Shown: positions 1 to 64,000 of the stretch, piece after piece
Layout of the letters: each line of letters opens with the position of its first letter
Position numbering within the stretch: the first letter of the stretch is position 1
Program-made: the position numbers and the translations under genes
Notes under the pieces: generated by a model
The model's input: the letters and a program-made list of their open reading frames with translations, nothing else
What the model was told of the DNA's origin: nothing
The model's database searches: none
Source: Rhodococcus sp. Z13
GTDB lineage: Bacteria > Actinomycetota > Actinomycetes > Mycobacteriales > Mycobacteriaceae
DNA: 64,000 nucleotides
Assembly (NCBI RefSeq): GCF_025837095.1
Contig: NZ_CP107551.1
Span: forward strand, 3,962,668-4,026,667
Direction: 5' to 3'

Positions 1-540
1 TCGGTCACCGAACCGCTCGACCTCGCGGTGCACGCCGAGAACATGCGCGAGCACCGCAAAGGCCTGCTCGTCGATCTCGTCAGCGAGATCAAGGTGGGTC
101 GCGAGCTCGTGTGGCGGCAGACGTCGACCTTCCTGCACCAGCAGCGCACCTCGCTGTCGGGGCAGCCGAAGCCCGAGCCGAAGGAGGAGGAGATCCCGCC
201 GGTCCCCACCACCACGCTGCGGGTGGACCAGAAGGTCATCGACCGCTACGCGGCGGTCTCCGGCGACCGCAACCCGATCCACGTGTCGAGCCTGGGCGCC
301 AAGGCGTTCGGATTCCCGAAGACCATCGCCCACGGCATGTGGAGCGCCGCGGCGACGCTGTCGGCGGTGGAGGGACGAATCCCCGAGAAGGCCACCTACT
401 CGGTCCGTTTCGGCAAGCCGGTGCTGCTGCCGTCGTCGCTGAACCTGTACGCGCAGCACGTCGCGGACGGCTGGGATCTGGCGCTGCGGCATCCGAAGAA
501 GCTCTACCCGCATCTGACGGCCACGCTGCGCACGCAGTAA
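1..540 (+). CDS. MaoC-like 3-hydroxyacyl dehydratase, C-terminal part (HtdX-like)
   Basis: The reading frame is open from the first base, so the gene starts outside the window; 179 codons and the TAA stop are visible. The C-terminal half is a hot-dog (MaoC) domain. Residues such as DRYAAVSGDRNPIHVS and the following FGFPKTIAHGMWS are the hydratase-2 motif, with the Asp and His expected to act on the enoyl-CoA/ACP double bond. Such enzymes hydrate trans-2-enoyl thioesters in fatty-acid metabolism. From memory the M. tuberculosis counterpart is Rv0241c (HtdX), which also lies close to a TetR gene, lpqI and aftD. A strong stem-loop follows the stop. Substrate chain length cannot be told from the sequence. 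Confidence 0.85.
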   Translation, partial: SVTEPLDLAVHAENMREHRKGLLVDLVSEIKVGRELVWRQTSTFLHQQRTSLSGQPKPEPKEEEIPPVPTTTLRVDQKVIDRYAAVSGDRNPIHVSSLGAKAFGFPKTIAHGMWSAAATLSAVEGRIPEKATYSVRFGKPVLLPSSLNLYAQHVADGWDLALRHPKKLYPHLTATLRTQ

Positions 541-583
541 CGATCGGCGCACCACGCGCGCAGCAACGACCACGAAGACTTCG

Positions 584-622
584 GGGCGGGGTGGGACGCG
601 ATGGGGGCGTTCCACCCCGCCC
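584..622. terminator. Bidirectional stem-loop between convergent genes
   Basis: A 16-base arm (584-599) pairs with 607-622 with one G-T wobble around a 7-base loop. It sits between the stop codons of the MaoC gene (+) and the TetR gene (-) and probably terminates both. No long U tract follows, as is usual in high-GC actinobacteria. Confidence 0.7.
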
Positions 623-663
623 GAACCCGTGTACGGGACCGAATCCGTTGCGGGAAGCGCGGA

Positions 664-1272
664 TCAGTTCGGGTGGTCGGACCGCTTCCGACCGGCGAGA
701 CCGCGCCAGGCGAGGTTCTCGAGCAGATCCGCCGCCTTCTGCACGTCGATCTCCCCGCCGGCGATACGGTCGGCGACGGCCTCACCGGCGCCGACGAGCG
801 CGACGGCCATGATGGTGAAGTCGGTGCCCGGCTCCGGGTCGCGGGTGCTCGACTCGAGCAGCTGGGCGGTGAGTTCGATGAGCCGGTCCCGGCTGCTCTG
901 CACCTGCGGTGCAAAAGCCTGCTGCGACAACGCTTGCCGGTAGAGCACCATCCACGACGGGCGGTGCTCGTCGACGAAGCCGAGGAACGACTCGAGCGCG
1001 ACCCGCAGCTGCTCGCGCGGCGAGAGGGTCGGATCACCGGCCGGGGTGAGCGCCTCGACGAACCGCTGCCCCTCGCGGGCGATGCACGCGGCGAACAGTT
1101 CGTCCTTCGAGCCGTAGTACAGATAGAGCATCGGCTTGGAGATCGACGCCCGCGCTGCGATCGCATCCATGGACGTGTTGTGGAAGCCGTTCTCCGAGAA
1201 CACCTCCACGGCGGCGTCCAGCATCTGTTGCTCGCGCACCGCACGCGGCAAACGCTTGGTCCCGCCCGCCAT
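664..1272 (-). CDS. TetR/AcrR family transcriptional regulator
   Basis: A 202-residue one-component repressor. The N-terminal helix-turn-helix (roughly residues 10-55) includes FSENGFHNTSMDAIAARASISKPMLYLYYGSKDELF, the typical TetR DNA-binding pattern; the remainder is a variable ligand-binding helical domain. I chose the ATG at 1272 because GGGAGGAG lies just upstream; an in-frame ATG five codons earlier lacks such spacing. It lies downstream of lpqI on the same strand, separated by a tandem repeat. Inverted-repeat DNA at 1283-1320 directly before the gene suggests autoregulation. From memory the syntenic M. tuberculosis gene is Rv0238. The ligand is unknown. Confidence 0.88.
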   Translation of the reverse strand: MAGGTKRLPRAVREQQMLDAAVEVFSENGFHNTSMDAIAARASISKPMLYLYYGSKDELFAACIAREGQRFVEALTPAGDPTLSPREQLRVALESFLGFVDEHRPSWMVLYRQALSQQAFAPQVQSSRDRLIELTAQLLESSTRDPEPGTDFTIMAVALVGAGEAVADRIAGGEIDVQKAADLLENLAWRGLAGRKRSDHPN

Positions 1273-1282
1273 TGCTCCTCCC

Positions 1283-1320
1283 AGCACTCTCGAATCGAGT
1301 GCTTACTCTACGGTAGGTGA
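1283..1320. promoter_or_regulatory. Candidate TetR operator/promoter
   Basis: Two overlapping dyads precede the regulator. One is centred on CTCGAATCGAG (about 1288-1298) with flanking AGCACT/GTGCT; the other is CTACGGTAG (1307-1315) inside TTACTCTACGGTAGGTGA. Such dyads immediately before a TetR gene commonly bind the repressor itself. Binding is inferred. Confidence 0.4.
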
Positions 1321-1342
1321 GGTTCCCGGCGCGTCAGGCCGA

Positions 1343-1438
1343 GCAATTCGGCCGCCCCCGATCGGGCGGCCCGGGCAATTCGGCCGCCCCCGATCGGGCG
1401 GCCCGGGCAGTTCGGCCGCCTACGACCGGGCGAGCCGG
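1343..1438. repeat. Three tandem 32-bp GC-rich repeats
   Basis: Units begin at 1343, 1375 and 1407. The first two are identical over 32 bases; the third has several changes, and the unit start recurs in degenerate form at 1439-1450, running into the lpqI stop codon. Each unit holds a self-complementary CCGATCGG-type core flanked by GGCCGCC/GGCGGCC and can form a hairpin, so the array may terminate or stabilise the 3' end of the lpqI transcript. Confidence 0.85.
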
Positions 1439-1443
1439 GCGAT

Positions 1444-2625
1444 TCAGCAGTCCAGGGCGCCCTTCGCGCGGGTCACCGTGCGTACCGCCTCGTCCACCCG
1501 CTGCACCGGCAGTGTCCCGTCGGCCACGACCTGCTCGAGATGGTCCAACACGGCCGGCACCTCCGTTGTGGTCAGCCACAACGCCTGGTTCACCCCGGCG
1601 ACGAGCGCGGCCTCCACGGCCTCGGCGATCCCGTAGGTGTCACTGATCGCGCGCATCCCGGACAGGTCGTCGGTGAAGATCACGCCGTCGAAGGGCGGGC
1701 CGCCGTAGGCACCGGACCGCAGCAGGTCGACGGCCTGCGGGCTGATGCTCGCCGGCACGCCGTCGGTCAGGCCCGGCACGTCGAGGTGACCGAGCATCAC
1801 CGCGACCTCCGGCGAGACGAGACTGCGGTAGGGCACGAGGTCGATCTGCTGCAGCTGCTCGAGCGGCGGCGTGGTCACCGCCCCGGTGTGGGAGTCGCCC
1901 GACGCCGAGCCGTGGCCCGGAAAGTGCTTGAGCACCGGCATGATTCCGGCGTCGAGCAGGCCGCGCGCGTAGGCACCGGCGTACTGCGTGACGATCTCGG
2001 GATCGGAAGAGAACGACCGGTCGCCGATGACCGAATCGTCCGGCTGCGAACTGACGTCGACGTCCGGGGCGAAGTCGACGGTGATGCCCAGCGACTTCAG
2101 TTCCTGTCCGCGCTCGAGGGCCATGCGGTAGGTCTCCTCGACGGTCATCGTCTCCGCGACGACCCGCGCCGAGGGATCGGGACCGAACAGCTGCCCGACC
2201 CGGGAGACCCGGCCGCCCTCCTCGTCGATGGTGACCATCAGCGGCAGCGGGCTCTGCGCGGCGACCTGCGGGATCAGCCCGTCGGTGAGCATCGAGACGT
2301 CGGTCCAGCTGCCGATGAAGATGCCGCCGATCTGCTCGGACGCCACGATCGCCCGGGCGTCCTCGGCGCCGGTGACCCCGACGTTGAGCAGCTGGGCGAG
2401 CTTCTGCCGCAGCGTCAGCCGGGCAAGCAGATCGTCGCCGCAGGTCGCCGACGTCGTGGTGGCCACGGCGTCGCTGGTGGTGGTGGCGGTCGCGGGGGTG
2501 GTGGTGTCGGTCGTCGCGGAGACCGCGGGCGTCGGCTGCTCCGGTTCGGCGGTGTCGGAGGACCCGCATCCCGCCGCGGCGAGGGCGGCGGCGAGCACGG
2601 CGGCGAGGGTGTGACGGATCCGCAT
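1444..2625 (-). CDS. lpqI: LpqI-like lipoprotein beta-N-acetylglucosaminidase (GH3)
   Basis: A 393-residue exported lipoprotein. The N-terminus MRIRHTLAAVLAAALAAAGC is a signal peptide ending in a lipobox with the lipidated Cys at residue 20, followed by a Ser/Thr/Pro linker. The rest is a single-domain NagZ-like GH3 fold: KHFPGHGSASGDSH is the family loop carrying the catalytic Asp/His dyad, and IFTDDLSGM carries the nucleophile Asp. Family members release N-acetylglucosamine from cell-wall muropeptides outside the membrane, feeding peptidoglycan recycling. The ATG at 2625 gives the signal peptide at the very N-terminus. The gene is followed by the repeat array and the TetR gene, as around M. 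tuberculosis Rv0237. Confidence 0.92.
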   Translation of the reverse strand: MRIRHTLAAVLAAALAAAGCGSSDTAEPEQPTPAVSATTDTTTPATATTTSDAVATTTSATCGDDLLARLTLRQKLAQLLNVGVTGAEDARAIVASEQIGGIFIGSWTDVSMLTDGLIPQVAAQSPLPLMVTIDEEGGRVSRVGQLFGPDPSARVVAETMTVEETYRMALERGQELKSLGITVDFAPDVDVSSQPDDSVIGDRSFSSDPEIVTQYAGAYARGLLDAGIMPVLKHFPGHGSASGDSHTGAVTTPPLEQLQQIDLVPYRSLVSPEVAVMLGHLDVPGLTDGVPASISPQAVDLLRSGAYGGPPFDGVIFTDDLSGMRAISDTYGIAEAVEAALVAGVNQALWLTTTEVPAVLDHLEQVVADGTLPVQRVDEAVRTVTRAKGALDC

Positions 2626-2724
2626 GATCCGACGGTAGCGGACTGTCCCCCGGAACACCCACGGTGGACGTCCCGGCAGGTTAAGGTGCACCCGAGCATC
2701 CGAATCCGAGCCAGGGGGTACGCG

Positions 2725-3192
2725 GTGGGCGCAGATCTGATCCTCATCGCCTACGACGGTTCCGAGAACTCCCAGCGCGCTGTGCGATACGCCGGCCGCT
2801 TCCTCGAATCGTGCCGCGCGGTCGTCGTCACCGCCTGGGAACCGATGGTCCGCCAGGCCGCCCGGATGTCGGGGCTGTCGGGGGTCATGCAACCCGAGTG
2901 GGTGCCCGACGAGGACAGCGAGGACGTCGCCCTGTCCGACGCCCGGGTCACCAACGACGAAGGCCTCGAACTCGCCCGGTCGGTGGGGCTGCACGCCGAG
3001 GGCCGCACCGTCGAGGTGGTCAACGCAGTGTGGTCGGCGATCGTCGAGGCCGCCGACGAACTGGACGTCGACATCATCGTCACAGGCACCCGCGGCACCA
3101 CGGGACTGCGGTCGCTGCTGCAGTCCTCGGTGGCCGACCACGTGCTCCGCCACAGTCACCGTCCGGTGCTCATCGTGCCGCCGGGCCGCTAG
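2725..3192 (+). CDS. Universal stress protein (UspA family)
   Basis: A 155-residue single Usp domain starting at a GTG with CAGGGGG upstream. It opens LILIAYDGSENSQRAV, the nucleotide-binding first strand, and ends GTRGTTGLRSLLQSSVADHVL...HRPVLIVP. This resembles the ATP-binding G-2x-G-9x-G(S/T) motif, except that the last Gly is Ser, so ATP binding is likely but not certain. Usp proteins are small cytoplasmic stress-survival factors, often dimeric. The gene is divergent from lpqI with about 100 bp between and is followed 45 bases later by isochorismate synthase. Confidence 0.9.
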   Translation: MGADLILIAYDGSENSQRAVRYAGRFLESCRAVVVTAWEPMVRQAARMSGLSGVMQPEWVPDEDSEDVALSDARVTNDEGLELARSVGLHAEGRTVEVVNAVWSAIVEAADELDVDIIVTGTRGTTGLRSLLQSSVADHVLRHSHRPVLIVPPGR

Positions 3193-3237
3193 GCTCGGAC
3201 CGGGTCACAGCGGGCGCGGGGATATTGTCGATCCACC

Positions 3238-4338
3238 ATGGACGGATTCCTGCTCTCGCGCGCCGATCGCACCGTGCACGCCACCGGCACGCGCCGGTTC
3301 TTCGACGACGTCCCCTCCGCATCGCAGGCACTGCGCCGCGGGGAGGCGACCCTCGTGGTCGGTGCGCTGCCGTTCTCCCCGCACCGTCCGGTGGTCCTCG
3401 CGCAACCCGAGGAGGTCGACGTCACCGACGGCCCGTGGCAAGGACCGGAGGATCCGGGCGAGCTGCCCGCCGTGCGGATCTCCGCGGAGGTGCCGCTGCC
3501 CCGCGTGCACGTCGAGCGGGTACGGCGCCTCGTCGACCGGCTGTCCTTCGGGGAGACGAAGAAGGTCGTCGCGGCGCGGCGGGTCGTGCTGGAGGCCGAC
3601 GAACCCCTCGATCCCCTCGCCCTCGCCGCCCGCATGATCGAACGTCATCCCGACGCCGCCACCTTCGCACTGGATCTCAGCGCTGCGGGGGAACGCTTCT
3701 GGGGGCACAGCCTCGTCGGGGCGAGCCCGGAACTGCTCGTCAGCCGCCGCGGCAGCACCGTCACCTGCCGGCCGCTCGCCGGGACCGCCGCGCGCCGTGC
3801 CGATCCGGAGGAGGACCGCCGCGCCGGGGAGGAACTGCTGGCATCGGCCAAGAACCTCGCCGAGCACGGATACGTCGTCGACTGGATCCGTTCCCGCCTG
3901 GCGCCGCTGTGCAGCGAACTCGACGTGCCCGGGACCCCGGAGCTGGTCGCGACCCCCGACGTGTGGCATCTGGCCAGCCCGATCACCGGCACCCTGCGCG
4001 ACGGGATCGACGCGCTGACCCTGGCGTGGACCCTGCACCCCACCCCGGCGCTGGCGGGCACCCCGCGGGAGGCCGCGCTGGACCTCATCTCCCGGTTCGA
4101 GGAGGACCGCCGCTTCTTCGGGGGCACGGTGGGCTGGTGCGACGCCGAGGGCGACGGCGACTGGATCGTCGCGATCCGTTGCGCCGAGCTGAGCTCGGAC
4201 TGCCGGCGGGCCGTGGCCTGGGCCGGAGGCGGCATCGTCGCCGATTCCGATCCGGTGGCCGAACTCGACGAGACCACCGCGAAACTGCGTACCCTGCTGG
4301 GGGCGCTGGGGGTGGAGACCGCCCCGGACGCCGGTTGA
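3238..4338 (+). CDS. Isochorismate synthase
   Basis: A 366-residue chorismate-utilising enzyme converting chorismate to isochorismate, the entry to menaquinone or salicylate/catechol siderophore synthesis. Family motifs in the C-terminal half are GASPELLVSRRGSTVTCRPLAGT, the HP[ST]PA.[AG]G-type stretch HPTPALAGTPREAAL, and RRFFGGTVGWCDAEGDGDW, which supply the Mg2+ and carboxylate ligands. Length matches single-domain EntC/MenF/DhbC proteins rather than the longer anthranilate synthases. TATTGT lies nine bases before the ATG and no Shine-Dalgarno is evident, so the message may be nearly leaderless. No men or siderophore gene is adjacent, so the pathway is open. Confidence 0.88.
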   Translation: MDGFLLSRADRTVHATGTRRFFDDVPSASQALRRGEATLVVGALPFSPHRPVVLAQPEEVDVTDGPWQGPEDPGELPAVRISAEVPLPRVHVERVRRLVDRLSFGETKKVVAARRVVLEADEPLDPLALAARMIERHPDAATFALDLSAAGERFWGHSLVGASPELLVSRRGSTVTCRPLAGTAARRADPEEDRRAGEELLASAKNLAEHGYVVDWIRSRLAPLCSELDVPGTPELVATPDVWHLASPITGTLRDGIDALTLAWTLHPTPALAGTPREAALDLISRFEEDRRFFGGTVGWCDAEGDGDWIVAIRCAELSSDCRRAVAWAGGGIVADSDPVAELDETTAKLRTLLGALGVETAPDAG

Positions 4339-4458
4339 TCCGTGTCGGGGACACGGCCCCGCCCGGGAGGGCAGGTCGGGTGATAGTTTGGCGCGGAACC
4401 GAAACGACAACGTGACGCCCGGTGGTACCGCCGCGTCACCGATGGATGGGGAGACGGA

Positions 4459-4632
4459 ATGGGGAAGTTCCTGGGACCGGGCCTGGGTAGCGTGGTTGCC
4501 GGTGCCGTGATCGGTGCCGTGGCGGTGTTCGGGGTGACGGCCGCCGTGCAGGACAACCAGCGACCCGAGATCGATCGCAGTGGCAACGCCGATTCGTCCC
4601 TCCTGAACCAGGTTGAGTACGGCAGCCGCTGA
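4459..4632 (+). CDS. Small secreted/membrane protein (DUF2613-like)
   Basis: A 57-residue protein starting with ATG at 4459. One hydrophobic segment (GPGLGSVVAGAVIGAVAVFGVTAA, about residues 6-29) is followed by a short polar tail ending NQVEYGSR. Its last 20 bases overlap the aftD start, so the two are probably translationally coupled. From memory a comparable tiny ORF (Rv0236A) precedes aftD in M. tuberculosis. The conserved coupling suggests an accessory role for AftD, which is inference. A possible -10 (TAGTTT, 4384-4389) lies upstream. Confidence 0.75.
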   Translation: MGKFLGPGLGSVVAGAVIGAVAVFGVTAAVQDNQRPEIDRSGNADSSLLNQVEYGSR

Positions 4633-7600
4633 CGGCGCCGGCAACGCTTCGAGTTCACGCACGTCCCGAGGCGGCACGGAGCTCCCGTCCGCCGAGGCAC
4701 TGCCGCGCCGGTGGCTGCTCGTGGTCACCGCCGTCGCGGTCGTGTTGTCGTTCGTCCAGGTCCCCGGCCTGGTCGTCGCCGACACCAAGTACGACCTGAC
4801 GCAGAACCCGATCGGCTTCCTCACTCGCGCCGCCCACCAGTGGAGCAGTGTGGCGCCGCTCGGGCAGGTGCAGAACCAGGCGTACGGCTACTTCTTCCCC
4901 CACGGCTCGTTCTTCGCCTTGGGGCAGCTCCTGCACATCCCCCCGTGGATCACGCAGCGCGTGTGGTGGGTACTGCTGCTCGTCGCCGGGTTCTGGGGCA
5001 TCGTGCGGCTCGCCGAGGCCCTGGGCGTCGGCAGCCGCAGCTCCCGGGTCATCGCCGCGACCGCGTTCGTGCTGGCGCCCCGGGTGCTGACGACCCTCGG
5101 ATCGATCTCGTCCGAGGCGCACCCGATGATGCTCGCCCCCTGGGTGCTCATCCCCCTCGTCCGCTGGTTCGCCGACCCGGATCCACCCTCGCATCGCCGG
5201 CTCGCCGCACAGTCCGCCGCGGCGGTGGCGCTCATGGGCGCGATCAACGCCGTGGCCACGGCCGCCGCCTGCCTCGTCGCCGGACTGTGGTGGGCCGCGC
5301 ACCGCCCCAACCGCCGCTGGTGGCGGTTCACCCTCTGGTGGCTGCCGCTGTGCCTCGTCGCGGTCACCTGGTGGATGGTGCCGCTGCTGCTGCTCGGCCG
5401 CGTCAGCCCACCCTTCCTCGACTACATCGAATCGTCGGGGGTCACCACCGAGTGGACGTCCCTGACGGAGGTGCTGCGCGGCACCAGCAGCTGGACCCCC
5501 TTCGTCTCCCCCGAACGCATCGCCGGGGCCGTGCTCGTCACCCAGCCGGCCGCCGTGCTCGTCACCGGGGCGCTCGCCGCCGCGGGTCTCGCCGGGCTGG
5601 CGATGCGGTCGATGCCCGCCCGCGGCCGACTCACCCTGATCCTGTTCGTCGGTCTCGTCGGCATGGGCGCCGGCTACGTCGGCCAGCTCGACTCGCCGTG
5701 GGCCGAGCAGGTACGCCTGTTCCTCGACACCACCGGTGCGCCGCTGCGCAACGTCCACAAGCTCGAACCGCTGGTGCGGCTGCCGCTGGTGCTGGGCCTC
5801 GCGCACCTGCTGCGCGCGGTGCCGCTGCCGGGGTCGGTGCCGTGGGCCCGGGCCCGCAGCGCCTTCGCGCACCCCGAACGCAATCCGATGGTGCCGGTGA
5901 CGACGCTGATCCTCGTCGCCCTGACCCTCGCGACGTCCCTGGCGTGGACCGGCAGACTCGCGCCGCGCGGCGCCTACGACGAGGTGCCCGGCTACTGGCA
6001 CGCCGCCGCCGAATGGCTCGAGGACAACACCGACGACCGTGGGCAGCGCGCCCTCGTCGTGCCCGGGGCGCCCTTCGGCAGCCAGATCTGGGGGCTGACC
6101 CGCGACGAGCCGCTGCAGGCCCTGGCGTCGACGCCGTGGGCGAGCCGCGACGCGGTGCCGCTGGTGCCGCCCGGCGCGATCCGCGCCCTGGACGCGGTGC
6201 AACGCGAGATCGCCGACGGGCGTCCCTCCGACGGTCTGGCCGCGACCCTGCGCGGTCAGGGCATCGGTTTCCTGGTGGTGCGCAACGACCTCGACCCCGA
6301 CACCTCCCCCGGTGCCCGGCCCGCCCTCGTGCACCGCGCCCTCGAGGGTTCCCCCGGCATCGCGAAGGTCGCGGAGTTCGGCGACGACATCGTGCTCGAG
6401 AACCCCGAGGACTTCGTCACCGACGCCGACCTGCGGCCCGCCTATCCGGCCGTGGAGATCTACCGCGTCACCGACCCCGCCGCCGCGCCCTTCGGCCCGT
6501 ACGCGGTGGACCTCGGGGACGTGCCGGTCGTGCAGGGCGGCCCCGAGTCGCTGCTGCGCCGCAACACCGCCGACCCCGAGTTCGTCGGCCCAACCCTGCT
6601 CGCCGCCGACGCCCGGCGGGCCGGGATCCCCGTCGACGCGGTGACGATCACCGACACCCCCACCGACCGGGAGACCGACTACGGGCAGGTCGACCACCAT
6701 TCCTCCGCGATCCGCGCCGCCGACGACCCACGCCGCACCCACAACGCGGTGCCCGACTATCCGGTGCCCGACACCGAACTCGTGCGCGCCGAATGGGAGG
6801 GTGCCCGCATCAGCGTGTCCAGCTCCGCCTCCGACGCGACGCAGCTCGGCGGCACCTCCGTGGCGAGCGGCCCGGCCGCGGTGGTCGACGGCGACCCCAC
6901 CACCGGCTGGCACAGCAACGGCCTCGAATCCGGCATCGGCCAATGGCTGCAGCTCGACCTCGACGAACCGATCACGACAGGTCTGCTGCGCCTGACGACG
7001 AGCTCCGGGGCGCTCGGCGATCCCGTCAAGTGGCTCGAGGTGACCACCGAACGCGGCAGCACCGCGGTGCGCATCGACAAGCCGGGTCGCGAACAGACCG
7101 TGGCGCTGCCGCTGGGCGAGACGTCGTGGATCCGCATCACCTCGGTCCACACCGAACGCGGCACGGTCGGCAGTCAGTTCGGCATCACCGAACTGTCGGT
7201 GGAGGACTTCACCGACCCGGACGCCCCGCACCTACTCGACATCCGCCGCCGCATCGTCGTCCCCGGCCCGCCCGAGGACGCGACGGTGCTCGGCTGGGAA
7301 CTGGGGCAGGAGTTCCCCGGTCGCGGCGGCTGCATCGACACCGAGGACCGGGTGCGTTGCGCGCGGGGCCTGGCGACCTCCGCAGAGGAACCCGACACGT
7401 TCACCCGCACCCTCACCGTGCCGGCGGAGACCTGGGTCGAACCCGACCTGCGGGTGCGGGCCCGCCCCGGCCCCGCCCTCGAGGACCTCGTCGACCGGTC
7501 CGACCGGGTGGTCGCGCGCGGCGGCGCCGACGTCGTGGACCTGCAGGGTTCGGCGTTCGCGCTGACCGACGGGGATCCGCGCACCTCCTGGACCGCCGAG

Positions 7601-8917
7601 GAGAGCTCGGTCGAAGCCGGGGCGCCGCGCCCGTCCGTCACCCTCGAACTGCCCGCCGAGGAACGGGTGACCGGTCTCGACGTCGCCACCTCGGTCGGGG
7701 ACCTGCCGGTCGCGCCGACGCGGGTCGCAGTGAACCTCGGCAACGGCCCGCAGGTGCGCGAGATCGGTGAGGACGGCCGCGTCGAACTGTCGCCGCACGT
7801 CACCGACCGGGTCGAGCTGACGGTGGTGGGCTGGCGCGACACCCTCGACCGCACCGTGCTCGGCTTCTCCAAGCTCACCCCGCCCGGCCTCGCGGAGGTC
7901 ACGGTCCTCACCGACGACGGCCCGGTCGGCGCACAGGGTTCGGTGTACGAGGAGACGGTGACGGTCGGCTGCGAGACCGGCCCGGTGCTGATCGTCGACG
8001 GCGTCGCCTACCGCACGTCCGTCACCGCGACCGTCGCCGAGCTCGCCGCGGGCGTGGAAGTGCCTGCGACGCTGTGCGACACGGACGTCGTCGGCATGAA
8101 CCCGGGCCGGGTGGACGTCGACGTCGAACCCGGCGCGGCGTTCGTCGCGTCGAGCCTGCGGCTGACCGTGCCCGGCACCGAGGTGCCCGCCACCGACCCC
8201 GTGGAGCTGCGCAAGGGCACCTGGACCGAGAACCTGCGCGAGGTGACCGTCCCGGCCGGCGACGAGGACCGGCTGGTCGTGGTGCCGGAGAGCACCAACG
8301 TGGGCTGGGTGGCCCGCACCGCGGACGGCAGCGTCGCGACCCCGGTCGTGGTGGACGGCTGGCAGCAGGGCTGGATCGTGCCCGCCGGACCGGAACAGAC
8401 CCTGACGCTCGAGTTCGCGACCGACCGCTGGTACCGGCTCGGCATCTTCGGCGGACTGCTGTTGCTGCTGCCGCTCTTCGCGCTGGCGTGGTGGCCGCGG
8501 CGCCGCGATCCGGAAGCCGATCCCGGCCCGATGCCGCGCACCTGGCGGTCGGCGACGGTCGCGCTCGGTGGTCTGCTGGCCGCGGCGGTCGTGCTCACCG
8601 GCTGGGTGGGGGCCGTCGTGGTGGTCGCCGGAGCGCTCGGTGTGGGTGTGCTCGAACGCCGCGGCGCGGCGGTGACGTCACGGCTGCTCGTCGGTGTCGC
8701 GGGCGGCGCGACGATGCTCGCGACGGCGTTGCTGTCCACCGGGCCGTGGCGCGCCCCCGACGGCTATGTCGGGCACTCGGCCCTGATTCAGTTCGCGGCG
8801 CTGGTCGGGGTCGTCGCGGTCGGGCTCTCGGCGGTGCCCCGGGCGAGCTTCGCGGCGCGCCGCGCGGCGTCCCAGCGGTGGAAGGCGACCCGCGCCGGTT
8901 CCTCGACGAGCGCGTAG
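4613..8917 (+). CDS. aftD: AftD-like alpha-(1->3)-arabinofuranosyltransferase
   Basis: A 1434-residue membrane glycosyltransferase, close to the roughly 1400 residues of mycobacterial AftD. The N-terminal third is a multi-helix GT-C membrane domain (about residues 35-450). Next comes a very large extracytoplasmic region with at least one discoidin/CBM-like beta-sandwich near residues 730-870 (VVDGDPTTGWHSNG) and a second near 980-1090 (LTDGDPRTSWTAEES). The end has more TM helices (about residues 1275-1420). AftD uses decaprenyl-phospho-arabinose to add alpha-1,3 branches to arabinogalactan and lipoarabinomannan. The start is TTG at 4613, inside the preceding small gene. The last 130 bases overlap the opposite-strand acyltransferase gene. 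Confidence 0.93.
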   Translation: MSTAAADGAGNASSSRTSRGGTELPSAEALPRRWLLVVTAVAVVLSFVQVPGLVVADTKYDLTQNPIGFLTRAAHQWSSVAPLGQVQNQAYGYFFPHGSFFALGQLLHIPPWITQRVWWVLLLVAGFWGIVRLAEALGVGSRSSRVIAATAFVLAPRVLTTLGSISSEAHPMMLAPWVLIPLVRWFADPDPPSHRRLAAQSAAAVALMGAINAVATAAACLVAGLWWAAHRPNRRWWRFTLWWLPLCLVAVTWWMVPLLLLGRVSPPFLDYIESSGVTTEWTSLTEVLRGTSSWTPFVSPERIAGAVLVTQPAAVLVTGALAAAGLAGLAMRSMPARGRLTLILFVGLVGMGAGYVGQLDSPWAEQVRLFLDTTGAPLRNVHKLEPLVRLPLVLGLAHLLRAVPLPGSVPWARARSAFAHPERNPMVPVTTLILVALTLATSLAWTGRLAPRGAYDEVPGYWHAAAEWLEDNTDDRGQRALVVPGAPFGSQIWGLTRDEPLQALASTPWASRDAVPLVPPGAIRALDAVQREIADGRPSDGLAATLRGQGIGFLVVRNDLDPDTSPGARPALVHRALEGSPGIAKVAEFGDDIVLENPEDFVTDADLRPAYPAVEIYRVTDPAAAPFGPYAVDLGDVPVVQGGPESLLRRNTADPEFVGPTLLAADARRAGIPVDAVTITDTPTDRETDYGQVDHHSSAIRAADDPRRTHNAVPDYPVPDTELVRAEWEGARISVSSSASDATQLGGTSVASGPAAVVDGDPTTGWHSNGLESGIGQWLQLDLDEPITTGLLRLTTSSGALGDPVKWLEVTTERGSTAVRIDKPGREQTVALPLGETSWIRITSVHTERGTVGSQFGITELSVEDFTDPDAPHLLDIRRRIVVPGPPEDATVLGWELGQEFPGRGGCIDTEDRVRCARGLATSAEEPDTFTRTLTVPAETWVEPDLRVRARPGPALEDLVDRSDRVVARGGADVVDLQGSAFALTDGDPRTSWTAEESSVEAGAPRPSVTLELPAEERVTGLDVATSVGDLPVAPTRVAVNLGNGPQVREIGEDGRVELSPHVTDRVELTVVGWRDTLDRTVLGFSKLTPPGLAEVTVLTDDGPVGAQGSVYEETVTVGCETGPVLIVDGVAYRTSVTATVAELAAGVEVPATLCDTDVVGMNPGRVDVDVEPGAAFVASSLRLTVPGTEVPATDPVELRKGTWTENLREVTVPAGDEDRLVVVPESTNVGWVARTADGSVATPVVVDGWQQGWIVPAGPEQTLTLEFATDRWYRLGIFGGLLLLLPLFALAWWPRRRDPEADPGPMPRTWRSATVALGGLLAAAVVLTGWVGAVVVVAGALGVGVLERRGAAVTSRLLVGVAGGATMLATALLSTGPWRAPDGYVGHSALIQFAALVGVVAVGLSAVPRASFAARRAASQRWKATRAGSSTSA

Positions 8918-9978
8918 CTCACCGACGCCACGGCCAGGCTCAGCACGATCGTCACCGCGAGCACGAACCAGAAGTGGCCGCCGAAGGCGGGGATGCCGAA
9001 GACCGGGAAGACGATCGACAGCACCGCCAGGTGCCAGATGAACACGCCGTAGGACCAGCGGCCGACGGTCAGCGCCGGACGGCTCGCGAGGATCCGGTGG
9101 TGGGTGCGCGGGGCGAGGGTCAGCGGCGCGAGCAGCGCGAAGCTCATGATCGCCCCGAAGGCGGTCTTGAAGCAGAACTCCCACGGCTTCAGGTCGGTGA
9201 GGGTCTCCGGGCCCGCCAGTGGCGTCGCGGCGAGCGCGAAGGCGGCCACCGCGATGGTGCCCATGAGCACGCGGCGCGCGGCGAGGCGGTGCACCCACGT
9301 GGTGGGGACGGTGACGAGTTCGGCGAGGATCATGCCCGCTGCGAACCACGGCACGTAGCCGGGCAGCCAGTTGGTGTGGGCGATGTGGTCCGGGGTGGGC
9401 ACCGGCATCCACGCCCAGCCCAGCGACAGCACGACCGCCGCGCACAGCAGCGGGATGCGGAACCGGGCGGCGTCCCCGCGCAACCGGCTCAGCGCCAGCG
9501 CGACCAGCGGCAGCACCAGATAGAAGGCCACCTCGACCGACAGGCTCCACATCTGTGTCAGCCCCTCGGTGAGGGTGAGCGGCACGAAGACCTGCACCAA
9601 CGTCAGGTTCGCCCACCACACCGACGCGCCGCCGCCGGCGCCGGGCAGCAGCCACAGCACCAGGATCACCACGGTCCAGTAGGCCGGGAGGATGCGGGTC
9701 GCGCGGGAGAGCAGGTACCGCACCGTCGACGGGCGCGGACCGAGCCCGCGGGCCGCTGCGGCGTGCGGGCGCCACAGCAGGAAACCCGACAGGGCGAAGA
9801 ACAGGGCGACGGCGAGGTCGAAACGCGCCCACACCCGGCCGATCACCGGGTCCTGCACCGCCGCGGTCTGGAACGCCACGTGGGTGACGAGGACGCCGAC
9901 GGCGGCGAAGCCGCGCATCCCCTCGAGTGCCGGGAGGAAGCCGCTCGCCGTCGGCAGCCGGTCGGTGTTGCTGGTCAT
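8788..9978 (-). CDS. Acyltransferase family 3 membrane protein
   Basis: A 396-residue integral membrane O-acyltransferase (OafA/acyltransferase_3 type). It opens ALEGMRGFAAVGVLVTHVAF, in which the RG and the His of the first helix are family hallmarks, followed by RFDLAVALFFALSGFLLWRP, about ten TM helices, and an end SYALVEEPARVAFHRW. Such enzymes acylate envelope glycans. Its C-terminal 43 codons lie antisense to the end of aftD. From memory the syntenic M. tuberculosis gene is Rv0228. Arabinogalactan or LAM is a reasonable but unproven acceptor. Confidence 0.88.
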   Translation of the reverse strand: MTSNTDRLPTASGFLPALEGMRGFAAVGVLVTHVAFQTAAVQDPVIGRVWARFDLAVALFFALSGFLLWRPHAAAARGLGPRPSTVRYLLSRATRILPAYWTVVILVLWLLPGAGGGASVWWANLTLVQVFVPLTLTEGLTQMWSLSVEVAFYLVLPLVALALSRLRGDAARFRIPLLCAAVVLSLGWAWMPVPTPDHIAHTNWLPGYVPWFAAGMILAELVTVPTTWVHRLAARRVLMGTIAVAAFALAATPLAGPETLTDLKPWEFCFKTAFGAIMSFALLAPLTLAPRTHHRILASRPALTVGRWSYGVFIWHLAVLSIVFPVFGIPAFGGHFWFVLAVTIVLSLAVASVSYALVEEPARVAFHRWDAARRAAKLARGTAESPTATTPTSAAN

Positions 9979-10186
9979 CGCCGACCAGTGTGCCCTGTGA
10001 CGTCCCACGAACCGAAGGACGGAGAGGTGACTCACCCCGTCGACTGTGGTGAGCGGGCGCGCATATTGCCATACGGGGCTGTTAGTGTCTGACCTCACGT
10101 GGTGTTCGCGGGTCGGATGCCAGGCGATCCGTGCAGCCCTGCTGCCGGTGGGGGTACTCGATGACAACGTTGAGTGAGGAGAGAGC

Positions 10187-11431
10187 ATGGCTGAGCGTTC
10201 GAGCTCCGGCCGGATACTGGCAATGATTCTGGTGGGCCTGGGGGCCTTCCTCTTGGTGATCGGAATTCTCGTACCGACGTACACGGTGGGGAAGCTGAAG
10301 AAGACGCCCCTGGACCTCGAGGTGACCACGGTCGCCACGGGCACGGGCGACATCCTCAACTCCCGCCAGCTGCTCGCCGGCAACGCGCAGGTCGACCGCG
10401 ACGTGCCGATCGTCGCGCAGCGTTTCGTCACGGTCGAGGAGCCCTCCGACGCCGAGATCATGACGCTCCAGGCGGGCCAGAGCGTGCGGCGCCTCGACAT
10501 GCAGGGCGACACCGGCCTGGTCTCGGCCATCATCGACCGCCTCACCATCGACCGTGTGTCCTCCATGCCGGTCTCGGCGGAGGAGTACCCGGATCGTGTC
10601 AGCACGATCCAGGTCAACGCCGACAAGCCCCCGGTGGAGGTCGACAACCGTGAGGGCCTTCAGTACAAGTTCCCGTTCGACGTGAAGCAGGAGTCGTACC
10701 CCTACTACGACATCAACGCTCGCGACACCTTCCCCATCGACTTCGTCGGTGAGGAGGAGATCAACGGCATGAAGGTCTACCACTTCCACCAGGAGATCGG
10801 CCCCGTCGACCTGTCGAAGGCCGACCCGGAGGTCCCGACCTACAAGCTGAGCCTGCCCGCCTCCACCTGGGGTGTCGGTGAGGACGACCGGCCCGTCACG
10901 ATGACCCGCTGGTACAACAACATCCGCGACCTGTGGGTCGACCCGATCACCGGTGTCGTCATCAAGGGCCAGGAACAGCAGGACCAGTACTACGCCCGTC
11001 AGGCCGACAAGCCCGAGGTCACCGTCCTGAACGTGACGCTGCCGTTCGACGAGGAGACCATCGAGTACCAGATCGGCCAGGCCAAGGACGGCCAGGACCA
11101 GCTGTCGCTGTTCGGCCGCACCCTGCCGATCGTCGCGGGCATCCTCGGTCTCATCCTGCTGATCGCCGGTTTCGTGCTCGGCTCGCGCGGGGGCGGCGAC
11201 AACCGTCGTCCCGCGACCGCCGCGGGCGGCCCGGCTCCGTCCGGCCCGGCCACCACGACCGTCGGCACCGCCGGCGCCGCGGGGACGCGCCGCGACTACA
11301 CCGACGACCGCACCGAGGTGATCCCGCGGACCGAGACGGATCCGAACGCGCAGCAGCGCGACTGGACCACCGACGCGACGCAGGAGATCCCGAAGACGGA
11401 TCTGCGGAAGCCGCCGCCGAACCAGCAGTGA
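10187..11431 (+). CDS. DUF3068 (PorA-family) envelope membrane protein
   Basis: A 414-residue protein preceded by GAGGAGAG. TM helix 1 spans about residues 9-31 (LAMILVGLGAFLLVIGILVP). A long extracytoplasmic domain covers about 32-308 (including PYYDINARDTFPIDFVGEEE), and a second TM helix lies near 311-333 (LPIVAGILGLILLIAGFVLG). The rest is a disordered cytoplasmic tail rich in Ala, Thr, Asp and Arg. The family is restricted to mycolate-producing actinobacteria; the M. tuberculosis homologue is Rv0227c (from memory). No enzymatic function is known to me. A bidirectional terminator follows 28 bases after the stop. Confidence 0.85.
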   Translation: MAERSSSGRILAMILVGLGAFLLVIGILVPTYTVGKLKKTPLDLEVTTVATGTGDILNSRQLLAGNAQVDRDVPIVAQRFVTVEEPSDAEIMTLQAGQSVRRLDMQGDTGLVSAIIDRLTIDRVSSMPVSAEEYPDRVSTIQVNADKPPVEVDNREGLQYKFPFDVKQESYPYYDINARDTFPIDFVGEEEINGMKVYHFHQEIGPVDLSKADPEVPTYKLSLPASTWGVGEDDRPVTMTRWYNNIRDLWVDPITGVVIKGQEQQDQYYARQADKPEVTVLNVTLPFDEETIEYQIGQAKDGQDQLSLFGRTLPIVAGILGLILLIAGFVLGSRGGGDNRRPATAAGGPAPSGPATTTVGTAGAAGTRRDYTDDRTEVIPRTETDPNAQQRDWTTDATQEIPKTDLRKPPPNQQ

Positions 11432-11459
11432 CCCGCTGAGCGGTCCACTGACCTACACG

Positions 11460-11489
11460 CCGCCCCTCACCGTTCCCGGTGGGGGGCGG
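11460..11489. terminator. Bidirectional stem-loop
   Basis: Arms 11460-11471 and 11478-11489 pair over 12 bases with one wobble around a GTTCCC loop. The hairpin lies between the convergent DUF3068 and flippase genes and contains the flippase stop codon. Confidence 0.75.
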
Positions 11490-12753
11490 TGTCGTGTGTG
11501 GGGGTGCCGGCCGAGGCTGCGCGCACGGCGAGCACCGCCACCGCGGCGGCCGTCACCGCGGCCACTCCGACGGCGACGGCGACGAACTGCCGCAGCGTGG
11601 ACGCGACGGTGGCCATGAGGACCGCCTCGACGGCCAGGCCCGCCCACGCGACGAACGCGAGATGCGTGCGGTCCCCGGCGATCGCGGACAGCAACGCGCC
11701 CTGTAGCACGGCGAGACAGGCGCCCTGCAGCGCGAACAGCCACAGCAGCGACTGCACCGGGCGGTAGACGTCGCCGACGAGCAGCGGCACCAGCGGCCCG
11801 CACACCGCCGCCCCGGCGACCAGCACGGTGCCGATGGCGACGAGCACCGCCAGCGCCGCGCGCACCGCCGCCGCGGACTGCGCGGGGTTGGCCATGCGCG
11901 GGTAGAGCACCACCCCGACGGCCTGCGGCAGCCAGAACGCCACCTTCGTCGCCACCGCGCCGAGCGCGTAGAGGCCGGCGGAGTCGGCGTCGAGCATCAT
12001 GCGGGCCAGCAGCAGGTCGAGCGAGGTGAGGGCGATGAGCGCGAGCTGCACCTGCGAGGCGCGCAGCACCGCCCCGGCGGTGGGGACACGTCCGTCCCCA
12101 CCGCCGTCGGCGCGGCCGACGAGCAGCGCCGCGGCGAGGGCCACCAGCCCGGTGCCGATCGCCCCGGCGAACAGGGCCGCGCCCGGTCCGCCACCGGCGG
12201 CGAGCACCCCCACCGCCGGCACCACCTTCGCGATCCCCGCGGCGGCCAGCACGACGCTCAGCGCCCCGAAGCGTCCCCGGCCCTGCAGCAGGCCCTGTTC
12301 GGCGGCGAGCAGGACGAGCAGCGGTGCGGTGACGAGGGAGCCGAAGGCCCCGGCGACGCTCGTGTCGAGCGCCCACGCCACCACCGGCACGAGCAGCACC
12401 GCCGCGAGGCAGGCGAGGGCGGCGCAGCGGTAGCCGAGGTGCCGCAGCACCGCGACGCCGGCGCCGTGCACGGTCTCGCGGGCGACGACGGTCTGCAGCG
12501 CCAGGGCGGGCACCGCGAGGACGAGCTGGGCGGCGAGCAGGCTGGCGAACTCGCCGTAGCCGGCGGGTCCCAGCCAGCGGCCGGCGGGCAGGTGCAGCAG
12601 ATAGGAGGCGAGGTTGGCGGTCATCGCGCCGACCGTCACCATCGTCATCCCCGCGACGGCGGTCCCCGTCGGCGAGCGGCGCGTCGGCCTGGCGTCGTCC
12701 GCCCCGGATCCGCCCGGCCCGGTTCCCTCCGAGGCGGGTCGCGAAGTGCGCAT
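11467..12753 (-). CDS. Polysaccharide flippase-like membrane protein (Wzx/MOP superfamily)
   Basis: A 428-residue protein with about 12-14 TM helices and short charged loops. It begins (after a 30-residue cytoplasmic leader) with GTAVAGMTMVTVGAMTANLASYLLHLPAGRWLGPAGYGEFASL, the helix-1 to helix-2 pattern of Wzx/MurJ-type lipid-linked oligosaccharide flippases. The start is ATG 12753 with GGAGG eight bases upstream. It sits between the DUF3068 gene and a divergent large membrane protein, inside a block otherwise collinear with M. tuberculosis, where from memory no flippase occupies this place. A role in flipping a lipid-linked sugar made by the neighbouring GT4 enzyme is inference. Confidence 0.8.
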   Translation of the reverse strand: MRTSRPASEGTGPGGSGADDARPTRRSPTGTAVAGMTMVTVGAMTANLASYLLHLPAGRWLGPAGYGEFASLLAAQLVLAVPALALQTVVARETVHGAGVAVLRHLGYRCAALACLAAVLLVPVVAWALDTSVAGAFGSLVTAPLLVLLAAEQGLLQGRGRFGALSVVLAAAGIAKVVPAVGVLAAGGGPGAALFAGAIGTGLVALAAALLVGRADGGGDGRVPTAGAVLRASQVQLALIALTSLDLLLARMMLDADSAGLYALGAVATKVAFWLPQAVGVVLYPRMANPAQSAAAVRAALAVLVAIGTVLVAGAAVCGPLVPLLVGDVYRPVQSLLWLFALQGACLAVLQGALLSAIAGDRTHLAFVAWAGLAVEAVLMATVASTLRQFVAVAVGVAAVTAAAVAVLAVRAASAGTPTHDTAPHRER

Positions 12754-12799
12754 CCGCCCATCCTCCCATCCGGAACGACCCCCATCACGAACGACGCCG

Positions 12800-12805
12800 T
12801 ATTCT
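12800..12805 (+). promoter_or_regulatory. -10 element of a probable leaderless promoter
   Basis: TATTCT is followed by six bases and then the ATG at 12812. This fits a TANNNT -10 box whose transcription start falls on or next to the start codon. No Shine-Dalgarno sequence is present. Confidence 0.5.
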
Positions 12806-12811
12806 GCCGCC

Positions 12812-14569
12812 ATGCCCCGGCCGGTGTCGTCGTCCCCCCTGTCCTCCCCCGGGGCTCTGCGATCCGCGGTGCCGGCCGTGTGGTCGCTGGTGCTCACGGC
12901 CGTGCTCCTCGGCCCGTTCCTGGTCTCCCCGGGCTGTCTGCTGTTCCGCGACGCGGTGAGCACGCCCCGGTCGTTCCTCACCGACGGCGCCCTCGGCCTG
13001 TCCGACGCCGCGGCCCGCGCGGTGCCCCAGGACGCGTTGCTGGCGTGGGTGAGCACGGTCGTCGACGGATGCCTCGCGGTGACGGTGCTGCTGGGCGCGT
13101 CGCTGTGGGGGGCGGGCTGGGGCGCGGCACGGCTGGTCGCGGTGCTGCTGCCCACGGCCGGTCCGGGGGCACGGCTGGTCGCGGCGACCCTGACGATCTG
13201 GAATCCCTACGTCGCCGAACGGCTGCTGCAGGGGCATTGGAGTCTGCTCGCGGGGTACGCGGCGCTGCCCTGGGCGATCTGCGCGGCGACGGCGATCCGC
13301 CGGGGCCGCCCGGGTGGGTGGCCGGCGCTGGCGGTGAGCCTGGCGGCCGGTGGCCTGACCCCCACGGGAGCGCTGCTGGCGACGGTCGCCGTGCTGGTGG
13401 TGCTGGCGATGCCGGGCGGCCGGACCCGTCCGCTGCCGCGGCTGGGTGCGGCGGTGGCGCTCGGGGTCGTGGTGTCGCTGCCCTGGCTGGTCGCGACCGC
13501 GCTGGCCGGGGGCGGCACCGAGGCCGACCCGGCGGGTGTGCGGGCCTTCGCGGCCCGCGCCGAACCGCTGCTCGCGACGGTGGGGTCGGTGGCCGGGCTC
13601 GGTGGCATCTGGAACGGCGACGCGGTGCCCGCCTCCCGCGGCACCCCCTGGGCAGCGGTCGGCACACTGCTGCTGCTCGGGGTGGTCGCGTGCGGTGTGC
13701 CGGCGCTGTGGCGGCGGCACCGCAACCCGGTGATCGCCGCGACGGCGGTCCTCGCGGCGACGGTGACGGTGACGGTCGCGCTCGCGGCGACCGGCCCGGG
13801 ACTCGCCGCCGGCGAATGGGCGATGGTGCACGTTCCCGGGGCGGGTCTGCTGCGCGACACCCAGAAATGGGTGGCCTGGGCGGTGCCCGCCTACGCGCTG
13901 GCCGCGGCGGCCGGGGTGCAGACCCTCACCCGCCGGGTCGGGGGATCCGAACGGGTGTGGGCGGCGACGGCGAGCGTGGCGCTGCTGGTCGCGCTGCCCG
14001 ACCTCGCGTGGGGTGTCGGCGGGACGCTCGGGCCGGTGCGTTATCCGGACGGCTGGCGGGAGGTCGCGGGGATCGTCACCGCCGGCGACGGGGATGTCGC
14101 GGTCCTGCCCGCGGGCATGTTCCGGATGTTCCCGTGGTCCGGGCCGGTGCCGGTGCTCGATCCGGCACCGCGGATGCTGCGCGCCGACGTGCTGCAGACC
14201 GGCACGCTGGTGGTCGCGGGTGGTGCCGTCGCCGGGGAGGGCCGACGCGCCGAGGAAGTCGAGGAACTGCTGCTGGCCGGGGCGGACGCCTCGGAACTCG
14301 CCGCGCGCGGGATCGGCTGGGTGCTCGTCGAGCACGGCACTCCCGGTGCACTCGGCGACGCGCAGGTCACCCTCGACGCGCTCGAAAACGCCTACAGCGA
14401 CCAGGATCTGAGTCTCTATCGGGTGGACGGCGCCGCCGCGGAAGGCTCACCCCCTCACGGGATCGCGATCGGGGCGCACCTGGTGTGGTTACTTGTGGCG
14501 GCCGGCGGCGTACTGGGGCAGCTGCTCGTTCACCGTCGAGGGTTCGCCCGCGCGCGGGAACAGGCCTGA
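12812..14569 (+). CDS. Large polytopic membrane protein (Rv0226c-like)
   Basis: A 585-residue protein with about 12 hydrophobic helices and a C-terminal soluble segment. FRDAVSTPRSFLTDGALGL near residue 50 resembles a first extracytoplasmic loop of GT-C glycosyltransferases, and VWNPYV-like ATLTIWNPYVAERLLQGHW near residue 130 is typical of AftD/DUF3367-like relatives. From memory the syntenic M. tuberculosis gene is Rv0226c, of unknown function. I infer an envelope polysaccharide role from the neighbours. The ATG at 12812 is chosen for the leaderless -10 box. The last 81 bases overlap the convergent glycosyltransferase gene. Confidence 0.75.
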   Translation: MPRPVSSSPLSSPGALRSAVPAVWSLVLTAVLLGPFLVSPGCLLFRDAVSTPRSFLTDGALGLSDAAARAVPQDALLAWVSTVVDGCLAVTVLLGASLWGAGWGAARLVAVLLPTAGPGARLVAATLTIWNPYVAERLLQGHWSLLAGYAALPWAICAATAIRRGRPGGWPALAVSLAAGGLTPTGALLATVAVLVVLAMPGGRTRPLPRLGAAVALGVVVSLPWLVATALAGGGTEADPAGVRAFAARAEPLLATVGSVAGLGGIWNGDAVPASRGTPWAAVGTLLLLGVVACGVPALWRRHRNPVIAATAVLAATVTVTVALAATGPGLAAGEWAMVHVPGAGLLRDTQKWVAWAVPAYALAAAAGVQTLTRRVGGSERVWAATASVALLVALPDLAWGVGGTLGPVRYPDGWREVAGIVTAGDGDVAVLPAGMFRMFPWSGPVPVLDPAPRMLRADVLQTGTLVVAGGAVAGEGRRAEEVEELLLAGADASELAARGIGWVLVEHGTPGALGDAQVTLDALENAYSDQDLSLYRVDGAAAEGSPPHGIAIGAHLVWLLVAAGGVLGQLLVHRRGFARAREQA

Positions 14570-15709
14570 GACGACCTGCCCGAAGGTGGTGGCGACGAGC
14601 ACGTCGTGGACGCCTTCTCCCGTTGCCTCCCAGGAGAACTCGCCTGCGCGGATGCGCGCCTTGCCGCCGAGTTGGCGGCGGCGGTCGGCGTCGGCGAGCA
14701 GTTCGGCGATCGCGGCGGTCAGTTCGGCCGGGGAGTCGACGAGCAGTCCGGTGACGCCGTCGATGATCGAGTCGGTCAGCCCCTTGGAGCTGCGGTAGCC
14801 GACGGTGGGGACGCCGTGCTGCGCGGCCTCCACCACCGCGAGACCCCACCCCTCCTTTCGGGAGGGCATGACGTGAACCCATGCGTGCGAGAGCAGTTCG
14901 TGCTTGCGCGTCTCGTCGACGTGGCCGTGGAAGGTCACCGCGTCGGCGATGCCGAGGTCGGCCGCGGCGTCGCGGAGGTTCTGCTCCCACCAGCCGCCGC
15001 CGATGACGTCGAGGTGCAGTCCCGGCACGGTGTCGCGCAGGGCCGCCACCGCGGCGAGGGCGTCCTCGATCTGCTTGTGCGGCACCAGCCTCGACAACAC
15101 GCACAGGCTCGGGTGCGGGGTGCGGGTGCCGTCGCCGCCGGGTGTCACGTCGGCGGGGATCGCGTTGATCCCGTTGCGCACCACGGCGATCCGGTCACGA
15201 TCGACGCCGAGGGCACGGAGTTCGTCGGCAGAGGGCAGCGACACCGTCAGGTACTGGTTGCGGCGGTGCACCCGCGGGGAGAGCGTGGACTCGATCCACC
15301 AGCCGAGCCTGGCCATCACCCGCCCCGCGACCGGCCACTGTTCGCGGTGGCAGTGGTGCACGAGCACGGTGACCGGGGCGCCGGCGACGAACCGCGCGAA
15401 GAAGGGGATGCCGTTCTGGGTGTCGATCACGGCGTCGGGCCGGATACCGGCGAGCGGGCCGAAACCGAGCCGGCCGGCGAGGATCGCCGCGAGGGCCCGC
15501 GGGTAGACGGTCAGCCGGCCACCACCACGGCTGACGGTGATGCCGTCGATGCGGTCGCGTTTCGGGGCTCCCGGATACGAGGCGGTGCGCAGCACCACCC
15601 GGACACCGCGGGCCGCCAGCTGCGCCCCCACCTGTTCCAGATACCGCTCGCTGCCACCCCCCTGCGGGTGCCCGCTGTCGCGCCAGCAGAGCAGCAGAAC
15701 CTCCCGCAC
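14489..15709 (-). CDS. GT4-family glycosyltransferase
   Basis: A 406-residue cytoplasmic GT-B enzyme. The N-terminal Rossmann domain carries DSGHPQGGGSERYL, a GGxE-type acceptor/donor loop. The C-terminal domain has VLSRLVPHKQIEDALAA and PSRKEGWGLAVVEAAQHGVPTVGY, the EX7E motif binding the nucleotide-sugar, retaining mechanism. I chose GTG 15709 because AGGGGGTCACC precedes it; an ATG at 15745 is possible. It is the likely equivalent of M. tuberculosis Rv0225 and diverges from a methyltransferase. Donor and acceptor cannot be read from sequence; the neighbours suggest a lipid-linked envelope sugar. Confidence 0.87.
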   Translation of the reverse strand: MREVLLLCWRDSGHPQGGGSERYLEQVGAQLAARGVRVVLRTASYPGAPKRDRIDGITVSRGGGRLTVYPRALAAILAGRLGFGPLAGIRPDAVIDTQNGIPFFARFVAGAPVTVLVHHCHREQWPVAGRVMARLGWWIESTLSPRVHRRNQYLTVSLPSADELRALGVDRDRIAVVRNGINAIPADVTPGGDGTRTPHPSLCVLSRLVPHKQIEDALAAVAALRDTVPGLHLDVIGGGWWEQNLRDAAADLGIADAVTFHGHVDETRKHELLSHAWVHVMPSRKEGWGLAVVEAAQHGVPTVGYRSSKGLTDSIIDGVTGLLVDSPAELTAAIAELLADADRRRQLGGKARIRAGEFSWEATGEGVHDVLVATTFGQVVSGLFPRAGEPSTVNEQLPQYAAGRHK

Positions 15710-15845
15710 GCGGTGACCCCCTGTGTTACCCCAACGGCCCCCCACGGCGGGCCGATCCGTGTCGACTGTGACATGGACACACTAACGGGTGCGGTCGGGC
15801 CACAGGTGGGGGAAGCCTTCGGTCCCGCCGCTAAGGTGGTTCGAC

Positions 15846-16631
15846 GTGCCACCGACGACCGCCCCCGCCACCCGCGTGACCCGGCTGTTCGCCCGCCGCG
15901 CCACCCTGCGCCGTTCCGTGGGCCTGCTCGGCAGCTTCCGGTTCGAGCAGACGGCACCGGAGAAGTTCTACGGCGGCCTCGCCCACGACACCGTCGACCT
16001 CATCGGCGACCTCTACCAGGGTCTGACCGGCACCGATCTGACCGGCACCACGGTCGTCGACGTGGGCGGCGGCCCCGGCTACTTCGCCGACGCGTTCACC
16101 GGCGTCGGCTCGCGGTACGTGCCCATCGAACCGGACCCGTCCGAGATGCACGCCGCCGGCCTGCAGGTGGGCGGGGCGATCCGCGGCTCGGGCCTGGCCC
16201 TGCCGTTGCGGACCGGATCGGTGGACGTGTGCTTCTCGTCGAACGTCGCCGAGCACGTCGCCAGCCCCTGGGTGATGGCCGACGAGATGCTGCGGGTGAC
16301 GCGGCCCGGCGGGCTGATGGTGCTGTCGTACACGCTGTGGTGGGGTCCCTTCGGCGGGCACGAGACCGGACCCTGGCACGCCTTCGGCGGCGAGTACGCC
16401 GCGCGCCGCTACGCGCGCAAGCACGGCCGGGAGCCGAAGAACCGCTACGGGGTGTCGCTGTTCGCGGTCGGCGCGACGGACGGGCTGCGCTGGGCGCGGT
16501 CCACTCCCGACGGGGAACTTCTCGCGGCCTTCCCCCGCTACCACCCGCGGTGGGCGTGGTGGCTGGTGCGGGTGCCGGTGGTGCGGGAGTTCCTGGTCAG
16601 CAACCTGGTGCTCGTCCTGCGGAAACGTTGA
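15846..16631 (+). CDS. SAM-dependent methyltransferase
   Basis: A 261-residue class I methyltransferase. TVVDVGGGPGYFADAF (about residues 75-90) is motif I binding S-adenosylmethionine. SVDVCFSSNVAEHV and LRVTRPGGLMVLSYTLWWGP follow as motifs II-III of the Methyltransf_11 family. The GTG at 15846 is eight bases after TAAGGT and fits the usual size of the M. tuberculosis homologue (Rv0224c, from memory). It diverges from the GT4 gene, as in other Mycobacteriales. Methylation of a glycan or glycolipid is inference. The ROK kinase follows. Confidence 0.83.
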   Translation: MPPTTAPATRVTRLFARRATLRRSVGLLGSFRFEQTAPEKFYGGLAHDTVDLIGDLYQGLTGTDLTGTTVVDVGGGPGYFADAFTGVGSRYVPIEPDPSEMHAAGLQVGGAIRGSGLALPLRTGSVDVCFSSNVAEHVASPWVMADEMLRVTRPGGLMVLSYTLWWGPFGGHETGPWHAFGGEYAARRYARKHGREPKNRYGVSLFAVGATDGLRWARSTPDGELLAAFPRYHPRWAWWLVRVPVVREFLVSNLVLVLRKR

Positions 16632-16640
16632 CGGCCGGCT

Positions 16641-16717
16641 TACTGTCGTCGCCATGACGACTCCTGTCCTACTGTCGTCACCATGACGACTCCTGTCCTA
16701 CTGTCGTCGCCATGACG
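16641..16717 (+). repeat. Triplicated 29-bp leaderless promoter/start region with two mini-ORFs
   Basis: TACTGTCGTC(G/A)CCATGACG occurs at 16641, 16670 and 16699, exactly 29 bases apart. Each copy has TACTGT seven bases before an ATG (16654, 16683, 16712). As 29 is not a multiple of three, the first two ATGs open ten-codon ORFs (MTTPVLLSSP) at 16654-16686 and 16683-16715, whose TGA stops overlap the next ATG as ATGA. The third ATG starts the ROK kinase. Slippage duplication of a leaderless start is the simplest origin. Confidence 0.9.
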
Positions 16718-17605
16718 GTTCTGGCTCTCGACGTCGGCGGCACCAAGTTCGCCGCGGCCGTCGTCGCCGACGACGGCACCCCGCTCGAACCCCGTTCCGT
16801 GCGCGTGCCGCAGACCGGTGTGTGGGACGCCTGCGCGGGTCTGCTGTGCGAGATCGCGGCGCTCGGCACCGAGCCGGTGACGGCGGTGGGGATCGCCGCC
16901 GCCGGTCCCGTGGACGCCGCGGGAGGCACGATCGCGCCCATCAACATCCGCGAGTGGAGCGGCGGCTTCCCGCTGGTCCACGCGGTGCGCGAGCTGTTCC
17001 CGTACGCCCGGGTGGGGCTGGTGATGGACGGGGCGGCCGCGACCCTCGCGGAGCAGCGTTTCGGTGCCGGTCGCGGGGTCGGCGACCTGCTCGGGGTGGT
17101 GCTCGGCACCGGCATCGGCGGGGGGCTGGTGCTCGGGGGCCGGCTCGTCCGCGGCCGCACCGGCAATGCCGGGCACGTCGGGCACGTCGTCTCCCCTTAC
17201 GGCACCGCGGCGTGCTCGTGCGGCGGGATCGGATGCGTCGAGACGGTCGCGAGCGGCCCGGCGGCGGTGCGGTGGGCCCGCGCGCACGGCTGGGAGGGCC
17301 GCGACGGCACCGCGCTGGCCGCGGACGCCGATGCCGGGGTGGGGGTGGCCGCGGCGGCGCTGGAACGGGCCGGGACGGCCGTGGGTCAGGTGGTTGCGTC
17401 GGCGGCGGCCCTGGTGGACGTGTCGCGGGTGGTGGTCGGGGGTGGCTTCGCGCAGGCCGGTCAGCATCTGTGGCGGCCGATGCTGGCCTCGGCGGCGCGG
17501 CACGCCCGGCTGGGGTTCGTGCGGGAGCTGCAGATCGTCCCGGCGGAACTGGGACCCATCGCGACGCTCACCGGTGCGGCACTGGTCGCGGTGGGTCACG
17601 ACTAG
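16712..17605 (+). CDS. ROK-family sugar kinase (glucokinase-like)
   Basis: A 297-residue ROK protein without an N-terminal DNA-binding domain, hence a kinase rather than a repressor. LDVGGTKFAAAVV is the phosphate-1 ATP motif, VVLGTGIGGGLVLGG the phosphate-2 region, and CSCGGIGCVETVASG the CXCGXXGCXE zinc/ROK signature preceded by GHVGHVV. It phosphorylates a hexose such as glucose, N-acetylglucosamine or N-acetylmannosamine with ATP; specificity is open. It follows the methyltransferase by 80 bases. The start region is triplicated, and a possible dyad GGTAACCGATCGTCGGTT begins at the stop codon. Confidence 0.88.
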   Translation: MTVLALDVGGTKFAAAVVADDGTPLEPRSVRVPQTGVWDACAGLLCEIAALGTEPVTAVGIAAAGPVDAAGGTIAPINIREWSGGFPLVHAVRELFPYARVGLVMDGAAATLAEQRFGAGRGVGDLLGVVLGTGIGGGLVLGGRLVRGRTGNAGHVGHVVSPYGTAACSCGGIGCVETVASGPAAVRWARAHGWEGRDGTALAADADAGVGVAAAALERAGTAVGQVVASAAALVDVSRVVVGGGFAQAGQHLWRPMLASAARHARLGFVRELQIVPAELGPIATLTGAALVAVGHD

Positions 17606-17721
17606 GTAACCGATCGTCGGTTGCGTGTCCGTGCGGGCCTACCCTGAGGATCTGACAGTCCCGGCGGGAACCGGTGGCCGTTTCCGCCGGGATGCCCGGC
17701 GAACGGATCGGTGGTGTCCGC

Positions 17722-18153
17722 ATGCGGATTGCTGAAATTCTGCGAAACAAGGGCTCCACGGTGCGGACGGTGTCACCGGACACGAGCGTCTGCGAACTGA
17801 TCGGGGACTTCGCCCGTTTCAACATCGGCGCCATGGTGATCTGCGAGGGCGAGACCCTCGTCGGGATCGTCACCGAACGCGACATCGTGCGGGCCCTGCA
17901 CGAGCGCGGGCCGTCGATCCTCGCGACCGCGGTTCGCGACCTGATGTCCGGCACGGTGACGACCTGCCTGCCCACCGATTCGGTGGACAGCCTCGCCGAG
18001 ACCATGACGGAGCAGCGGATCCGGCACCTGCCGGTGATGTCCGACGGCCGCCTCGTGGGCATCGTCAGTATCGGCGACGTGGTCAAGAGCCGCATCGACG
18101 AGTTGCAGGCCGAGCGCGACCAGCTGGCGTCCTACATCCACGACGGCGGCTGA
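17722..18153 (+). CDS. CBS-domain pair protein
   Basis: A 143-residue protein made of two CBS domains (about residues 5-62 and 72-130). Typical pieces are IGAMVICEGETLVGIVTERDIVRAL and RIRHLPVMSDGRLVGIVSIGDVVKSRI, so it should fold as a Bateman module that binds adenine nucleotides or similar ligands. Stand-alone pairs usually sense energy charge for a partner protein; none is evident nearby. I prefer ATG 17722 (MRIAEIL); an in-frame ATG at 17692 would add ten residues outside the domain. It is convergent with the next gene. Confidence 0.85.
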   Translation: MRIAEILRNKGSTVRTVSPDTSVCELIGDFARFNIGAMVICEGETLVGIVTERDIVRALHERGPSILATAVRDLMSGTVTTCLPTDSVDSLAETMTEQRIRHLPVMSDGRLVGIVSIGDVVKSRIDELQAERDQLASYIHDGG

Positions 18154-18199
18154 GCCGCCCGGTGCCACGGCGGCCGAGCCGCCCGGTGTCACGGCGGCT
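18152..18199. repeat. 24-bp direct repeat (two copies)
   Basis: GAGCCGCCCGGTG(C/T)CACGGCGGC(C/T) is repeated at 18152 and 18176, beginning inside the CBS-gene stop codon. Each copy can fold through GCCGCC...GGCGGC and lies between convergent genes, so a terminator role is plausible. Confidence 0.7.
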
Positions 18200-18205
18200 G
18201 GACAG

Positions 18206-18574
18206 TCAGTCCTCGGGGCTGTCGGTACCGGTGGTGGGCCGGTCGAGGATGCTCACGCTCACCCCGTAGGGCAGGAACCGCACCGACCGGCGCGGATCGG
18301 TGTTGCCCTTGAGGGTGCGCAGGGCGTCGAGTTCGGTGGCGTACACCTGGTCGACGCGGGCGACCCCCTCGTCGTCGGTGGTGTGGACGACCCACACCCC
18401 GTCGCCGGTCTCGCCGGTGGTGGTCTCGGTCTTCGGCCGGGTGCGGGTGGGGGCCGCGGGGGCGTCGAGGAACGAGAAGATGCGGTCCTTGAGCTCGCGC
18501 AGTTCCTCACCGGCCTCGCGCACGATGCGGTCGATGTCCTCGGGGTCGAACCCGAACGGGTTGTTCTCCGCCAT
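18206..18574 (-). CDS. Conserved hypothetical protein
   Basis: A 122-residue soluble protein with no family that I recognise. It starts MAENNPFGFDPEDIDRIVREAGEELRELKDR, an acidic amphipathic helix, followed by a Pro/Thr linker and a compact segment GDGVWVVHTTDDEGVARVDQVYATELDALRTL that resembles small alpha/beta actinobacterial proteins. GGAGAAGAC precedes the ATG. No signal peptide or TM helix. It lies alone, convergent with the CBS gene and divergent from the aldehyde dehydrogenase. Confidence 0.65.
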   Translation of the reverse strand: MAENNPFGFDPEDIDRIVREAGEELRELKDRIFSFLDAPAAPTRTRPKTETTTGETGDGVWVVHTTDDEGVARVDQVYATELDALRTLKGNTDPRRSVRFLPYGVSVSILDRPTTGTDSPED

Positions 18575-18704
18575 GTCTTCTCCTGACCGTAGGCACCCTC
18601 CAGTGTGGGGACGGTGGGCGATTCGCGCCACCCGCGTGCCGGGTTCGGCCGATGGTGGGGCGAGGCGGCCGTCCCATGGCCCTGGTGACCCCCTGGCAAT
18701 AATT

Positions 18705-18718
18705 TGTAACGTGTTCTA
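18705..18718. promoter_or_regulatory. KstR-like operator
   Basis: TGTAACGTGTTCTA is, on the reverse strand, TAGAACACGTTACA, matching TNNAACNNGTTNNA, the palindrome described for KstR, the TetR repressor of sterol catabolism. It lies 42 bases before the aldehyde dehydrogenase start, where a repressor would block transcription. Confidence 0.65.
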
Positions 18719-18759
18719 GTGTTCGGGGTCACACGAGCACAGCCAGGTGAGGAATCGAC

Positions 18760-20208
18760 ATGACCGACTACGACAAGTTGTTCATCGGCGGCCGCTGGGT
18801 GGCACCGTCGACCGACGAGAGGCTCGAGGTCTTCTCCCCCGCCACGGAGGAACGCGTCGGCTCCGTGCCCGTCGCAGGCCCGAAGGACATCGACGCCGCG
18901 ATCGCCGCGGCCCGCACCGCGTTCGACGAAGGACCGTGGTCGCGCACCACCCCGGCCGAGCGTGCCCAGATCCTCGGCAAGGCGGTCGCCCTCATCGAGG
19001 AGCGTCGCGCCGAGATCGCCGCCCTGCTCACCGCCGAGATGGGTCAGCCGCCCGCCTCGGTGGAGATGATGCAGCTGACCTCCGGGCTGGCGACCCTGAA
19101 CTACTATGCGGGCCTCGGCGATTCGTTCCCCTGGGTCGAGGAGCGCACCGGCACCTTCGGCCGCACCCGCGTCACCCGCGAACCCGTCGGCGTGGTCGCC
19201 GCGGTCATCGCGTGGAACGTGCCGTTCTTCCTGATGATCAACAAGCTCGGTCCCGCCCTGCTCGCCGGCTGCACCGTGGTGCTCAAGCCGGCCCCCGAGA
19301 CCCCGCTGACGACGAACCTGCTCGCCGAGATCTTCACGGAGGCAGGGCTTCCCGAGGGCGTTCTCTCCCTCGTTCCGGGCGGCGCCGAGACCGGCGAGTA
19401 CCTGGTCTCCCATCCCGACATCGACAAGATCACCTTCACCGGGTCGACGGCCGTGGGCCGCCGCATCGGCGAGATCGCCGCCCGCGGCCTCAAGCGCTGC
19501 TCGCTCGAGCTCGGCGGCAAGTCCGCGGCGATCGTCCTCGAGGACGCCGATCTCGACTCGACCATCACGATGCTGGTGATGTCCGGCCTGATGAACACCG
19601 GCCAGGCCTGCGTCGGGCAGACCCGCGTGCTCGCACCGCGATCGCGCTACGACGAGGTGGTCGAGAAGATGGTCGCCACCGCCGCGTTCTTCCCCGTCGG
19701 CCTGCCCGACACCGAGGGCGCCCAGCTCGGCCCGCTGATCTCGGAGAAGCAGCGCGAGCGGGTCGAGGCCTACATCGCCAAGGGCAAGGAGGAGGGCGCG
19801 CGCCTCGTGCTCGGCGGCGGTCGTCCGGCGGGCATCGAGACCGGCTACTACGTCGAACCGACGATCTTCGCCGACGTCGACAACTCGATGACCATCGCCC
19901 GCGAGGAGATCTTCGGGCCCGTCATCTGCGTCATCCCCTACGACAGCGTCGACGAGGCGATCAAGATCGCCAACGACTCCGACTACGGCCTCGCCGGCTC
20001 GGTGTACACCACCGACGTCGAGAAGGGCCTTGAGGTGGCGTCGCGCGTGCGTACCGGCACCTACGGGATCAACTGGTACGCCTTCGATCCCGGTTCGCCG
20101 TTCGGCGGCTACAAGAACTCCGGCATCGGACGCGAGAACGGCCCCGAGGGCGTCGAGGCGTACTGCGAGACCAAGTCGGTGCTGTACCCGCTCGGCTACG
20201 AGGGCTGA
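18760..20208 (+). CDS. NAD(P)-dependent aldehyde dehydrogenase
   Basis: A 482-residue ALDH. The catalytic Cys is residue 284 in TGQACVGQTRV and the general-base Glu is residue 250 in LELGGKSA, 34 residues apart as expected. ITFTGSTAVGRRI is the nucleotide-binding turn, and EIFGPVICVIPYD follows. It oxidises an aldehyde to a carboxylate. From memory the M. tuberculosis homologue Rv0223c belongs to the KstR regulon; here a KstR-like box precedes the gene, so a role in sterol side-chain or related lipid catabolism is plausible. A long terminator hairpin follows. Confidence 0.9.
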   Translation: MTDYDKLFIGGRWVAPSTDERLEVFSPATEERVGSVPVAGPKDIDAAIAAARTAFDEGPWSRTTPAERAQILGKAVALIEERRAEIAALLTAEMGQPPASVEMMQLTSGLATLNYYAGLGDSFPWVEERTGTFGRTRVTREPVGVVAAVIAWNVPFFLMINKLGPALLAGCTVVLKPAPETPLTTNLLAEIFTEAGLPEGVLSLVPGGAETGEYLVSHPDIDKITFTGSTAVGRRIGEIAARGLKRCSLELGGKSAAIVLEDADLDSTITMLVMSGLMNTGQACVGQTRVLAPRSRYDEVVEKMVATAAFFPVGLPDTEGAQLGPLISEKQRERVEAYIAKGKEEGARLVLGGGRPAGIETGYYVEPTIFADVDNSMTIAREEIFGPVICVIPYDSVDEAIKIANDSDYGLAGSVYTTDVEKGLEVASRVRTGTYGINWYAFDPGSPFGGYKNSGIGRENGPEGVEAYCETKSVLYPLGYEG

Positions 20209-20220
20209 CATACGGAAACA

Positions 20221-20270
20221 GGGGGAGGATATGTGCGTTCTCGCCGGAGAATTCGCACATGTCCTCCCCC
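20221..20270. terminator. Strong bidirectional terminator hairpin
   Basis: GGGGGAGGATATGTGCG at 20221 pairs with CGCACATGTCCTCCCCC ending at 20270, extended by TTCTC/GAGAA across a CGCCG loop. It sits between the convergent aldehyde dehydrogenase and cysE genes. Confidence 0.85.
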
Positions 20271-20295
20271 TACTCGTGTCCGGAGGGACGCGACC

Positions 20296-20874
20296 TCAGA
20301 TGTACATCGCGGGATCGATGTAGGTCGTCGGGTCGACCAGCGGTTCGTGCTTCTTGCGCGGCCGCACCGTCGCCGGGATCCCCGTGGCGATCGAGTCCGG
20401 CGGCACGTCGTGGGTGACCACCGCGTTGGCGCCGATCGCGCTGTCGTCGCCGATCACCACCGGGCCGAGGACCTTCGCCCCCGCCCCGACGGTGACCCGG
20501 TTGCCCAGCGTCGGATGACGCTTCTCCTTCGCCAGCGACCGGCCGCCGAGCGTGACGCCGTGGTAGAGCATCACGTCGTCGCCGATCTCCGCCGTCTCAC
20601 CGATGACGACACCCATGCCGTGATCGATGAAGAAACGCCGGCCGATGGTCGCGCCGGGGTGGATCTCGATGCCGGTGAGGAACCGCGTGAACTGCGCGAG
20701 AATCCGCGCCGGTCCCTTCAGGGCGGGCACCTGCCACATCCGGTGCGCGATGCGATGCGACCAGATCGCGTGTAGCCCCGAGTAGACGATGGCGTTCTCC
20801 GCGTCGCTGCGCGCGGCCGGATCGTGGCCGCGCGCCGACTGCAGATCCTCCCGGAGGGTTTGCAGGATACCCAC
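20296..20874 (-). CDS. cysE: Serine O-acetyltransferase
   Basis: A 192-residue short-form CysE. It begins GTG at 20874, eight bases after the cysK stop, so the two are co-transcribed and probably coupled. An N-terminal helical region (residues 1-65) is followed by a left-handed beta-helix of hexapeptide repeats: [31 protein letters not shown], with the catalytic Asp-His pair, then [18 protein letters not shown]. It makes O-acetylserine from serine and acetyl-CoA, which CysK turns into cysteine. The N-terminus lacks the long extension of E. coli CysE. Confidence 0.92.
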
Positions 20875-20882
20875 GACGACGA

Positions 20883-21818
20883 TCAGTCCCGGATGTGCTC
20901 GAAGAGCGGGGTGGAGATGTAGCGCTCGCCGAAGTCCGGCACCACCACGACGATCAGCTTGCCGGCGTTCTCCGGGCGCTTGGCGAGCTCGAGGGCGGCC
21001 CACACGTTCGCGCCGGCCGAGATGCCGCCGAGGATGCCCTCGTCGGTGCCGAGAGCGCGGGAGGTCTGGATGGCATCGTCGAACTTGACGTCGATGATCT
21101 CGTCGTAGATCTCGCGGTCGAGCACCTCGGGCACGAAGTTCGCGCCGATGCCCTGGATCTTGTGCGGGCCGGGCTCGCCACCGTTGAGGATCGGCGAGTC
21201 GGCGGGCTCGACACCGACGATCTTCACGTCGGGCTTGCGGGACTTGAGGGTGCGGCCGACACCGGTGAGAGTGCCGCCCGTACCGATGCCCGCGACGAAG
21301 ATGTCGACGGCACCGTCGGTGTCGTTCCAGACCTCTTCACCGGTGGTGCGCTCGTGGATCTCCGGGTTGGCCGGGTTGCCGAACTGGCGGGCGAGGATCG
21401 CGTTCTCGGTGTTCGCGACGATCTCCTCGGCCTTCGCGACGGCGCCCTTCATGCCCTCGGAGCCGGGGGTCAGGACGATCTCGGCGCCGTAGGCGCGGAG
21501 CATGACGCGACGCTCGGTGGACATGGTCTCGGGCATCGTGAGGATGACCTTGTAGCCGCGCGCGGCGCCGACCATGGCCAGGGCGATACCGGTGTTGCCG
21601 GAGGTGCCCTCGACGATCGTGCCGCCGGGCTTCAGCTCACCGGACTTCTCGGCGGCGTCGATGATCGCGACACCGATGCGGTCCTTGACGCTGTTGGCCG
21701 GGTTGTAGAACTCGAGCTTCGCGGCGACGGTGGCGCCGGCGCCCTCGGTCAGACGGTTGAGCTTGACGAGCGGGGTGCGCCCGACCAGCTCGGTGACGTT
21801 GTTGTAGATACCGCTCAT
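20883..21818 (-). CDS. cysK: Cysteine synthase (O-acetylserine sulfhydrylase)
   Basis: A 311-residue PLP enzyme with AGGAGG ten bases before the ATG. The cofactor Lys is residue 45 in [20 protein letters not shown] binds the substrate carboxylate, and [18 protein letters not shown] is the glycine-rich phosphate loop. It condenses O-acetylserine with sulfide to give cysteine. The operon order is cysK-cysE. A perfect 12-base palindrome lies about 100 bases upstream. Another sulfur-linked locus (54.0-58.5 kb) is in the same window but not contiguous. Confidence 0.95.
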
Positions 21819-21921
21819 ATGGGCCGATCCTCCTTGCGGTCGTAGCGACCGAGTCGTGTTCGTCACTCCATTGCACCATTCGACGCAGCGCTGCCTGTAG
21901 TCGGGGAGCGACGCAGAACGT

Positions 21922-21933
21922 ATACGCGCGTAT
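21922..21933. promoter_or_regulatory. Perfect palindrome upstream of cysK
   Basis: ATACGCGCGTAT is fully self-complementary and extends imperfectly (GTATACGCGCGTATGC). It lies about 104 bases before the cysK start and could be an operator or part of the promoter. The binding protein is unknown. Confidence 0.35.
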
Positions 21934-22017
21934 GCATCACGTTCGCAACGCGGCACGAACGTGCATCCGGAGCCTGGGTGGACAACACCGGCGAAGGCCG
22001 CGATGTTCCCCGGCCGG

Positions 22018-23931
22018 TCAGGGCGTGACGGGAGCGGCAGCCCCGACGAACACCACCATCTCGTACCCACCGGGATTGGTCTGGATGGGAACTTCCTTCC
22101 AGTTGTTCGCCACCCACACGTTCCCGGCCTGGTCGATCGCGATGCCGGTGTTGCGGACGAGACCGTCGAATCCGTAGCCGGTACCGTCCGGGGAGATCGC
22201 GGCGCCCGTCGTGGTGCCGGGACGGCACCCCGCTGACCGGCTCCCGCAGAACTCGGAGACGCCCCGGCCCGCGAAGTTCGCCACCCACACGTTGTCGTCG
22301 CCGTCGACGACCACGCCCCACGGCACCCACAGGCCACCACCGGTGAGCGGCACCGGCGTGAGATCCGGGGCGATCAGCGTGAGCGCACCGTCGAGGGTGG
22401 GGGTCAGCGCCGGGTCGGGGCAGGGGATGCCGATGACTCGCGAGTTCGCGACCCACGCCGCGCCGGTGGAGTCGACCGCGACCCCGAGGGGTTTCTCGAG
22501 GCCGGCCCCACCGATCGCCGGTCCGATCGGGTTCCCCGCGGCGTCGAGCACGGCGACGGTGTCGCTGCCGTTGCCGGTGACGAACACCCGGCCGTCGGCA
22601 CCCTCGGCCAGCCCGAAAGGCTTCGTCACGCCGAGACCGGTGAGGTTGCGGGCGGCGGCGGGGTCGCCACCGGGATGGATCGTCACGCTGTCGTTGCCGC
22701 AGTTGGCGACCCAGATGTCGCCGCTGCTGTGCACGATGAGGCCCTGCGGCCAGGAGATCCCGCCCTCGGTGAACCCGGTGTCCGGGGAGATCGGCCGCCC
22801 GTCCGCGGTGAACACCGACAGGCTGTTGTGCGGGGGTTGCCGGTCGTCCGGGCAGCCGGGCGGCGGGGCCGCGAACCCGAAGTTCGCCACCCACACGTTG
22901 CCGTCCCGATCGATGTCGATGCCGAAGCCCGCCCCGCTCAACCCGCCGCCGGTGTAGGGCGAGCCCGGGTGGAACTCGCCGGTGGGGGTGAGCCGGATCA
23001 GGTTCTGCGCACCGCACACGGGGGTGTCGGTGCCGGGCGCGTACTCGTAGTTGTTGGTCACCCAGATGTTGCCGCCGCGGTCGACGGCCATGTTGCCGGG
23101 ACCGTCCATCGACCTTCCGTCGCCCACGAAACGCAGCGCGAGCGTCCAGGCGCTCGGCGGCAGGGCCCGGTCGGGGACAATCGGCGACGGCCCCTCCTTC
23201 GACAAGGCGAACAGTTCGGGGACGTTCTGCCAGGGATGACGGGCGATGTTCACCACGGCCTGCCAGGTGTCCGACGCCGGGGCCCCGCCGGGTGTGCCGG
23301 CGAGAGGCAGCAGCCGGTCGCACACCGGTTGCGAGACCGCGCAGTTGGCGACCAGGTCGGCGAGGGACCCGAAGGTGCTCAGGGCTTCGGTGTCCGGCCC
23401 GTTGGGTGAGCTCGCGAGGACGGGCGCGATGTCGCCGGTGACGGGGTCGGCGAGGTTGTGGGCCATGCGCGCCGCGTTCTGCAGGCCGGGTGCGGTACCC
23501 CCGATCGAGCCTGCCTCGGTGAACTGCGCCAGCGCGTACCCGGCGGCCACGGTGGTCCGCTCGTCGAGGACGACGTCCGGCGGCGCGCTCCCCACCCCGA
23601 CGACCCCGGCGAGCACCAGCGGCGATCCCGGTCTGCCGGCCACCGCGTAGACCACCGACGACGCGGGTTGCGGCGGGTACTCGATGCCGAGTTCCCCGGA
23701 GGGCCCGGAGGTCGCACGGCCGAGCAGCGACGGACCGTCGGCCGAGGTCGCGAACAGCGAGACCTCGAGGCCCGCCACCGGGAGGTCCGCGGCGAGGACC
23801 CGTCCCGCGAGGTGTTCTCCGCCCTGCGCGGTGGCGGGCGCGGCCAGGAGCGCCCCGGCCAGCACCGTCGCTCCCACCAGACCCGCGTATCTGTGCCCGA
23901 TCCCGTGTCCGATCCGACCCGAACCACGCAC
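22018..23931 (-). CDS. Secreted NHL/SMP-30-like beta-propeller protein
   Basis: A 637-residue exported protein. The GTG start is preceded by GAGAGGAC. The signal peptide [24 protein letters not shown] ends near residue 37. A small beta domain follows (about 38-130, [20 protein letters not shown]), then a helical stretch, then a C-terminal propeller of about six NHL-like blades marked by repeats of (N/D)(V/I)[46 protein letters not shown] and VWVANNWK. Scattered paired Cys suggest disulfides. Such propellers bind ligands or act as lactonases, but I see no metal triad clearly, so no enzymatic function is assigned. It is a single gene between cysK and pckG. Confidence 0.78.
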
Positions 23932-24061
23932 GAGACGTCCTCTCGCCAGGTGTGAGTGGTGGCAATGCGCCGCCGAACTGCGACTACGGGGTCAGCGTGA
24001 CACAGCCGCCCGGCCGGAGGCGGGCGATCGGCGGCTTTTCACCCGAAGGGGGCACGGACGG

Positions 24062-24098
24062 CGAATGCCGCCCCCGGTGGAACCGGAGGCGGCATTCG
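24062..24098 (-). terminator. Terminator of pckG
   Basis: CGAATGCCGCC (24062-24072) pairs perfectly with 24088-24098; the inner CCGG...CCGG extends the stem. It lies 17 bases beyond the pckG stop. Confidence 0.8.
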
Positions 24099-24114
24099 TC
24101 GATACGTTCGGGAC

Positions 24115-25947
24115 TCAGCCGAGGCGCTGCTTCAGGGCCTCGAACTCGTCGCGGATGCCCGAGGGCACCTTCTCACCGAGGAACTCGAGCCACTCGGCGA
24201 TGCCGTCGATCTCAGCCTTCCACTCCTCGGCGTCGACCTTCAGAGCCTCGTCGACGTCGGCGGGGTCGACGTCGAGACCATCGAGCGTGAGGTCGGAGGA
24301 CGTCGGGACGAAGCCGATCGGCGTGGACTGCGCGCCGGCCTTGCCCTCGATGCGGTCGACGATCCACTTGAGCACGCGGGAGTTCTCGCCGAAGCCCGGC
24401 CACAGGAAGCGGCCGTCCTCACCACGACGGAACCAGTTCACGTAGAAGATCTTCGGGAGCTTGGTCTCGTCGGCGTTCTTGCCGAGCGTGATCCAGTGGG
24501 CCAGGTAGTCGCCGGCGTTGTAGCCGAGGAACGGCAGCATGGCCATCGGGTCGCGGCGGACGTTGCCCACCTTGCCCTCGGCGGCGGCGGTCTGCTCGGA
24601 CGACAGGGTCGCGCCGAGGAAGGTGCCGTGCTGCCAGTCGAAGGACTGGCTGACCAGCGGAACCGTGGTCTTGCGGCGGCCACCGAACAGGATCGCCGAG
24701 ATCGGCACACCCTGCGGGTCGTCCCACTCGGGGGCGAGGATCGGGCACTGCGACATCGGAGTGCAGTAACGCGAGTTCGGGTGGGCGGCGTTGGTGCCGG
24801 ACTCGGGGGTCCAGTCGTTGCCCAGCCAGTCGGTGAGGTGCGCCGGCGTCTCGCCGCCGATGCCCTCCCACCAGATGTCACCGTCGTCGGTCTTCGCGAC
24901 GTTGGTGTAGATGGTGTTGCCGGCCTCGATGGTCGCCATCGCGTTCGGGTTCGAATCGGCGCTGGTGCCCGGGGCGACACCGAAGAAACCGAACTCGGGG
25001 TTGACGGCGTAGAGGCGGCCGTCCTCACCGAAGCGCATCCAGGCGATGTCGTCGCCGAGGGTCTCGGCACGCCAGCCCGGGATGGTCGGCTGGATCATCG
25101 CGAGGTTGGTCTTGCCACAGGCCGACGGGAACGCCGCGGCGATGTAGTAGGCCTTGTTCTCGGGCGAGATCAGCTTGAGGATGAGCATGTGCTCGGCCAG
25201 CCAGCCCTCGTCGTGGGCCATGGCCGACGCGATGCGCAGCGAGTAGCACTTCTTGCCGAGCAGCGCGTTGCCGCCGTAGCCGGAGCCGTAGCTCCAGATC
25301 TCACGGGTCTCGGGGAAGTGGGTGATGTACTTGGTCTCGCTGCACGGCCACGGCACGTCCTGCTGGCCGGGCTCGAGCGGCGCGCCGACCGAGTGCAGCG
25401 CCTTGACGAACGGACGATCGGTGCCGAGCTTCTCGAGAGCGGCGGTGCCCATGCGGGTCATGATGCGCATGGAGACGACGACGTACTCGGAGTCGGTCAG
25501 CTCGACGCCGAGCTTCGGGTCGTCCGCACCGAGCGGGCCCATGCAGAACGGCACCACGTACATGGTGCGTCCGCGCATGCTGCCCCGGTACAGCTCGGTC
25601 ATGGTCGCGCGCATCTCGTCGGGATCGACCCAGTTGTTGGTCGGGCCGGCGTCGATCTCGTTCTTCGAACAGATGAAGGTGCGCGACTCGACACGGGCGA
25701 CGTCCGACGGATCGGAGCTCGCGAGGAAGGAGTTGGGCTTCTTCTCGTCGTTGAGACGGACGAAGGTGCCGGCTTCCACCAGCTGAGAGGTCAGACGATC
25801 CCATTCCTCGTCGGACCCGTCGGCCCATACGACGCGATCGGGCTGCGTGAGCTCGGCAATCTCCTGGACCCAGGCAAGCAGCTCGGCATGCTGGGTCGGA
25901 GGCTTGTCGTCGGTACCGTTCAAACCGGGAATGGTCGCTGAGGTCAT
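24115..25947 (-). CDS. pckG: Phosphoenolpyruvate carboxykinase (GTP)
   Basis: A 610-residue GTP-type PEPCK, the normal length for the family. The P-loop is [16 protein letters not shown] near residue 270, containing the reactive Cys of GTP-dependent enzymes. FCMGPLG and [17 protein letters not shown] form the substrate region, and AEVTDSEYVV-like [19 protein letters not shown] carries the metal/substrate residues. It converts oxaloacetate to PEP for gluconeogenesis, needed when growing on fatty acids or sterols. The ATG at 25947 has CAGGAGAG upstream. In M. tuberculosis pckA (Rv0211) is likewise near trmB and mmpL3 (from memory). Confidence 0.95.
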
Positions 25948-26226
25948 CAAACTCTCCTGGGGTGTGCCCGGAACCGGATCCTGCCGCCGAACTGCACCTT
26001 TGCGGGTACGAACACGGGGCTGAACCCGGGCTTGCCCCTCTCGGCAGGGGTACCACCCGCTTCGTCGTGGCCGGACGGCGTAAGCGGGCGCCGGATCTCC
26101 TGTTTCTAGAGGTTAACGGTGGAAGACGGCCCGGTAGCACTCGGGGGCCGGTCGGAAATGTCACAGAAACGATTCAGAGACGTGCAGAATACTCGTCCTC
26201 CCCCTTCCCGCACAGCCGGAGATGGA
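25948..26226. other. Intergenic region upstream of pckG
   Basis: A 279-base stretch without a convincing ORF. It should hold the pckG promoter and the 3' end of the small downstream-facing gene at 26227. A short hairpin CCCCTCTCGGCAGGGG (about 26036-26051) is visible, and TAACCT/TAGAAA-like hexamers occur on the minus strand near 26107-26120. I could not define one promoter. Confidence 0.4.
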
Positions 26227-26604
26227 TCACTTCGACCCGTCCACGTGATCTACGTCGAATTCCAGGCTACCTGCGTCAAGGCGGGTCCAGCGACCCTCTC
26301 CGTCGAGGCCGCGGACGAACTCCCATACCCCGTATCGGCCGTCGTCGGCGAGCACCGACAGCCGGTCGGCGTGTCCGTCGAGGTCGGTGTCGGTCGCGAC
26401 CGCGAGGGCCTCCTCGTCCCAGCCTGGGCCGGCGCCGGTGGTGTCGCCGAGCACGACGGTCTCCGCGACACCGTCGCCGTCGAGATCGGTGGACGCCTCG
26501 AGGCCGTCGGCCCAGGCCGCCACCGCCGCCGGATCCCAGATCGAGGCCCCGAACGGCTCCTCCGGCCCGGTCGGCAGGTCGCCGGTGTTCGCGAGTTCGG
26601 CCAT
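26227..26604 (-). CDS. Small acidic protein with Asp-rich calcium-loop-like repeats (DUF6802-like)
   Basis: A 125-residue acidic protein with GGGAGGGGG before the ATG and no signal peptide. It has two copies of a loop resembling EF-hand/dockerin or FG-GAP calcium sites: STDLDGDGVAETVVLGD (about residue 38) and DTDLDGHADRLSVLADDG (about residue 72). They end in hydrophobic strands, so a small VCBS/FG-GAP-like unit is plausible. It probably belongs to the actinobacterial DUF6802 group. It lies 40 bases after the P-loop pair on the same strand. Confidence 0.65.
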   Translation of the reverse strand: MAELANTGDLPTGPEEPFGASIWDPAAVAAWADGLEASTDLDGDGVAETVVLGDTTGAGPGWDEEALAVATDTDLDGHADRLSVLADDGRYGVWEFVRGLDGEGRWTRLDAGSLEFDVDHVDGSK

Positions 26605-26643
26605 CGTCGTCCCCCTCCCCGCCCGGTCCCCTGCCGGGTCGTC

Positions 26644-27942
26644 CTATCCGGTTCGACGCATCCGGCCGCTCGTCGGTTCCCTCGGGTGTCCGAGCGCGGC
26701 GAGGTCGCGTTCGCACGCCGCGAGCCGGACCCGCCGCTCCCCTCGCTGCCGCGCGATCCGCGCGTCGAGGGCGGCGACGCGGTCCCGCACGCGGGTCGCG
26801 TGCCGGTCGCGCCCGGCGGCGTGATGCGCCTCCGCGGCGTGCACCCCGGTCCGCACCCAGGTGTCGAGTTCGGCCCGCGCGACCGCGAGCTCCTCGGTGA
26901 CCCACCGCCGCATCCGGTCTCGGTGGGCGATGCGACGGCGGACCCGCACCAGCGCCGCGGCCGCGGGCACCGCGCACACCACCGCGACCGGCAGGGCCGT
27001 CCAACCCGGCAGAGTCCTGAAGGGGGCGGTGAGCAGCCCTCCCAGGCCCGCACCGGCCGACGCCCCGAACACCACCGTGAGGACGTCCTCGAGGGAACGG
27101 ACCCCGGCGGGCGGCGGTGGGGTCCGGGTGAGCACGACCGGCGGGACCTCCGGCGCGACGCCGGTCAGGGCGGCGGTGAGGCGGGCACCCAGCTCGTCGA
27201 GCCCGGCGTCGACGACGGCGACGGCCGCGACGTCACCGTCCTTCTCGAGGGTGCCGAGCGCCGCGGTGGCCGTGGCCCGCAGGCCCGTCGCGGTCTCATG
27301 CAGCAGTTCGACCTGCAGTCGCCGCAGGTCGGGCGCCGGAGTGGCCCGGGCGGACGCGACCAGCCGGGCGCGTTCGTCCCGGAGGGCGGCCTCGTCGTCC
27401 TCCTGTGCGAGCCGCGCGATCTCCTCCTCGATCATCAGCCGGGTGCCGGCCACGACGGCCGCCCGGGCCCGGCGGGGATCGGTCGCCGCGCGGAGGGTGG
27501 CGGTGAGGACGTCGCGCAGTCCGGTGAGGGTCGACGCCTCGGGGTGATCCGGCCGTGCCGTGACGGGCAGCAGCACCGCGCCCTCCGACCACGGGGCGTG
27601 CCGGTGGAGGATCTCGAGGTCCGCGGCACGGATCGCGGGCCAGTCCGGCCGCTCGTCGACCCCGTGGAGAACACAGACGGTCGCGGTGGTCTCCGCCGCG
27701 GCCTCGCGGAGGAGCGCGAGTTCGGCGTGCCCCACGACCGCGTTCGCCTCGAACACCACGACGGCGACGGCCGCCGGGCCGTCGGACACGACGTCGAGAC
27801 CGAGCCGGCGCAGGTCGTCGGCGAGCCGCGCGGCACCCGAGCCGGGCAGGCCGGCGACGCACACCCGCCCCGTCGGAGGTTCGTGCAGACGTATCCAGCC
27901 GTGCGGGTTCCAGCGGCGCAGGACGCCGTCGGCGCGGCTCAC
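26644..27942 (-). CDS. Degenerate P-loop, dynamin/Era-like membrane-associated protein
   Basis: A 432-residue protein starting GTG at 27942, overlapping the upstream gene's TGA by four bases. The N-terminus has VCVAGLPGSGAARLADDL, which resembles a Walker A loop but lacks the GK(S/T). A nucleotide-fold-like region follows, then a helical stalk, two adjacent hydrophobic segments (LTVVFGASAGAGLGGLLTAPF and ALPVAVVCAVPAAAALV, about residues 280-335), and an Arg-rich coiled-coil tail. The architecture (G-like domain, helices, membrane hairpin, helices) recalls bacterial dynamin-like proteins, which often occur as tandem pairs. The assignment is inference. It may correspond to M. tuberculosis Rv0209/Rv0210, which occupy the same place. 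Confidence 0.6.
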   Translation of the reverse strand: MSRADGVLRRWNPHGWIRLHEPPTGRVCVAGLPGSGAARLADDLRRLGLDVVSDGPAAVAVVVFEANAVVGHAELALLREAAAETTATVCVLHGVDERPDWPAIRAADLEILHRHAPWSEGAVLLPVTARPDHPEASTLTGLRDVLTATLRAATDPRRARAAVVAGTRLMIEEEIARLAQEDDEAALRDERARLVASARATPAPDLRRLQVELLHETATGLRATATAALGTLEKDGDVAAVAVVDAGLDELGARLTAALTGVAPEVPPVVLTRTPPPPAGVRSLEDVLTVVFGASAGAGLGGLLTAPFRTLPGWTALPVAVVCAVPAAAALVRVRRRIAHRDRMRRWVTEELAVARAELDTWVRTGVHAAEAHHAAGRDRHATRVRDRVAALDARIARQRGERRVRLAACERDLAALGHPREPTSGRMRRTG

Positions 27943-28536
27943 CACACCGCCACCTCGTCGAGCACGTCCTCGACGCGGTCGCGCACCGTGGGCGCGACGG
28001 CAAGGCCCGCGGCGGTGCGGGCGAGCAGGAGCTCCCGTGAGTGCCGGGCTTCGGACAGGCAGGCGGCGAGGGCCTGGGCGAGAGCGTCGTCCGGTGGATA
28101 CGGCGCGTGGGGTGGCGGACCGGCGAGCGCGTGTTCCGGCGGGACGGCCAGGGCCGCGGCGACGGCGAGGCGGTCCGGTTCGCCGGCGCCCGGGACGACG
28201 ACGAGCAGCCGTTCCGGGGTCGCACCGTCCGCTGCCGTGCGGTCGGCGGGGGTGGGCGACGGGCCGGCGTGGCACGACGAGGACGAGCACGTCGGCGTCG
28301 AGCACCGGGTCCGGCCCGGACGGTGCGTCGAGGATCACCGCAGTGATCTCCACGTCGTCGGGCACGGCGCTGCGTACGGCCGCCTCGACGTTCTCGCGTC
28401 CCGTGCCCGCGCGACCGGCCACCTGCACCCGCAGCGGCTCCGTGTGCCGGGCCAGTGCCGCGCGCAGGGCGCGTCCTGCCTGCGTATCGAGCCGTTCCAC
28501 CTCGTCGGCGAGGTGATACCAACCGTCCCCCGTCAT
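27939..28536 (-). pseudogene. Frameshifted partner of the P-loop protein
   Basis: Starting at ATG 28536 (MTGDGWYHLADEVERLDTQAG), the frame encodes a degenerate P-loop (VQVAGRAGTGREN) and DADVLVLVVPR. It then shifts near 28250-28285. The coding sequence resumes one base over as SPTPADRTAADGATPERLLVVVPG and continues to DEVAVW-stop at 27939, whose TGA overlaps the next GTG start (GTGA). The total length is 3n+1, so removing one base, for example a C/G in the short runs there, restores a 198-residue protein. The perfect downstream coupling argues the intact form is ancestral. It could be a real mutation or a sequencing error. Confidence 0.75.
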
Positions 28537-28672
28537 GATCCCCCCGATCGTCGCGCGAATTGTGGCAGACCGGGCCCGTGACAGCAGGGAAAGAGGAGGT
28601 TTCCCTGAGAAACACCTGTGGTCACATGCGTCACTTCCGCCACGCACTCTCGGGATACGCGACAATGGACGG

Positions 28673-29419
28673 GTGAACGAAGCCGATCAGCACACCACCG
28701 AGACGCTCGACGAGCGCCCGACCCGCGGGAACCGCCTGTACCCCAGGGTGACGAGTTTCCGGTCCCGCCGTGGATCGCTGACCGAACCCCAGCAGCAGAG
28801 CTGGGACCGCAGATGGGCCGAGCTCGGCAAGGAGGTGGGCGACGACCTGCTCGACGTCGAGGCGTGGTTCGGCCGCTCGGCTCCCCTCGTCCTCGAGATC
28901 GGCTCCGGTACCGGCACCGCCGCGGTCGCCATGGCCCAGGCCGAACCCCACGTGAACCTCATCGCCGTGGAGGTCTACAAGCCGGGTATCGCCCAGACCC
29001 TGCAGCGGATCGAACGCACCTACGACACCGACGCGCCGGTGCACAACCTGCGGATCCTGCGCGGCGACGCCGTCGAGGTGCTCGAGAAGATGCTCACCCC
29101 CGCGTCGCTGACGGGTGTGCGCGTGTTCTTCCCGGACCCGTGGCCCAAGGCCCGCCACCACAAGCGCCGGCTCCTGCAGGCCCCGACGTTCGCGCTGATC
29201 GCCGACCGCCTGAAGACCGGTGGCGTGCTCCACGTGGCCACCGACCATGCCGAGTACGCCGAGGCCATCGCCGAGACCGGGGACGCCGAACCCCGTCTCG
29301 CGCGCCTCACCGGTCCCGCCCCGATCTCCCTCGAGCGGCCCGTCACCAAGTTCGAGGACAAGGCGCACAAGGTGGGGAGCGCGATCAACGAGTTCGTCTG
29401 GGGGAAGATCGGAGCATGA
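28673..29419 (+). CDS. trmB: tRNA (guanine-N7-)-methyltransferase
   Basis: A 248-residue TrmB. VLEIGSGTGTAAVAMA is the SAM motif, IAVEVYKPGIAQTL the acidic loop, VFFPDPWPKARHHKRRLLQ the diagnostic TrmB motif, and VATDHAEYAEAI follows. It methylates G46 of tRNAs. The start is GTG at 28673; no better upstream start keeps the frame. The stop overlaps the next ATG (ATGA). Followed by the NYN gene and mmpL3, the order matches M. tuberculosis Rv0208c-Rv0206c (from memory). Confidence 0.94.
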   Translation: MNEADQHTTETLDERPTRGNRLYPRVTSFRSRRGSLTEPQQQSWDRRWAELGKEVGDDLLDVEAWFGRSAPLVLEIGSGTGTAAVAMAQAEPHVNLIAVEVYKPGIAQTLQRIERTYDTDAPVHNLRILRGDAVEVLEKMLTPASLTGVRVFFPDPWPKARHHKRRLLQAPTFALIADRLKTGGVLHVATDHAEYAEAIAETGDAEPRLARLTGPAPISLERPVTKFEDKAHKVGSAINEFVWGKIGA

Positions 29420-30108
29420 GTGTCCACGAAGAGCTCTCCGGCGTGACCGATTCCTCCGCGATCGACGGCGTCGAGCCGACCCGCAAGGTCCTGCTCGTAT
29501 GGGACGCGCCGAACCTCGACATGGGCCTCGGTGCGATCCTCGGCGGCCGCCCCACGGCGGCCTACCGTCCCCGTTTCGACGCCCTCGGCCGCTGGCTCCT
29601 CGGCCGCACCGCCGAGCTGTCGCGCCGGTACTCGGCGACACTCGAGCCCGAGGCGACGGTGTTCACCAACATCGCGCCGGGCAGCGCGGACGTCGTCCGT
29701 CCTTGGGTCGAGGCACTACGCAACGTCGGTTTCGCGGTGTTCGCCAAGCCCAAGATCGACGAGGACAGCGACGTCGACTCCGACATGCTGCAGCACATCG
29801 AGCTGAGGCACCGGGAAGGCCTCGCCGGGGTGATGGTCGCTTCGGCCGACGGCCAGGCGTTCCGTGAACCGCTCGAGCAGCTCGCCCGCGAGGGCGTCGT
29901 CACGCAGGTCCTCGGCTTCCGGGAGCACGCGAGCTGGGCGGTGACCTCCGAGATCCTCGACTTCGTCGATCTCGAGGACATCCCCGGGGTGTTCCGCGAA
30001 CCGCTGCCCCGTGTCAGCCTGGAATCTCTGCCCGACGAAGGTGCCTGGCTGCAGCCGTTCCGACCGCTTTCCGCTCTCCTCGTGGGGCGCAAGAGCGTCG
30101 CCGAATAG
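29416..30108 (+). CDS. NYN/PIN-like domain protein
   Basis: A 230-residue protein. LLVWDAPNLDMGLG opens an NYN (PIN-like) nuclease fold; further conserved acids appear in KIDEDSDVDSDMLQHIE and VMVASADGQAFREPLEQLA. This supports a metal-dependent RNase fold, with activity unproven. Its ATG overlaps the trmB stop, and mmpL3 starts ten bases after its stop, so the three are one transcriptional unit. The conserved link between a tRNA methylase, an NYN protein and MmpL3 is seen across Mycobacteriales. Confidence 0.85.
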   Translation: MSVHEELSGVTDSSAIDGVEPTRKVLLVWDAPNLDMGLGAILGGRPTAAYRPRFDALGRWLLGRTAELSRRYSATLEPEATVFTNIAPGSADVVRPWVEALRNVGFAVFAKPKIDEDSDVDSDMLQHIELRHREGLAGVMVASADGQAFREPLEQLAREGVVTQVLGFREHASWAVTSEILDFVDLEDIPGVFREPLPRVSLESLPDEGAWLQPFRPLSALLVGRKSVAE

Positions 30109-30118
30109 GAGAATCCAC

Positions 30119-33100
30119 GTGTTCGACCGTTGGGGAGAGCTCGTCCACCGTGCGCGCTTCACCGTCATCGCGGTGATGGTCGCGGCGATGCTCGGGCTCG
30201 CCGGGTACGGCCTGAGCCTGAACGACCATCTCAGCCAGAGCGGCTGGGACGATCCCGGCTCGCAGTCGGTCGCCGCCTCCAAGCTCGCCGACGGCACCTT
30301 CGGCCGCGACACCAACGGTGACGTGCTGGTGCTCTACACCGCGCCCGAGGGCAGCACCGTCGACGACCCGGAGTTCGCCGCCACGGTCACCGACAATCTC
30401 GAGTCGGTGATGGAGCAGTATCCGGATCAGATCCTCCGGGTCAACGGCGCCTACTGGCCCGTGAAGGGCGCGCCCTCGCTGCCCTCCCTGGCCGACGAGT
30501 CGCGGCAGCACGCCGTCGCGTCGATCGCCATCGCCGGCGAGAACGACACCGAGCTGACCGGCAACTTCCGCGAGGTCAAGGACGCCTTCTACATCGACGG
30601 TGTCGACGTGCAGCTCGCCGGTCTGCAGCCGATCTCCGGCGCCCTCAACGACACGATGGCCAACGACATCCGGCGCATGGAGATCCTCGCGATCCCCGCC
30701 GTCGGTGTGCTTCTGTTCTTCGTCTTCGGTGGTGTGGTCGCGGCGTCGCTGCCGCTGATCACCGGCGGCCTGACGATCGTCGCGGCGAACGGCATCGTGC
30801 GGCTGATCACCAACTTCACCGACGTCAACTCGTTCGTCGCGCCCGTCGTCTCGCTGATCGGCCTGGGCCTGGCGATCGACTACGGCCTGTTCATGGTGTC
30901 GCGTTTCCGCGAGGAACTCGCGGAGGGCTACGACACCCCGGCCGCGGTGCGGCGGACGGTGACCACCGCCGGTCGCACCGTGGTGTTCTCGGCGACCATG
31001 GTCATCACGAGCCTCGGTGGTCTCGTGCTGTTCCCGCAGGGCTTCCTCAAGTCCGTCGCCTACGGCGCGATCTCGGCGGTCTCCCTCGCCGCGCTACTGT
31101 CGATCACGATCCTGCCCGCGATCCTGAGCCTGCTCGGCCGGCGCATCGACATGTTCGGCATGAAGCGTTTCGGGCAGATCCAGTCGAACGAGCAGGTCGA
31201 GAACAGCTTCCTGGGCCGGCTGTGCCGCTGGGTGATGCTCAATCCGCTCAAGGTGACCATCCCCACCGTCATCGGCCTGCTGCTGCTCATCACCCCGCTG
31301 ACGGGCATCAAGTTCGGTGGCATCAACGAGACCTACCTGCCGCCGGATCACCCGACCCGCATCGCACAGGAGACCTTCGACGAGCTGTTCCCCGGCCAGC
31401 GCGCCGAGCCGGTCAAGCTCGTGGTGAGCGGCGCCGAGGGCGGTGATCTCAACAAGATCATCACCACCGCCAGCGAGGCCCCCGGGCTGGTCGAGAAGTT
31501 CCAGATCACCGGCCCCGCGAAGGACGGCGTCCGCGTTCTCAAGGCCGGTCTGGTCGACCGCAACGAGGCCTCCGACACCATCGAGTACCTGCACTCGGCC
31601 GAATGGCCCGAGGGCGTCGAGGTGCTGGTCGGCGGTACCCCGGCGATCGAGCAGGACTCGATCGCGGCGCTGCTCGAGACCCTGCCGCTCATGGTGACGG
31701 TGGTCGTGCTGCTGACGACCCTGCTCATGTTCCTGGCGTTCGGTTCGCTGGTGCTGCCGATCAAGGCGGTGCTGATGAGCGCCCTGGGTCTGGGGTCGAC
31801 GCTGGGCATCCTCACCTGGATCTTCATCGACGGCCACGGGGCCGGTCTGCTCAACTTCACGCCCGGCCCGATCATGTCGCCGGTGCTGGTGCTGATCATC
31901 GCGATCATCTACGGTCTGTCCACCGACTACGAGGTGTTCCTGCTCTCCCGCATGGTCGAGGCCCGCGCTCTCGGGGCGAGCACCACCGAGTCGATCCGCA
32001 TGGGCACCGCCCACACCGGCCGGATCATCACCGCGGCCGCGCTGATCCTCATCGTCGTCACCGGCGCGTTCGGTTTCTCCGAACTGGTGATGATGAAGTA
32101 CATCGCGTTCGGCATGATCGCCGCGCTGATCATCGATGCGACGGTCATCCGCATGTTCCTCGTCCCCGCGGTGATGAAGCTGCTGGGCGACGACTGCTGG
32201 TGGGCACCGGCGTGGATGAAGCGGATCCAGGAGAAGATCGGCCTGGGCGAACCCATCCTCGCCGACGAGCTGATGCCCGAGGACGTCCCCGAACTCATCA
32301 CCGTCGGCATGTTCGGGCCCGCCACGGTCGCCGCGACCGGTGCGCACCGCCTGCCCACGGCGGCCGTCGGAACCGCGGATCCGATGACGCAGCCGCTGCC
32401 GAAGATCGCGCCGCCGCGGCCGGCCGCCGAGCAGCGCAAGCTGCGTGACCTGACGCCGCCGCAGCGCCGGCAGATGCCGGGCCGTCCCGGGGTGCGTCCG
32501 GCCGCGCCGGGTGCGGGCCGTCCTACCGCGCCGGCCTCCGCGCGTCCGCAGGCGCCCGCACCGCAGGCACCGTCCCGCCCGGTCCAGCGGCCGCGACCGG
32601 ACCTGCCGCCGCGTCGCGACGACGAGGCCCGTCCGCCGCTTCCGCAGCGGTCGGCGGCGCCGGAACCGCAGCGTCCGGAACCCCAGCGCCCGGAGCCTCA
32701 GCGTCCCGCACCGGAGCCCCCGCGTCCGGTACCGGAGACGCCACGTCCCGCAGCGGAGTCGCAGCCGCCCCTCCCCCGCCGTCAGCGGGGCGCGGTGCCG
32801 CCACCACTCCCGCAGAACTTCGTGCGCCCCACCGTGCCGGGTGCCGGCGAGGCGGCGACGCCGCGCGAGCCGGCAGCGCCGCGTCGCAGCCGGGATCCGC
32901 AGGCGATCGAGAACTGGTTGTCGCAGCTCCGCCGCACCTCCCCGAACGGGGAACCGCAGCCGGAGCCGCGCACGGCACCGCGACCGGCCGCCGGTCCGGC
33001 CCGTCCGCCGGTGGTGGAGAATTCGTCGCGCACCCCGGCACCGGAGAACCCCTCACTCCCGACCCGCCGGCGCGAGCCCGCACGGCCGGACGAGCCCGAG

Positions 33101-33217
33101 GAGACCCGGTCCGCACCCGAGGCGCAGGATCCGGAATCGCGGCACGGCCGGCACGGCGCCGAGAACGGCCGGTCCATCAGCGTCAGCGAGCTGATCGCGC
33201 GCCAGCGTCGCGACTGA
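30119..33217 (+). CDS. mmpL3: MmpL3-like trehalose monomycolate exporter (RND family)
   Basis: A 1032-residue RND transporter starting GTG with AGGAG nine bases upstream. It has the standard twofold repeat: TM1 near residue 15-35, a periplasmic domain, TM2-6, a second periplasmic domain, then TM7-12. The proton-relay Asp-Tyr pairs are in AIDYGLFMVSRFREE (about residue 253) and STDYEVFLLSRM (about 603), equivalent to the essential pairs of MmpL3. It flips or exports trehalose monomycolate for the outer membrane. The cytoplasmic tail after about residue 700 is some 330 residues, rich in Pro/Arg with PEPQRP repeats, longer than the M. tuberculosis tail (944 residues in total, from memory). Confidence 0.94.
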   Translation: MFDRWGELVHRARFTVIAVMVAAMLGLAGYGLSLNDHLSQSGWDDPGSQSVAASKLADGTFGRDTNGDVLVLYTAPEGSTVDDPEFAATVTDNLESVMEQYPDQILRVNGAYWPVKGAPSLPSLADESRQHAVASIAIAGENDTELTGNFREVKDAFYIDGVDVQLAGLQPISGALNDTMANDIRRMEILAIPAVGVLLFFVFGGVVAASLPLITGGLTIVAANGIVRLITNFTDVNSFVAPVVSLIGLGLAIDYGLFMVSRFREELAEGYDTPAAVRRTVTTAGRTVVFSATMVITSLGGLVLFPQGFLKSVAYGAISAVSLAALLSITILPAILSLLGRRIDMFGMKRFGQIQSNEQVENSFLGRLCRWVMLNPLKVTIPTVIGLLLLITPLTGIKFGGINETYLPPDHPTRIAQETFDELFPGQRAEPVKLVVSGAEGGDLNKIITTASEAPGLVEKFQITGPAKDGVRVLKAGLVDRNEASDTIEYLHSAEWPEGVEVLVGGTPAIEQDSIAALLETLPLMVTVVVLLTTLLMFLAFGSLVLPIKAVLMSALGLGSTLGILTWIFIDGHGAGLLNFTPGPIMSPVLVLIIAIIYGLSTDYEVFLLSRMVEARALGASTTESIRMGTAHTGRIITAAALILIVVTGAFGFSELVMMKYIAFGMIAALIIDATVIRMFLVPAVMKLLGDDCWWAPAWMKRIQEKIGLGEPILADELMPEDVPELITVGMFGPATVAATGAHRLPTAAVGTADPMTQPLPKIAPPRPAAEQRKLRDLTPPQRRQMPGRPGVRPAAPGAGRPTAPASARPQAPAPQAPSRPVQRPRPDLPPRRDDEARPPLPQRSAAPEPQRPEPQRPEPQRPAPEPPRPVPETPRPAAESQPPLPRRQRGAVPPPLPQNFVRPTVPGAGEAATPREPAAPRRSRDPQAIENWLSQLRRTSPNGEPQPEPRTAPRPAAGPARPPVVENSSRTPAPENPSLPTRRREPARPDEPEETRSAPEAQDPESRHGRHGAENGRSISVSELIARQRRD

Positions 33218-33245
33218 CCTGACGCGACCGAACAGGCGAAGCAGC

Positions 33246-33279
33246 ACTCGAGGCGGCCCGGAACCGGGCCGCCTCGAGT
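33246..33279. terminator. Perfect 15-bp bidirectional terminator
   Basis: ACTCGAGGCGGCCCG (33246-33260) is the exact reverse complement of 33265-33279 around a GAAC loop. It lies between the convergent mmpL3 and LiaF-like genes. Confidence 0.9.
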
Positions 33280-33294
33280 CGTGTCGGGGACGGC

Positions 33295-33936
33295 TCAGCT
33301 GCCGTTGAAGAATTTCCGCAGCCGGGTCGACAGCGGGTGCGTGACGGTCAGGTTCCCGAACCGGACCTTGCCGATCACCACCAGATGCAGCGGACCGTAG
33401 GGGGCGCCGCTGCGCACCTTCGACGACACGCTCGAGGCGACGTTCTCGACCGCGTTCACGTCCGCGGTGGCCTCGGCGGGCAGCACGATGTTGATCGAGC
33501 TGAGGTAGTCGCTCACGTCGATCCGCACGACCTGCGTCTCCATCACCGCCTCGGTGAAGTCGAGGGTGACCGACGAGGCGAGGGTGTCGAGCGTGAGGAC
33601 GGGCGGCACGTGCCAGCGGCCCTTGCGCTCGAGGGACGACAGCCGGCCCTTGAGCACCAGGGGCGTGCCCGGCGCGGTGTTCGGATAGGCCGCCGCCGGA
33701 TGGACCGGCTGCGGGAGACCGGGGGCGCTCTCCACCTGGTATTCGGGACGGATGCGGATACCCGGGAGGTCGACGAGCACCTGGTTCAGATCGGCGCGGG
33801 TCTTCGCGGCGAGGACGGTGTCCATCCGCTCGGTGAACTCGCCGAGCGAGAGCATGCCCTGCCCGACGGCCCGCTGGAGGAGCTCTCCGACGTGTTCGCG
33901 TTCGGCGTCCGACACCCGCAGGTCCCTCGGTTCCAT
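33295..33936 (-). CDS. DUF1707 protein with LiaF-like C-terminal domain
   Basis: A 213-residue cytoplasmic or membrane-peripheral protein. Residues 1-55 (MEPRDLRVSDAEREHVGELLQRAVGQGMLSLGEFTERMD) are the DUF1707 SHOCT-like module. The C-terminal part (SSVTLDFTEAVMETQVVRIDVSDYLSSINIVLP) is the beta-helical DUF2154/LiaF-type domain. It lies 41 bases after the response regulator and ends at the mmpL3 terminator, so it is the third gene of the kinase-regulator operon. LiaF proteins restrain their kinase until envelope damage occurs. The functional parallel is inference, since the TM helices of classic LiaF are absent here. Confidence 0.75.
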   Translation of the reverse strand: MEPRDLRVSDAEREHVGELLQRAVGQGMLSLGEFTERMDTVLAAKTRADLNQVLVDLPGIRIRPEYQVESAPGLPQPVHPAAAYPNTAPGTPLVLKGRLSSLERKGRWHVPPVLTLDTLASSVTLDFTEAVMETQVVRIDVSDYLSSINIVLPAEATADVNAVENVASSVSSKVRSGAPYGPLHLVVIGKVRFGNLTVTHPLSTRLRKFFNGS

Positions 33937-33977
33937 GACCCCACCATATCGACGCACGGCGGGACCGCCCGGACTGC

Positions 33978-34676
33978 TCACTCGAGGCCCTGCTCGAGGA
34001 CGTAACGGGTCAGTTCGACGCGGTTGGCGAGCTGCAGTTTGCGCAGGGTCGCCTGCACGTGGTTCTCCACGGTGCGGTGGCTGAGTGTCAGGCGCGCGGC
34101 GATCTGCTTCGCGGACAGCCCCTTGGCGACCAGGCGCAGCACCTCGGTCTCGCGTTCGGTGAGGGTCGGCACCGGGCGGCGCCGGTCGTTCGTCCCGGAC
34201 GTCGTGCCGGACATGCGGCGGTACTCACCGAGCACGAGCCCGGCCAGGCCCGGGGTGAACACCGCCTGCCCGCGCGCGGTGGCGAGGACGGCGTCGACGA
34301 GTTCGCGGGCCGACGCGCTCTTGACCAGATAGCCGGACGCCCCGGCCTTGACCGCGCCGAGCACGTCGTCGCGTTCGGAGGAGGCGGACAGCACGAGCAC
34401 CCGGCTGTCCGGGGAGGCGTCCAGCACGGCGCGGGTCGCCTCGGTGCCGGTGCCGTCGGGCATCGCCATGTCCATCAGCACGACGGCGGGCTTCACGACC
34501 GCTGCGCGCCGGGCCGCGGCGGCGACACCGTCGGCTTCGGCGACCACCTGGAAGCCGGCCTCCTCGAGGTCGCGGCAGACCGCGTTGCGCCAGATCGGAT
34601 GGTCGTCGACGACCATGACCGTGACGGGTTCACGCGTGACGTCGTCGGCGTCCGTCGCTTCGCTGGTCCCGGTCAC
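33978..34676 (-). CDS. NarL/LuxR-family response regulator
   Basis: A 232-residue regulator. The receiver domain (about residues 18-135) has MVVDDHPIWRNAV with the acidic pair, LMDMAMPDGTG with the phospho-acceptor Asp, and a conserved Lys in GYLVKSASARE. The C-terminal LuxR helix-turn-helix is LTERETEVLRLVAKGLSAKQIAARLTLSHRTVENHV. Its start lies 47 bases inside the histidine kinase gene, so they are coupled. It is the output of the adjacent MacS/LiaS-like kinase; targets are unknown. Confidence 0.92.
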   Translation of the reverse strand: MTGTSEATDADDVTREPVTVMVVDDHPIWRNAVCRDLEEAGFQVVAEADGVAAAARRAAVVKPAVVLMDMAMPDGTGTEATRAVLDASPDSRVLVLSASSERDDVLGAVKAGASGYLVKSASARELVDAVLATARGQAVFTPGLAGLVLGEYRRMSGTTSGTNDRRRPVPTLTERETEVLRLVAKGLSAKQIAARLTLSHRTVENHVQATLRKLQLANRVELTRYVLEQGLE

Positions 34677-35811
34677 TGGTCTCTCCCTTCGGTATCCGGA
34701 TCTCCCATTCGGTGCCCTCCCCGACCGTGCTGTCGAGCAGCGCGGTGCCGCCGAGCCATTCGGCGCGGCCCACGATGGACTTCGACACGCCCATGCGACC
34801 CTGTTCCCGGGCCTCGTCGAGCCGGCCCGGGGCGATGCCCGACCCGTCGTCGCGGAGGCTGAGCACGATCTCGTCGCCGAGATCCTCGAGCAGGATGTAG
34901 GCGGAGGCGCCCTCGCCGGCGTGCAGTTCGACGTTGGACAGCGCCGCGGTGGTCAGCGCGGCCAGCTCCTCGGCACGGTCGCGGGTGAGCAGGATCGGGT
35001 CGGCGGGCGCCGAGACGGTGGCGGCGCCTCCGGAGCGGGCCCGGATCAGCGAGGTGAGGTCGACGGCCTCCCCGCCGCGGTCCACCTCGGTGTTCTGGTC
35101 GGAGATCAGCTGCCGCAGGGCCTTCTCCTGTTCGCGGGCGAGCCGGGCGAGGTCGGCGGCCTCCCCGCCGAGTTCCGTGCCGCGCCGCTGGACGAGCGCG
35201 AGGACCTGCAGCACCCCGTCGTGCACCTGCCTCGCGAGCCGGTCGCGTTCCTCGGTGGCGGCGGCGACCCGCACGGCCTGTTCGAGCTGCCGGTGGGCCC
35301 GGCGGGCGGTGGTGGTGGCGAAACCCATCGCCACCCCGCACGCCACGAGGACGGGGGCGGTGGCGTCCTTCCACAGGTCGAGGTTGATCTGGTCGCGGAC
35401 GACGGCACTGACGGTGGCCATGACCAGCGCCGAGCCGGTGCCCAGCAGCGGGCCGCCGAGGACGGCGGCGGAGATCACCGAGTTCGCCACCCACAGGGTC
35501 GTGGGCATGGTCTGGTGGTTGCTGTACCAGTCGTGGTCGGAGACGAGCCGGGTCGCGGCCATGAGGGAGATCGCGACGATCTGGTCCACCACGACGACCG
35601 TGCGGCGCAGTCGGGCCTCCCGCGACAGCAGGACCGCCGAGGTGACAGACCACGCGACGAGCACCCCGATGAGCATCCACGACAGGGTGGGGCGGGTGTA
35701 GTTGTCGACGGTCGAGGACTGGGAGCCGACGGCGTAGAGGACGGTGACCAGCCGGAACACCTGGGCGGCCCGCCAGAGCGGTGCATCCGGGTCCGGAGTC
35801 GACGGCCTCAT
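34630..35811 (-). CDS. Membrane sensor histidine kinase (MacS/LiaS-like)
   Basis: A 393-residue HisKA_3-type kinase. Residues 15-170 hold about five to six TM helices with short loops (an intramembrane-sensing kinase without a large external domain). RLARQVHDGVLQVLALVQRRG carries the phospho-acceptor His; the ATPase domain has NVELHAGEGASAYI (N box) and LRDDGSGIAPGRLDEA (G1). It resembles actinobacterial proteins named MacS and the LiaS group that senses envelope stress. It overlaps the response-regulator gene, and a DUF1707/LiaF-like gene follows. It is divergent from the adenylate cyclase. Confidence 0.9.
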   Translation of the reverse strand: MRPSTPDPDAPLWRAAQVFRLVTVLYAVGSQSSTVDNYTRPTLSWMLIGVLVAWSVTSAVLLSREARLRRTVVVVDQIVAISLMAATRLVSDHDWYSNHQTMPTTLWVANSVISAAVLGGPLLGTGSALVMATVSAVVRDQINLDLWKDATAPVLVACGVAMGFATTTARRAHRQLEQAVRVAAATEERDRLARQVHDGVLQVLALVQRRGTELGGEAADLARLAREQEKALRQLISDQNTEVDRGGEAVDLTSLIRARSGGAATVSAPADPILLTRDRAEELAALTTAALSNVELHAGEGASAYILLEDLGDEIVLSLRDDGSGIAPGRLDEAREQGRMGVSKSIVGRAEWLGGTALLDSTVGEGTEWEIRIPKGETSDRDQRSDGRRRRHA

Positions 35812-35928
35812 GGGTCCGATTCATCCCTTTCATGGCGACGTACGGAGCGAGTGAATCCAACCACTTCGGGGCCCTCGAGGTGACCGCCGAGTCCTGTGAG
35901 CGTCCACACAATGGTTTGATTTGAAGTC

Positions 35929-37509
35929 GTGTTGAGGTCATACCGAGCTGTCGCGGCGACGTTGCGGAGTCGTTGGCCGCTCTACATGGTCTCGATGGGT
36001 GCGTCGAACCTCTTCGGCGCCATGCTGGTGTTCGCGTTCGTGCGCTACGGGATCCCCATCGCCGAGACCGACGCGATCGTCGCCGACCGCGTGCGCAACT
36101 TCGCGGTGTTCGCGGTGTACCTGGTCTTCGCCGGCATCGTGAGTCTCAGCGCCGCGGCGATCATGCTGCGGTCCGTGGTGCGCTGGCAGTTGCGTGGCGG
36201 CCCGCCGACCCGGTCGGAGCAGATGGCGGCCCTGCACGCCCCGCTGCGGCAGGCCATCGTCCATCTGGTCCTGTGGTTCCTCGGCGGCGTGCTGTTCGTC
36301 TTCCTCACCGCGGAGGAGATGCCGTCGCTCGCCGTGGCGGTCTCGCTCACCGTCGCCATGGCCGCGACCAGCACCTTCGGTTTCACCTACATGCTCGGTG
36401 AGCGCATCCTGCGTCCGGTCGCGGCGCGGGCGCTGAGCGAGGGCAACTTCGACCGGACCATGGCGCCCGGGGTCGGTACCCGCCTCGCGATGACCTGGGG
36501 TCTCGGCACGCTGATGCCGGTCGCGGGCATCGTACTGCTGTGCGTGACCCAGCTCAGCACCGACAACGAGTTCGCGCCCGACGCGCTGGCCCTGGCGGTG
36601 CTGGCCCTCGCGGTGACCTCCATCGGGCTCGCGCTGGTGCTGTCGCTGCTCACCTCGGCGCAGATCTCCGATCCCATCAAGCAGCTGCGCTGGGCGATCG
36701 AGCGCGTGCAGCGCGGGGCGTCCGGGGTGCAGGTCGAGGTGTTCGACGGCAGCGAGATCGGGCGGCTGCAGGTCGGCTTCAACCGCATGATGACCGAGTC
36801 CGACGAGCGTCGCCGGCTGCGGGAGCTGTTCGGTCAGCACGTCGGCGAGGACGTCGCCCGCCGCGCCCTGCAGTACGGCACCGAGCTGGGTGGGGAGACC
36901 CGCTACGTGGCGGTGCTGTTCGTCGACATGGTCGGTTCGACGGCGACCGCCGCGGAACGGCCCCCGAGCGAGGTCGTGGATCTGCTCAACGAGTTCTTCC
37001 GCGTCGTCGTCGAGGTGGTGGACAAGCACCACGGTTTCGTCAACAAGTTCATGGGCGACGCGGCCCTTGTGATCTTCGGCGCTCCCCTGGACCGTCCGGA
37101 TGCGCCCACCGCGGCGCTCGCGGCGGCGCGGGAACTGCGCTTCGCGCTCGACGAGATCACCGGTCTCGACATCGGTATCGGGGTGTCGGCGGGCCTGGCG
37201 GTCGCCGGCAACATCGGCGCGGCGGAGCGCTTCGAGTACACGGTGATCGGGGACCCGGTCAACGAGGCGTCGCGGCTGACGGAGCTTGCGAAACTGCGTC
37301 CGAGCAGGGTGCTCGCATCGTCGAGCGCGCTGTACTTCGCGGACGACGAGGAACGCAGCCAGTGGGAGCTCGGCGACGAGGTGCAGTTGCGGGGGCGCCG
37401 CCGGATGACGCACCTCGCGTGGCCCGTCCGCTATCCCGGAGGTCCCGGGGAATCGGACGGACAGGACGAATCCGGGACGGGTGAGGAGGCCTCCGAGGAG
37501 TCCGTCTGA
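35929..37509 (+). CDS. Membrane class III adenylate cyclase with HAMP domain
   Basis: A 526-residue protein starting GTG. Six TM helices (about residues 15-245) are followed by a HAMP linker (TSAQISDPIKQLRWAIERVQRG) and a cyclase domain (about 310-490). Catalytic residues are visible: metal Asp333 (FVDMVGSTA) and Asp377 (NKFMGDA), substrate-selecting Lys373 and Thr438 (EYTVIGDPVNEASRL), transition-state Asn445 and Arg449. The set is complete and predicts ATP cyclisation to cAMP. The design matches the M. tuberculosis Rv1318c-Rv1320c group. The dyad at 37536-37560 follows. Confidence 0.93.
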   Translation: MLRSYRAVAATLRSRWPLYMVSMGASNLFGAMLVFAFVRYGIPIAETDAIVADRVRNFAVFAVYLVFAGIVSLSAAAIMLRSVVRWQLRGGPPTRSEQMAALHAPLRQAIVHLVLWFLGGVLFVFLTAEEMPSLAVAVSLTVAMAATSTFGFTYMLGERILRPVAARALSEGNFDRTMAPGVGTRLAMTWGLGTLMPVAGIVLLCVTQLSTDNEFAPDALALAVLALAVTSIGLALVLSLLTSAQISDPIKQLRWAIERVQRGASGVQVEVFDGSEIGRLQVGFNRMMTESDERRRLRELFGQHVGEDVARRALQYGTELGGETRYVAVLFVDMVGSTATAAERPPSEVVDLLNEFFRVVVEVVDKHHGFVNKFMGDAALVIFGAPLDRPDAPTAALAAARELRFALDEITGLDIGIGVSAGLAVAGNIGAAERFEYTVIGDPVNEASRLTELAKLRPSRVLASSSALYFADDEERSQWELGDEVQLRGRRRMTHLAWPVRYPGGPGESDGQDESGTGEEASEESV

Positions 37510-37535
37510 GGCCGTCCGACACGCCCCGAAACGGC

Positions 37536-37560
37536 GGTAACCGACGATGCGTCGGTTACC
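37536..37560. promoter_or_regulatory. Perfect 10-bp inverted repeat abutting a start codon
   Basis: GGTAACCGAC (37536-37545) and GTCGGTTACC (37551-37560) are exact reverse complements with a GATGC loop. The GTG of the next gene begins at 37561. It may be a terminator for the cyclase gene, an operator for the next gene, or both. A related sequence lies at 17605. Confidence 0.6.
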
Positions 37561-38691
37561 GTGAACACCGTGGCGCAGCCCCACGACGATCCTTCACGCC
37601 CCGACGCCACGCCGCGTCGGGGCTCGTTCCGGTGGATCAAGTGGGTGCTCGCGGCGGCGCTCGTCGCCCTGCTCACGGCCGAGGCCGTCTACCTCTGGCC
37701 GACCATGCACGACTCCTGGCGTGCCATCACCGAGATGCACTGGGGCTGGTTCTTCGCATGCGTGCTGGCCCAGATGATCTCCCTCAGCGGATTCGCGGGT
37801 GTCCAGCAGCGGCTGCTGCGCGCCGGCGGCGTGCACGTGGGGCACTGGCGGTCGGCGTCGGTGATCTACGGCAGCACCGCGATGGCGGTGACCCTGCCGG
37901 CGGGGCCGGTGTTCTCCACCGCCTTCACCTACAAGCAGACCCGCAAGTGGGGGGCGACGCCGGTGGTGGCGTCCTGGCAGCTGGCGGTCTCGGGGGTGAT
38001 CGCGGCGGCGACGCTGGCGTCGGTGGGCATGATCGGCGCCTTCGCGGTCGGCAGCAGCATCAGCCCGGTGACGCTCGCGTTGTCCCTGGTGGGTGGGGTC
38101 GCGTTGATCTACGGGCTGCGGTACGTCGCGCAGAACCCGTCGTCGATCGAGTCGGCCGGCGGCTGGTTGCTGCGGCGGGTCAACAAGCTTCTGCGCAAGC
38201 CCCTCGACACCGGTTTCGACGCCTTCGAACGCATCCTGGCCCAGCTCGAGGCCGTGGATCTCGCGCGCCGCGACGCGTTCGCCGCGGTGGCGTGGTCGGC
38301 GGTGCACCGCATCTTCGATGTCGCCTGCCTGGGCCTGGCCTGCTGGGCGGTCGGCGGGTCGCCGTCAGTGGCCGGGCTGTTCATCGCGTTCACGGCGGCG
38401 AAGGCGGTGGGCAGTGTGCCGCTCGCGCCGGGCGGTCTCGGCTTCGTCGACGGAACCCTCATCGCGACGCTCACGGCCGCGGGGCTGAGCGCGTCGCAGT
38501 CGCTCGCCGCGGTGCTGGTCTACCGGATCGTGAGCTTCGTGTTCGTGGCGCTGGCAGGCTGGGGCACGGTCGCGGTGATGTACCGGACGGCCGACAACGA
38601 CGAGATCGACCCGGTCGCCGAGCGTGAGGAGCACGAGCGGTCGGTGCTGGCGCGGCGCCGCCGGCCGCTCGAGGATCCCGAACCGGCCTGA
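37561..38691 (+). CDS. YbhN/LPG-synthase-TM-like membrane protein
   Basis: A 376-residue protein with about eight TM helices, resembling the lysylphosphatidylglycerol synthase membrane domain (UPF0104). It carries SLSGFAGVQQRLLRAGG near residue 70 and the C-terminal signature AKAVGSVPLAPGGLGFVDGTLIATLTAAGL. It lacks the soluble aminoacyltransferase domain of MprF, so it is more likely a lipid flippase or transporter-like protein than a synthase. It starts GTG directly after an inverted repeat, with no Shine-Dalgarno. A charged tail (about residues 345-376) faces the cytoplasm. Confidence 0.8.
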   Translation: MNTVAQPHDDPSRPDATPRRGSFRWIKWVLAAALVALLTAEAVYLWPTMHDSWRAITEMHWGWFFACVLAQMISLSGFAGVQQRLLRAGGVHVGHWRSASVIYGSTAMAVTLPAGPVFSTAFTYKQTRKWGATPVVASWQLAVSGVIAAATLASVGMIGAFAVGSSISPVTLALSLVGGVALIYGLRYVAQNPSSIESAGGWLLRRVNKLLRKPLDTGFDAFERILAQLEAVDLARRDAFAAVAWSAVHRIFDVACLGLACWAVGGSPSVAGLFIAFTAAKAVGSVPLAPGGLGFVDGTLIATLTAAGLSASQSLAAVLVYRIVSFVFVALAGWGTVAVMYRTADNDEIDPVAEREEHERSVLARRRRPLEDPEPA

Positions 38692-38713
38692 TCGGCCGCC
38701 CCCCGAAAAAATA

Positions 38714-38768
38714 GTTGCACCGTCAACCATCTGGTGGCATAGTCGAAGACAGTAAGTTGAAACTTCAA
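38714..38768. promoter_or_regulatory. Candidate operators before the YceI gene
   Basis: Two dyads lie upstream: GTTGCACCGTCAAC (38714-38727) and TTGAAACTTCAA (38757-38768). The second is nearly perfect and resembles MarR-family operators. It sits 18 bases before the start codon, where binding would block translation or transcription start. Confidence 0.4.
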
Positions 38769-38786
38769 TCGAATCGAGGAGTCGCC

Positions 38787-39341
38787 ATGACGACCGCAAC
38801 CACCACCTTCCCCGGTCTGACCGCCGGCACCTGGGCCATCGACCCCGTCCACTCCGACGTGAGCTTCACCGTCCGTCATCTCATGGTCAGCAAGGTGCGT
38901 GGCACCTTCGAGAAGTTCTCCGGCGCCATCACCGTCGCCGAGGACGGCACCGCCTCCGTGAACGCCGAGATCGACGTCACCTCGATCAACACCAAGAACG
39001 CCGACCGCGACGCGCACGTCCGGTCCGCCGACTTCTTCGACGCCGAGCAGTTCCCCGTCGCGACCTTCACCTCCACCGGCGTGCGCGCCGACGGCGAGGA
39101 CTACGTCGTCACCGGCGACTTCACCCTCCGCGGCGTCACCCGCCCGGTCGAGCTGAAGCTCGAGTACAACGGCGTCAACCCCGGCATGGGCAACGGCCCG
39201 GTCGCCGGTTTCGAGGCCACCACCGTCATCAACCGCAAGGACTTCGGCATCAGCATCGACATGCCGCTCGAGGGCGGCGGCGCCGTGGTCGGCGACAAGA
39301 TCACCATCACCCTCCAGATCGAGGCCGGCCTGCAGGCCTGA
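38787..39341 (+). CDS. YceI-family lipid-binding protein
   Basis: A 184-residue protein with GAGGAG before the ATG. It is a lipocalin-like beta-barrel: WAIDPVHSDVSFTVRHLMVSKVRGTFEKFSG is the YceI N-terminal signature, and FTLRGVTRPVELKLEYNG follows. There is no signal peptide, so it is cytoplasmic, unlike E. coli YceI. Family members bind isoprenoid or fatty amide ligands. Two dyads upstream suggest MarR-type control. A perfect terminator follows. Confidence 0.9.
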   Translation: MTTATTTFPGLTAGTWAIDPVHSDVSFTVRHLMVSKVRGTFEKFSGAITVAEDGTASVNAEIDVTSINTKNADRDAHVRSADFFDAEQFPVATFTSTGVRADGEDYVVTGDFTLRGVTRPVELKLEYNGVNPGMGNGPVAGFEATTVINRKDFGISIDMPLEGGGAVVGDKITITLQIEAGLQA

Positions 39342-39368
39342 TCGCCCGCGCCGATCCCCGGCCCACGA

Positions 39369-39398
39369 GAAGCGCCCCTCCTCCGGGAGGGGCGCTTC
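39369..39398 (+). terminator. Perfect 13-bp terminator hairpin
   Basis: GAAGCGCCCCTCC (39369-39381) is the exact reverse complement of 39386-39398 around TCCG. It lies 27 bases after the YceI stop. Confidence 0.88.
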
Positions 39399-39453
39399 GT
39401 CCGTATCGGTCCCGCCGGCGGGTTGCGGCGATTCCGCCCGACGACCGCGCGGC

Positions 39454-39459
39454 TACCCT
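39454..39459 (+). promoter_or_regulatory. -10 element of a probable leaderless promoter
   Basis: TACCCT followed by seven bases and then the GTG at 39467. The layout is the same as at 53991 and in the 16641 repeat. Confidence 0.5.
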
Positions 39460-39466
39460 GGAGGCC

Positions 39467-39853
39467 GTGAAGAAGTACACCCCGGCGTTGGCGATCGACG
39501 TCGTGCTGGTCGTCGTGTTCGCCGCGCTCGGCCGCTCCAGCCACAACGAAATTCTCGATCTCGTGGGTCTGGCAGGAACCGCCTGGCCGTTCCTCGGCGG
39601 CCTCACCGTCGGGTGGTTCCTCACCGCATGGCTCTACCGCGACAAGTTCGACGCCTTCGCCGCCGTGCCCACCGGCCTGCTCGTCTGGGTCAGCACCCTC
39701 GTGGTGGGCATGCTGCTGCGCGCCGTCACCGGCCAGGGCACCGCCACCGCGTTCATCATCGTGGCGACCTGCTTCCTCGGTGCCTTCCTGGTGGGCTGGC
39801 GTCTTCTCGCCGCCGTCGTCCAGCGCCGCAAGGTCGACGCACACCGCTCCTGA
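39467..39853 (+). CDS. DUF3054 membrane protein
   Basis: A 128-residue protein with four TM helices (ALAIDVVLVVVFAALGRSSHNE, GTAWPFLGGLTVGWFLTAW, PTGLLVWVSTLVVGMLLRAV and TAFIIVATCFLGAFLVGWRL) and short charged loops. The GRxSH motif after helix 1 is typical of DUF3054. Function is unknown. It is preceded by the YceI terminator, so it is its own unit, probably transcribed without a leader. Confidence 0.82.
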   Translation: MKKYTPALAIDVVLVVVFAALGRSSHNEILDLVGLAGTAWPFLGGLTVGWFLTAWLYRDKFDAFAAVPTGLLVWVSTLVVGMLLRAVTGQGTATAFIIVATCFLGAFLVGWRLLAAVVQRRKVDAHRS

Positions 39854-39969
39854 GCAGCACCGCCGGCGTGTGATCCCGAATCTCACATGCGTTGCGGCGA
39901 TGTGATCCGGCTCCGTGGTCTGCGTGATTTTTTCGCGCCGACGCCCTCTCCGATGCAAGAGTGGGGATC

Positions 39970-41442
39970 ATGTCCACGACGGAACCCCCCACGCTGACCG
40001 GGTCTCGATCCGACCATCGCTTCTTCGGCCAGCCCCTGCCCCTGGCCAATCTGTTCGGTGTCGAGATGTGGGAGCGGTTCTCCTTCTACGGCATGCAGGG
40101 CATCCTGATCTACTACCTGTACTACTCGGTGTCCGAGGGCGGGTTGGGGATCAGCCAGGCGGCCGCGACCTCCATCGTCGGCGCCTACGGCGGCACGGTC
40201 TACCTGTCCACCATCCTCGGCGCGTGGATCGCCGACCGGCTGCTCGGCTCGGAACGCACCCTCTTCTACAGCGCCGTGCTCATCATGTTCGGTCACATCG
40301 CACTCGCGGTGCTGCCCGGCTTCGCCGGCGTGGGTGTCGGCCTGGTGCTGGTCGCTTTAGGCAGCGGTGGCCTCAAGGCCACGGCGACCTCGATCGTCGG
40401 CGATCTCTACGACGAGCAGGATCCCCGCCGCGACGCCGGTTTCTCCATCTTCTACATGGGTGTGAACCTCGGCGCGCTCGTCGGCCCGCTGCTCACCGGC
40501 TTCATGCAGACGCGCTACGGATTCCACTGGGGCTTCGGTCTCGCAGCGGTCGGCATGTTCCTCGGCCTGCTGCAGTACACGATCTACCGCAAGCATCTCG
40601 GCGACATCGGCAAGGTGCCGCCGCACCCCCTGCCCACCGAGACGCGCACGAAGGCGGCCGGGATCGGCGTGGCCGCCGTGGCCCTCGTCGCGATCGCCGT
40701 GCTGAGCGGCCTCGTCACCACGGGCAACATGTCCGACATCCTCGTCGCCCTGACGATCGTCGCGACGGTCGCCTACTTCGTCATCATGCTGACGAGCAAG
40801 CAGATCACCCCGGTCGAGCGCAGCCGGGTGCTGTCGTTCATCCCGATGTTCATCGCGAGCGCGGTGTTCTGGTCGCTGTTCCAGCAGCAGTTCACGATGG
40901 TCGCCGTCTACGCCGACACCCGCCTGAACCGCGACCTGTTCGGCTGGGAGTTCCCGCCCTCCTGGGTGCAGTCCATCAACCCGGTCTTCATCATCCTGTT
41001 CGCAGGTGTCTTCGCCGCGGTGTGGACGAAGATGGGGCCGCGGCAGCCGTCGTCGCCGATCAAGTTCGCGGCGGGCACCATCATCATGGGCATCGCGTTC
41101 CTGTGCTTCATCCCGATGGCCGGCGGCGGACCCAACAGCGCCCCGCTGCTCGGGCTGGTCTTCGTCCTGCTGCTGTTCACCTTCGCCGAGCTGTTCCTGT
41201 CGCCCGTCGGGTTGTCGCTCGCGACCAAGCTCGCGCCGAGGAACTTCCACACGCAGATGGTCGCGCTGTTCTACCTGTCGGTGGCCTGCGGCACCGCGAT
41301 GGCCGGCACCCTCGCCGGGTTCTACGACGAGAACGACGAGGTGCCCTACTACCTGTGGATCGGCGGCGCGTCGATCCTGGTGGGTGTGGTGCTCGCGCTG
41401 TTCGCCCCGCGCATCAAGAAGCTGATGCAGGGCGTGCAGTAG
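39970..41442 (+). CDS. POT-family proton-dependent oligopeptide transporter
   Basis: A 490-residue MFS protein with 14 predicted TM helices. FGVEMWERFSFYGMQGILIYYL contains the E1XXE2R proton-coupling motif on helix 1; FYMGVNLGALVGPLLTGFM is the PTR2 signature. It imports di- and tripeptides with protons. I prefer ATG 39970, preceded by GTGGGG, over an in-frame GTG three codons earlier. The next gene is convergent, 25 bases away. Confidence 0.92.
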   Translation: MSTTEPPTLTGSRSDHRFFGQPLPLANLFGVEMWERFSFYGMQGILIYYLYYSVSEGGLGISQAAATSIVGAYGGTVYLSTILGAWIADRLLGSERTLFYSAVLIMFGHIALAVLPGFAGVGVGLVLVALGSGGLKATATSIVGDLYDEQDPRRDAGFSIFYMGVNLGALVGPLLTGFMQTRYGFHWGFGLAAVGMFLGLLQYTIYRKHLGDIGKVPPHPLPTETRTKAAGIGVAAVALVAIAVLSGLVTTGNMSDILVALTIVATVAYFVIMLTSKQITPVERSRVLSFIPMFIASAVFWSLFQQQFTMVAVYADTRLNRDLFGWEFPPSWVQSINPVFIILFAGVFAAVWTKMGPRQPSSPIKFAAGTIIMGIAFLCFIPMAGGGPNSAPLLGLVFVLLLFTFAELFLSPVGLSLATKLAPRNFHTQMVALFYLSVACGTAMAGTLAGFYDENDEVPYYLWIGGASILVGVVLALFAPRIKKLMQGVQ

Positions 41443-41467
41443 GCACGAACTCCCACAGCGGCCCGGC

Positions 41468-42206
41468 TCAGCGCAGGGCCAGCCACCCTGCGAGGCCGAA
41501 GCCGGCCAGGGCGACGCCCATGCGCAGCAGGTTCGGCGGGATCCGCCGGACCAGCGGCGGACCGCACCGCCCACCGGCGAAGGCCCCCCACGGCCATGGC
41601 CGCGGCGGCGACCCAGTGCACCGGCCCGAAGACGGCGAAGCCGACGGCCGCGACGAGATTGGCCACGCCGAGCAGGTAGCTCTTGAGGATGCTGGCCCGC
41701 CAGATCTGCTCGGAGGTGCAGATCAGGATCAGGGCCAGGAAGATGACGCCGGCCCCGGCGCCGAAGTAACCGCCGTAGACCGACACGACGAACACCGCGA
41801 CGGAGAACACCCCGGGCAGGTCGCGGCCGTCGGCGAGGTTGCGGATGCGTGGCTGCAGCAGCAGCGCGAGCGCCGCGAGACCGACCAGATAGGGCACGAT
41901 CGCCTCGAACGACCCGGGTGGCGCGACCAGCAGCACCAGCGCTCCGGCCGCGCCCCCGAGGGCGGCGTAGAGCGTCCACCACCACACCTTCGGGCCGGTG
42001 TCGACGACCTCCCGCGACGAACTGGACAGCGCCCCGAGCCCCACGCCCACCATCGCGACGGTGTTGGTGACGTTCGCCGCGACCGGCGGCAGACCCACCG
42101 CGAGCAGCGCCGGATAGGACACGATCGAGGCGAGGCCGGTGACGAACCCGACGACGCCCGCGAAGAAACCTGCCACCACCAGCAGGGCCACGTCGAGAAC
42201 GGTCAC
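41468..42206 (-). pseudogene. TauE/SafE-family anion transporter with a one-base frameshift
   Basis: From GTG 42206 the frame encodes a TauE/SafE permease (VAGFFAGVVGFVTGLASIVSYPALLAVGLPP, then GGYFGAGAGVIFLALIL) up to AAAMAVGG. It is then disrupted at a run of six G on the minus strand (plus 41584-41589). Removing one G restores AMAVGAFAGGRCGPPLVRR... to LAGWLALR-stop at 41468, the expected end of the family, giving 245 residues. Without correction the protein runs on with an unrelated Arg/Pro-rich tail into the transporter gene. The cause is either a homopolymer sequencing error or a recent or phase-variable mutation. The family exports or imports sulfite, sulfoacetate and other anions. Confidence 0.8.
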
Positions 42207-42252
42207 GACTGCTCAACGTACCCGCGGGTCGCGGCGGGTCCCGCGCCGGGAG

Positions 42253-43929
42253 TTACTCGCCGAGCAGGGGCTGGCCGAGCTTCGTCAGGAAGGTGTCGGC
42301 CATCTTGATCGCGCGGTCGCCGCCGTCGGCGTCGGCGACGAAGACCGCGAAGGCGAGGTCGTTGCCGGTGTAGCCGTAGAACCAGCGGTCGTCTCCGCTG
42401 GCCGCGGCGATCCCGACGAGGCCGGCGTGGCGGCGCAGGAAGGACGCCGGTCCGTTCTGCACGTTGTCGGTCATCATGCCGCGCAGGGCGTCGACGACGG
42501 AGGCGGGCAGCGGCTCGGGGGTGTCGCCGACGGCGCTCTGTCCCTGCACGATCGTGGGGGCGGCGGCGTCACCGCGGGCGACGGACGCGGCGAGCACGGC
42601 CGCACCGAGCGGGGTGACGAGGGCGTCGTCCGAGTCCGAGCCGGCGAACTGCACCACGCCGGAGCGGCTGTGGCCGATCTGCGCGGTCTCGAAGTCGAAG
42701 CCGGGCACCTCGTAGTCCACGCCCAGGCCGAGCCGGCGCGCGGTGTCGGCGAGATCGTCCGTGCTCACGTCGTCGGGGTCGACGCCGCGGTCCAGGGCCG
42801 CGGCCGTCCGCACGGGGTCGAGCACCCCACCGGCCGGGTAGAGACCGTGGGTGAGCACCGGGCCGAGTTCCATGGCCCAGTTGTTGACGTCGGCGGCGAG
42901 GATGCCGCCGGTCGACGGCCGGATCGCGACGAGTGCGGCCGGGGTACCGGCGGTGACCACCGCCTCCTTGGCGGCGAGCTGCACGTGCGAGTCGACGGTG
43001 GCGTTCAGGTCCGGCGGCGGCGGTCCCTGGTAGCCGGTCACCTGGATCGGGCCCTCCTCGGGGTCCTCGAGAGTGACGGCCCAGCCGGAGGTGCGGTCGC
43101 GTTCGAGCTGCCAGGCCGAGCGGAGCGAGTCGAGCAGCGGCGTGGAGATGCGACGATCCGCGCTGATCAGCGTGGGGGTCTTGACCACCTCGACGCCGGG
43201 GATCGACACGATGCCGTCCTCGAGGAACTGGTAGTCCTGGTCGCGGAGCTTGACCGCGGTGATCCGGTTGCCCGGCTCCTCCTGCATCCGCTCCTGCATG
43301 AGCTGGGCGGTGATCACGGGCGCGACCGGCTCGAGCACGGCGGCCAGGCGGGTGGTGGTGTCGACGGGGTCGGGCATCTTCGCCGGGTCGAGGACGACGG
43401 CGTTGATGGTCTGTTCCTCCATGAGGAGCCGGCCCGCGCCGTCGAAGATCTTCGGGGGTTCTGCGTCGGTGCGGACGAGGTGCACGGTGCGGCCGCCGCC
43501 GAGATCCGGCACGACGACCTCCGGGTCCCACGAGACGCGCCAGCCGACGGCGAGTTTCCGCACGGAACCGTTCACCTGGTACGACCAGTTGCGGTCCTCG
43601 CCGAAGTCCCAGTCCGCCGAGAGCGTGAAGTAGCCCGAGTCCTCGTTCAGCTGGACGAGCTGGGTGACCTCGTAGTCGACACTGCCGTCCGCGAGACCGT
43701 CGAACATCTGCGTGATGGTCTCCTCGGCCGCGTTCGGGTACGAGGTGAGCTCGGCGGCGGCCCGGGGATCCCGGCCGTCGAGGGCTGCCACGAAATCGTC
43801 GACGAGACGTTCCGCCTCGCTACGAGAGTCCGAGAAGACGACCGTCGTCAGTGCCACGACCGCCACGACGAGAGCGACGGCGAGCGCCACGATGCGCCCC
43901 CGCTTCTCTCGCCACCCACGAAGCCCCAT
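42253..43929 (-). CDS. Penicillin-binding-protein paralogue lacking catalytic residues
   Basis: A 558-residue membrane-anchored protein: TM helix near residues 10-33, an NTF2-like MecA_N domain (about 38-150), a dimerisation region (about 150-310) and a transpeptidase-like domain (about 315-558). It aligns throughout with the PBP encoded directly upstream. However, the SXXK tetrad is replaced: GLYPAGGVLDPV has Gly368 for Ser and Asp371 for Lys. The SXN region is missing, and KTG is replaced by GIAAASGDD. The flanking WFYGYTGNDLAFAVFVAD remains conserved, so the fold is kept. It should bind neither penicillin nor crosslink peptidoglycan. It may be a regulatory or scaffolding pseudoenzyme for its neighbour (inference). 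Confidence 0.85.
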   Translation of the reverse strand: MGLRGWREKRGRIVALAVALVVAVVALTTVVFSDSRSEAERLVDDFVAALDGRDPRAAAELTSYPNAAEETITQMFDGLADGSVDYEVTQLVQLNEDSGYFTLSADWDFGEDRNWSYQVNGSVRKLAVGWRVSWDPEVVVPDLGGGRTVHLVRTDAEPPKIFDGAGRLLMEEQTINAVVLDPAKMPDPVDTTTRLAAVLEPVAPVITAQLMQERMQEEPGNRITAVKLRDQDYQFLEDGIVSIPGVEVVKTPTLISADRRISTPLLDSLRSAWQLERDRTSGWAVTLEDPEEGPIQVTGYQGPPPPDLNATVDSHVQLAAKEAVVTAGTPAALVAIRPSTGGILAADVNNWAMELGPVLTHGLYPAGGVLDPVRTAAALDRGVDPDDVSTDDLADTARRLGLGVDYEVPGFDFETAQIGHSRSGVVQFAGSDSDDALVTPLGAAVLAASVARGDAAAPTIVQGQSAVGDTPEPLPASVVDALRGMMTDNVQNGPASFLRRHAGLVGIAAASGDDRWFYGYTGNDLAFAVFVADADGGDRAIKMADTFLTKLGQPLLGE

Positions 43930-44004
43930 ATGCAACAACCTTCACTCCAGTCACAGGAGAATCCAGCACAAGTTGTGAACGAACCAATCACGATTGCGCC
44001 ACGG

Positions 44005-45762
44005 TCAACCCCTCAACCACCGGCCTGCGACGTCGAGAGCGGGAGCCGAGCTGTCCGCCCCCGCCACGAACACCGCAAAAGCCAGATTATCCTGCGTACC
44101 GATAAACCAGCCGTGCGCCCCGACGTTGTCACCGTACTCTGCCGTTCCCGTCTTCCCGGTCAGATCCGGTATGTCACGCAACGTACTCGCCGTCCCCCCG
44201 GTGACGGTCTCGCGCATCATGGTTCGCAATGCGACCGTGACCTCTTCCGGCGCCGGATCGACGGTCGCATCGGCCGTCGCGGGCCGCCCCTCGACCAGCA
44301 CGGGCAGCGGCGTCGCACCGTTCGCGACCGACGCCGCGACGAGCGCCATCCCGAAGGGTGAAGCCGTCACCTCACCCTGCCCGATCGACGCCTCCACGCG
44401 GGCGGCGTCGGGCTCCGCGACGGGCACGCTGCCGGTGACCGTGACGAGACCCGGGGTGACGTAGTCGAGACCGAGACCGAACTGCCGGGCGGCCTGCTGC
44501 AGCGCGTCCGGCGGCAGGTCCAGGGCGAGCTGCCCCATCGTCGTGTTGCACGAGTTCGCGAACGCCGTGTGCAGCGGTACCGGCCCGAGATCGAAGTTGT
44601 CGTCGTTGGGGATCACACGCGACCCGATCGACGCCGTGCCCGGGCAGGGCAGCACCGTGTCGGGTCCGGCGAGCCCGGCCTGCAGGGCCGCCGAGGTGGT
44701 CACCACCTTGAAGGTCGAACCCGGCGGGTACAGCCCGGTCACCGCCACCGGTCCCTCGTCGTCGGCGACGGCGTTCTGGGCGATCGCGCGGATCGCACCG
44801 GTGGACGGTTCGACGGCGACGATCACCGCCGGCCGGTCGAGCGGGGCGAGGGCCGCCTCGGCGCGTCGCTGCAGGTCGAGGTCGATGGTGGTCGTCAGAT
44901 CGGGCGCCTCGGGTCCCGACTCCCCCGCGACCTGCCACGCCGTCCCGTCCGCGGCGACCCGCTGGACCACCCAGCCGACGGAGGCCTCCTGACCCTCCTG
45001 CCACAGCTCGGCGAGCCCGGACCACACCGGGGAGGCCAGTTCGCGTTCGGTGGTGAGCAGCCGGGTCTGGGCCGCGAGCGTCACCCCGGGCAGCGCCCGG
45101 AGGCGGTCCTCGACCCGCGCGAGGTCGTCCGCACGCAGGGTGACCACCCCGACCGGGCTGCCCTCGGCCTTCGCGACCTCCCCGGCGAGCCACTCCGCGG
45201 TGATCGTCGGGGCGACCTCCGCCAGCACGGGCGCGACCGCCGCGGGGTCCGCGGTCGCGTCCAGGCTCACGACGGTGACGACCTGCTCGCTCAGGAACGG
45301 GCGGCCGGCCCGGTCGAAGATCGTCGGGGGCGGCCCGACCGTGGTCAGGTAGCGCAGCGAGTCGCCGTCCCCGAGGTCGGGGGCGAGCAGTGCGGGATCC
45401 CAGTCGATGCGCCACTCCTCGGCGGCAGGGTCCTCCGCGGCGACGCCCGTCGTCCGGTACGACCAGTCCTGTCCCTCGTCGAAGGTCCAGGCGACGTCGA
45501 GTTCGAAGGTGCCGCCGTCTCCCGTCCTCGCGACACGCACGGTGGGGTCGTCGGTGCCGAGCCCGTCGAAGATCCGCTCGAGGGTGTCCTCGGCCGCGGC
45601 CGGATCGGTGGTCAGCGCGGCGGCGGTCCGCACGTCGCCGGCGTCGAGGGCGGCGGCGAACTCCTCGGCGACGGTCTCCGGTTGGTCGGGGCCGGTGGCG
45701 CACGCGGACGCCGACAGGATCGTGGCCCCTGCCACAAGCGAGGTCAGCAGTCGTACACGCAC
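44005..45762 (-). CDS. Penicillin-binding lipoprotein, D,D-transpeptidase (PbpLipo-like)
   Basis: A 585-residue exported PBP. The N-terminus VRVRLLTSLVAGATILSASAC ends in a lipobox-like ASAC, followed by an NTF2-like MecA_N domain (about residues 28-140), a PBP dimer region, and a transpeptidase domain with all motifs: S349TFK352, S404CN406, K537TG539. It crosslinks peptidoglycan. It resembles M. tuberculosis Rv2864c. The start is taken at GTG 45762, where the signal peptide begins; GGAGGGGG lies a little far upstream (about 14 bases). The inactive paralogue follows 75 bases downstream, probably in the same operon; the ABC-F gene diverges. Confidence 0.9.
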   Translation of the reverse strand: MRVRLLTSLVAGATILSASACATGPDQPETVAEEFAAALDAGDVRTAAALTTDPAAAEDTLERIFDGLGTDDPTVRVARTGDGGTFELDVAWTFDEGQDWSYRTTGVAAEDPAAEEWRIDWDPALLAPDLGDGDSLRYLTTVGPPPTIFDRAGRPFLSEQVVTVVSLDATADPAAVAPVLAEVAPTITAEWLAGEVAKAEGSPVGVVTLRADDLARVEDRLRALPGVTLAAQTRLLTTERELASPVWSGLAELWQEGQEASVGWVVQRVAADGTAWQVAGESGPEAPDLTTTIDLDLQRRAEAALAPLDRPAVIVAVEPSTGAIRAIAQNAVADDEGPVAVTGLYPPGSTFKVVTTSAALQAGLAGPDTVLPCPGTASIGSRVIPNDDNFDLGPVPLHTAFANSCNTTMGQLALDLPPDALQQAARQFGLGLDYVTPGLVTVTGSVPVAEPDAARVEASIGQGEVTASPFGMALVAASVANGATPLPVLVEGRPATADATVDPAPEEVTVALRTMMRETVTGGTASTLRDIPDLTGKTGTAEYGDNVGAHGWFIGTQDNLAFAVFVAGADSSAPALDVAGRWLRG

Positions 45763-45823
45763 GGTCTCGATGATGCCCCCTCCACCGACCCGATGTCCGT
45801 TTCCGCAGGTGGGGCGGCGTGGG

Positions 45824-45861
45824 AAAAATCGGTTGCGGCGCACGACGCCCTCCCTCAACAT
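45824..45861 (+). promoter_or_regulatory. WhiB7-type promoter before the ABC-F gene
   Basis: AAAAAT (45824-45829), three bases, -35 TTGCGG (45833-45838), a 17-base spacer and -10 CAACAT (45856-45861). An A/T-rich block three bases before the -35 is the recognised layout of WhiB7-SigA promoters of antibiotic-induced genes. A leader of about 100 bases separates it from the ABC-F start. Confidence 0.55.
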
Positions 45862-45965
45862 GGAGTACGCATCCCGTCGCCGTCGATCGGAGAAGTCCGT
45901 TGCTCCTGTAGAGGTTCCGTCCCGCGCGTTCGCGCAGCCGATCCTCGACACCTCCGGGAGCCGCC

Positions 45966-47501
45966 ATGTCCTCGTCCGGCATCACTCTGTCCGCCCTCTC
46001 CTACACCCACCCCGACGGCACCGTCGCTCTCGAGAACCTCGACGCCGTGCTGTCCGGCGGACGCATCGGCCTGGTGGGCCGCAACGGGAGCGGGAAAAGC
46101 ACTCTTCTACAACTGATCTCCGGCAGGCTGCATCCCACCTCGGGGTCGGTCGACACCCGGGGCCGGGTGGCGTACCTGCCGCAGGACGTCACCCTCGACC
46201 CGGCCGTCCCGGTGGACGCCGTCCTCGGCATCGGTGAGGTCCGTAAGTCCCTGCGGCGCATCGAATCCGGATCGTGCGACGAGCGCGACTTCGAGGTCGT
46301 CGCCGACCGGTGGGACATCGAGGACCGCGCCCTCGCCCTCGTGCACCGGGTCGGGCTCGACCGGATCCTGCCCGACGCGGGCGGTTTCGACCGCACGGTC
46401 GGCCAGCTCTCCGGCGGGGAGACCGTGCTGCTGGCGTTCACCGCGCGGCTGCTCGACGAACCCGACCTGCTGCTGCTCGACGAGCCGACCAACAACCTCG
46501 ACGCCGAGGGGCGGGCCCGGCTGCAGGACGCGCTCGAGCGTTTCCCGGGGACGGTGCTCGTCGCGGGCCACGACCGCGACCTGCTCGAACGCATGGACGC
46601 GATCGCAGAACTGCGCGAGGGTTCGTTGCGGCTGTTCGGCGGTGGTTTCGGGGACTACGAGCAGATCGTCGCCGAAGAGCAGGAGGCGGCGCGCGCCGCG
46701 GTGCGCGAGGCCCGCAACGACGTGCGGCGGCAGGCGCGGGAACTGTCCGCCGCCCAGGTCGCGCTCGCACGGCGGCAGCGGTACGGCCGCAAGATGTACG
46801 AGCAGAAGCGCGAACCGAAGATCGTCATGGATGCCCGCAAGCGGCAGGCCCAGGAGTCGGCGGGACGGTTCCGCTGCGAACACGAGGAGGATCTGACCAC
46901 CGCCCGGGAGAAACTGGCCCGCGCGAGCGACGCGGTGCGCGACGACCGGGAGATCCGCATCGACCTGCCCGGGACGACGGTCCCGCCGGGCCGGCGGGTG
47001 GCCGCGGCACCGGTGGAGATCGTCGGCCCCGAGCGGATCGCGCTGCGCGGCGCGAACGGGTCGGGCAAGACGACGCTGCTGCACCGCCTCGTGGAGGCCG
47101 GGCCGCTGGTGCCGTTCGCGCTGCTGCCGCAGCGCCTCGACATCTTCGACGACGATCTCTCGGTGGCGGAGAACGCGGAGAAACGGGCCCCGCACCTGAC
47201 GCCGCACGAGATCCGGGCGCGGCTGGCGCGGTTCCTGTTCCGCGGCCGGCACGCCGAGGTGCCGGTGGGGGCGCTGTCCGGTGGGGAACGTCTGCGGGCG
47301 GCGCTGGCCGTCGTCCTCGCCGCCGATCCGGCACCGCAGTTGCTGCTGCTGGACGAACCGACGAACAACCTGGATCTGCCGGCCCTCGCGCACCTGACGC
47401 AGGCGCTGCGGGCGTTCGGCGGTGCGCTCGTCGTGGTCTCGCACGACGAGCGGTTCCTCGGGGAGATCGGGGTGACCAGGTCGGTCATACTGCAGCGGTG
47501 A
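45966..47501 (+). CDS. ABC-F family ATPase (ribosome-protection type)
   Basis: A 511-residue soluble protein with two ABC domains and no membrane domain. Domain 1: GLVGRNGSGKSTLL, VGQLSGGET, LLLLDEPTNNLD. An Arg/Lys/Gln-rich linker (about residues 235-320, RQRYGRKMYEQKREPKIVMDARKRQ) follows. Domain 2: ALRGANGSGKTTLL, VGALSGGER, LLLLDEPTNNLD. ABC-F proteins act on the ribosome E site; many give macrolide, lincosamide or pleuromutilin resistance. The preceding WhiB7-like promoter supports an antibiotic-response role. The stop overlaps the next gene's GTG. Confidence 0.9.
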   Translation: MSSSGITLSALSYTHPDGTVALENLDAVLSGGRIGLVGRNGSGKSTLLQLISGRLHPTSGSVDTRGRVAYLPQDVTLDPAVPVDAVLGIGEVRKSLRRIESGSCDERDFEVVADRWDIEDRALALVHRVGLDRILPDAGGFDRTVGQLSGGETVLLAFTARLLDEPDLLLLDEPTNNLDAEGRARLQDALERFPGTVLVAGHDRDLLERMDAIAELREGSLRLFGGGFGDYEQIVAEEQEAARAAVREARNDVRRQARELSAAQVALARRQRYGRKMYEQKREPKIVMDARKRQAQESAGRFRCEHEEDLTTAREKLARASDAVRDDREIRIDLPGTTVPPGRRVAAAPVEIVGPERIALRGANGSGKTTLLHRLVEAGPLVPFALLPQRLDIFDDDLSVAENAEKRAPHLTPHEIRARLARFLFRGRHAEVPVGALSGGERLRAALAVVLAADPAPQLLLLDEPTNNLDLPALAHLTQALRAFGGALVVVSHDERFLGEIGVTRSVILQR

Positions 47502-48316
47502 GCAGGGTGACGACGAGCGAGGCGACGAATCCCGGCGACGGCACCCGGATCCGGTTCTCCGTCGCTGGCCCCGACGACGCGCCGGTCGTGCTGCTGGTCC
47601 ACGGCAGCGCGTTGTCGTCGGCGGTGTGGCGCGGCTTCGGTTACGTTCGTGCGCTGGGCGAGCGGTTCCGGCTGCTCATGCCGGACCTGCGCGGGCACGG
47701 CCGCAGCGACACCCCGCACGACGAGAACTCCTACGCGATGGAGGCGATCGTCGGGGACCTGCTCGCCGTCCTCGACGCCGTGCAACCCCCGCGCGTGCAC
47801 TATGTCGGGTACTCGTTCGGAGCCCGGGCGGGGCTCGCCCTCGCCGTCGCACGACCGGAGCGGCTGGCGAGTCTGATCCTGCTCGGCGGCAGCGCCCGAC
47901 CGCAGGAGGGCGCAATGGACGCGATGTTCTTCCCCGGCACCGTGGACGTGCTCGAACACGAGGGCATGGAGGGTTTCCTCCGCGCCTGGGAACAGCGACG
48001 CCGCACGCCCGTCGACCCCGCGACCCGTACGGCGTTCCTGCGCAACGACCCGCTGGCCCTCGCCGCGTACTTCCGCCGGTCCGATCGTGAACCCGGGATC
48101 GACGACGCGGATCTGGCCGCGCTCGACCTGCCGACGCTCGCCGTCGTGGGGTCCGAGGACCGGTTGCGGGTGGACGACACCCGGGCGATCTCGCGCACCG
48201 TACCCGGGGCGCGGCTGGCGATCCTGCGCGGAGCCGACCACGCCGCGACCGTCGCGGCGGCTCTGCCCGCCGTCGAGACGTTCCTGACGGCGCGGGCCGG
48301 GTCGTCGCGGAGCTAG
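47498..48316 (+). CDS. Alpha/beta-hydrolase
   Basis: A 272-residue soluble hydrolase. VVLLVHGSALSSAVW forms the oxyanion hole, MPDLRGHGRSDTP the family motif, and GYSFGARAG the nucleophile elbow with the catalytic Ser. Asp is in VVGSEDRLRV and His in RGADHAATV. It starts GTG overlapping the ABC-F stop (GTGA), so the two are co-translated and it shares the presumed WhiB7-type control. The substrate is unknown. It ends five bases from a convergent TetR gene. Confidence 0.85.
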   Translation: MSRVTTSEATNPGDGTRIRFSVAGPDDAPVVLLVHGSALSSAVWRGFGYVRALGERFRLLMPDLRGHGRSDTPHDENSYAMEAIVGDLLAVLDAVQPPRVHYVGYSFGARAGLALAVARPERLASLILLGGSARPQEGAMDAMFFPGTVDVLEHEGMEGFLRAWEQRRRTPVDPATRTAFLRNDPLALAAYFRRSDREPGIDDADLAALDLPTLAVVGSEDRLRVDDTRAISRTVPGARLAILRGADHAATVAAALPAVETFLTARAGSSRS

Positions 48317-48320
48317 GGCG

Positions 48321-49010
48321 TCAGGACGCCATCGCCGGTTCGGGGCGTGTGGGCGCGGTGGACGACACCTCGCTCAGCAGGGCCGCGACCGCGCGCTTGA
48401 CCACCTCGACGGATTCGGGCACCGACAGGCGCAGCACGTCGCGCAGCGACATCCACATGGGCCAGGCCGTCGCGACCCCGATCGCGTTCTCCGCCTGCCG
48501 GCGGACGGCGGGGTCGACCCCCTCGAAGCAGTCGGCGAACAGGTCCATCGTGTCCTCCTTCGCCCGTTCGATGTGCCGCAGGCGGATGCGCTGCAGGGCC
48601 GGTGAGAACGGCGCCCGGAGCGACGAGGCCCGCGCGAACGGCGCGATGTACTCCAGCAGTTCGGCCCGCTGACGGCAGTAGGCGTCGATCCGCTCGTCGA
48701 GCGGCAGCGCCGGGTCGACGGGTTCGTAGGCGTCGTCGAGCCGGCGCATCAGTTCGGTGCCGGTCGCCTCGAAGAGGGTCTCCAGGTCGCCGAAGTGTCC
48801 CCACAGCGAGCGCAGCGACACCCCGGCCTTCGCGGCGATCTGCGCGCCGGTGGGTTTGAGTTCCCCCCTGCGGATCAGGTCGACGTGGGCTTCGATGACG
48901 GCGCGGCGCGTGCGTTCCGCTCGCGCCGTGCGGCCGTCCGTCGTCACCGGCCCGTCCCCGCCCCTCGCACCTATCGATTTCTCGCCGTGCTTCGTTCGGT
49001 ATGCGTACAT
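48321..49010 (-). CDS. TetR/AcrR family regulator
   Basis: A 229-residue repressor. The helix-turn-helix is at about residues 30-75 (GELKPTGAQIAAKAGVSLRSLWGHFGDLETLFEAT), and the rest is the helical ligand domain. ATG 49010 has GAGGGGAG just upstream; a GTG about 21 codons later is an alternative and would give a more usual N-terminus. It is convergent with the hydrolase and separated from the acyl-CoA dehydrogenase gene by a stem-loop. Its targets are not evident. Confidence 0.85.
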   Translation of the reverse strand: MYAYRTKHGEKSIGARGGDGPVTTDGRTARAERTRRAVIEAHVDLIRRGELKPTGAQIAAKAGVSLRSLWGHFGDLETLFEATGTELMRRLDDAYEPVDPALPLDERIDAYCRQRAELLEYIAPFARASSLRAPFSPALQRIRLRHIERAKEDTMDLFADCFEGVDPAVRRQAENAIGVATAWPMWMSLRDVLRLSVPESVEVVKRAVAALLSEVSSTAPTRPEPAMAS

Positions 49011-49078
49011 CGCTCCCCTCGATTTCCGCTCGATACCCCCGCGAAAACCGGGCGTCCCCCTCGTGACGACCGGTTCGC

Positions 49079-49134
49079 TTCGTCACGGCGAACAATAGAC
49101 GACGAAGCCGCAGAATTGTTCGCCGCGTGACGAA
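49079..49134 (-). terminator. Large stem-loop after the acyl-CoA dehydrogenase gene
   Basis: TTCGTCACGGCGAACAAT (49079-49096) pairs with ATTGTTCGCCGCGTGACGAA (49115-49134), with a two-base bulge. It lies downstream of the acyl-CoA dehydrogenase stop and about 70 bases before the TetR start, so it could also serve in TetR control. Confidence 0.6.
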
Positions 49135-49196
49135 ATGTCCATTTCGCCGCGTTTCCGACGGCGTGTCGAATTCCTTACCGGCCGGTCAGAAGTTCC

Positions 49197-50423
49197 CTAC
49201 TGTGCAGTAAGAATTCCTTTCGCGATATGTGTGACTTGAATTTCGTTGCTGCCCGCGTAGATCATCAGCGATTTGGCGTCCCGCGCGAGCTGCTCGACCC
49301 GATATTCGGCCATATATCCGTTCCCGCCGAACAGCTGGACCGCTTCCATCGCGACCTCGGTCGCCGCCCGCGAGGAGTACAGCTTCATCGCCGAGGCCTC
49401 CGACAGGCTCACCGGCTTCCCCTCCTGCGCCCGCTCGATGGCACTGAAGACCATGTTCTGCACGTTGATCCGGGCGATCTCCATCTCGGCGAGCTTGAGC
49501 TGGATGAGCTGGAACTGTGCGATCTCCTTGCCCCACAGCTTCCGCGACTTCGCGTAGTCGGTGCACAGCCGCAGGCACTGCTCGATGATGCCGAGCGAGA
49601 GATAGGCGATGCCGATCCGCTCGGCCGCGAACGACTCGCGGGCGCTCTCCTTGCCGTCGCTGCGACCGCCCTCCTCGGTCTCCCCCAGCAGCCGGTCGCG
49701 GGTCACGCGCACGTTGTCGAAGAACAGCTCACCCGTCGGCGACGAGTTCATGCCCATCTTCTTGAAGGGCGGGCTCTGCGTGAACCCCTCCATGCCCTTC
49801 TCCAGCACGAAGGCGAGCACCTTGCGGTCGCGGCGGTCCACGGACGGATCACCCTCGTCGAGCTTGGCGTAGACGATGACGACGTCGGCGTAGGGGCCGT
49901 TGGTGATGAACGTCTTCTGCCCGTTGAGGATGTAGTCCTCGCCGTCGCGCCGGACGGTGGTCTTCATGCCACCGAAGGCGTCGGACCCCGAATCCGGTTC
50001 GGTGATCGCCCACGCGCCGACCTTCTCGAAGGTCACCAGGCCCGGCAGCCAGCGCTTCTTCTGCTCCAGGGTGCCACGGCTGCGGATCGTGCCCGCGGTC
50101 AACCCCAGGCTCACCCCCAGTGATGCGACGAGTCCGAGACTCACGCCGGCGAGTTCGATGTTGAGCAGGGCCGCCATCCCCGGTGACGCGTTCATGCCCC
50201 CGCCGCCCGAACTCTTCTCTCCGCGTTCCTCCTTCGCGAGGGCGCGTTCGAGGGATTCGCGGGCCATCTCGTCGATGCCGAACGTCGCGTACAGCTTCCG
50301 GATGATGTCGTACGGCGGTAATTCGCCGGCTTCGAGCCTGTCGACGTGGGGGCGAATTTCCTTCTCGATGAAACCGCGCAGAGCGTCGCGGAACATGAGG
50401 TCCGTGTCCGACCATTCGTACAT
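49197..50423 (-). CDS. Acyl-CoA dehydrogenase
   Basis: A 408-residue flavoprotein. The N-terminal helical domain starts MYEWSDTDLMFRDALRGFIEKEIRPHVDRLEAGE. WAITEPDSGSDAFGGMKTT is the FAD/substrate signature, and QLFGGNGYMAEYRVEQLARDAKSLMIYAGSNEIQ is the C-terminal signature with the ADP-binding part. It oxidises an acyl-CoA to the trans-2-enoyl-CoA, passing electrons to ETF. A KstR-like box lies 11-24 bases before the ATG, suggesting involvement in sterol or related acyl side-chain degradation. It stands alone on this strand. Confidence 0.92.
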   Translation of the reverse strand: MYEWSDTDLMFRDALRGFIEKEIRPHVDRLEAGELPPYDIIRKLYATFGIDEMARESLERALAKEERGEKSSGGGGMNASPGMAALLNIELAGVSLGLVASLGVSLGLTAGTIRSRGTLEQKKRWLPGLVTFEKVGAWAITEPDSGSDAFGGMKTTVRRDGEDYILNGQKTFITNGPYADVVIVYAKLDEGDPSVDRRDRKVLAFVLEKGMEGFTQSPPFKKMGMNSSPTGELFFDNVRVTRDRLLGETEEGGRSDGKESARESFAAERIGIAYLSLGIIEQCLRLCTDYAKSRKLWGKEIAQFQLIQLKLAEMEIARINVQNMVFSAIERAQEGKPVSLSEASAMKLYSSRAATEVAMEAVQLFGGNGYMAEYRVEQLARDAKSLMIYAGSNEIQVTHIAKGILTAQ

Positions 50424-50433
50424 GGACGGAATA

Positions 50434-50447
50434 TAGAACACGTTCCG
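50434..50447. promoter_or_regulatory. KstR-like operator
   Basis: TAGAACACGTTCCG fits TNNAACNNGTTNNA except for the last base. It lies just upstream of the acyl-CoA dehydrogenase start, and about 110 bases before the divergent CbiM gene. Confidence 0.6.
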
Positions 50448-50553
50448 GTTTTCCCGTGGGGCTTCGTCCCGCTCCGGAACGAAAACGCTCCGCCTCCCCC
50501 TGTCCGGTACTAGCCTTCGCCGCAGGACACTCCGTCGACGGGAGGCATCGAGG

Positions 50554-51672
50554 ATGATCGGTCCGAGTGGCACGGCAGGGGTGGACGCGCTGGCCCTGCA
50601 CATGAGCGACGGACTGGTCGACGCCCGGGCATCGGCATGGTTCTTCCTCATCGCCGTCATCGGCGTCGGCATCGCCGTCTGGTACGCCCGCAGCGATCTC
50701 GACAAGCGGTCGGTTCCGACCGCGGCGCTGGTCACCGCGCTGGTCTTCGCACTGCAGGTGGTCGACGTGCCGGTGCTGCCCGACGTCAGCGGGCACGTGG
50801 TGGGGGCCGCGCTCGCGGCGATCCTGCTCGGCCCGTTCGTGGGCGCGCTCGCGGTGACGCTGGTGCTCGTCGTGCAGGCCTTCGTCTTCGCCGACGGCGG
50901 CCTGTCCGCCCTGGGTTCCAACGTCACCAACATGGTGCTGATCGCCGTCGCCGCGGCGTTCCTCACCGCCACGGCCCTGCGCGCCCTGCTCGAGCACCGG
51001 CGCGTGCGGTCCGGGGCGCTCGTCCTGGGCCCGGCCTCGTTCGCGGCGGGATTCGTCTCGGTGCTCGCGGCGGTGACGGGTTTCGTCGTCGAATACGCCC
51101 TGGGCGGTTCCACGGCGGTGCCGTTGTCGAACATCGGGTTCCTGTACGCCACCCACGTGCCGGTGGGTCTCGTCGAGGGGGTCGTGACGGCCGCGCTGGT
51201 TCTCGCCGTCGCGCGGGTCTCGCCGGAATCCGTGTACCTCACCCGGATGCCCGTCAACCCGCTCGACCCCGACGCATCCCCCGCCCCGCGACCCCGGCCC
51301 CGTTCGCGCGGCGCCCTGTTCGTCGGGCTGGGGTTCACGACGCTGATCGTGGCCGGGATCGTCGCACCCCTCGCCGTCGACTGGCCGGGCGCTCTGGAGG
51401 TCACCACCACGCGCGGATGCGAGACGGGCACCCTGCCCGGCGACATCACCGGCGAGTGCATGGCCGAGGACGTCGAGGAACACAGCCTCGCCGACGGTCC
51501 CCTCGCCGGTTACGCGATCGACGGCCGGTCCGGTTCGACGGGCATCGCCACGGTGCTCGGCGCGCTGGGCACCTTCGTCCTGGCGAGCGTATGCTTCCGC
51601 GCGCTCGTCGCACGGCCGGTGGTCACCACACCGTCGCGCTCGGATTCTCCTCGAACCGCCTCGGCAGGCTGA
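50554..51672 (+). CDS. CbiM-like cobalt/nickel ECF permease with CbiN/PDGLE-like C-terminal domain
   Basis: A 372-residue membrane protein. The N-terminal part (about residues 16-230) is CbiM-like: LHMSDGLVDARASAWFF, then VPVLPDVSGHVVGAALAAILLGPFVGAL and FVFADGGLSALGSNVTNM, all metal-site segments of NikM/CbiM. A second part (about 255-350) has a TM helix, a Cys-containing external loop and a final TM helix, like CbiN/PDGLE proteins. It would be the substrate-specific part of a Ni/Co importer. No ATPase or T subunit is adjacent. The Met-His expected at the very N-terminus is internal here, and the residue before His is Leu (CTG). Confidence 0.82.
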   Translation: MIGPSGTAGVDALALHMSDGLVDARASAWFFLIAVIGVGIAVWYARSDLDKRSVPTAALVTALVFALQVVDVPVLPDVSGHVVGAALAAILLGPFVGALAVTLVLVVQAFVFADGGLSALGSNVTNMVLIAVAAAFLTATALRALLEHRRVRSGALVLGPASFAAGFVSVLAAVTGFVVEYALGGSTAVPLSNIGFLYATHVPVGLVEGVVTAALVLAVARVSPESVYLTRMPVNPLDPDASPAPRPRPRSRGALFVGLGFTTLIVAGIVAPLAVDWPGALEVTTTRGCETGTLPGDITGECMAEDVEEHSLADGPLAGYAIDGRSGSTGIATVLGALGTFVLASVCFRALVARPVVTTPSRSDSPRTASAG

Positions 51673-51690
51673 GCTCTCCCACACATACGA

Positions 51691-51733
51691 CACCGGCCGC
51701 GTCGGTCCCGAACGGATACCGACGCGGCCGGTG
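51691..51733. terminator. 16-bp bidirectional terminator
   Basis: CACCGGCCGCGTCGGT (51691-51706) is the exact reverse complement of 51718-51733. It lies between the convergent CbiM and secreted-protein genes. Confidence 0.88.
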
Positions 51734-51745
51734 CTACGTGCCGGG

Positions 51746-52312
51746 TCAGCCGGCCGATCCGGACAGGAGGCAGCCCAGGCCGGTGCATCCCGGCTCTTCC
51801 GCCTCCTGAGGCAGGATGATGACGATGGGCTCTCGGTTCGGTGCCCCGTCCCCGAACATCCCCTCCTCATCACTGTTCGACCAATACGCACCTTCCTCGG
51901 GTGCAGTGGATCTGGCCGCCGCGCAGTTGTAGACGACCTGCCACTCCCCGTCTTCCAGATCCGTGTAGGTGTGCGAGAACTCGCCGCCGTCCTCCGGGAA
52001 GGGGATCTCGACGAGGTTGCTCGCGTCCAATGTCCCTCCCGACCACTGTTCGTCGTGCACACGGATGACGTGCATGCTTCGAGGGTCCTCCGCCCCGGCG
52101 GCTTCCTCATCGACGACGAACACGAAGCAGTACTTCAGATCGACATCCTCGGCCGTATCGTCCGTGAACGTGATGGTCAGGTCGCTTCCAGTAGCCGACG
52201 CGGCTACCTTGATCTCCCCGATGTCGTCGGCAGCCGAGGCCAGTGACGGGAACGCCAGAGCGGCGGCAGCTGTCGCCGCCACGATCGAGGCAGCTCGGGT
52301 GAATGTGCGCAT
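51746..52312 (-). CDS. Small secreted protein, paralogue A
   Basis: A 188-residue exported protein with AGAGGGGACC before the ATG. The signal peptide FTRAASIVAATAAAALAFPSLASAADD is cleaved near residue 28. The mature part is an acidic beta-rich domain (EIKVAASATGSDLTITFTDDTAEDVDLKYCF, then FSHTYTDLEDGEWQVVYNC). It ends EPGCTGLGCLLSGSAG with two Cys. It is related over its length to the next upstream gene. No known family is recognised; it is likely extracellular or envelope-associated. Confidence 0.75.
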   Translation of the reverse strand: MRTFTRAASIVAATAAAALAFPSLASAADDIGEIKVAASATGSDLTITFTDDTAEDVDLKYCFVFVVDEEAAGAEDPRSMHVIRVHDEQWSGGTLDASNLVEIPFPEDGGEFSHTYTDLEDGEWQVVYNCAAARSTAPEEGAYWSNSDEEGMFGDGAPNREPIVIILPQEAEEPGCTGLGCLLSGSAG

Positions 52313-52460
52313 GGACGGTCCCCTCTGAATTTCGCATCGATTTCGATGCACACGGACTTTCTCCGCAGACAAGCGGTTTCGACATCGTAGGACGAGAATC
52401 CTGCCGGATCCAGACGAAGTACGCGAAAGCCCCTTGTCGAACCTCGATTTTCTGCCCCGA

Positions 52461-52512
52461 CGACACCGGCCGCATTCGGTGCCTGAACTGCACCCGAATG
52501 CGGCCGGTGTCG
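52461..52512 (-). terminator. 22-bp terminator hairpin
   Basis: CGACACCGGCCGCATTCGGTGC at 52461 pairs with 52490-52512 with one bulged base. It follows the stop of paralogue B and is similar in sequence to the terminator after paralogue A. Confidence 0.85.
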
Positions 52513-52527
52513 TTCGAACGGATGAAT

Positions 52528-53175
52528 TCAGTTGTCGCCGGCGGATCCGGAGAGCAACAGACAGGACAGGCTCGTGCATTCCGGCTCTCCGGAAATCTCC
52601 GGAACCGTCCCTTGCGGCTCCCCGAGTGTCTCCGGCGCCGTCTCGTCGAGCCCTTCGGACTCCCCTCCGGCCACCGTCACCGGGATCGACTCCCGGTTCG
52701 CCTCGAGTTCGAGATCGGGAGCCGGTGGGATGCCGGGAGTCAACCAGTAACCTGCGGGAGCATCGCTCTGCCCGTCGAACACCGCGCAGAAGTAGTCGAT
52801 CTGCCACTCCCCGTCGGGCACCCCGGTGAACGTGTGGGCGTATTCCCCCGTCTCGGGGTACGGGAACGCCCTTTCGACGGGAAAACCTTCGGGGAGAGAA
52901 GGAATCGCCGCGGCGGGCAGGAGGAAGAAGAATTCGGGTTCGGACGGGAGCGGGGTCGACTCCTCCACCTCCACCGCCTCCAGGGCGACCTGGCAGATCC
53001 TGGCCGGGAAGTCCTCGGCCACGGTGTCCGTGACGGTGACGATCACGTCGCTGCCGACGGACGACGCGTCGACTGCGATCTCCCCCGTGACCTCCGCCGC
53101 GGCCACCGACGGCAGGACCAGCCCGGCGAGCGTGGCGGCCGCCGCCACCGAAGCAACACGAACGATCGAGCGCAT
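52528..53175 (-). CDS. Small secreted protein, paralogue B
   Basis: A 215-residue exported protein. The signal peptide RSIVRVASVAAAATLAGLVLPSVAAAE ends near residue 28. The mature part parallels paralogue A: GEIAVDASSVGSDVIVTVTDTVAEDFPARIC, then YAHTFTGVPDGEWQIDYFC, and an end PECTSLSCLLLSGSAGDN with the same Cys pair. An extra Glu/Pro/Thr-rich stretch precedes the C-terminus. GCAGGGGG is correctly spaced for the ATG at 53175. Tandem duplication of gene plus terminator is likely. Function is unknown. Confidence 0.75.
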   Translation of the reverse strand: MRSIVRVASVAAAATLAGLVLPSVAAAEVTGEIAVDASSVGSDVIVTVTDTVAEDFPARICQVALEAVEVEESTPLPSEPEFFFLLPAAAIPSLPEGFPVERAFPYPETGEYAHTFTGVPDGEWQIDYFCAVFDGQSDAPAGYWLTPGIPPAPDLELEANRESIPVTVAGGESEGLDETAPETLGEPQGTVPEISGEPECTSLSCLLLSGSAGDN

Positions 53176-53319
53176 GTGCATCCCCCTGCAGATCCTGCAT
53201 CGTGTCGATGCGGTGGACGGTTGCCGACGAAGCCGGTTCCACCATCCTAGGAACGGCATGCACACCGCATCCGGCGTTCGGCAGAATTCGCGGATTCCTC
53301 CGGTGCAGGGGGAGATTTT

Positions 53320-53940
53320 TCAGGCCGCGGAGTCGGAGAGGTGCGCATCCACCAGCGCCGCGGCCATCTCCCTGCCGAGCCGGATCGGTTCGATCGAGTG
53401 CTCGAACTTCGATCCCGCGAGGGCACCGTCGTAGATCAACTGCAGCCGGCCGGCGAGAGCCTCGGCGTCGGGCACCCCGGCGAGGGCGAGCAGTTCGGTC
53501 AGGGTCGAGTACAGCCACTCCCGGTGCGCCAGCACCGGTTCTATGCGTTCCTGCGGGAATTCCGTTGCTGCGTTGGCATATTGGCATCCGCGGAAGTTCT
53601 TGCGCGGCGCCGACCTCATCGCGAGGTCGAAGAAGGTGAGGATCTTCTCGACCGGATCGTCGACGTCCTCGACGGCGGCGTTCCACCGCTCGCGGTCACG
53701 GCGGTCGAGGTCCTCGAGATAGGCCAGCACCAGTGCGTCTTTCGAGCCGTACGACGAGTAGAGGCTCGCGCGCGCCACTCCCGCCTCGGCGAGGATGCGG
53801 TCGACGCCCACCGCCCGGATGCCGTGCTCGGCGAACAGGGCGCTCGCGGTCTCCAGCAGGCGCTGCGCGGGGGACGGCCGGGCAGCGCGGCCCGACGCGG
53901 GAGCGGAGGTTTCGACGGAGGTGTCGGCGATCGTACGCAC
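53320..53940 (-). CDS. TetR/AcrR family regulator
   Basis: A 206-residue repressor starting GTG. The helix-turn-helix is LFAEHGIRAVGVDRILAEAGVARASLYSSYGSKDALVLAYL (about residues 34-75). The C-terminal domain contains RKNFRGCQYANAATEF, a pattern common in regulators of redox or electrophile responses, where the Cys may be functional. It is divergent from the leader-peptide operon, and an 18-base dyad between them is the probable shared operator. It may therefore control the sulfur-linked operon at 54.0-58.5 kb. Confidence 0.87.
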   Translation of the reverse strand: MRTIADTSVETSAPASGRAARPSPAQRLLETASALFAEHGIRAVGVDRILAEAGVARASLYSSYGSKDALVLAYLEDLDRRDRERWNAAVEDVDDPVEKILTFFDLAMRSAPRKNFRGCQYANAATEFPQERIEPVLAHREWLYSTLTELLALAGVPDAEALAGRLQLIYDGALAGSKFEHSIEPIRLGREMAAALVDAHLSDSAA

Positions 53941-53965
53941 GGACCCAGGGTAACGGAGGGGCCGG

Positions 53966-53996
53966 ATAGACAGACCGTTCTATTCACATGTACCGT
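53966..53996 (+). promoter_or_regulatory. TetR operator and leaderless promoter of the sulfur operon
   Basis: ATAGACAGACCGTTCTAT (53966-53983) is an imperfect dyad (ATAGA...TCTAT). The -10 TACCGT (53991-53996) is followed by seven bases and the GTG of the leader peptide at 54004, so transcription should begin at that codon. The dyad then covers about -38 to -21, overlapping the -35. Confidence 0.6.
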
Positions 53997-54003
53997 GGGT
54001 CGC

Positions 54004-54087
54004 GTGACGCACAGCCTTCTGACTCGCCGCCTGCACGTGGATCTCGTGCGGGTCGCGACCGCTGTTTGTCGTCGCTGTCACAGCTGA
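54004..54087 (+). CDS. Cysteine-containing leader peptide (attenuator uORF)
   Basis: GTG at 54004 encodes a 27-residue peptide whose core LLTRRLHVDLVRVATAVCRRCHS matches the LLTRRxHVDLxRVxSALCR pattern of actinobacterial leader peptides found before sulfur-metabolism genes. Two Cys codons (54067-54069 and 54076-54078) lie close to the stop. In mycobacteria, leaderless polycysteine uORFs work as cysteine-responsive attenuators. Downstream, GGGCAC (54118-54123) can pair either with GTGCC (54104-54108) or with GTGCCC (54184-54189) beside the next start codon, a plausible ribosome-site switch (inference). Confidence 0.75.
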   Translation: MTHSLLTRRLHVDLVRVATAVCRRCHS

Positions 54088-54191
54088 CCGGTCCCGCCCA
54101 CACGTGCCGTGACCCCGGGGCACATCTGCGCCTCGGACCACCCCACCGGACCGGTCCACAGTTCCCACCATGCTTCTCGGAAGGTGCCCTC

Positions 54192-54707
54192 ATGTCGCTC
54201 TACCTCTACGAACTCGTGCCCGCCGAGGGCCAGGCCTCGGCTGCCATCAAGGCGTTCGACGAGGCCGTCACCGCTGCCGGCGGTGAGCTCATCGAGTCGC
54301 AGGTGACCACCGGCGGCACCCGCGTCTTCGCCATCGCCGAGTTCGAGTCCTGCCGCGCGCCGCAGCTCGAGGCCGCCGCCCTCGACGTCGCGGAGATCAC
54401 CGGCCCCGACCAGGTCCGCCTCGTCGGCGCCGACCTGGACCAGATCAAGGCCACCCGCCCCGAGGCCGGTTATCTCGTCGAGTGGGACATCCCCGACACC
54501 ATCGACATGGAGACCTACCTCGCCCGCAAGAAGGCGAACTCGCCGAAGTACGCGGACGTTCCGGAGGTCACCTTCCTGCGCACCTATGTCCGCGAGGACA
54601 TGGACAAGTGCCTGTGCTTCTACAACGCCCCCGACGAGGCCGCCGTCGTGCGTGCCCGCGAGGTCGTCAGCACCCCCATCGACCGTCTCCACCAGCTCGA
54701 AGGATAA
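54192..54707 (+). CDS. DUF4242-domain protein
   Basis: A 171-residue cytoplasmic protein. It begins MSLYLYELVPAEGQASAAIKAF. The C-terminal half, VTFLRTYVREDMDKCLCFYNAPDEAAVVRA, is the DUF4242 ferredoxin-like fold; some members bind nickel (for example Streptomyces SCO4226). The two halves may be duplicated ferredoxin-like units. It contains a CLC motif near residue 138. It is the first structural gene after the leader peptide and is followed seven bases later by a flavoprotein gene. Its role in the operon is unknown. Confidence 0.75.
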   Translation: MSLYLYELVPAEGQASAAIKAFDEAVTAAGGELIESQVTTGGTRVFAIAEFESCRAPQLEAAALDVAEITGPDQVRLVGADLDQIKATRPEAGYLVEWDIPDTIDMETYLARKKANSPKYADVPEVTFLRTYVREDMDKCLCFYNAPDEAAVVRAREVVSTPIDRLHQLEG

Positions 54708-54714
54708 GAACCGG

Positions 54715-55764
54715 ATGACCGCGGCCATGGAACGAACGACCGAGGAGCAGCGCGCGGCGATCGCCGAATTCGTGCGCGATCGTGCCGCCGCTCTCGATCG
54801 GGGCGAGACCGATATCCGCACCGACCTCGCCTGTATCGGCGAGGCGGGCCTGATCGCCCGTGGACTCGGTGGGGAGTGTCTCGACGACATGGTCGCGGTC
54901 GTCGACGAGGTGGCCGCGGAATCGCTCACCGTCGGGTTCTCCCTGTGGGCGCAGCGCATGGCGCTCGAATACATCGATCGCGCACCGCAGGTCCTCCGCG
55001 ACCTCTACCGGGACGAGCTGGCCTCCGGCCGCACGGTCGGGGTCACCGCGATGGCCGCCGCACTCAAGCACCTGGCGGGTCTCGGCGAATTGCCGTTGCT
55101 CGCCGAGCACACCGACGACGGGATCACGGTCACCGGCCCGATCCACTGGGCGTCCAACGTCTTTCCGGAATCACTGATCGTGTTCCCGGCGCGCACCGCG
55201 GACGGTGGCCGTCTCGTCGCCGTGGTCCGCGCCGACGCACCGGGCATCACCATCGCCCCGTCGCCGGAACTGCTCGCGCTGGGCGCCACCTCGTCGACCT
55301 CCCTGAAGTTCGACGGAGTGCGGATTCCCCGCTCGCACATCCTCACCGAGGATCTCCCCGCCTTCTGCGGCACGATCCGCCCGACCTTCCTGCTGCTGCA
55401 GACCTCGTTCTGCTCGGGCATCACCCGTGCCTCGCTCGCCGAGGCCGGGTCGCGGCTGCACGGCCTCGGCGAGCAGTTCACCGGTGAGTACGAACTCGTT
55501 CGGGCACAGTACGATTCGCTGCGCGAGCGGCTCTACCGGTTCGCGGCCGACCCGAGTGCCGTGCCGCCGGTGGAGTTCGTGCGCCTGCGGCTCGACGGGT
55601 CGATCGTCGCCGTCGCCGCGACCCGCCTGGAGGCGACGCTGCGCGGCGGTGCCGGCTACGCCTCGGCCAGCGCCACCAACCGGCGGTTCCGCGAGGCCGC
55701 CTTCCTGCCCGTCCAGTCGCCCTCGGAAGGACAGTTGCGGTGGGAACTGTCGCAGTACGAATAG
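54715..55764 (+). CDS. Acyl-CoA-dehydrogenase-like flavoprotein
   Basis: A 349-residue protein, shorter than the usual 380-400 of the family. It has the beta domain and C-terminal helices (LAGLGELPLLAEHTDDGITVTGPIHWASNVFPES, LKFDGVRIPRSHIL) but no clear catalytic Glu or C-terminal acyl-CoA signature. It may belong to the flavin-dependent monooxygenase branch (DszC/SfnB-like) that releases sulfur from organosulfur compounds. The cysteine leader and the sulfonate-type transporter support that reading. ATG 54715 follows AAGGA; ATG 54727 is an alternative. Its last 25 bases overlap the ABC ATPase gene. Confidence 0.7.
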   Translation: MTAAMERTTEEQRAAIAEFVRDRAAALDRGETDIRTDLACIGEAGLIARGLGGECLDDMVAVVDEVAAESLTVGFSLWAQRMALEYIDRAPQVLRDLYRDELASGRTVGVTAMAAALKHLAGLGELPLLAEHTDDGITVTGPIHWASNVFPESLIVFPARTADGGRLVAVVRADAPGITIAPSPELLALGATSSTSLKFDGVRIPRSHILTEDLPAFCGTIRPTFLLLQTSFCSGITRASLAEAGSRLHGLGEQFTGEYELVRAQYDSLRERLYRFAADPSAVPPVEFVRLRLDGSIVAVAATRLEATLRGGAGYASASATNRRFREAAFLPVQSPSEGQLRWELSQYE

Positions 55765-56477
55765 CCGACGGCTACAAGAGTTTCGCCGGTCGCCGCGATC
55801 CGGTTCTGCGAGGGGTGGACCTGGACATCGCGACCGGCGAATTCCTCGTGCTGCTCGGCAGCAGCGGTAGCGGCAAGTCCACCCTGCTCCGGATCGTCGC
55901 GGGCCTCGACCGCCTCGACCGCGGCTCGGTCGACTGGCCCGACACCGAGGGCGACAACCACCCCCACACCGGGGTGGTCTTCCAGCAGCCGTTCCTCATG
56001 CCGTGGCTGACGGTGCGCGAGAACATCGCGTTCGGTGGACGTTTCGCCGCGCACCGCGAGCGCTTCGACACCGCCTACGCCGATTCGCTCCTCGAGCGCT
56101 TCGGCCTGTCGTCGCTGGCCGGTTACTATCCCGACCAGTTGTCGGGCGGCCAAGCCCAGCGGGTCGCCGTGATCCGCGCCGTCGCGGTACGGCCGCGGCT
56201 GCTGCTGCTCGACGAGCCGTTCAGCGCCCTCGATCCGGCAACTCGATCCGATCTGCGGTCCTGGCTCGGGGAACTCGCGCGCGGTCTCGGCTTCACCACC
56301 GTGCTCGTCACCCACGACATCGACGAGGCCCTCGAACTCGGCGACCGGATCGCACTGTTCGGCAGCGGTGCGGTGCAACAGGAATGGCGGCTCGCCGAAC
56401 TGCCCGACGTCGAGCGCGACGGTCTGCGTACGCAGATCCTGGCGCACTACCGCGATTCGTCGCTGTCGCCGACATGA
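55740..56477 (+). CDS. ABC transporter ATPase (SsuB/TauB-like)
   Basis: A 245-residue ATPase: Walker A LLGSSGSGKSTLLRIVAG, Q-loop VFQQPFLMPWLTVRENIAFG, signature LSGGQAQR, Walker B LLLLDEPFSALD, H-loop VLVTHDIDEAL. The PWxTVxEN stretch after the Q-loop is typical of nitrate/sulfonate/taurine importers. It starts at GTG 55740, inside the preceding gene, and its stop overlaps the next ATG, so it is tightly coupled. Substrate class: small organic sulfonates or related anions (inferred from context). Confidence 0.9.
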   Translation: MGTVAVRIADGYKSFAGRRDPVLRGVDLDIATGEFLVLLGSSGSGKSTLLRIVAGLDRLDRGSVDWPDTEGDNHPHTGVVFQQPFLMPWLTVRENIAFGGRFAAHRERFDTAYADSLLERFGLSSLAGYYPDQLSGGQAQRVAVIRAVAVRPRLLLLDEPFSALDPATRSDLRSWLGELARGLGFTTVLVTHDIDEALELGDRIALFGSGAVQQEWRLAELPDVERDGLRTQILAHYRDSSLSPT

Positions 56478-57649
56478 CGGGTGGACCCCTCATCAGCCGC
56501 CGCACCCTGATACGCGGCGCTCTCGGTCTCGCCGCGGCCGGCGGGGTCGCCGGTGTCGTCGACCTGGCGCGCACCGCGACGGCCGACCGCACCAACCGGA
56601 CGGGGCAGCTGCGTATCGGTTACCTGCCGATCACCGACGCGGCGCCGCTGCTCGTCGCGCACGGCTCCGGTCTGTATCCGCAGGGGATCGTCGACGGCGC
56701 GAAGCCCGTGCTCTTCCGCAGCTGGGCGTCGCTGGCGGAGGCGTTCGTCAGCCGCCGCGTCGACGTGGTGCACCTGCTCATGCCGATGGCCGTCCAATTG
56801 CGCTACAGCCTGGGCAGTTCCGTGCGCATCCTCGGCTGGAACCACACCAACGGCTCGGCGCTGACGGTCGCCCCGCACATCACCGACCCGAGCGATCTGG
56901 CCGGGCAGACGGTGGCGATCCCGTTCTGGTGGTCCATCCACAACATCGCCCTGCAGCAGCTGCTGCGTGCCCACGGCCTCACCCCGGTCGTGCGGGAGGC
57001 CCCGTCGAAGTCCGCCCGCACCGTCGGTCTCGTCGTGATGGGACCGTCCGACATGATCCCGGCGCTGGCCAACGGATCGATCGCGGCATTCACCGTCGCC
57101 GACCCGTTCAACGCCGCCGCGGAGGTCCGCGGTATCGGCCGCATCCACCGTTTCCTCGGCGACGTGTGGCGCGACCACGCGTGCTGCGCGCTGCTCGTGC
57201 ACGAGGAACTCATCGAACGCAATCCCGCGGCGGTGCAGGCGCTCACCGACTCGGTGGTCTCCGCCCAGCTGCAGATCGGCGCCGACCGCCAGGCCGCGGC
57301 CGGGCTGCTGTCGACCGGCGGCTACCTGCCGCAGCCGCTGCCCGCCATCACGAAGGCCCTCACCTATCCCGGCCGGGACGAGGGCACGCGGCACCCGCAG
57401 TGGCAGCCGCAGCGCGTCGGCTACCAGCCGTTCCCCTTCCCGTCCTTCACGGCTGCGCTCATCGAAGCGATGCACGGCACCGTCGTCGACGGCGACACCC
57501 GTTTCCTGTCGCGCCTCGATCCGGCGACCGTGCACCACGACCTCGTCGACGACCGGTTCGTCCGCACGTCCCTGACCCGTGTGCCCGGCACCGACGCCTT
57601 CGGTCTCCCGGCCGATCTCACCCGCACAGAGGAGGTCGATCCCTCGTGA
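56474..57649 (+). CDS. ABC transporter substrate-binding protein (SsuA/TauA-like)
   Basis: A 391-residue exported protein. The N-terminus ISRRTLIRGALGLAAAGGVAGVVDLA is a twin-arginine (Tat) signal. The mature protein is an NMT1/OpuAC-like type II binding fold: LRIGYLPITDAAPLLVAHGSGLYPQG, FVSRRVDVVHLLMPMAVQL, TVAIPFWWSIHNIALQQLLRAHG. The aromatic/His-rich stretch FWWSIHN probably lines the ligand site. Tat export suggests folding before secretion. It is coupled to the ATPase (ATGA) and permease (GTGA) genes. Confidence 0.88.
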   Translation: MTGGPLISRRTLIRGALGLAAAGGVAGVVDLARTATADRTNRTGQLRIGYLPITDAAPLLVAHGSGLYPQGIVDGAKPVLFRSWASLAEAFVSRRVDVVHLLMPMAVQLRYSLGSSVRILGWNHTNGSALTVAPHITDPSDLAGQTVAIPFWWSIHNIALQQLLRAHGLTPVVREAPSKSARTVGLVVMGPSDMIPALANGSIAAFTVADPFNAAAEVRGIGRIHRFLGDVWRDHACCALLVHEELIERNPAAVQALTDSVVSAQLQIGADRQAAAGLLSTGGYLPQPLPAITKALTYPGRDEGTRHPQWQPQRVGYQPFPFPSFTAALIEAMHGTVVDGDTRFLSRLDPATVHHDLVDDRFVRTSLTRVPGTDAFGLPADLTRTEEVDPS

Positions 57650-58467
57650 GCGTCCCCACCGGTACCGTGCCCGCCCCGGCCCGCACCGGCAGGCGACCGT
57701 CCTTCCTGCCCCAGGTCGTGGCGATCGCCGTCGCCGTGGCCCTGTGGTGGCTCGTGACGACCGTCCTCGTCGCCCCCGACTCGATCGTGCGGGACTTCGC
57801 GCCGCAGTACGTCTTCCCCGCGATCGTCGACCTGTTCGCGCGCGGTGTGCTGCTGCCCGACACCCTCGCGAGCCTGTGGCGGCTGCTGGTGGGGCTGCTC
57901 ATCGCAGCGACCGTCGGTATCCCGCTCGGACTGGCGATCGGGCTCAACCCACTCGTCGAACGCGCCACGATGCCGATCGTGCAGTTCCTGCGGATGATCT
58001 CGCCGCTGTCCTGGGCACCGATCGCCGTGGCGCTGTTCGGGATCGGGCATCAGCCGGTGTTCTTCCTCATCGCCGCCGCCGCGGTGTGGCCGATCGTCAT
58101 CAACACCGCCGCCGGGGTGCACGGCATCGACCAGGGCTATCTCATGGTGGCGCGCTCGTTCGGTGCCACCCGACTCGAACTGCTCACCACCGTCGTGCTG
58201 CCCGCCATCCGCGCGCAGGTGCAGACCGGCCTGCGGGTCGGCCTGGGCATCGCGTGGGTGGTGCTGGTGCCGGCCGAGATGCTCGGTGTGCGCTCCGGGC
58301 TCGGCTACCAGATCCTCAACGCCCGCGACCAGCTCGCCTACGACCAGGTCATGGCCGTGATCGTCGTGATCGGCTTCCTCGGTTTCTGGCTCGACTGGGC
58401 GGCCCGGCACCTGCTGCGCGAACGCCGCAAGCCGGTCGCCGTCGAGGAGGCCGACCGGCCGCTGTGA
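57646..58467 (+). CDS. ABC transporter permease (SsuC/TauC-like)
   Basis: A 273-residue inner-membrane permease with about six TM helices. The EAA loop is AAGVHGIDQGYLMVARSFGATRLELLTTVVLPAIRAQVQTGLRVGLGIAWVVLVPAEML, the BPD_transp_1 signature of sulfonate/nitrate importers. GTG 57646 overlaps the binding-protein stop. It is the last gene of the operon; the next gene is convergent and four bases away. Confidence 0.92.
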   Translation: MSVPTGTVPAPARTGRRPSFLPQVVAIAVAVALWWLVTTVLVAPDSIVRDFAPQYVFPAIVDLFARGVLLPDTLASLWRLLVGLLIAATVGIPLGLAIGLNPLVERATMPIVQFLRMISPLSWAPIAVALFGIGHQPVFFLIAAAAVWPIVINTAAGVHGIDQGYLMVARSFGATRLELLTTVVLPAIRAQVQTGLRVGLGIAWVVLVPAEMLGVRSGLGYQILNARDQLAYDQVMAVIVVIGFLGFWLDWAARHLLRERRKPVAVEEADRPL

Positions 58468-58471
58468 GCGG

Positions 58472-58951
58472 TCAGGCGCCGACGGGCGTCAGCACGAACA
58501 CCGGGATCTCCCGGTCCGTACGCTTCGCGTACAGCGCGTAGTTCGGCCACGTGTCGAGCAGCACCGGCCACAGCCGTTCGCGTTCCTCACCGTGCGCGAC
58601 CCGCACCGAGACGCGGTGGTCGCGCCCCTCGTACCGGACGTCCGCCTCGTCGGCGGCGCGCAGGTTCAGCGCCCAGGCGGGTGCCTTCGGATGCCCCCAG
58701 TTCGAACCCACCACCAGCCAGCCACCGTCGTGCGGCACGCACAGCAGTGGCGTCGACCGCTGTTCCCCGCTCTTGCGGCCCCGCACGGTGAGCAGCAGCG
58801 AGGGCAGGCCCGCGATCGTCAGCAGCGTGACCTTCCCGCGGGTGACCCGCTGGATGGTCTTGTCCACCGCGATGATCTGCCGCGAGTACTGCGGCAGCCA
58901 CGGCAGGGCACCGATACGGACGGCCACCGGCCGGAGCGGATTCCTCGGCAT
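58472..58951 (-). CDS. Nitroreductase/deazaflavin (F420)-dependent oxidoreductase, Ddn-like
   Basis: A 159-residue single-domain split beta-barrel protein. LLTVRGRKSGEQRSTPLLCVPHDGGWLVVGSNWGHPKAPAWALNLRA is the DUF385/Ddn signature; these proteins bind coenzyme F420 and reduce quinones, nitro compounds or other substrates at the membrane. A basic N-terminal segment (PVAVRIGALPWLPQYSRQIIAVDK) could contact the membrane as in Ddn. It is 43 bases downstream of the hydrolase gene on the same strand. Confidence 0.87.
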   Translation of the reverse strand: MPRNPLRPVAVRIGALPWLPQYSRQIIAVDKTIQRVTRGKVTLLTIAGLPSLLLTVRGRKSGEQRSTPLLCVPHDGGWLVVGSNWGHPKAPAWALNLRAADEADVRYEGRDHRVSVRVAHGEERERLWPVLLDTWPNYALYAKRTDREIPVFVLTPVGA

Positions 58952-58994
58952 CTGTCCCCCTGTCGAGACGAACGTCCGTCTGCCGGAGCGCCGG

Positions 58995-59867
58995 CTACCT
59001 CCCCCAGGCTCCGAGCAGCGTCCGTACCGCAGCCACGACGGCGAGCGGCTGATCGATCATAGGGTGATGTCCGGACGCGGGCAGGTCGACGAGGAGGGCG
59101 TCGGGGCCGAACTGCTCGATCATCCGCTCGTAGAGGGCGTCGGAGATGATGCCGTACTCGCAGCGGAAGTAGGCGACGCGGCACTTCGGGCGCATCCCCT
59201 CGAAGCTGCGGGCGGCCTGCCGTCCGACGCGGCGGCGATCGAACTTCCAGGCGACGCCGCCCTCGACGTCCTTCAGCGACCCGCGGGCGATGTGGTCGAG
59301 CACGTAGGACTCGGCGTGGTCCTGCGGCGGGACGAGCCGGAACCTGGCGACCGCGTCGTCGGCCGAGGGGTAGATCCTCGGTGGACGGGAGCTGTTCAGT
59401 GCTTTCGCCTGCATCTCGAGTTCCTCGGGGGACACGTCGCGGATCGGCGAGTCGATGATCGCGACGCCTGCGAGCCGGTCGCCGTACAGGTGCGAGGCCG
59501 CGAACGAGACGATGCCGCCCATGCTGTGCCCGACGAGGACGGGCGGTCCGACGATGCCGCCGCCCTCCGCGGCCACGAGGATCTCCGCGGACCAGGTCTC
59601 GAGGTCGTAGTGGTCGCGATGGTCGCTGTCGCCGTGCCCGCTCAGGTCCAGGGCGACGACGCGGCGGCCGCGGGCGAGTTGCGGACCGATGTGGTCCCAC
59701 CATCCGGAATGGGCCATGCCGCCGTGGACCAGGACGATTCCCGGCTGTCCGGCCTCACCCCACGCCCGGTAGGCGATGGTCGCACCCGCTGCCTCGACCT
59801 TCCCGGTCTCGACGGGCGCGGCCAGGGCGTCGACGAACCATTGAGGAGCAGATCCGTTAGTGCTCAT
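58995..59867 (-). CDS. Alpha/beta-hydrolase
   Basis: A 290-residue hydrolase. IVLVHGGMAHSGWW is the oxyanion loop, ALDLSGHGDSDHR the family motif, VLVGHSMGGIVSFA the nucleophile elbow (Ser), IIDSPIRD the acid region and ASGHHPMIDQP the catalytic His. Length and cap region fit epoxide-hydrolase-, lactonase- or esterase-like enzymes. It overlaps the upstream TetR gene by 11 bases. It is last-but-one in the operon running deacylase-TetR-hydrolase-Ddn. Confidence 0.87.
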   Translation of the reverse strand: MSTNGSAPQWFVDALAAPVETGKVEAAGATIAYRAWGEAGQPGIVLVHGGMAHSGWWDHIGPQLARGRRVVALDLSGHGDSDHRDHYDLETWSAEILVAAEGGGIVGPPVLVGHSMGGIVSFAASHLYGDRLAGVAIIDSPIRDVSPEELEMQAKALNSSRPPRIYPSADDAVARFRLVPPQDHAESYVLDHIARGSLKDVEGGVAWKFDRRRVGRQAARSFEGMRPKCRVAYFRCEYGIISDALYERMIEQFGPDALLVDLPASGHHPMIDQPLAVVAAVRTLLGAWGR

Positions 59868-60495
59868 CACCCGAACTTATGCGAGCTGTGACGCCGACCA
59901 ACATCCGGGCCACCAATTCGATGCGGCGCTCGTCCATCTCCGGCTGCGGATGCACGGTCGCCGACACCGCCTCGCCGTCGAACAGGTGTACGGCCGTCAG
60001 CAGCAGCACGTCGAACACCGCGGGGTCGAACCGCGCCGCGACCGGCAGCGACCTGCCGAAATCGACGATCTGCGCGTGGTAGCGCGCGGCCATCGGTGCC
60101 AGGTGTTCCCGCAGTGCCGCGTCGGTGCGGGCCGCGCCGAGCAGTTCGTACCAGGCCGCGTTCATCGGCGCGCGGCAGGCCGCACGCAGCAGCTCGAGGC
60201 ATTCCCGCACGGAGTCGACGCTGTCGTCGCTCGCCCCGAGGGCCTCGAGTCCGGCGCGGAAGTTCGCGAACTGGCGCACGCGTACCTCGTCGGCGGCCGC
60301 AACCATGAGGTTCAGGCGGGTCGGGAAGTGCCGGAACACCCCTCCCGAGGACACCCCGGAGCGCCGGCACACCTCCCCGACGGTGGTCGCGGTGTAGCCG
60401 AGCTCGGCGAGGGCCGTGATCGTCGCGTCGAGGATGCGGCCGATCGTCTCCTCCCGGCGCTGCTGCTGGGTACGTCGCGTGACGGGAGCGCTCAT
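59857..60495 (-). CDS. TetR/AcrR family regulator
   Basis: A 212-residue repressor. The helix-turn-helix LGYTATTVGEVCRRSGVSSGGVFRHFPTRLNLMVAAADE occupies about residues 33-70. The ATG overlaps the deacylase TGA (ATGA) and its own stop overlaps the hydrolase start, so it is embedded in the operon it probably controls. No separate promoter is seen. Its operator may lie in the 72-base divergent region at 62328-62399. Confidence 0.88.
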   Translation of the reverse strand: MSAPVTRRTQQQRREETIGRILDATITALAELGYTATTVGEVCRRSGVSSGGVFRHFPTRLNLMVAAADEVRVRQFANFRAGLEALGASDDSVDSVRECLELLRAACRAPMNAAWYELLGAARTDAALREHLAPMAARYHAQIVDFGRSLPVAARFDPAVFDVLLLTAVHLFDGEAVSATVHPQPEMDERRIELVARMLVGVTARISSGDEH

Positions 60496-62327
60496 GCGGC
60501 GGATCCGGCGGGGGCCGACCGTGCCGGGGCGGGGCCGCGTTCGTCGACACCGGCGCGCAGGAACCGGCCGGTCCCGACGGTGCGGCCGTAGCCGGGCACG
60601 AACTCGCCCTCCCGGAAGACGACCCTGCCCGCGACGGCGGTGGCGGTCACCGCCCGGTCGTTGCGGTCGACCATGCGCTGCAGTCCGCCGAACTCCTCCA
60701 TCGGTGCCTCGTGGTAGGCGTCGACGTCGTCGGTCAGGCCGGCCGGGTCGACGACGACGAAGTCGGCGCGGTCCCCGATGCGCAGGTGCCCCGCGTCGAT
60801 GCCGTAGAAGTCGCCGAGTTCGCCGGTGAGCTTGTGGACGATCTGCCCGAGCGGCAGGATCGGCTCGCCGCGGCGTTCGGCGTCGTGGGCGCGGCGCAGC
60901 AGGCAGATGGCGAAGTTGTAGAAGGCCATGTTCCGCAGGTGCGCACCGGCGTCGGAGAAGCCGATGGTGACGCCGGGTGTGCGTACCAGCCGGTCGGCGA
61001 CCTTCCGCCGGTCGTTGGCGATCACGGTGTGCCAGCGGAACTCCCGGCCGTGCTCGACGACGAGGTCGAGGAAGGTGTCGACCGGGTGCAGATTCCGTGC
61101 GCGGGCGACGTCACCGATGGACCGGCCGACGAGCGAGCTGTCGGGGCACGCGACGATGCGGGTGTCGTCGAAGTCGCGGTGCCACACCCGCGGGGAGAAC
61201 CTCTTCTCGAAGTCCTGCCGGAACCAGCGGCGGTAGGCCTCGTCGCGCATCAGGTCGTTGCGGGCGATCTCGTCGTTGAGATGCAGTGCGGCCCGGCCGG
61301 ATCCGAACTCCTCGAAGACCACGAGGTCGATGCCGTCCGAGTACACCTCGAAAGTGGTGGGCAGGTGCTGCCACCGGAAGGCCCCCCTGCCGATCCGGTT
61401 GGCGGCGAACGCGATCGGACCGAAGATGCGGTTGACCCAGCGTTCCGCCTTGGTATCGGCGGCAGCGAGGACCGACGCCTTCATCGGCTTGCGTCCGATA
61501 CCGGTGCTCGCGAGCGCGAAGAAGGCGACGTCGTACTTGGTGTTGAGGTTCGGCACGGCCTGCAGCACGCGGCCGCGGCGACGCAGGATCCGGTGCAGGC
61601 GACGGAATTCCGACCACGACGCGTGCGTCGACGGCAGGGTGCGGGAACGGTAGCGGTCGCCGTCCATCTTGTCCCAGGGGTTCGTCATGGTCGACACCCC
61701 GAGGAAGCCGGCGTCGAGGGCATCCTCGACCCGCGCGTCGATGTCCGCCAGCTCGGCACGGGTGGGGCGGTTCGCCGATTCGGTGGAGCGGCCGAGGCCC
61801 ATCACCGACGCTCGCACGTCGGAGTGCCCGATGAAGGCGGTGATGTTGGGGCCGAGCGGAAGCCGGTTCAGGGCATCGATGTACTCGCGCGGGGTCTCCC
61901 ACGTCCTGGTCTTCTCGAGGGCGGCGAGCACGTGTTCGCGCGGGACAGCTTCGACGCGGCTGAACAGGTCGGCGGCGTCGAGGGGCGGGACGAAGACGGT
62001 GGACAGGGAGCAGTTGCCCATGAGCACGGTCGTGACGCCGTGCCGGACCGATTCGGGCAGGCCGGGGCCGACGAGGACCTCGGCGTCGTAGTGGGTGTGG
62101 GTGTCGACGAAGCCGGGCATCACCCAGCGGCCGTGTGCCTCGACGACCTCGGTGTCCGGACCGACCGGCAGGTCGTCGGTGGTGGCGGTGACGAGGACGC
62201 CGTCGCGGATGCCGAGGTTGCGGACGACGCCCGGGGCGCCCGTGCCGTCGAACCACAGCCCCCCGCGTACGACGACGTCGAAGTCGTCTCGTGTGCGATC
62301 TCCCGATGTGTGATCTGCGCCACTCAT
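60492..62327 (-). CDS. N-acyl-D-amino-acid deacylase-like amidohydrolase
   Basis: A 611-residue member of the amidohydrolase superfamily. VMPGFVDTHTHYDAEVLVGP carries the HXH metal ligands; FIGHSDVRASV and SDAGAHLRNMAFYNFAI carry the later His and Asp. The C-terminal strand returns to the composite domain (LRIGDRADFVVVDPAGL, ending AVAGRVVFREGEFVPG). This arrangement fits D-aminoacylases, which remove acyl groups from N-acyl-D-amino acids with zinc. On the minus strand TACCCT lies six bases before the ATG and there is no Shine-Dalgarno, so it is likely leaderless. It is divergent from a D-threonine-aldolase-like gene. Confidence 0.85.
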   Translation of the reverse strand: MSGADHTSGDRTRDDFDVVVRGGLWFDGTGAPGVVRNLGIRDGVLVTATTDDLPVGPDTEVVEAHGRWVMPGFVDTHTHYDAEVLVGPGLPESVRHGVTTVLMGNCSLSTVFVPPLDAADLFSRVEAVPREHVLAALEKTRTWETPREYIDALNRLPLGPNITAFIGHSDVRASVMGLGRSTESANRPTRAELADIDARVEDALDAGFLGVSTMTNPWDKMDGDRYRSRTLPSTHASWSEFRRLHRILRRRGRVLQAVPNLNTKYDVAFFALASTGIGRKPMKASVLAAADTKAERWVNRIFGPIAFAANRIGRGAFRWQHLPTTFEVYSDGIDLVVFEEFGSGRAALHLNDEIARNDLMRDEAYRRWFRQDFEKRFSPRVWHRDFDDTRIVACPDSSLVGRSIGDVARARNLHPVDTFLDLVVEHGREFRWHTVIANDRRKVADRLVRTPGVTIGFSDAGAHLRNMAFYNFAICLLRRAHDAERRGEPILPLGQIVHKLTGELGDFYGIDAGHLRIGDRADFVVVDPAGLTDDVDAYHEAPMEEFGGLQRMVDRNDRAVTATAVAGRVVFREGEFVPGYGRTVGTGRFLRAGVDERGPAPARSAPAGSAA

Positions 62328-62333
62328 GCGGCG

Positions 62334-62393
62334 AGGGTAACACGAGAAAGAGGTCGCGCACTCTCTAAATTCCCGTTCCCGCCGGACTAGGGT
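62334..62393. promoter_or_regulatory. Compact divergent leaderless promoters
   Basis: Only 72 bases separate two start codons. On the minus strand TACCCT (plus 62334-62339) is six bases before ATG 62327; on the plus strand TAGGGT (62388-62393) is six bases before ATG 62400. The two -10 boxes are near mirror images at opposite ends, so the -35 regions overlap. Confidence 0.5.
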
Positions 62394-62399
62394 GCGGCC

Positions 62400-63461
62400 A
62401 TGGCACTCGAAGCGACCCCCGTCCTGCTCGTCGACCGCGACGTCCTCGATCGCAACATCGCGCGGATGGCGGCGTCCGCGCGGAACCGGGGTCTGGCGCT
62501 GCGCCCTCACGCGAAGACCCACAAGTGCCCCGAGATCGCACGACTGCAGGTCGAGGCGGGTGCGACCGGCCTGACCGTCGCCACCGTGACGGAGGCGGAG
62601 GTATTCGCCGCCGCCGGATTCGACGACCTGTTCGTCGCCTATCCGCTGTGGGTCGACGCGGCCCGCGGCGCCCGCCTGCGAGCCCTCGCCGAGCGGATGC
62701 GACTGACCGTCGGTATCGATTCCGCTGCCGGGGCACGGGCCCTCGCCGAACACGCCGGCACCGGCATCGGGGTGCTCGTCGAGATCGACAGCGGGCACCA
62801 CCGCACGGGCGTCGCCCCCGAACGGGCCGGGGCGGTCGCCGCGGCCGCACGGGAGGCCGGGCTCGAGGTGGTCGGCGTCTTCACCTTCCCCGGTCACTCC
62901 TATGCCCCGGATGCACCCTCGTCCGCAGCCCGGGAGGAGGCCGACGCGCTGGCCGCGGCCGCCGAATCGCTGCGCGCCGCGGGTGCCGAACCGGCGATCG
63001 TCAGCGGCGGGTCCTCCCCCACGGCGCTGATCGACGTACCCACTCCCGCAACCGAACTGCGCCCCGGCGTCTACGTCTTCGGCGACGCCCAGCAGCTCGA
63101 ACTCGGAGCCGTCGCCGAAGAGGACGTCGCCCTCACCGCGCTGGCGACCGTCGTGTCGGTCCGGGACGGGATCGTCGTGCTCGACGCCGGGTCGAAGATC
63201 CTCGGTGCCGACCGGGCGGCCTGGGCGACCGGACACGGCCGGATCCTCGGCGAACCCGACGCGCGGATCACCGCCCTGTCGGAGCACCACGCCACCGTGC
63301 AGTGGCCCGGCTCGTCGCCGCGTCCCGCTCCGGGCGACCGGGTGCGGGTGATCCCCAACCACGCGTGCAACGCCGTGAACCTCGTGGACGAGCTCGTCGT
63401 GGTCTCCGGCGACGCACCGGTGGACGTGTGGCGGGTGGCCGCGCGAGGATGCAACGTGTGA
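62400..63461 (+). CDS. D-threonine aldolase / D-serine dehydratase-like PLP enzyme
   Basis: A 353-residue fold-type III (alanine-racemase-like) enzyme. TPVLLVDRDVLDRNIARMA starts the barrel. The PLP Lys is in LRPHAKTHKCPEIA, and SGGSSPTAL holds the phosphate loop. The C-terminal metal site is SEHHATVQWPG and IPNHACNAVN (His and Cys ligands), typical of D-threonine aldolases and DSD1-type D-serine dehydratases. Either reaction consumes a D-amino acid. It is divergent from an N-acyl-D-amino-acid deacylase, so the two probably act in sequence. Its stop overlaps the next GTG. Confidence 0.85.
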   Translation: MALEATPVLLVDRDVLDRNIARMAASARNRGLALRPHAKTHKCPEIARLQVEAGATGLTVATVTEAEVFAAAGFDDLFVAYPLWVDAARGARLRALAERMRLTVGIDSAAGARALAEHAGTGIGVLVEIDSGHHRTGVAPERAGAVAAAAREAGLEVVGVFTFPGHSYAPDAPSSAAREEADALAAAAESLRAAGAEPAIVSGGSSPTALIDVPTPATELRPGVYVFGDAQQLELGAVAEEDVALTALATVVSVRDGIVVLDAGSKILGADRAAWATGHGRILGEPDARITALSEHHATVQWPGSSPRPAPGDRVRVIPNHACNAVNLVDELVVVSGDAPVDVWRVAARGCNV

Positions 63462-64000
63462 CGCGCACACGTCTTGCCGGGCTGATCGCGGTGGCCGCAC
63501 TGCTGCCGCTGGTCTCCTGCGGGTCCGAGACGACCGAGACCGCCGGACCGGCGACCACGAGCGCCTCGGTCGTGTCCGTCGTGCCGGAGGCCGGAGCACC
63601 CCGCGTCACCGGCACGATCGCCTCCGGCCTCGACACCGCCTGGGGCATCGCCTTCCTGCCGGGCGGATCGGCGCTGGTCACCGAGCGCGACACCGGCCGC
63701 GTCCTCGAGATCACCGACGGCACCTGCCGTGAGGTGGGGCGTGTCGAAGACACCCTCGCGCAAGGGGAATCGGGTCTGCTGGGGATCGCGGTGTCGCCGG
63801 GCTTCGCCACCGACCGGCAGGTGTTCCTGTACGCGACCACGGCCGACGACAACCGCGTGCTGCGCGCGACCTTCGACGGGGAGACCCTGTCGGAGCCGGA
63901 GGTGATCCTCGACGGCATCCCGGCCGGACGGATCCACGACGGCGGACGCATGATCGTCGGCCCCGACGGCATGCTCTACGTCGCGACCGGCGAGGCGGGC
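63458..64000 (+). CDS. PQQ-type sugar dehydrogenase-like lipoprotein, N-terminal part
   Basis: GTG 63458 overlaps the preceding stop (GTGA). The visible 181 residues start with a lipoprotein signal (TRTRLAGLIAVAALLPLVSC, Cys at residue 21), a Thr/Ser linker, and then a beta-propeller of the glucose/sorbosone dehydrogenase type: LDTAWGIAFLPGGSALVTERDTG, ESGLLGIAVSPGFATDRQVFLY, GRIHDGGRMIVGPDGMLYVATGE. The family includes soluble PQQ glucose dehydrogenases and the mycobacterial lipoprotein LppZ. PQQ use cannot be judged from this part. The gene continues beyond the window edge. Confidence 0.85.
   Translation, partial: MTRTRLAGLIAVAALLPLVSCGSETTETAGPATTSASVVSVVPEAGAPRVTGTIASGLDTAWGIAFLPGGSALVTERDTGRVLEITDGTCREVGRVEDTLAQGESGLLGIAVSPGFATDRQVFLYATTADDNRVLRATFDGETLSEPEVILDGIPAGRIHDGGRMIVGPDGMLYVATGEAG

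Follow-up and report, generated by a model that had tools for sequence, protein, structure and literature searches.

We propose that a five-gene operon of the soil bacterium Rhodococcus sp. Z13, identified within a window of 64,000 nucleotides (the whole stretch of DNA analysed here), is probably a cassette for scavenging sulfur when sulfur is limiting, and we note that this general sulfur role has much better support than the single chemical steps discussed below. The cassette was previously known to be sulfur-responsive; its probable control by a cysteine leader together with a TetR-family regulator is a new regulatory variant. The initial annotation had described a TetR-flanked unit of five genes headed by a 27-codon leader with two Cys codons beside its stop, and our analyses agree with it: the Cys residues lie at codons 22 and 25, the TetR gene is divergent from the operon, and the genes for the DUF4242 protein, flavoprotein, ATPase, binding protein and permease form one conserved cassette (Table 1). 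It had also taken the gene combination to be undescribed, which does not stand, given that the same order is found on Synechococcus pANL and the combination recurs in Staphylococcus aureus as SA0165–SA0169.

Table 1. Features of the operon and its control region (coordinates are positions in the window)
Feature	Position	Strand	Evidence
TetR-family regulator gene	53320..53940	-	Divergent from operon; PF00440 1.1e-13
Probable TetR operator TAGACAGACCGTTCTATTCA	53967..53986		Consensus palindrome TAGACAGAnnnnTCTGTCTA
Probable -10 element TACCGT	53991..53996	+	7 nt before leader GTG
Cys leader peptide VTHSLLTRRLHVDLVRVATAVCRRCHS, 27 codons, GTG start	54004..54087	+	NF042934 match and orthologous leaders
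Shine-Dalgarno GGAAGG of first structural gene	54179..54184	+	Read from sequence; kept in orthologues
DUF4242 (SCO4226-like) protein gene	54192..54707	+	PF14026 2.7e-21; invariant Cys140-x-Cys142
Acyl-CoA-dehydrogenase-fold flavoprotein gene	54715..55764	+	AlphaFold model, fold and profile matches; lacks dehydrogenase glutamate
ABC transporter ATPase gene (SsuB/TauB/NrtD class)	55740..56477	+	PF00005 6.7e-30
Tat-type substrate-binding protein gene, NrtA/CmpA/SrpL-like	56474..57649	+	PF13379 2e-39
ABC transporter permease gene	57646..58467	+	PF00528 1.2e-22

Relatives of the cassette

The same five genes occur in Actinobacteria, Bacilli, Cyanobacteria and Thermomicrobia, and the cassette spans at least four phyla. 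In the srp cluster of Synechococcus elongatus pANL (SYNPCC7942_RS13435–RS13455) their order is identical and they immediately follow cysK and a gene for a gamma-glutamyltransferase, with no adjoining TetR gene annotated, and the binding protein is 44% identical to that of Rhodococcus over 398 residues. In literature of 1995 the pANL cluster is said to be controlled by CysR. A sulfur-metabolism cluster is carried by pANL (PMC9239245), and the sulfur genes of pANL are induced by sulfur starvation (PMC8049743). SA0165–SA0169 of S. aureus (NWMN_0115–0119) likewise comprises a DUF4242 gene, a TauB/A/C-like transporter and a flavoprotein gene, but unlike in Rhodococcus the order is DUF4242–B–A–C–flavoprotein, and the CymR repressor takes the place of Cys leader and TetR. 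This operon belongs to the CymR (cysteine) regulon and is repressed 12–34-fold by sulfide (PMC5480029); we assign SA0169 as the flavoprotein because of the gene order (PMC5480029 labels it differently), homology having been checked on a staphylococcal relative, locus L144. Since all five genes are homologous and clustered, the Rhodococcus operon belongs to the DUF4242–flavoprotein–ABC cassette of pANL and S. aureus, and the CymR regulon and the pANL sulfur cluster lend independent support from other phyla to the sulfur-scavenging role first suggested.

Elsewhere the cassette neighbours tauABC-like genes (Nocardia), SAM-riboswitch met genes (one Bacilli genome) or genes for an LLM monooxygenase and a rhodanese (Pseudonocardia). 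The papers on the cassette that we consulted assign neither its substrate nor its chemistry. The sulfur proteome of IGTS8 includes similar transporters (PMC8557817), none of which could be tied to a DUF4242 gene.

Cysteine leader and probable TetR control

The link between the leader and sulfur, also part of the initial annotation, is strengthened by family membership, by orthologues and by genomic context. In a profile search the leader scores 34.6 bits against NF042934 ('putative leader peptide'; cutoff 27). Thirty distinct orthologous leaders, and one more in locus L160 (31 altogether), were found in Rhodococcus, Prescottella, Nocardia and relatives, all with a GTG start; every one of the 30 carries at least one Cys within its last nine codons and 16 carry at least two, an enrichment near the stop that is far beyond chance. 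Most sister leaders in the same genome stand ahead of sulfur genes, the genes downstream of sister leaders encoding a sulfite/nitrite reductase, an FprA-like reductase, DUF4395 with rhodanese, cysteine dioxygenase, a cystine-type ABC transporter and an NtaA/DmoA-like protein. Counting against sulfur scavenging, the leader is missing from most mycobacterial loci that retain the cassette. Small Cys-Cys ORFs upstream of some Kocuria cassettes were considered and dropped as leaders, their conservation being too low.

In 27 of the 30 orthologous leaders TAnnnT lies 6–8 nt 5' of the GTG, and because of this -10 spacing the GTG is probably the transcription start, i.e. the mRNA is predicted to be leaderless. 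A sigma-70 consensus was looked for and not found. The palindrome just upstream of the leader is a probable TetR operator: it occurs at a single site in the whole genome, and it is conserved in the TetR-bearing loci while falling to shuffle level in loci without TetR. The divergent TetR gene itself is retained in Rhodococcus, Nocardia, Prescottella and mycobacterial loci.

The leader resembles the leaderless short ORFs by which mycobacteria respond to cysteine (Canestrari 2020; Ms5788A type; PMC9031893, PMC4633059) in its brevity, terminal Cys codons, probable leaderless start and position ahead of sulfur genes. It differs from them in having fewer Cys codons (one or two in most) and in being paired with a dedicated TetR, and attenuation would operate here by analogy with them. 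The leader of a relative, locus L162, terminates in a run of four Cys. Since no intrinsic terminator was found after the leader, translational attenuation is taken as the probable mode; no relevant Rfam match was found either. Three RNA switch models were considered, namely (a) a 3' arm that masks the Shine-Dalgarno sequence while the ribosome sits at the leader stop codon, (b) a stalled ribosome that frees the Shine-Dalgarno sequence and (c) per-clade alignment folds. Overall, none did better than shuffles and none reached significance: the two fold models gave mean percentiles of 0.59 and 0.53 against dinucleotide shuffles, and the alignment folds gave z values of -0.16, -1.8 and -1.1. Several Rhodococcus leaders rank high in model (a).

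Flavoprotein, importer and DUF4242 protein

The flavoprotein, as modelled by AlphaFold (pLDDT 95), has the overall fold of acyl-CoA dehydrogenases, with a Z of 40 to isovaleryl-CoA dehydrogenase (rmsd 2.2–2.3 over 336–339 residues) and a profile match at E 8.8e-23. The catalytic glutamate was found neither at the C-terminal YEGT nor at the helix-G position: the C-terminal column, placed in the alignment by its residue distance from the conserved R..RE motif, holds Ser335 or Thr, and no conserved carboxylate lies near it across the family. Because this glutamate is missing, a role as desulfurising oxygenase is plausible, a reading weighed down by the score against SfnB (TIGR04022, 23.7 bits; cutoff 430.9), itself a recurrent weak match (24–39 bits). 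The SfnB/DszC-type flavoproteins of organosulfur use share the fold and the tie to sulfur acquisition, but sfnG and dsz partner genes are missing from the cassette; DszC-like entries are not among the best fold matches, from which no exclusion follows. That sulfur is scavenged with the flavoprotein acting instead as a dehydrogenase or desulfinase, on a sulfur compound that resembles a thioester or cysteine, appears unlikely: the top single-sequence PDB match is the cysteine-dehydrogenating ColB1, and the fold matches include 3-sulfinopropionyl-CoA desulfinase, but the family-wide Ser/Thr, with no conserved carboxylate in place of the glutamate, speaks against it and the cassette has no CoA or carrier-protein genes.

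The initial designation of the importer as SsuB/SsuA/SsuC-type holds only as a broad label, the ABC superfamily class being common to SsuABC and TauABC, but the specific Ssu/Tau models all score far under cutoff (for the binding protein, TIGR01728 67.3 against 163.5 and TIGR01729 25.6 against 304), and the operon lacks SsuD and TauD. The binding protein, which carries a twin-arginine-type motif (SRRTLI), has as its top PDB sequence match S. aureus 3un6, and its fold ranks NrtA (Z 38), CmpA (36) and 3un6 (36; rmsd 1.9) above TauA (27) and SsuA (26). In fold it is closer to nitrate/bicarbonate binders and 3un6 than to SsuA/TauA, which weakens the reading of a sulfonate ligand. This ranking, the zinc bound in the 3un6 structure and the derivation of the DUF4242 name from a nickel-binding protein (PMC4186839) would suit a transporter for a sulfur-free anion (nitrate- or bicarbonate-like) or a zinc- or nickel-linked metal chelate, with the Cys leader coupled only to redox/thiol status. 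We consider this decidedly unlikely, given that cysteine/sulfur regulation recurs in three phyla via different regulators, that the crystal zinc may be adventitious and that the DUF4242 protein, although matching the broader PF14026, scores only 14.1 against the nickel-binding SCO4226 equivalog (NF033706; cutoff 125).

K-C-x-C is invariant in the aligned cassette DUF4242 proteins. In related cassettes AhpD-like (CxxC) or OsmC proteins occupy the DUF4242 slot, a replacement that is a new observation here and that suggests a thiol-redox partner. Detoxification under thiol/sulfur stress, in which flavoprotein and Cys-based partner oxidise or reduce electrophilic or disulfide-like sulfur compounds, is very improbable in spite of these AhpD-like and OsmC partners, the RrpB-related redox-type regulator inside many Bacilli cassettes and the peroxiredoxin-like genes close to some loci, considering that sulfide stress represses rather than induces the S. 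aureus operon (PMC5480029), that an importer is an odd component for such a module and that Cys-leader control indicates nutrition.

Proposed mechanism and significance

In the sulfur-scavenging mechanism that we favour, the dedicated TetR repressor would sit on its unique operator overlapping the promoter until released by its ligand, whereupon transcription would start, leaderless, at the leader GTG (as judged from the -10 spacing). Shortage of Cys-tRNA would stall the ribosome at the conserved Cys codons before the leader stop and raise operon expression, probably through translational attenuation, as M. smegmatis relatives suggest. The Tat-exported binding protein and ABC transporter would bring in a small molecule, most probably an organosulfur anion, which the flavoprotein would oxidise, making sulfur available for cysteine synthesis; the DUF4242 protein may assist, via its Cys-x-Cys, in peroxide removal or reduction of a sulfur intermediate.

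More tentatively, and with some doubt, we suggest that the cassette may represent a distinct, phylum-spanning route of organosulfur assimilation (neither Ssu, Tau, Sfn nor Dsz) in which a glutamate-less flavoprotein of acyl-CoA-dehydrogenase fold works with an interchangeable Cys-based partner, the DUF4242 Cys-x-Cys protein, as a substitute for AhpD-like and OsmC proteins, forming a new class of thiol peroxidases or of proteins for sulfur transfer.

Cyanobacteria and staphylococci both link the five genes to sulfur or cysteine status, and in rhodococci and nocardiae the leader provides such a link; since unrelated control systems converge on one cassette, its substrate becomes a sharp and testable question. 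The slot replacement likewise gives this branch of DUF4242 a concrete, testable function. Finally, if the proposed control is correct, one operon, by pairing its substrate-type repressor with a leader that senses cysteine, would be able to check both the presence of the compound and the need for sulfur.

The cassette and its relatives

Leader, five-gene unit and divergently oriented TetR gene are all there, as the initial annotation described them. Its further claim, that the gene combination is undescribed, is refuted: Synechococcus plasmid pANL has the identical gene order, 3' of cysK and a gamma-glutamyltransferase gene, and S. aureus SA0165–SA0169 is the staphylococcal form of the cassette (DUF4242, flavoprotein and ABC transporter genes). 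pANL carries a sulfur-metabolism cluster (PMC9239245), and its srp genes are named from sulfur regulation (PMC8049743). SA0165 is DUF4242 (PMC8158120), SA0166–0168 are the transporter and SA0169 is probably the flavoprotein, given how the genes are ordered in L144, a staphylococcal relative; all five belong to the CymR regulon and are repressed 12–34-fold by sulfide (PMC5480029). Since SA0167 is annotated as similar to SrpL (PMC2697999), the S. aureus and pANL systems are tied together.

The three gene kinds are clustered in nearly all actinobacterial and most Bacilli loci examined, and Thermomicrobium has the cassette in identical gene order. A DUF4242 relative occurs in 13 of 18 genomes of the genus, 47 of 301 of the family and 27 of 399 Bacilli; in the source genome, a complete 4.53 Mb chromosome that is closest to Rhodococcus among named relatives, the gene is single-copy. 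Many Bacilli carry a Cys-containing RrpB-related regulator between transporter and DUF4242 gene (conserved N-terminal Cys, LPCNIAQ, in loci L147, L149–L151, L153 and L159), hinting at redox or thiol control, and SAM-riboswitch methionine genes adjoin one Bacilli cassette. Since Kocuria loci L037 and L046 keep DUF4242 and flavoprotein genes together with the transporter absent, this pair may be the functional core.

Features and their coordinates (G000:C1, chromosome of the source genome; L158, a Bacilli locus)
Feature	Location	Remark
CbiM-CbiN fusion-like protein (cobalt/nickel transport)	window 50554-51672	by eye from sequence
TetR gene	window 53320-53940 (-)	divergent from operon
Putative operator	window 53967-53986	
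Leader	window 54004-54087 (+)	27 codons
Five genes	window 54192-58467 (+)	
Divergent Cys leader pair (L057, L059, L082)	G000:C1 about 423032-424533	WSRRHVDLCRTRSCLCAF and WCRRHVDLCRTASGSCPD, 1.4 kb apart
Cysteine dioxygenase gene (L058)	G000:C1:4424336	preceded by Cys leader
SAM riboswitch	L158:10804-10920	two methionine-biosynthesis genes, divergent from cassette

Proposed leader and TetR control

The proposed link to cysteine through the leader is well founded, considering the family match, the orthologous and sister leaders and the M. smegmatis precedent. In profile searches the leader matches NCBIfam NF042934 ('putative leader peptide') with 34.6 bits, the cutoff being 27, and, below cutoff, NF042933 (Ms5788A type); the leader family is already known. 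Orthologous leaders (30 distinct among relatives, plus one in locus L160) all have a GTG start and Cys close to the stop, with at least two Cys in 16 of the 30; that of L162 ends in AACCRCRCCCC. Codon differences from the window leader, tallied across related sequences and not a phylogenetic test (123 synonymous, 114 nonsynonymous), suggest that it is translated. A TAnnnT box lies 6–8 nt upstream of GTG in 27/30, which, on sequence grounds, is the spacing of leaderless mRNA. No terminator lies 3' of the leader, which would favour translational control, and a search for a specific RNA switch found none. According to passages in PMC9031893 and PMC13236596 citing Canestrari (2020), short leaderless Cys ORFs of M. 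smegmatis attenuate downstream genes in answer to cysteine; such attenuation was predicted in PMC4633059.

Seven further matches in the genome read as leaders. Of the divergent pair, one stands before an NtaA/DmoA-like monooxygenase fragment and the other before a winged-helix regulator; the remaining five lie ahead of DUF4395 and rhodanese, cysteine dioxygenase, a cystine-type ABC transporter, an FprA-like reductase and a sulfite/nitrite reductase. Cysteine dioxygenase, being cysteine-degrading, is at odds with simple derepression under cysteine shortage.

The palindrome TAGACAGAnnnnTCTGTCTA, directly 5' of the -10 box, has one copy in the genome. TetR-bearing loci score 11–16 of 16, mostly above shuffled controls; loci without TetR (Kocuria and others) do not exceed them. 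The local TetR presumably senses substrate or product. Mycobacterial loci retain TetR, operator and cassette, a recognisable leader being mostly missing, and the leader may supply a sulfur-need signal in some lineages, atop TetR control.

Predicted folds and the DUF4242 slot

The binding-protein model (AlphaFold, mean pLDDT 90) is nearest to NrtA (Z 38.2), CmpA (about 36) and zinc-bound S. aureus 3un6 (Z 36.0; lowest rmsd, 1.9), ahead of TauA (Z 27) and SsuA (Z 26), a fold match that does not let the ligand be read. The flavoprotein (AlphaFold, pLDDT 95) has an acyl-CoA-dehydrogenase fold (Z 40), with Ser or Thr across the family at the dehydrogenase glutamate position, as counted off from the R..RE motif, which is conserved. 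No Pfam domain exceeds threshold in the window protein; SfnB is a recurrent sulfur-related weak match.

DUF4242 proteins (45 sequences) share 32 invariant columns, including Cys140 and Cys142 in K-C-x-C, cysteines retained in Synechococcus, Thermomicrobium and Pseudonocardia. In DUF4242-less cassettes with homologous flavoprotein and binding protein (L168–L171, L173, L174), Bartonella, Deinococcus, Roseomonas and Agrobacterium carry an AhpD-like protein with CGFC or CSFC in the slot, and Methylocystis and Corynebacterium an OsmC protein. Thiol-based peroxidases are among the members of both the AhpD and the OsmC/Ohr families, though the OsmC protein of Corynebacterium has a single Cys. Since these proteins occupy the slot, the simplest reading is that DUF4242 would have a similar job, clearing peroxide leaking from the flavoprotein or reducing a sulfur intermediate.

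From the sequence, its conservation, the operator, the cassette and the predicted folds, we infer a ligand class, a chemistry, this DUF4242 role and attenuation: release of TetR would yield a leaderless transcript, Cys-tRNA scarcity would raise expression via the leader, and the compound would be taken in and oxidised, its sulfur entering cysteine synthesis. Rather than an unknown gene combination, this is a widespread, sulfur-responsive, uncharacterised cassette with a lineage-specific control pair.
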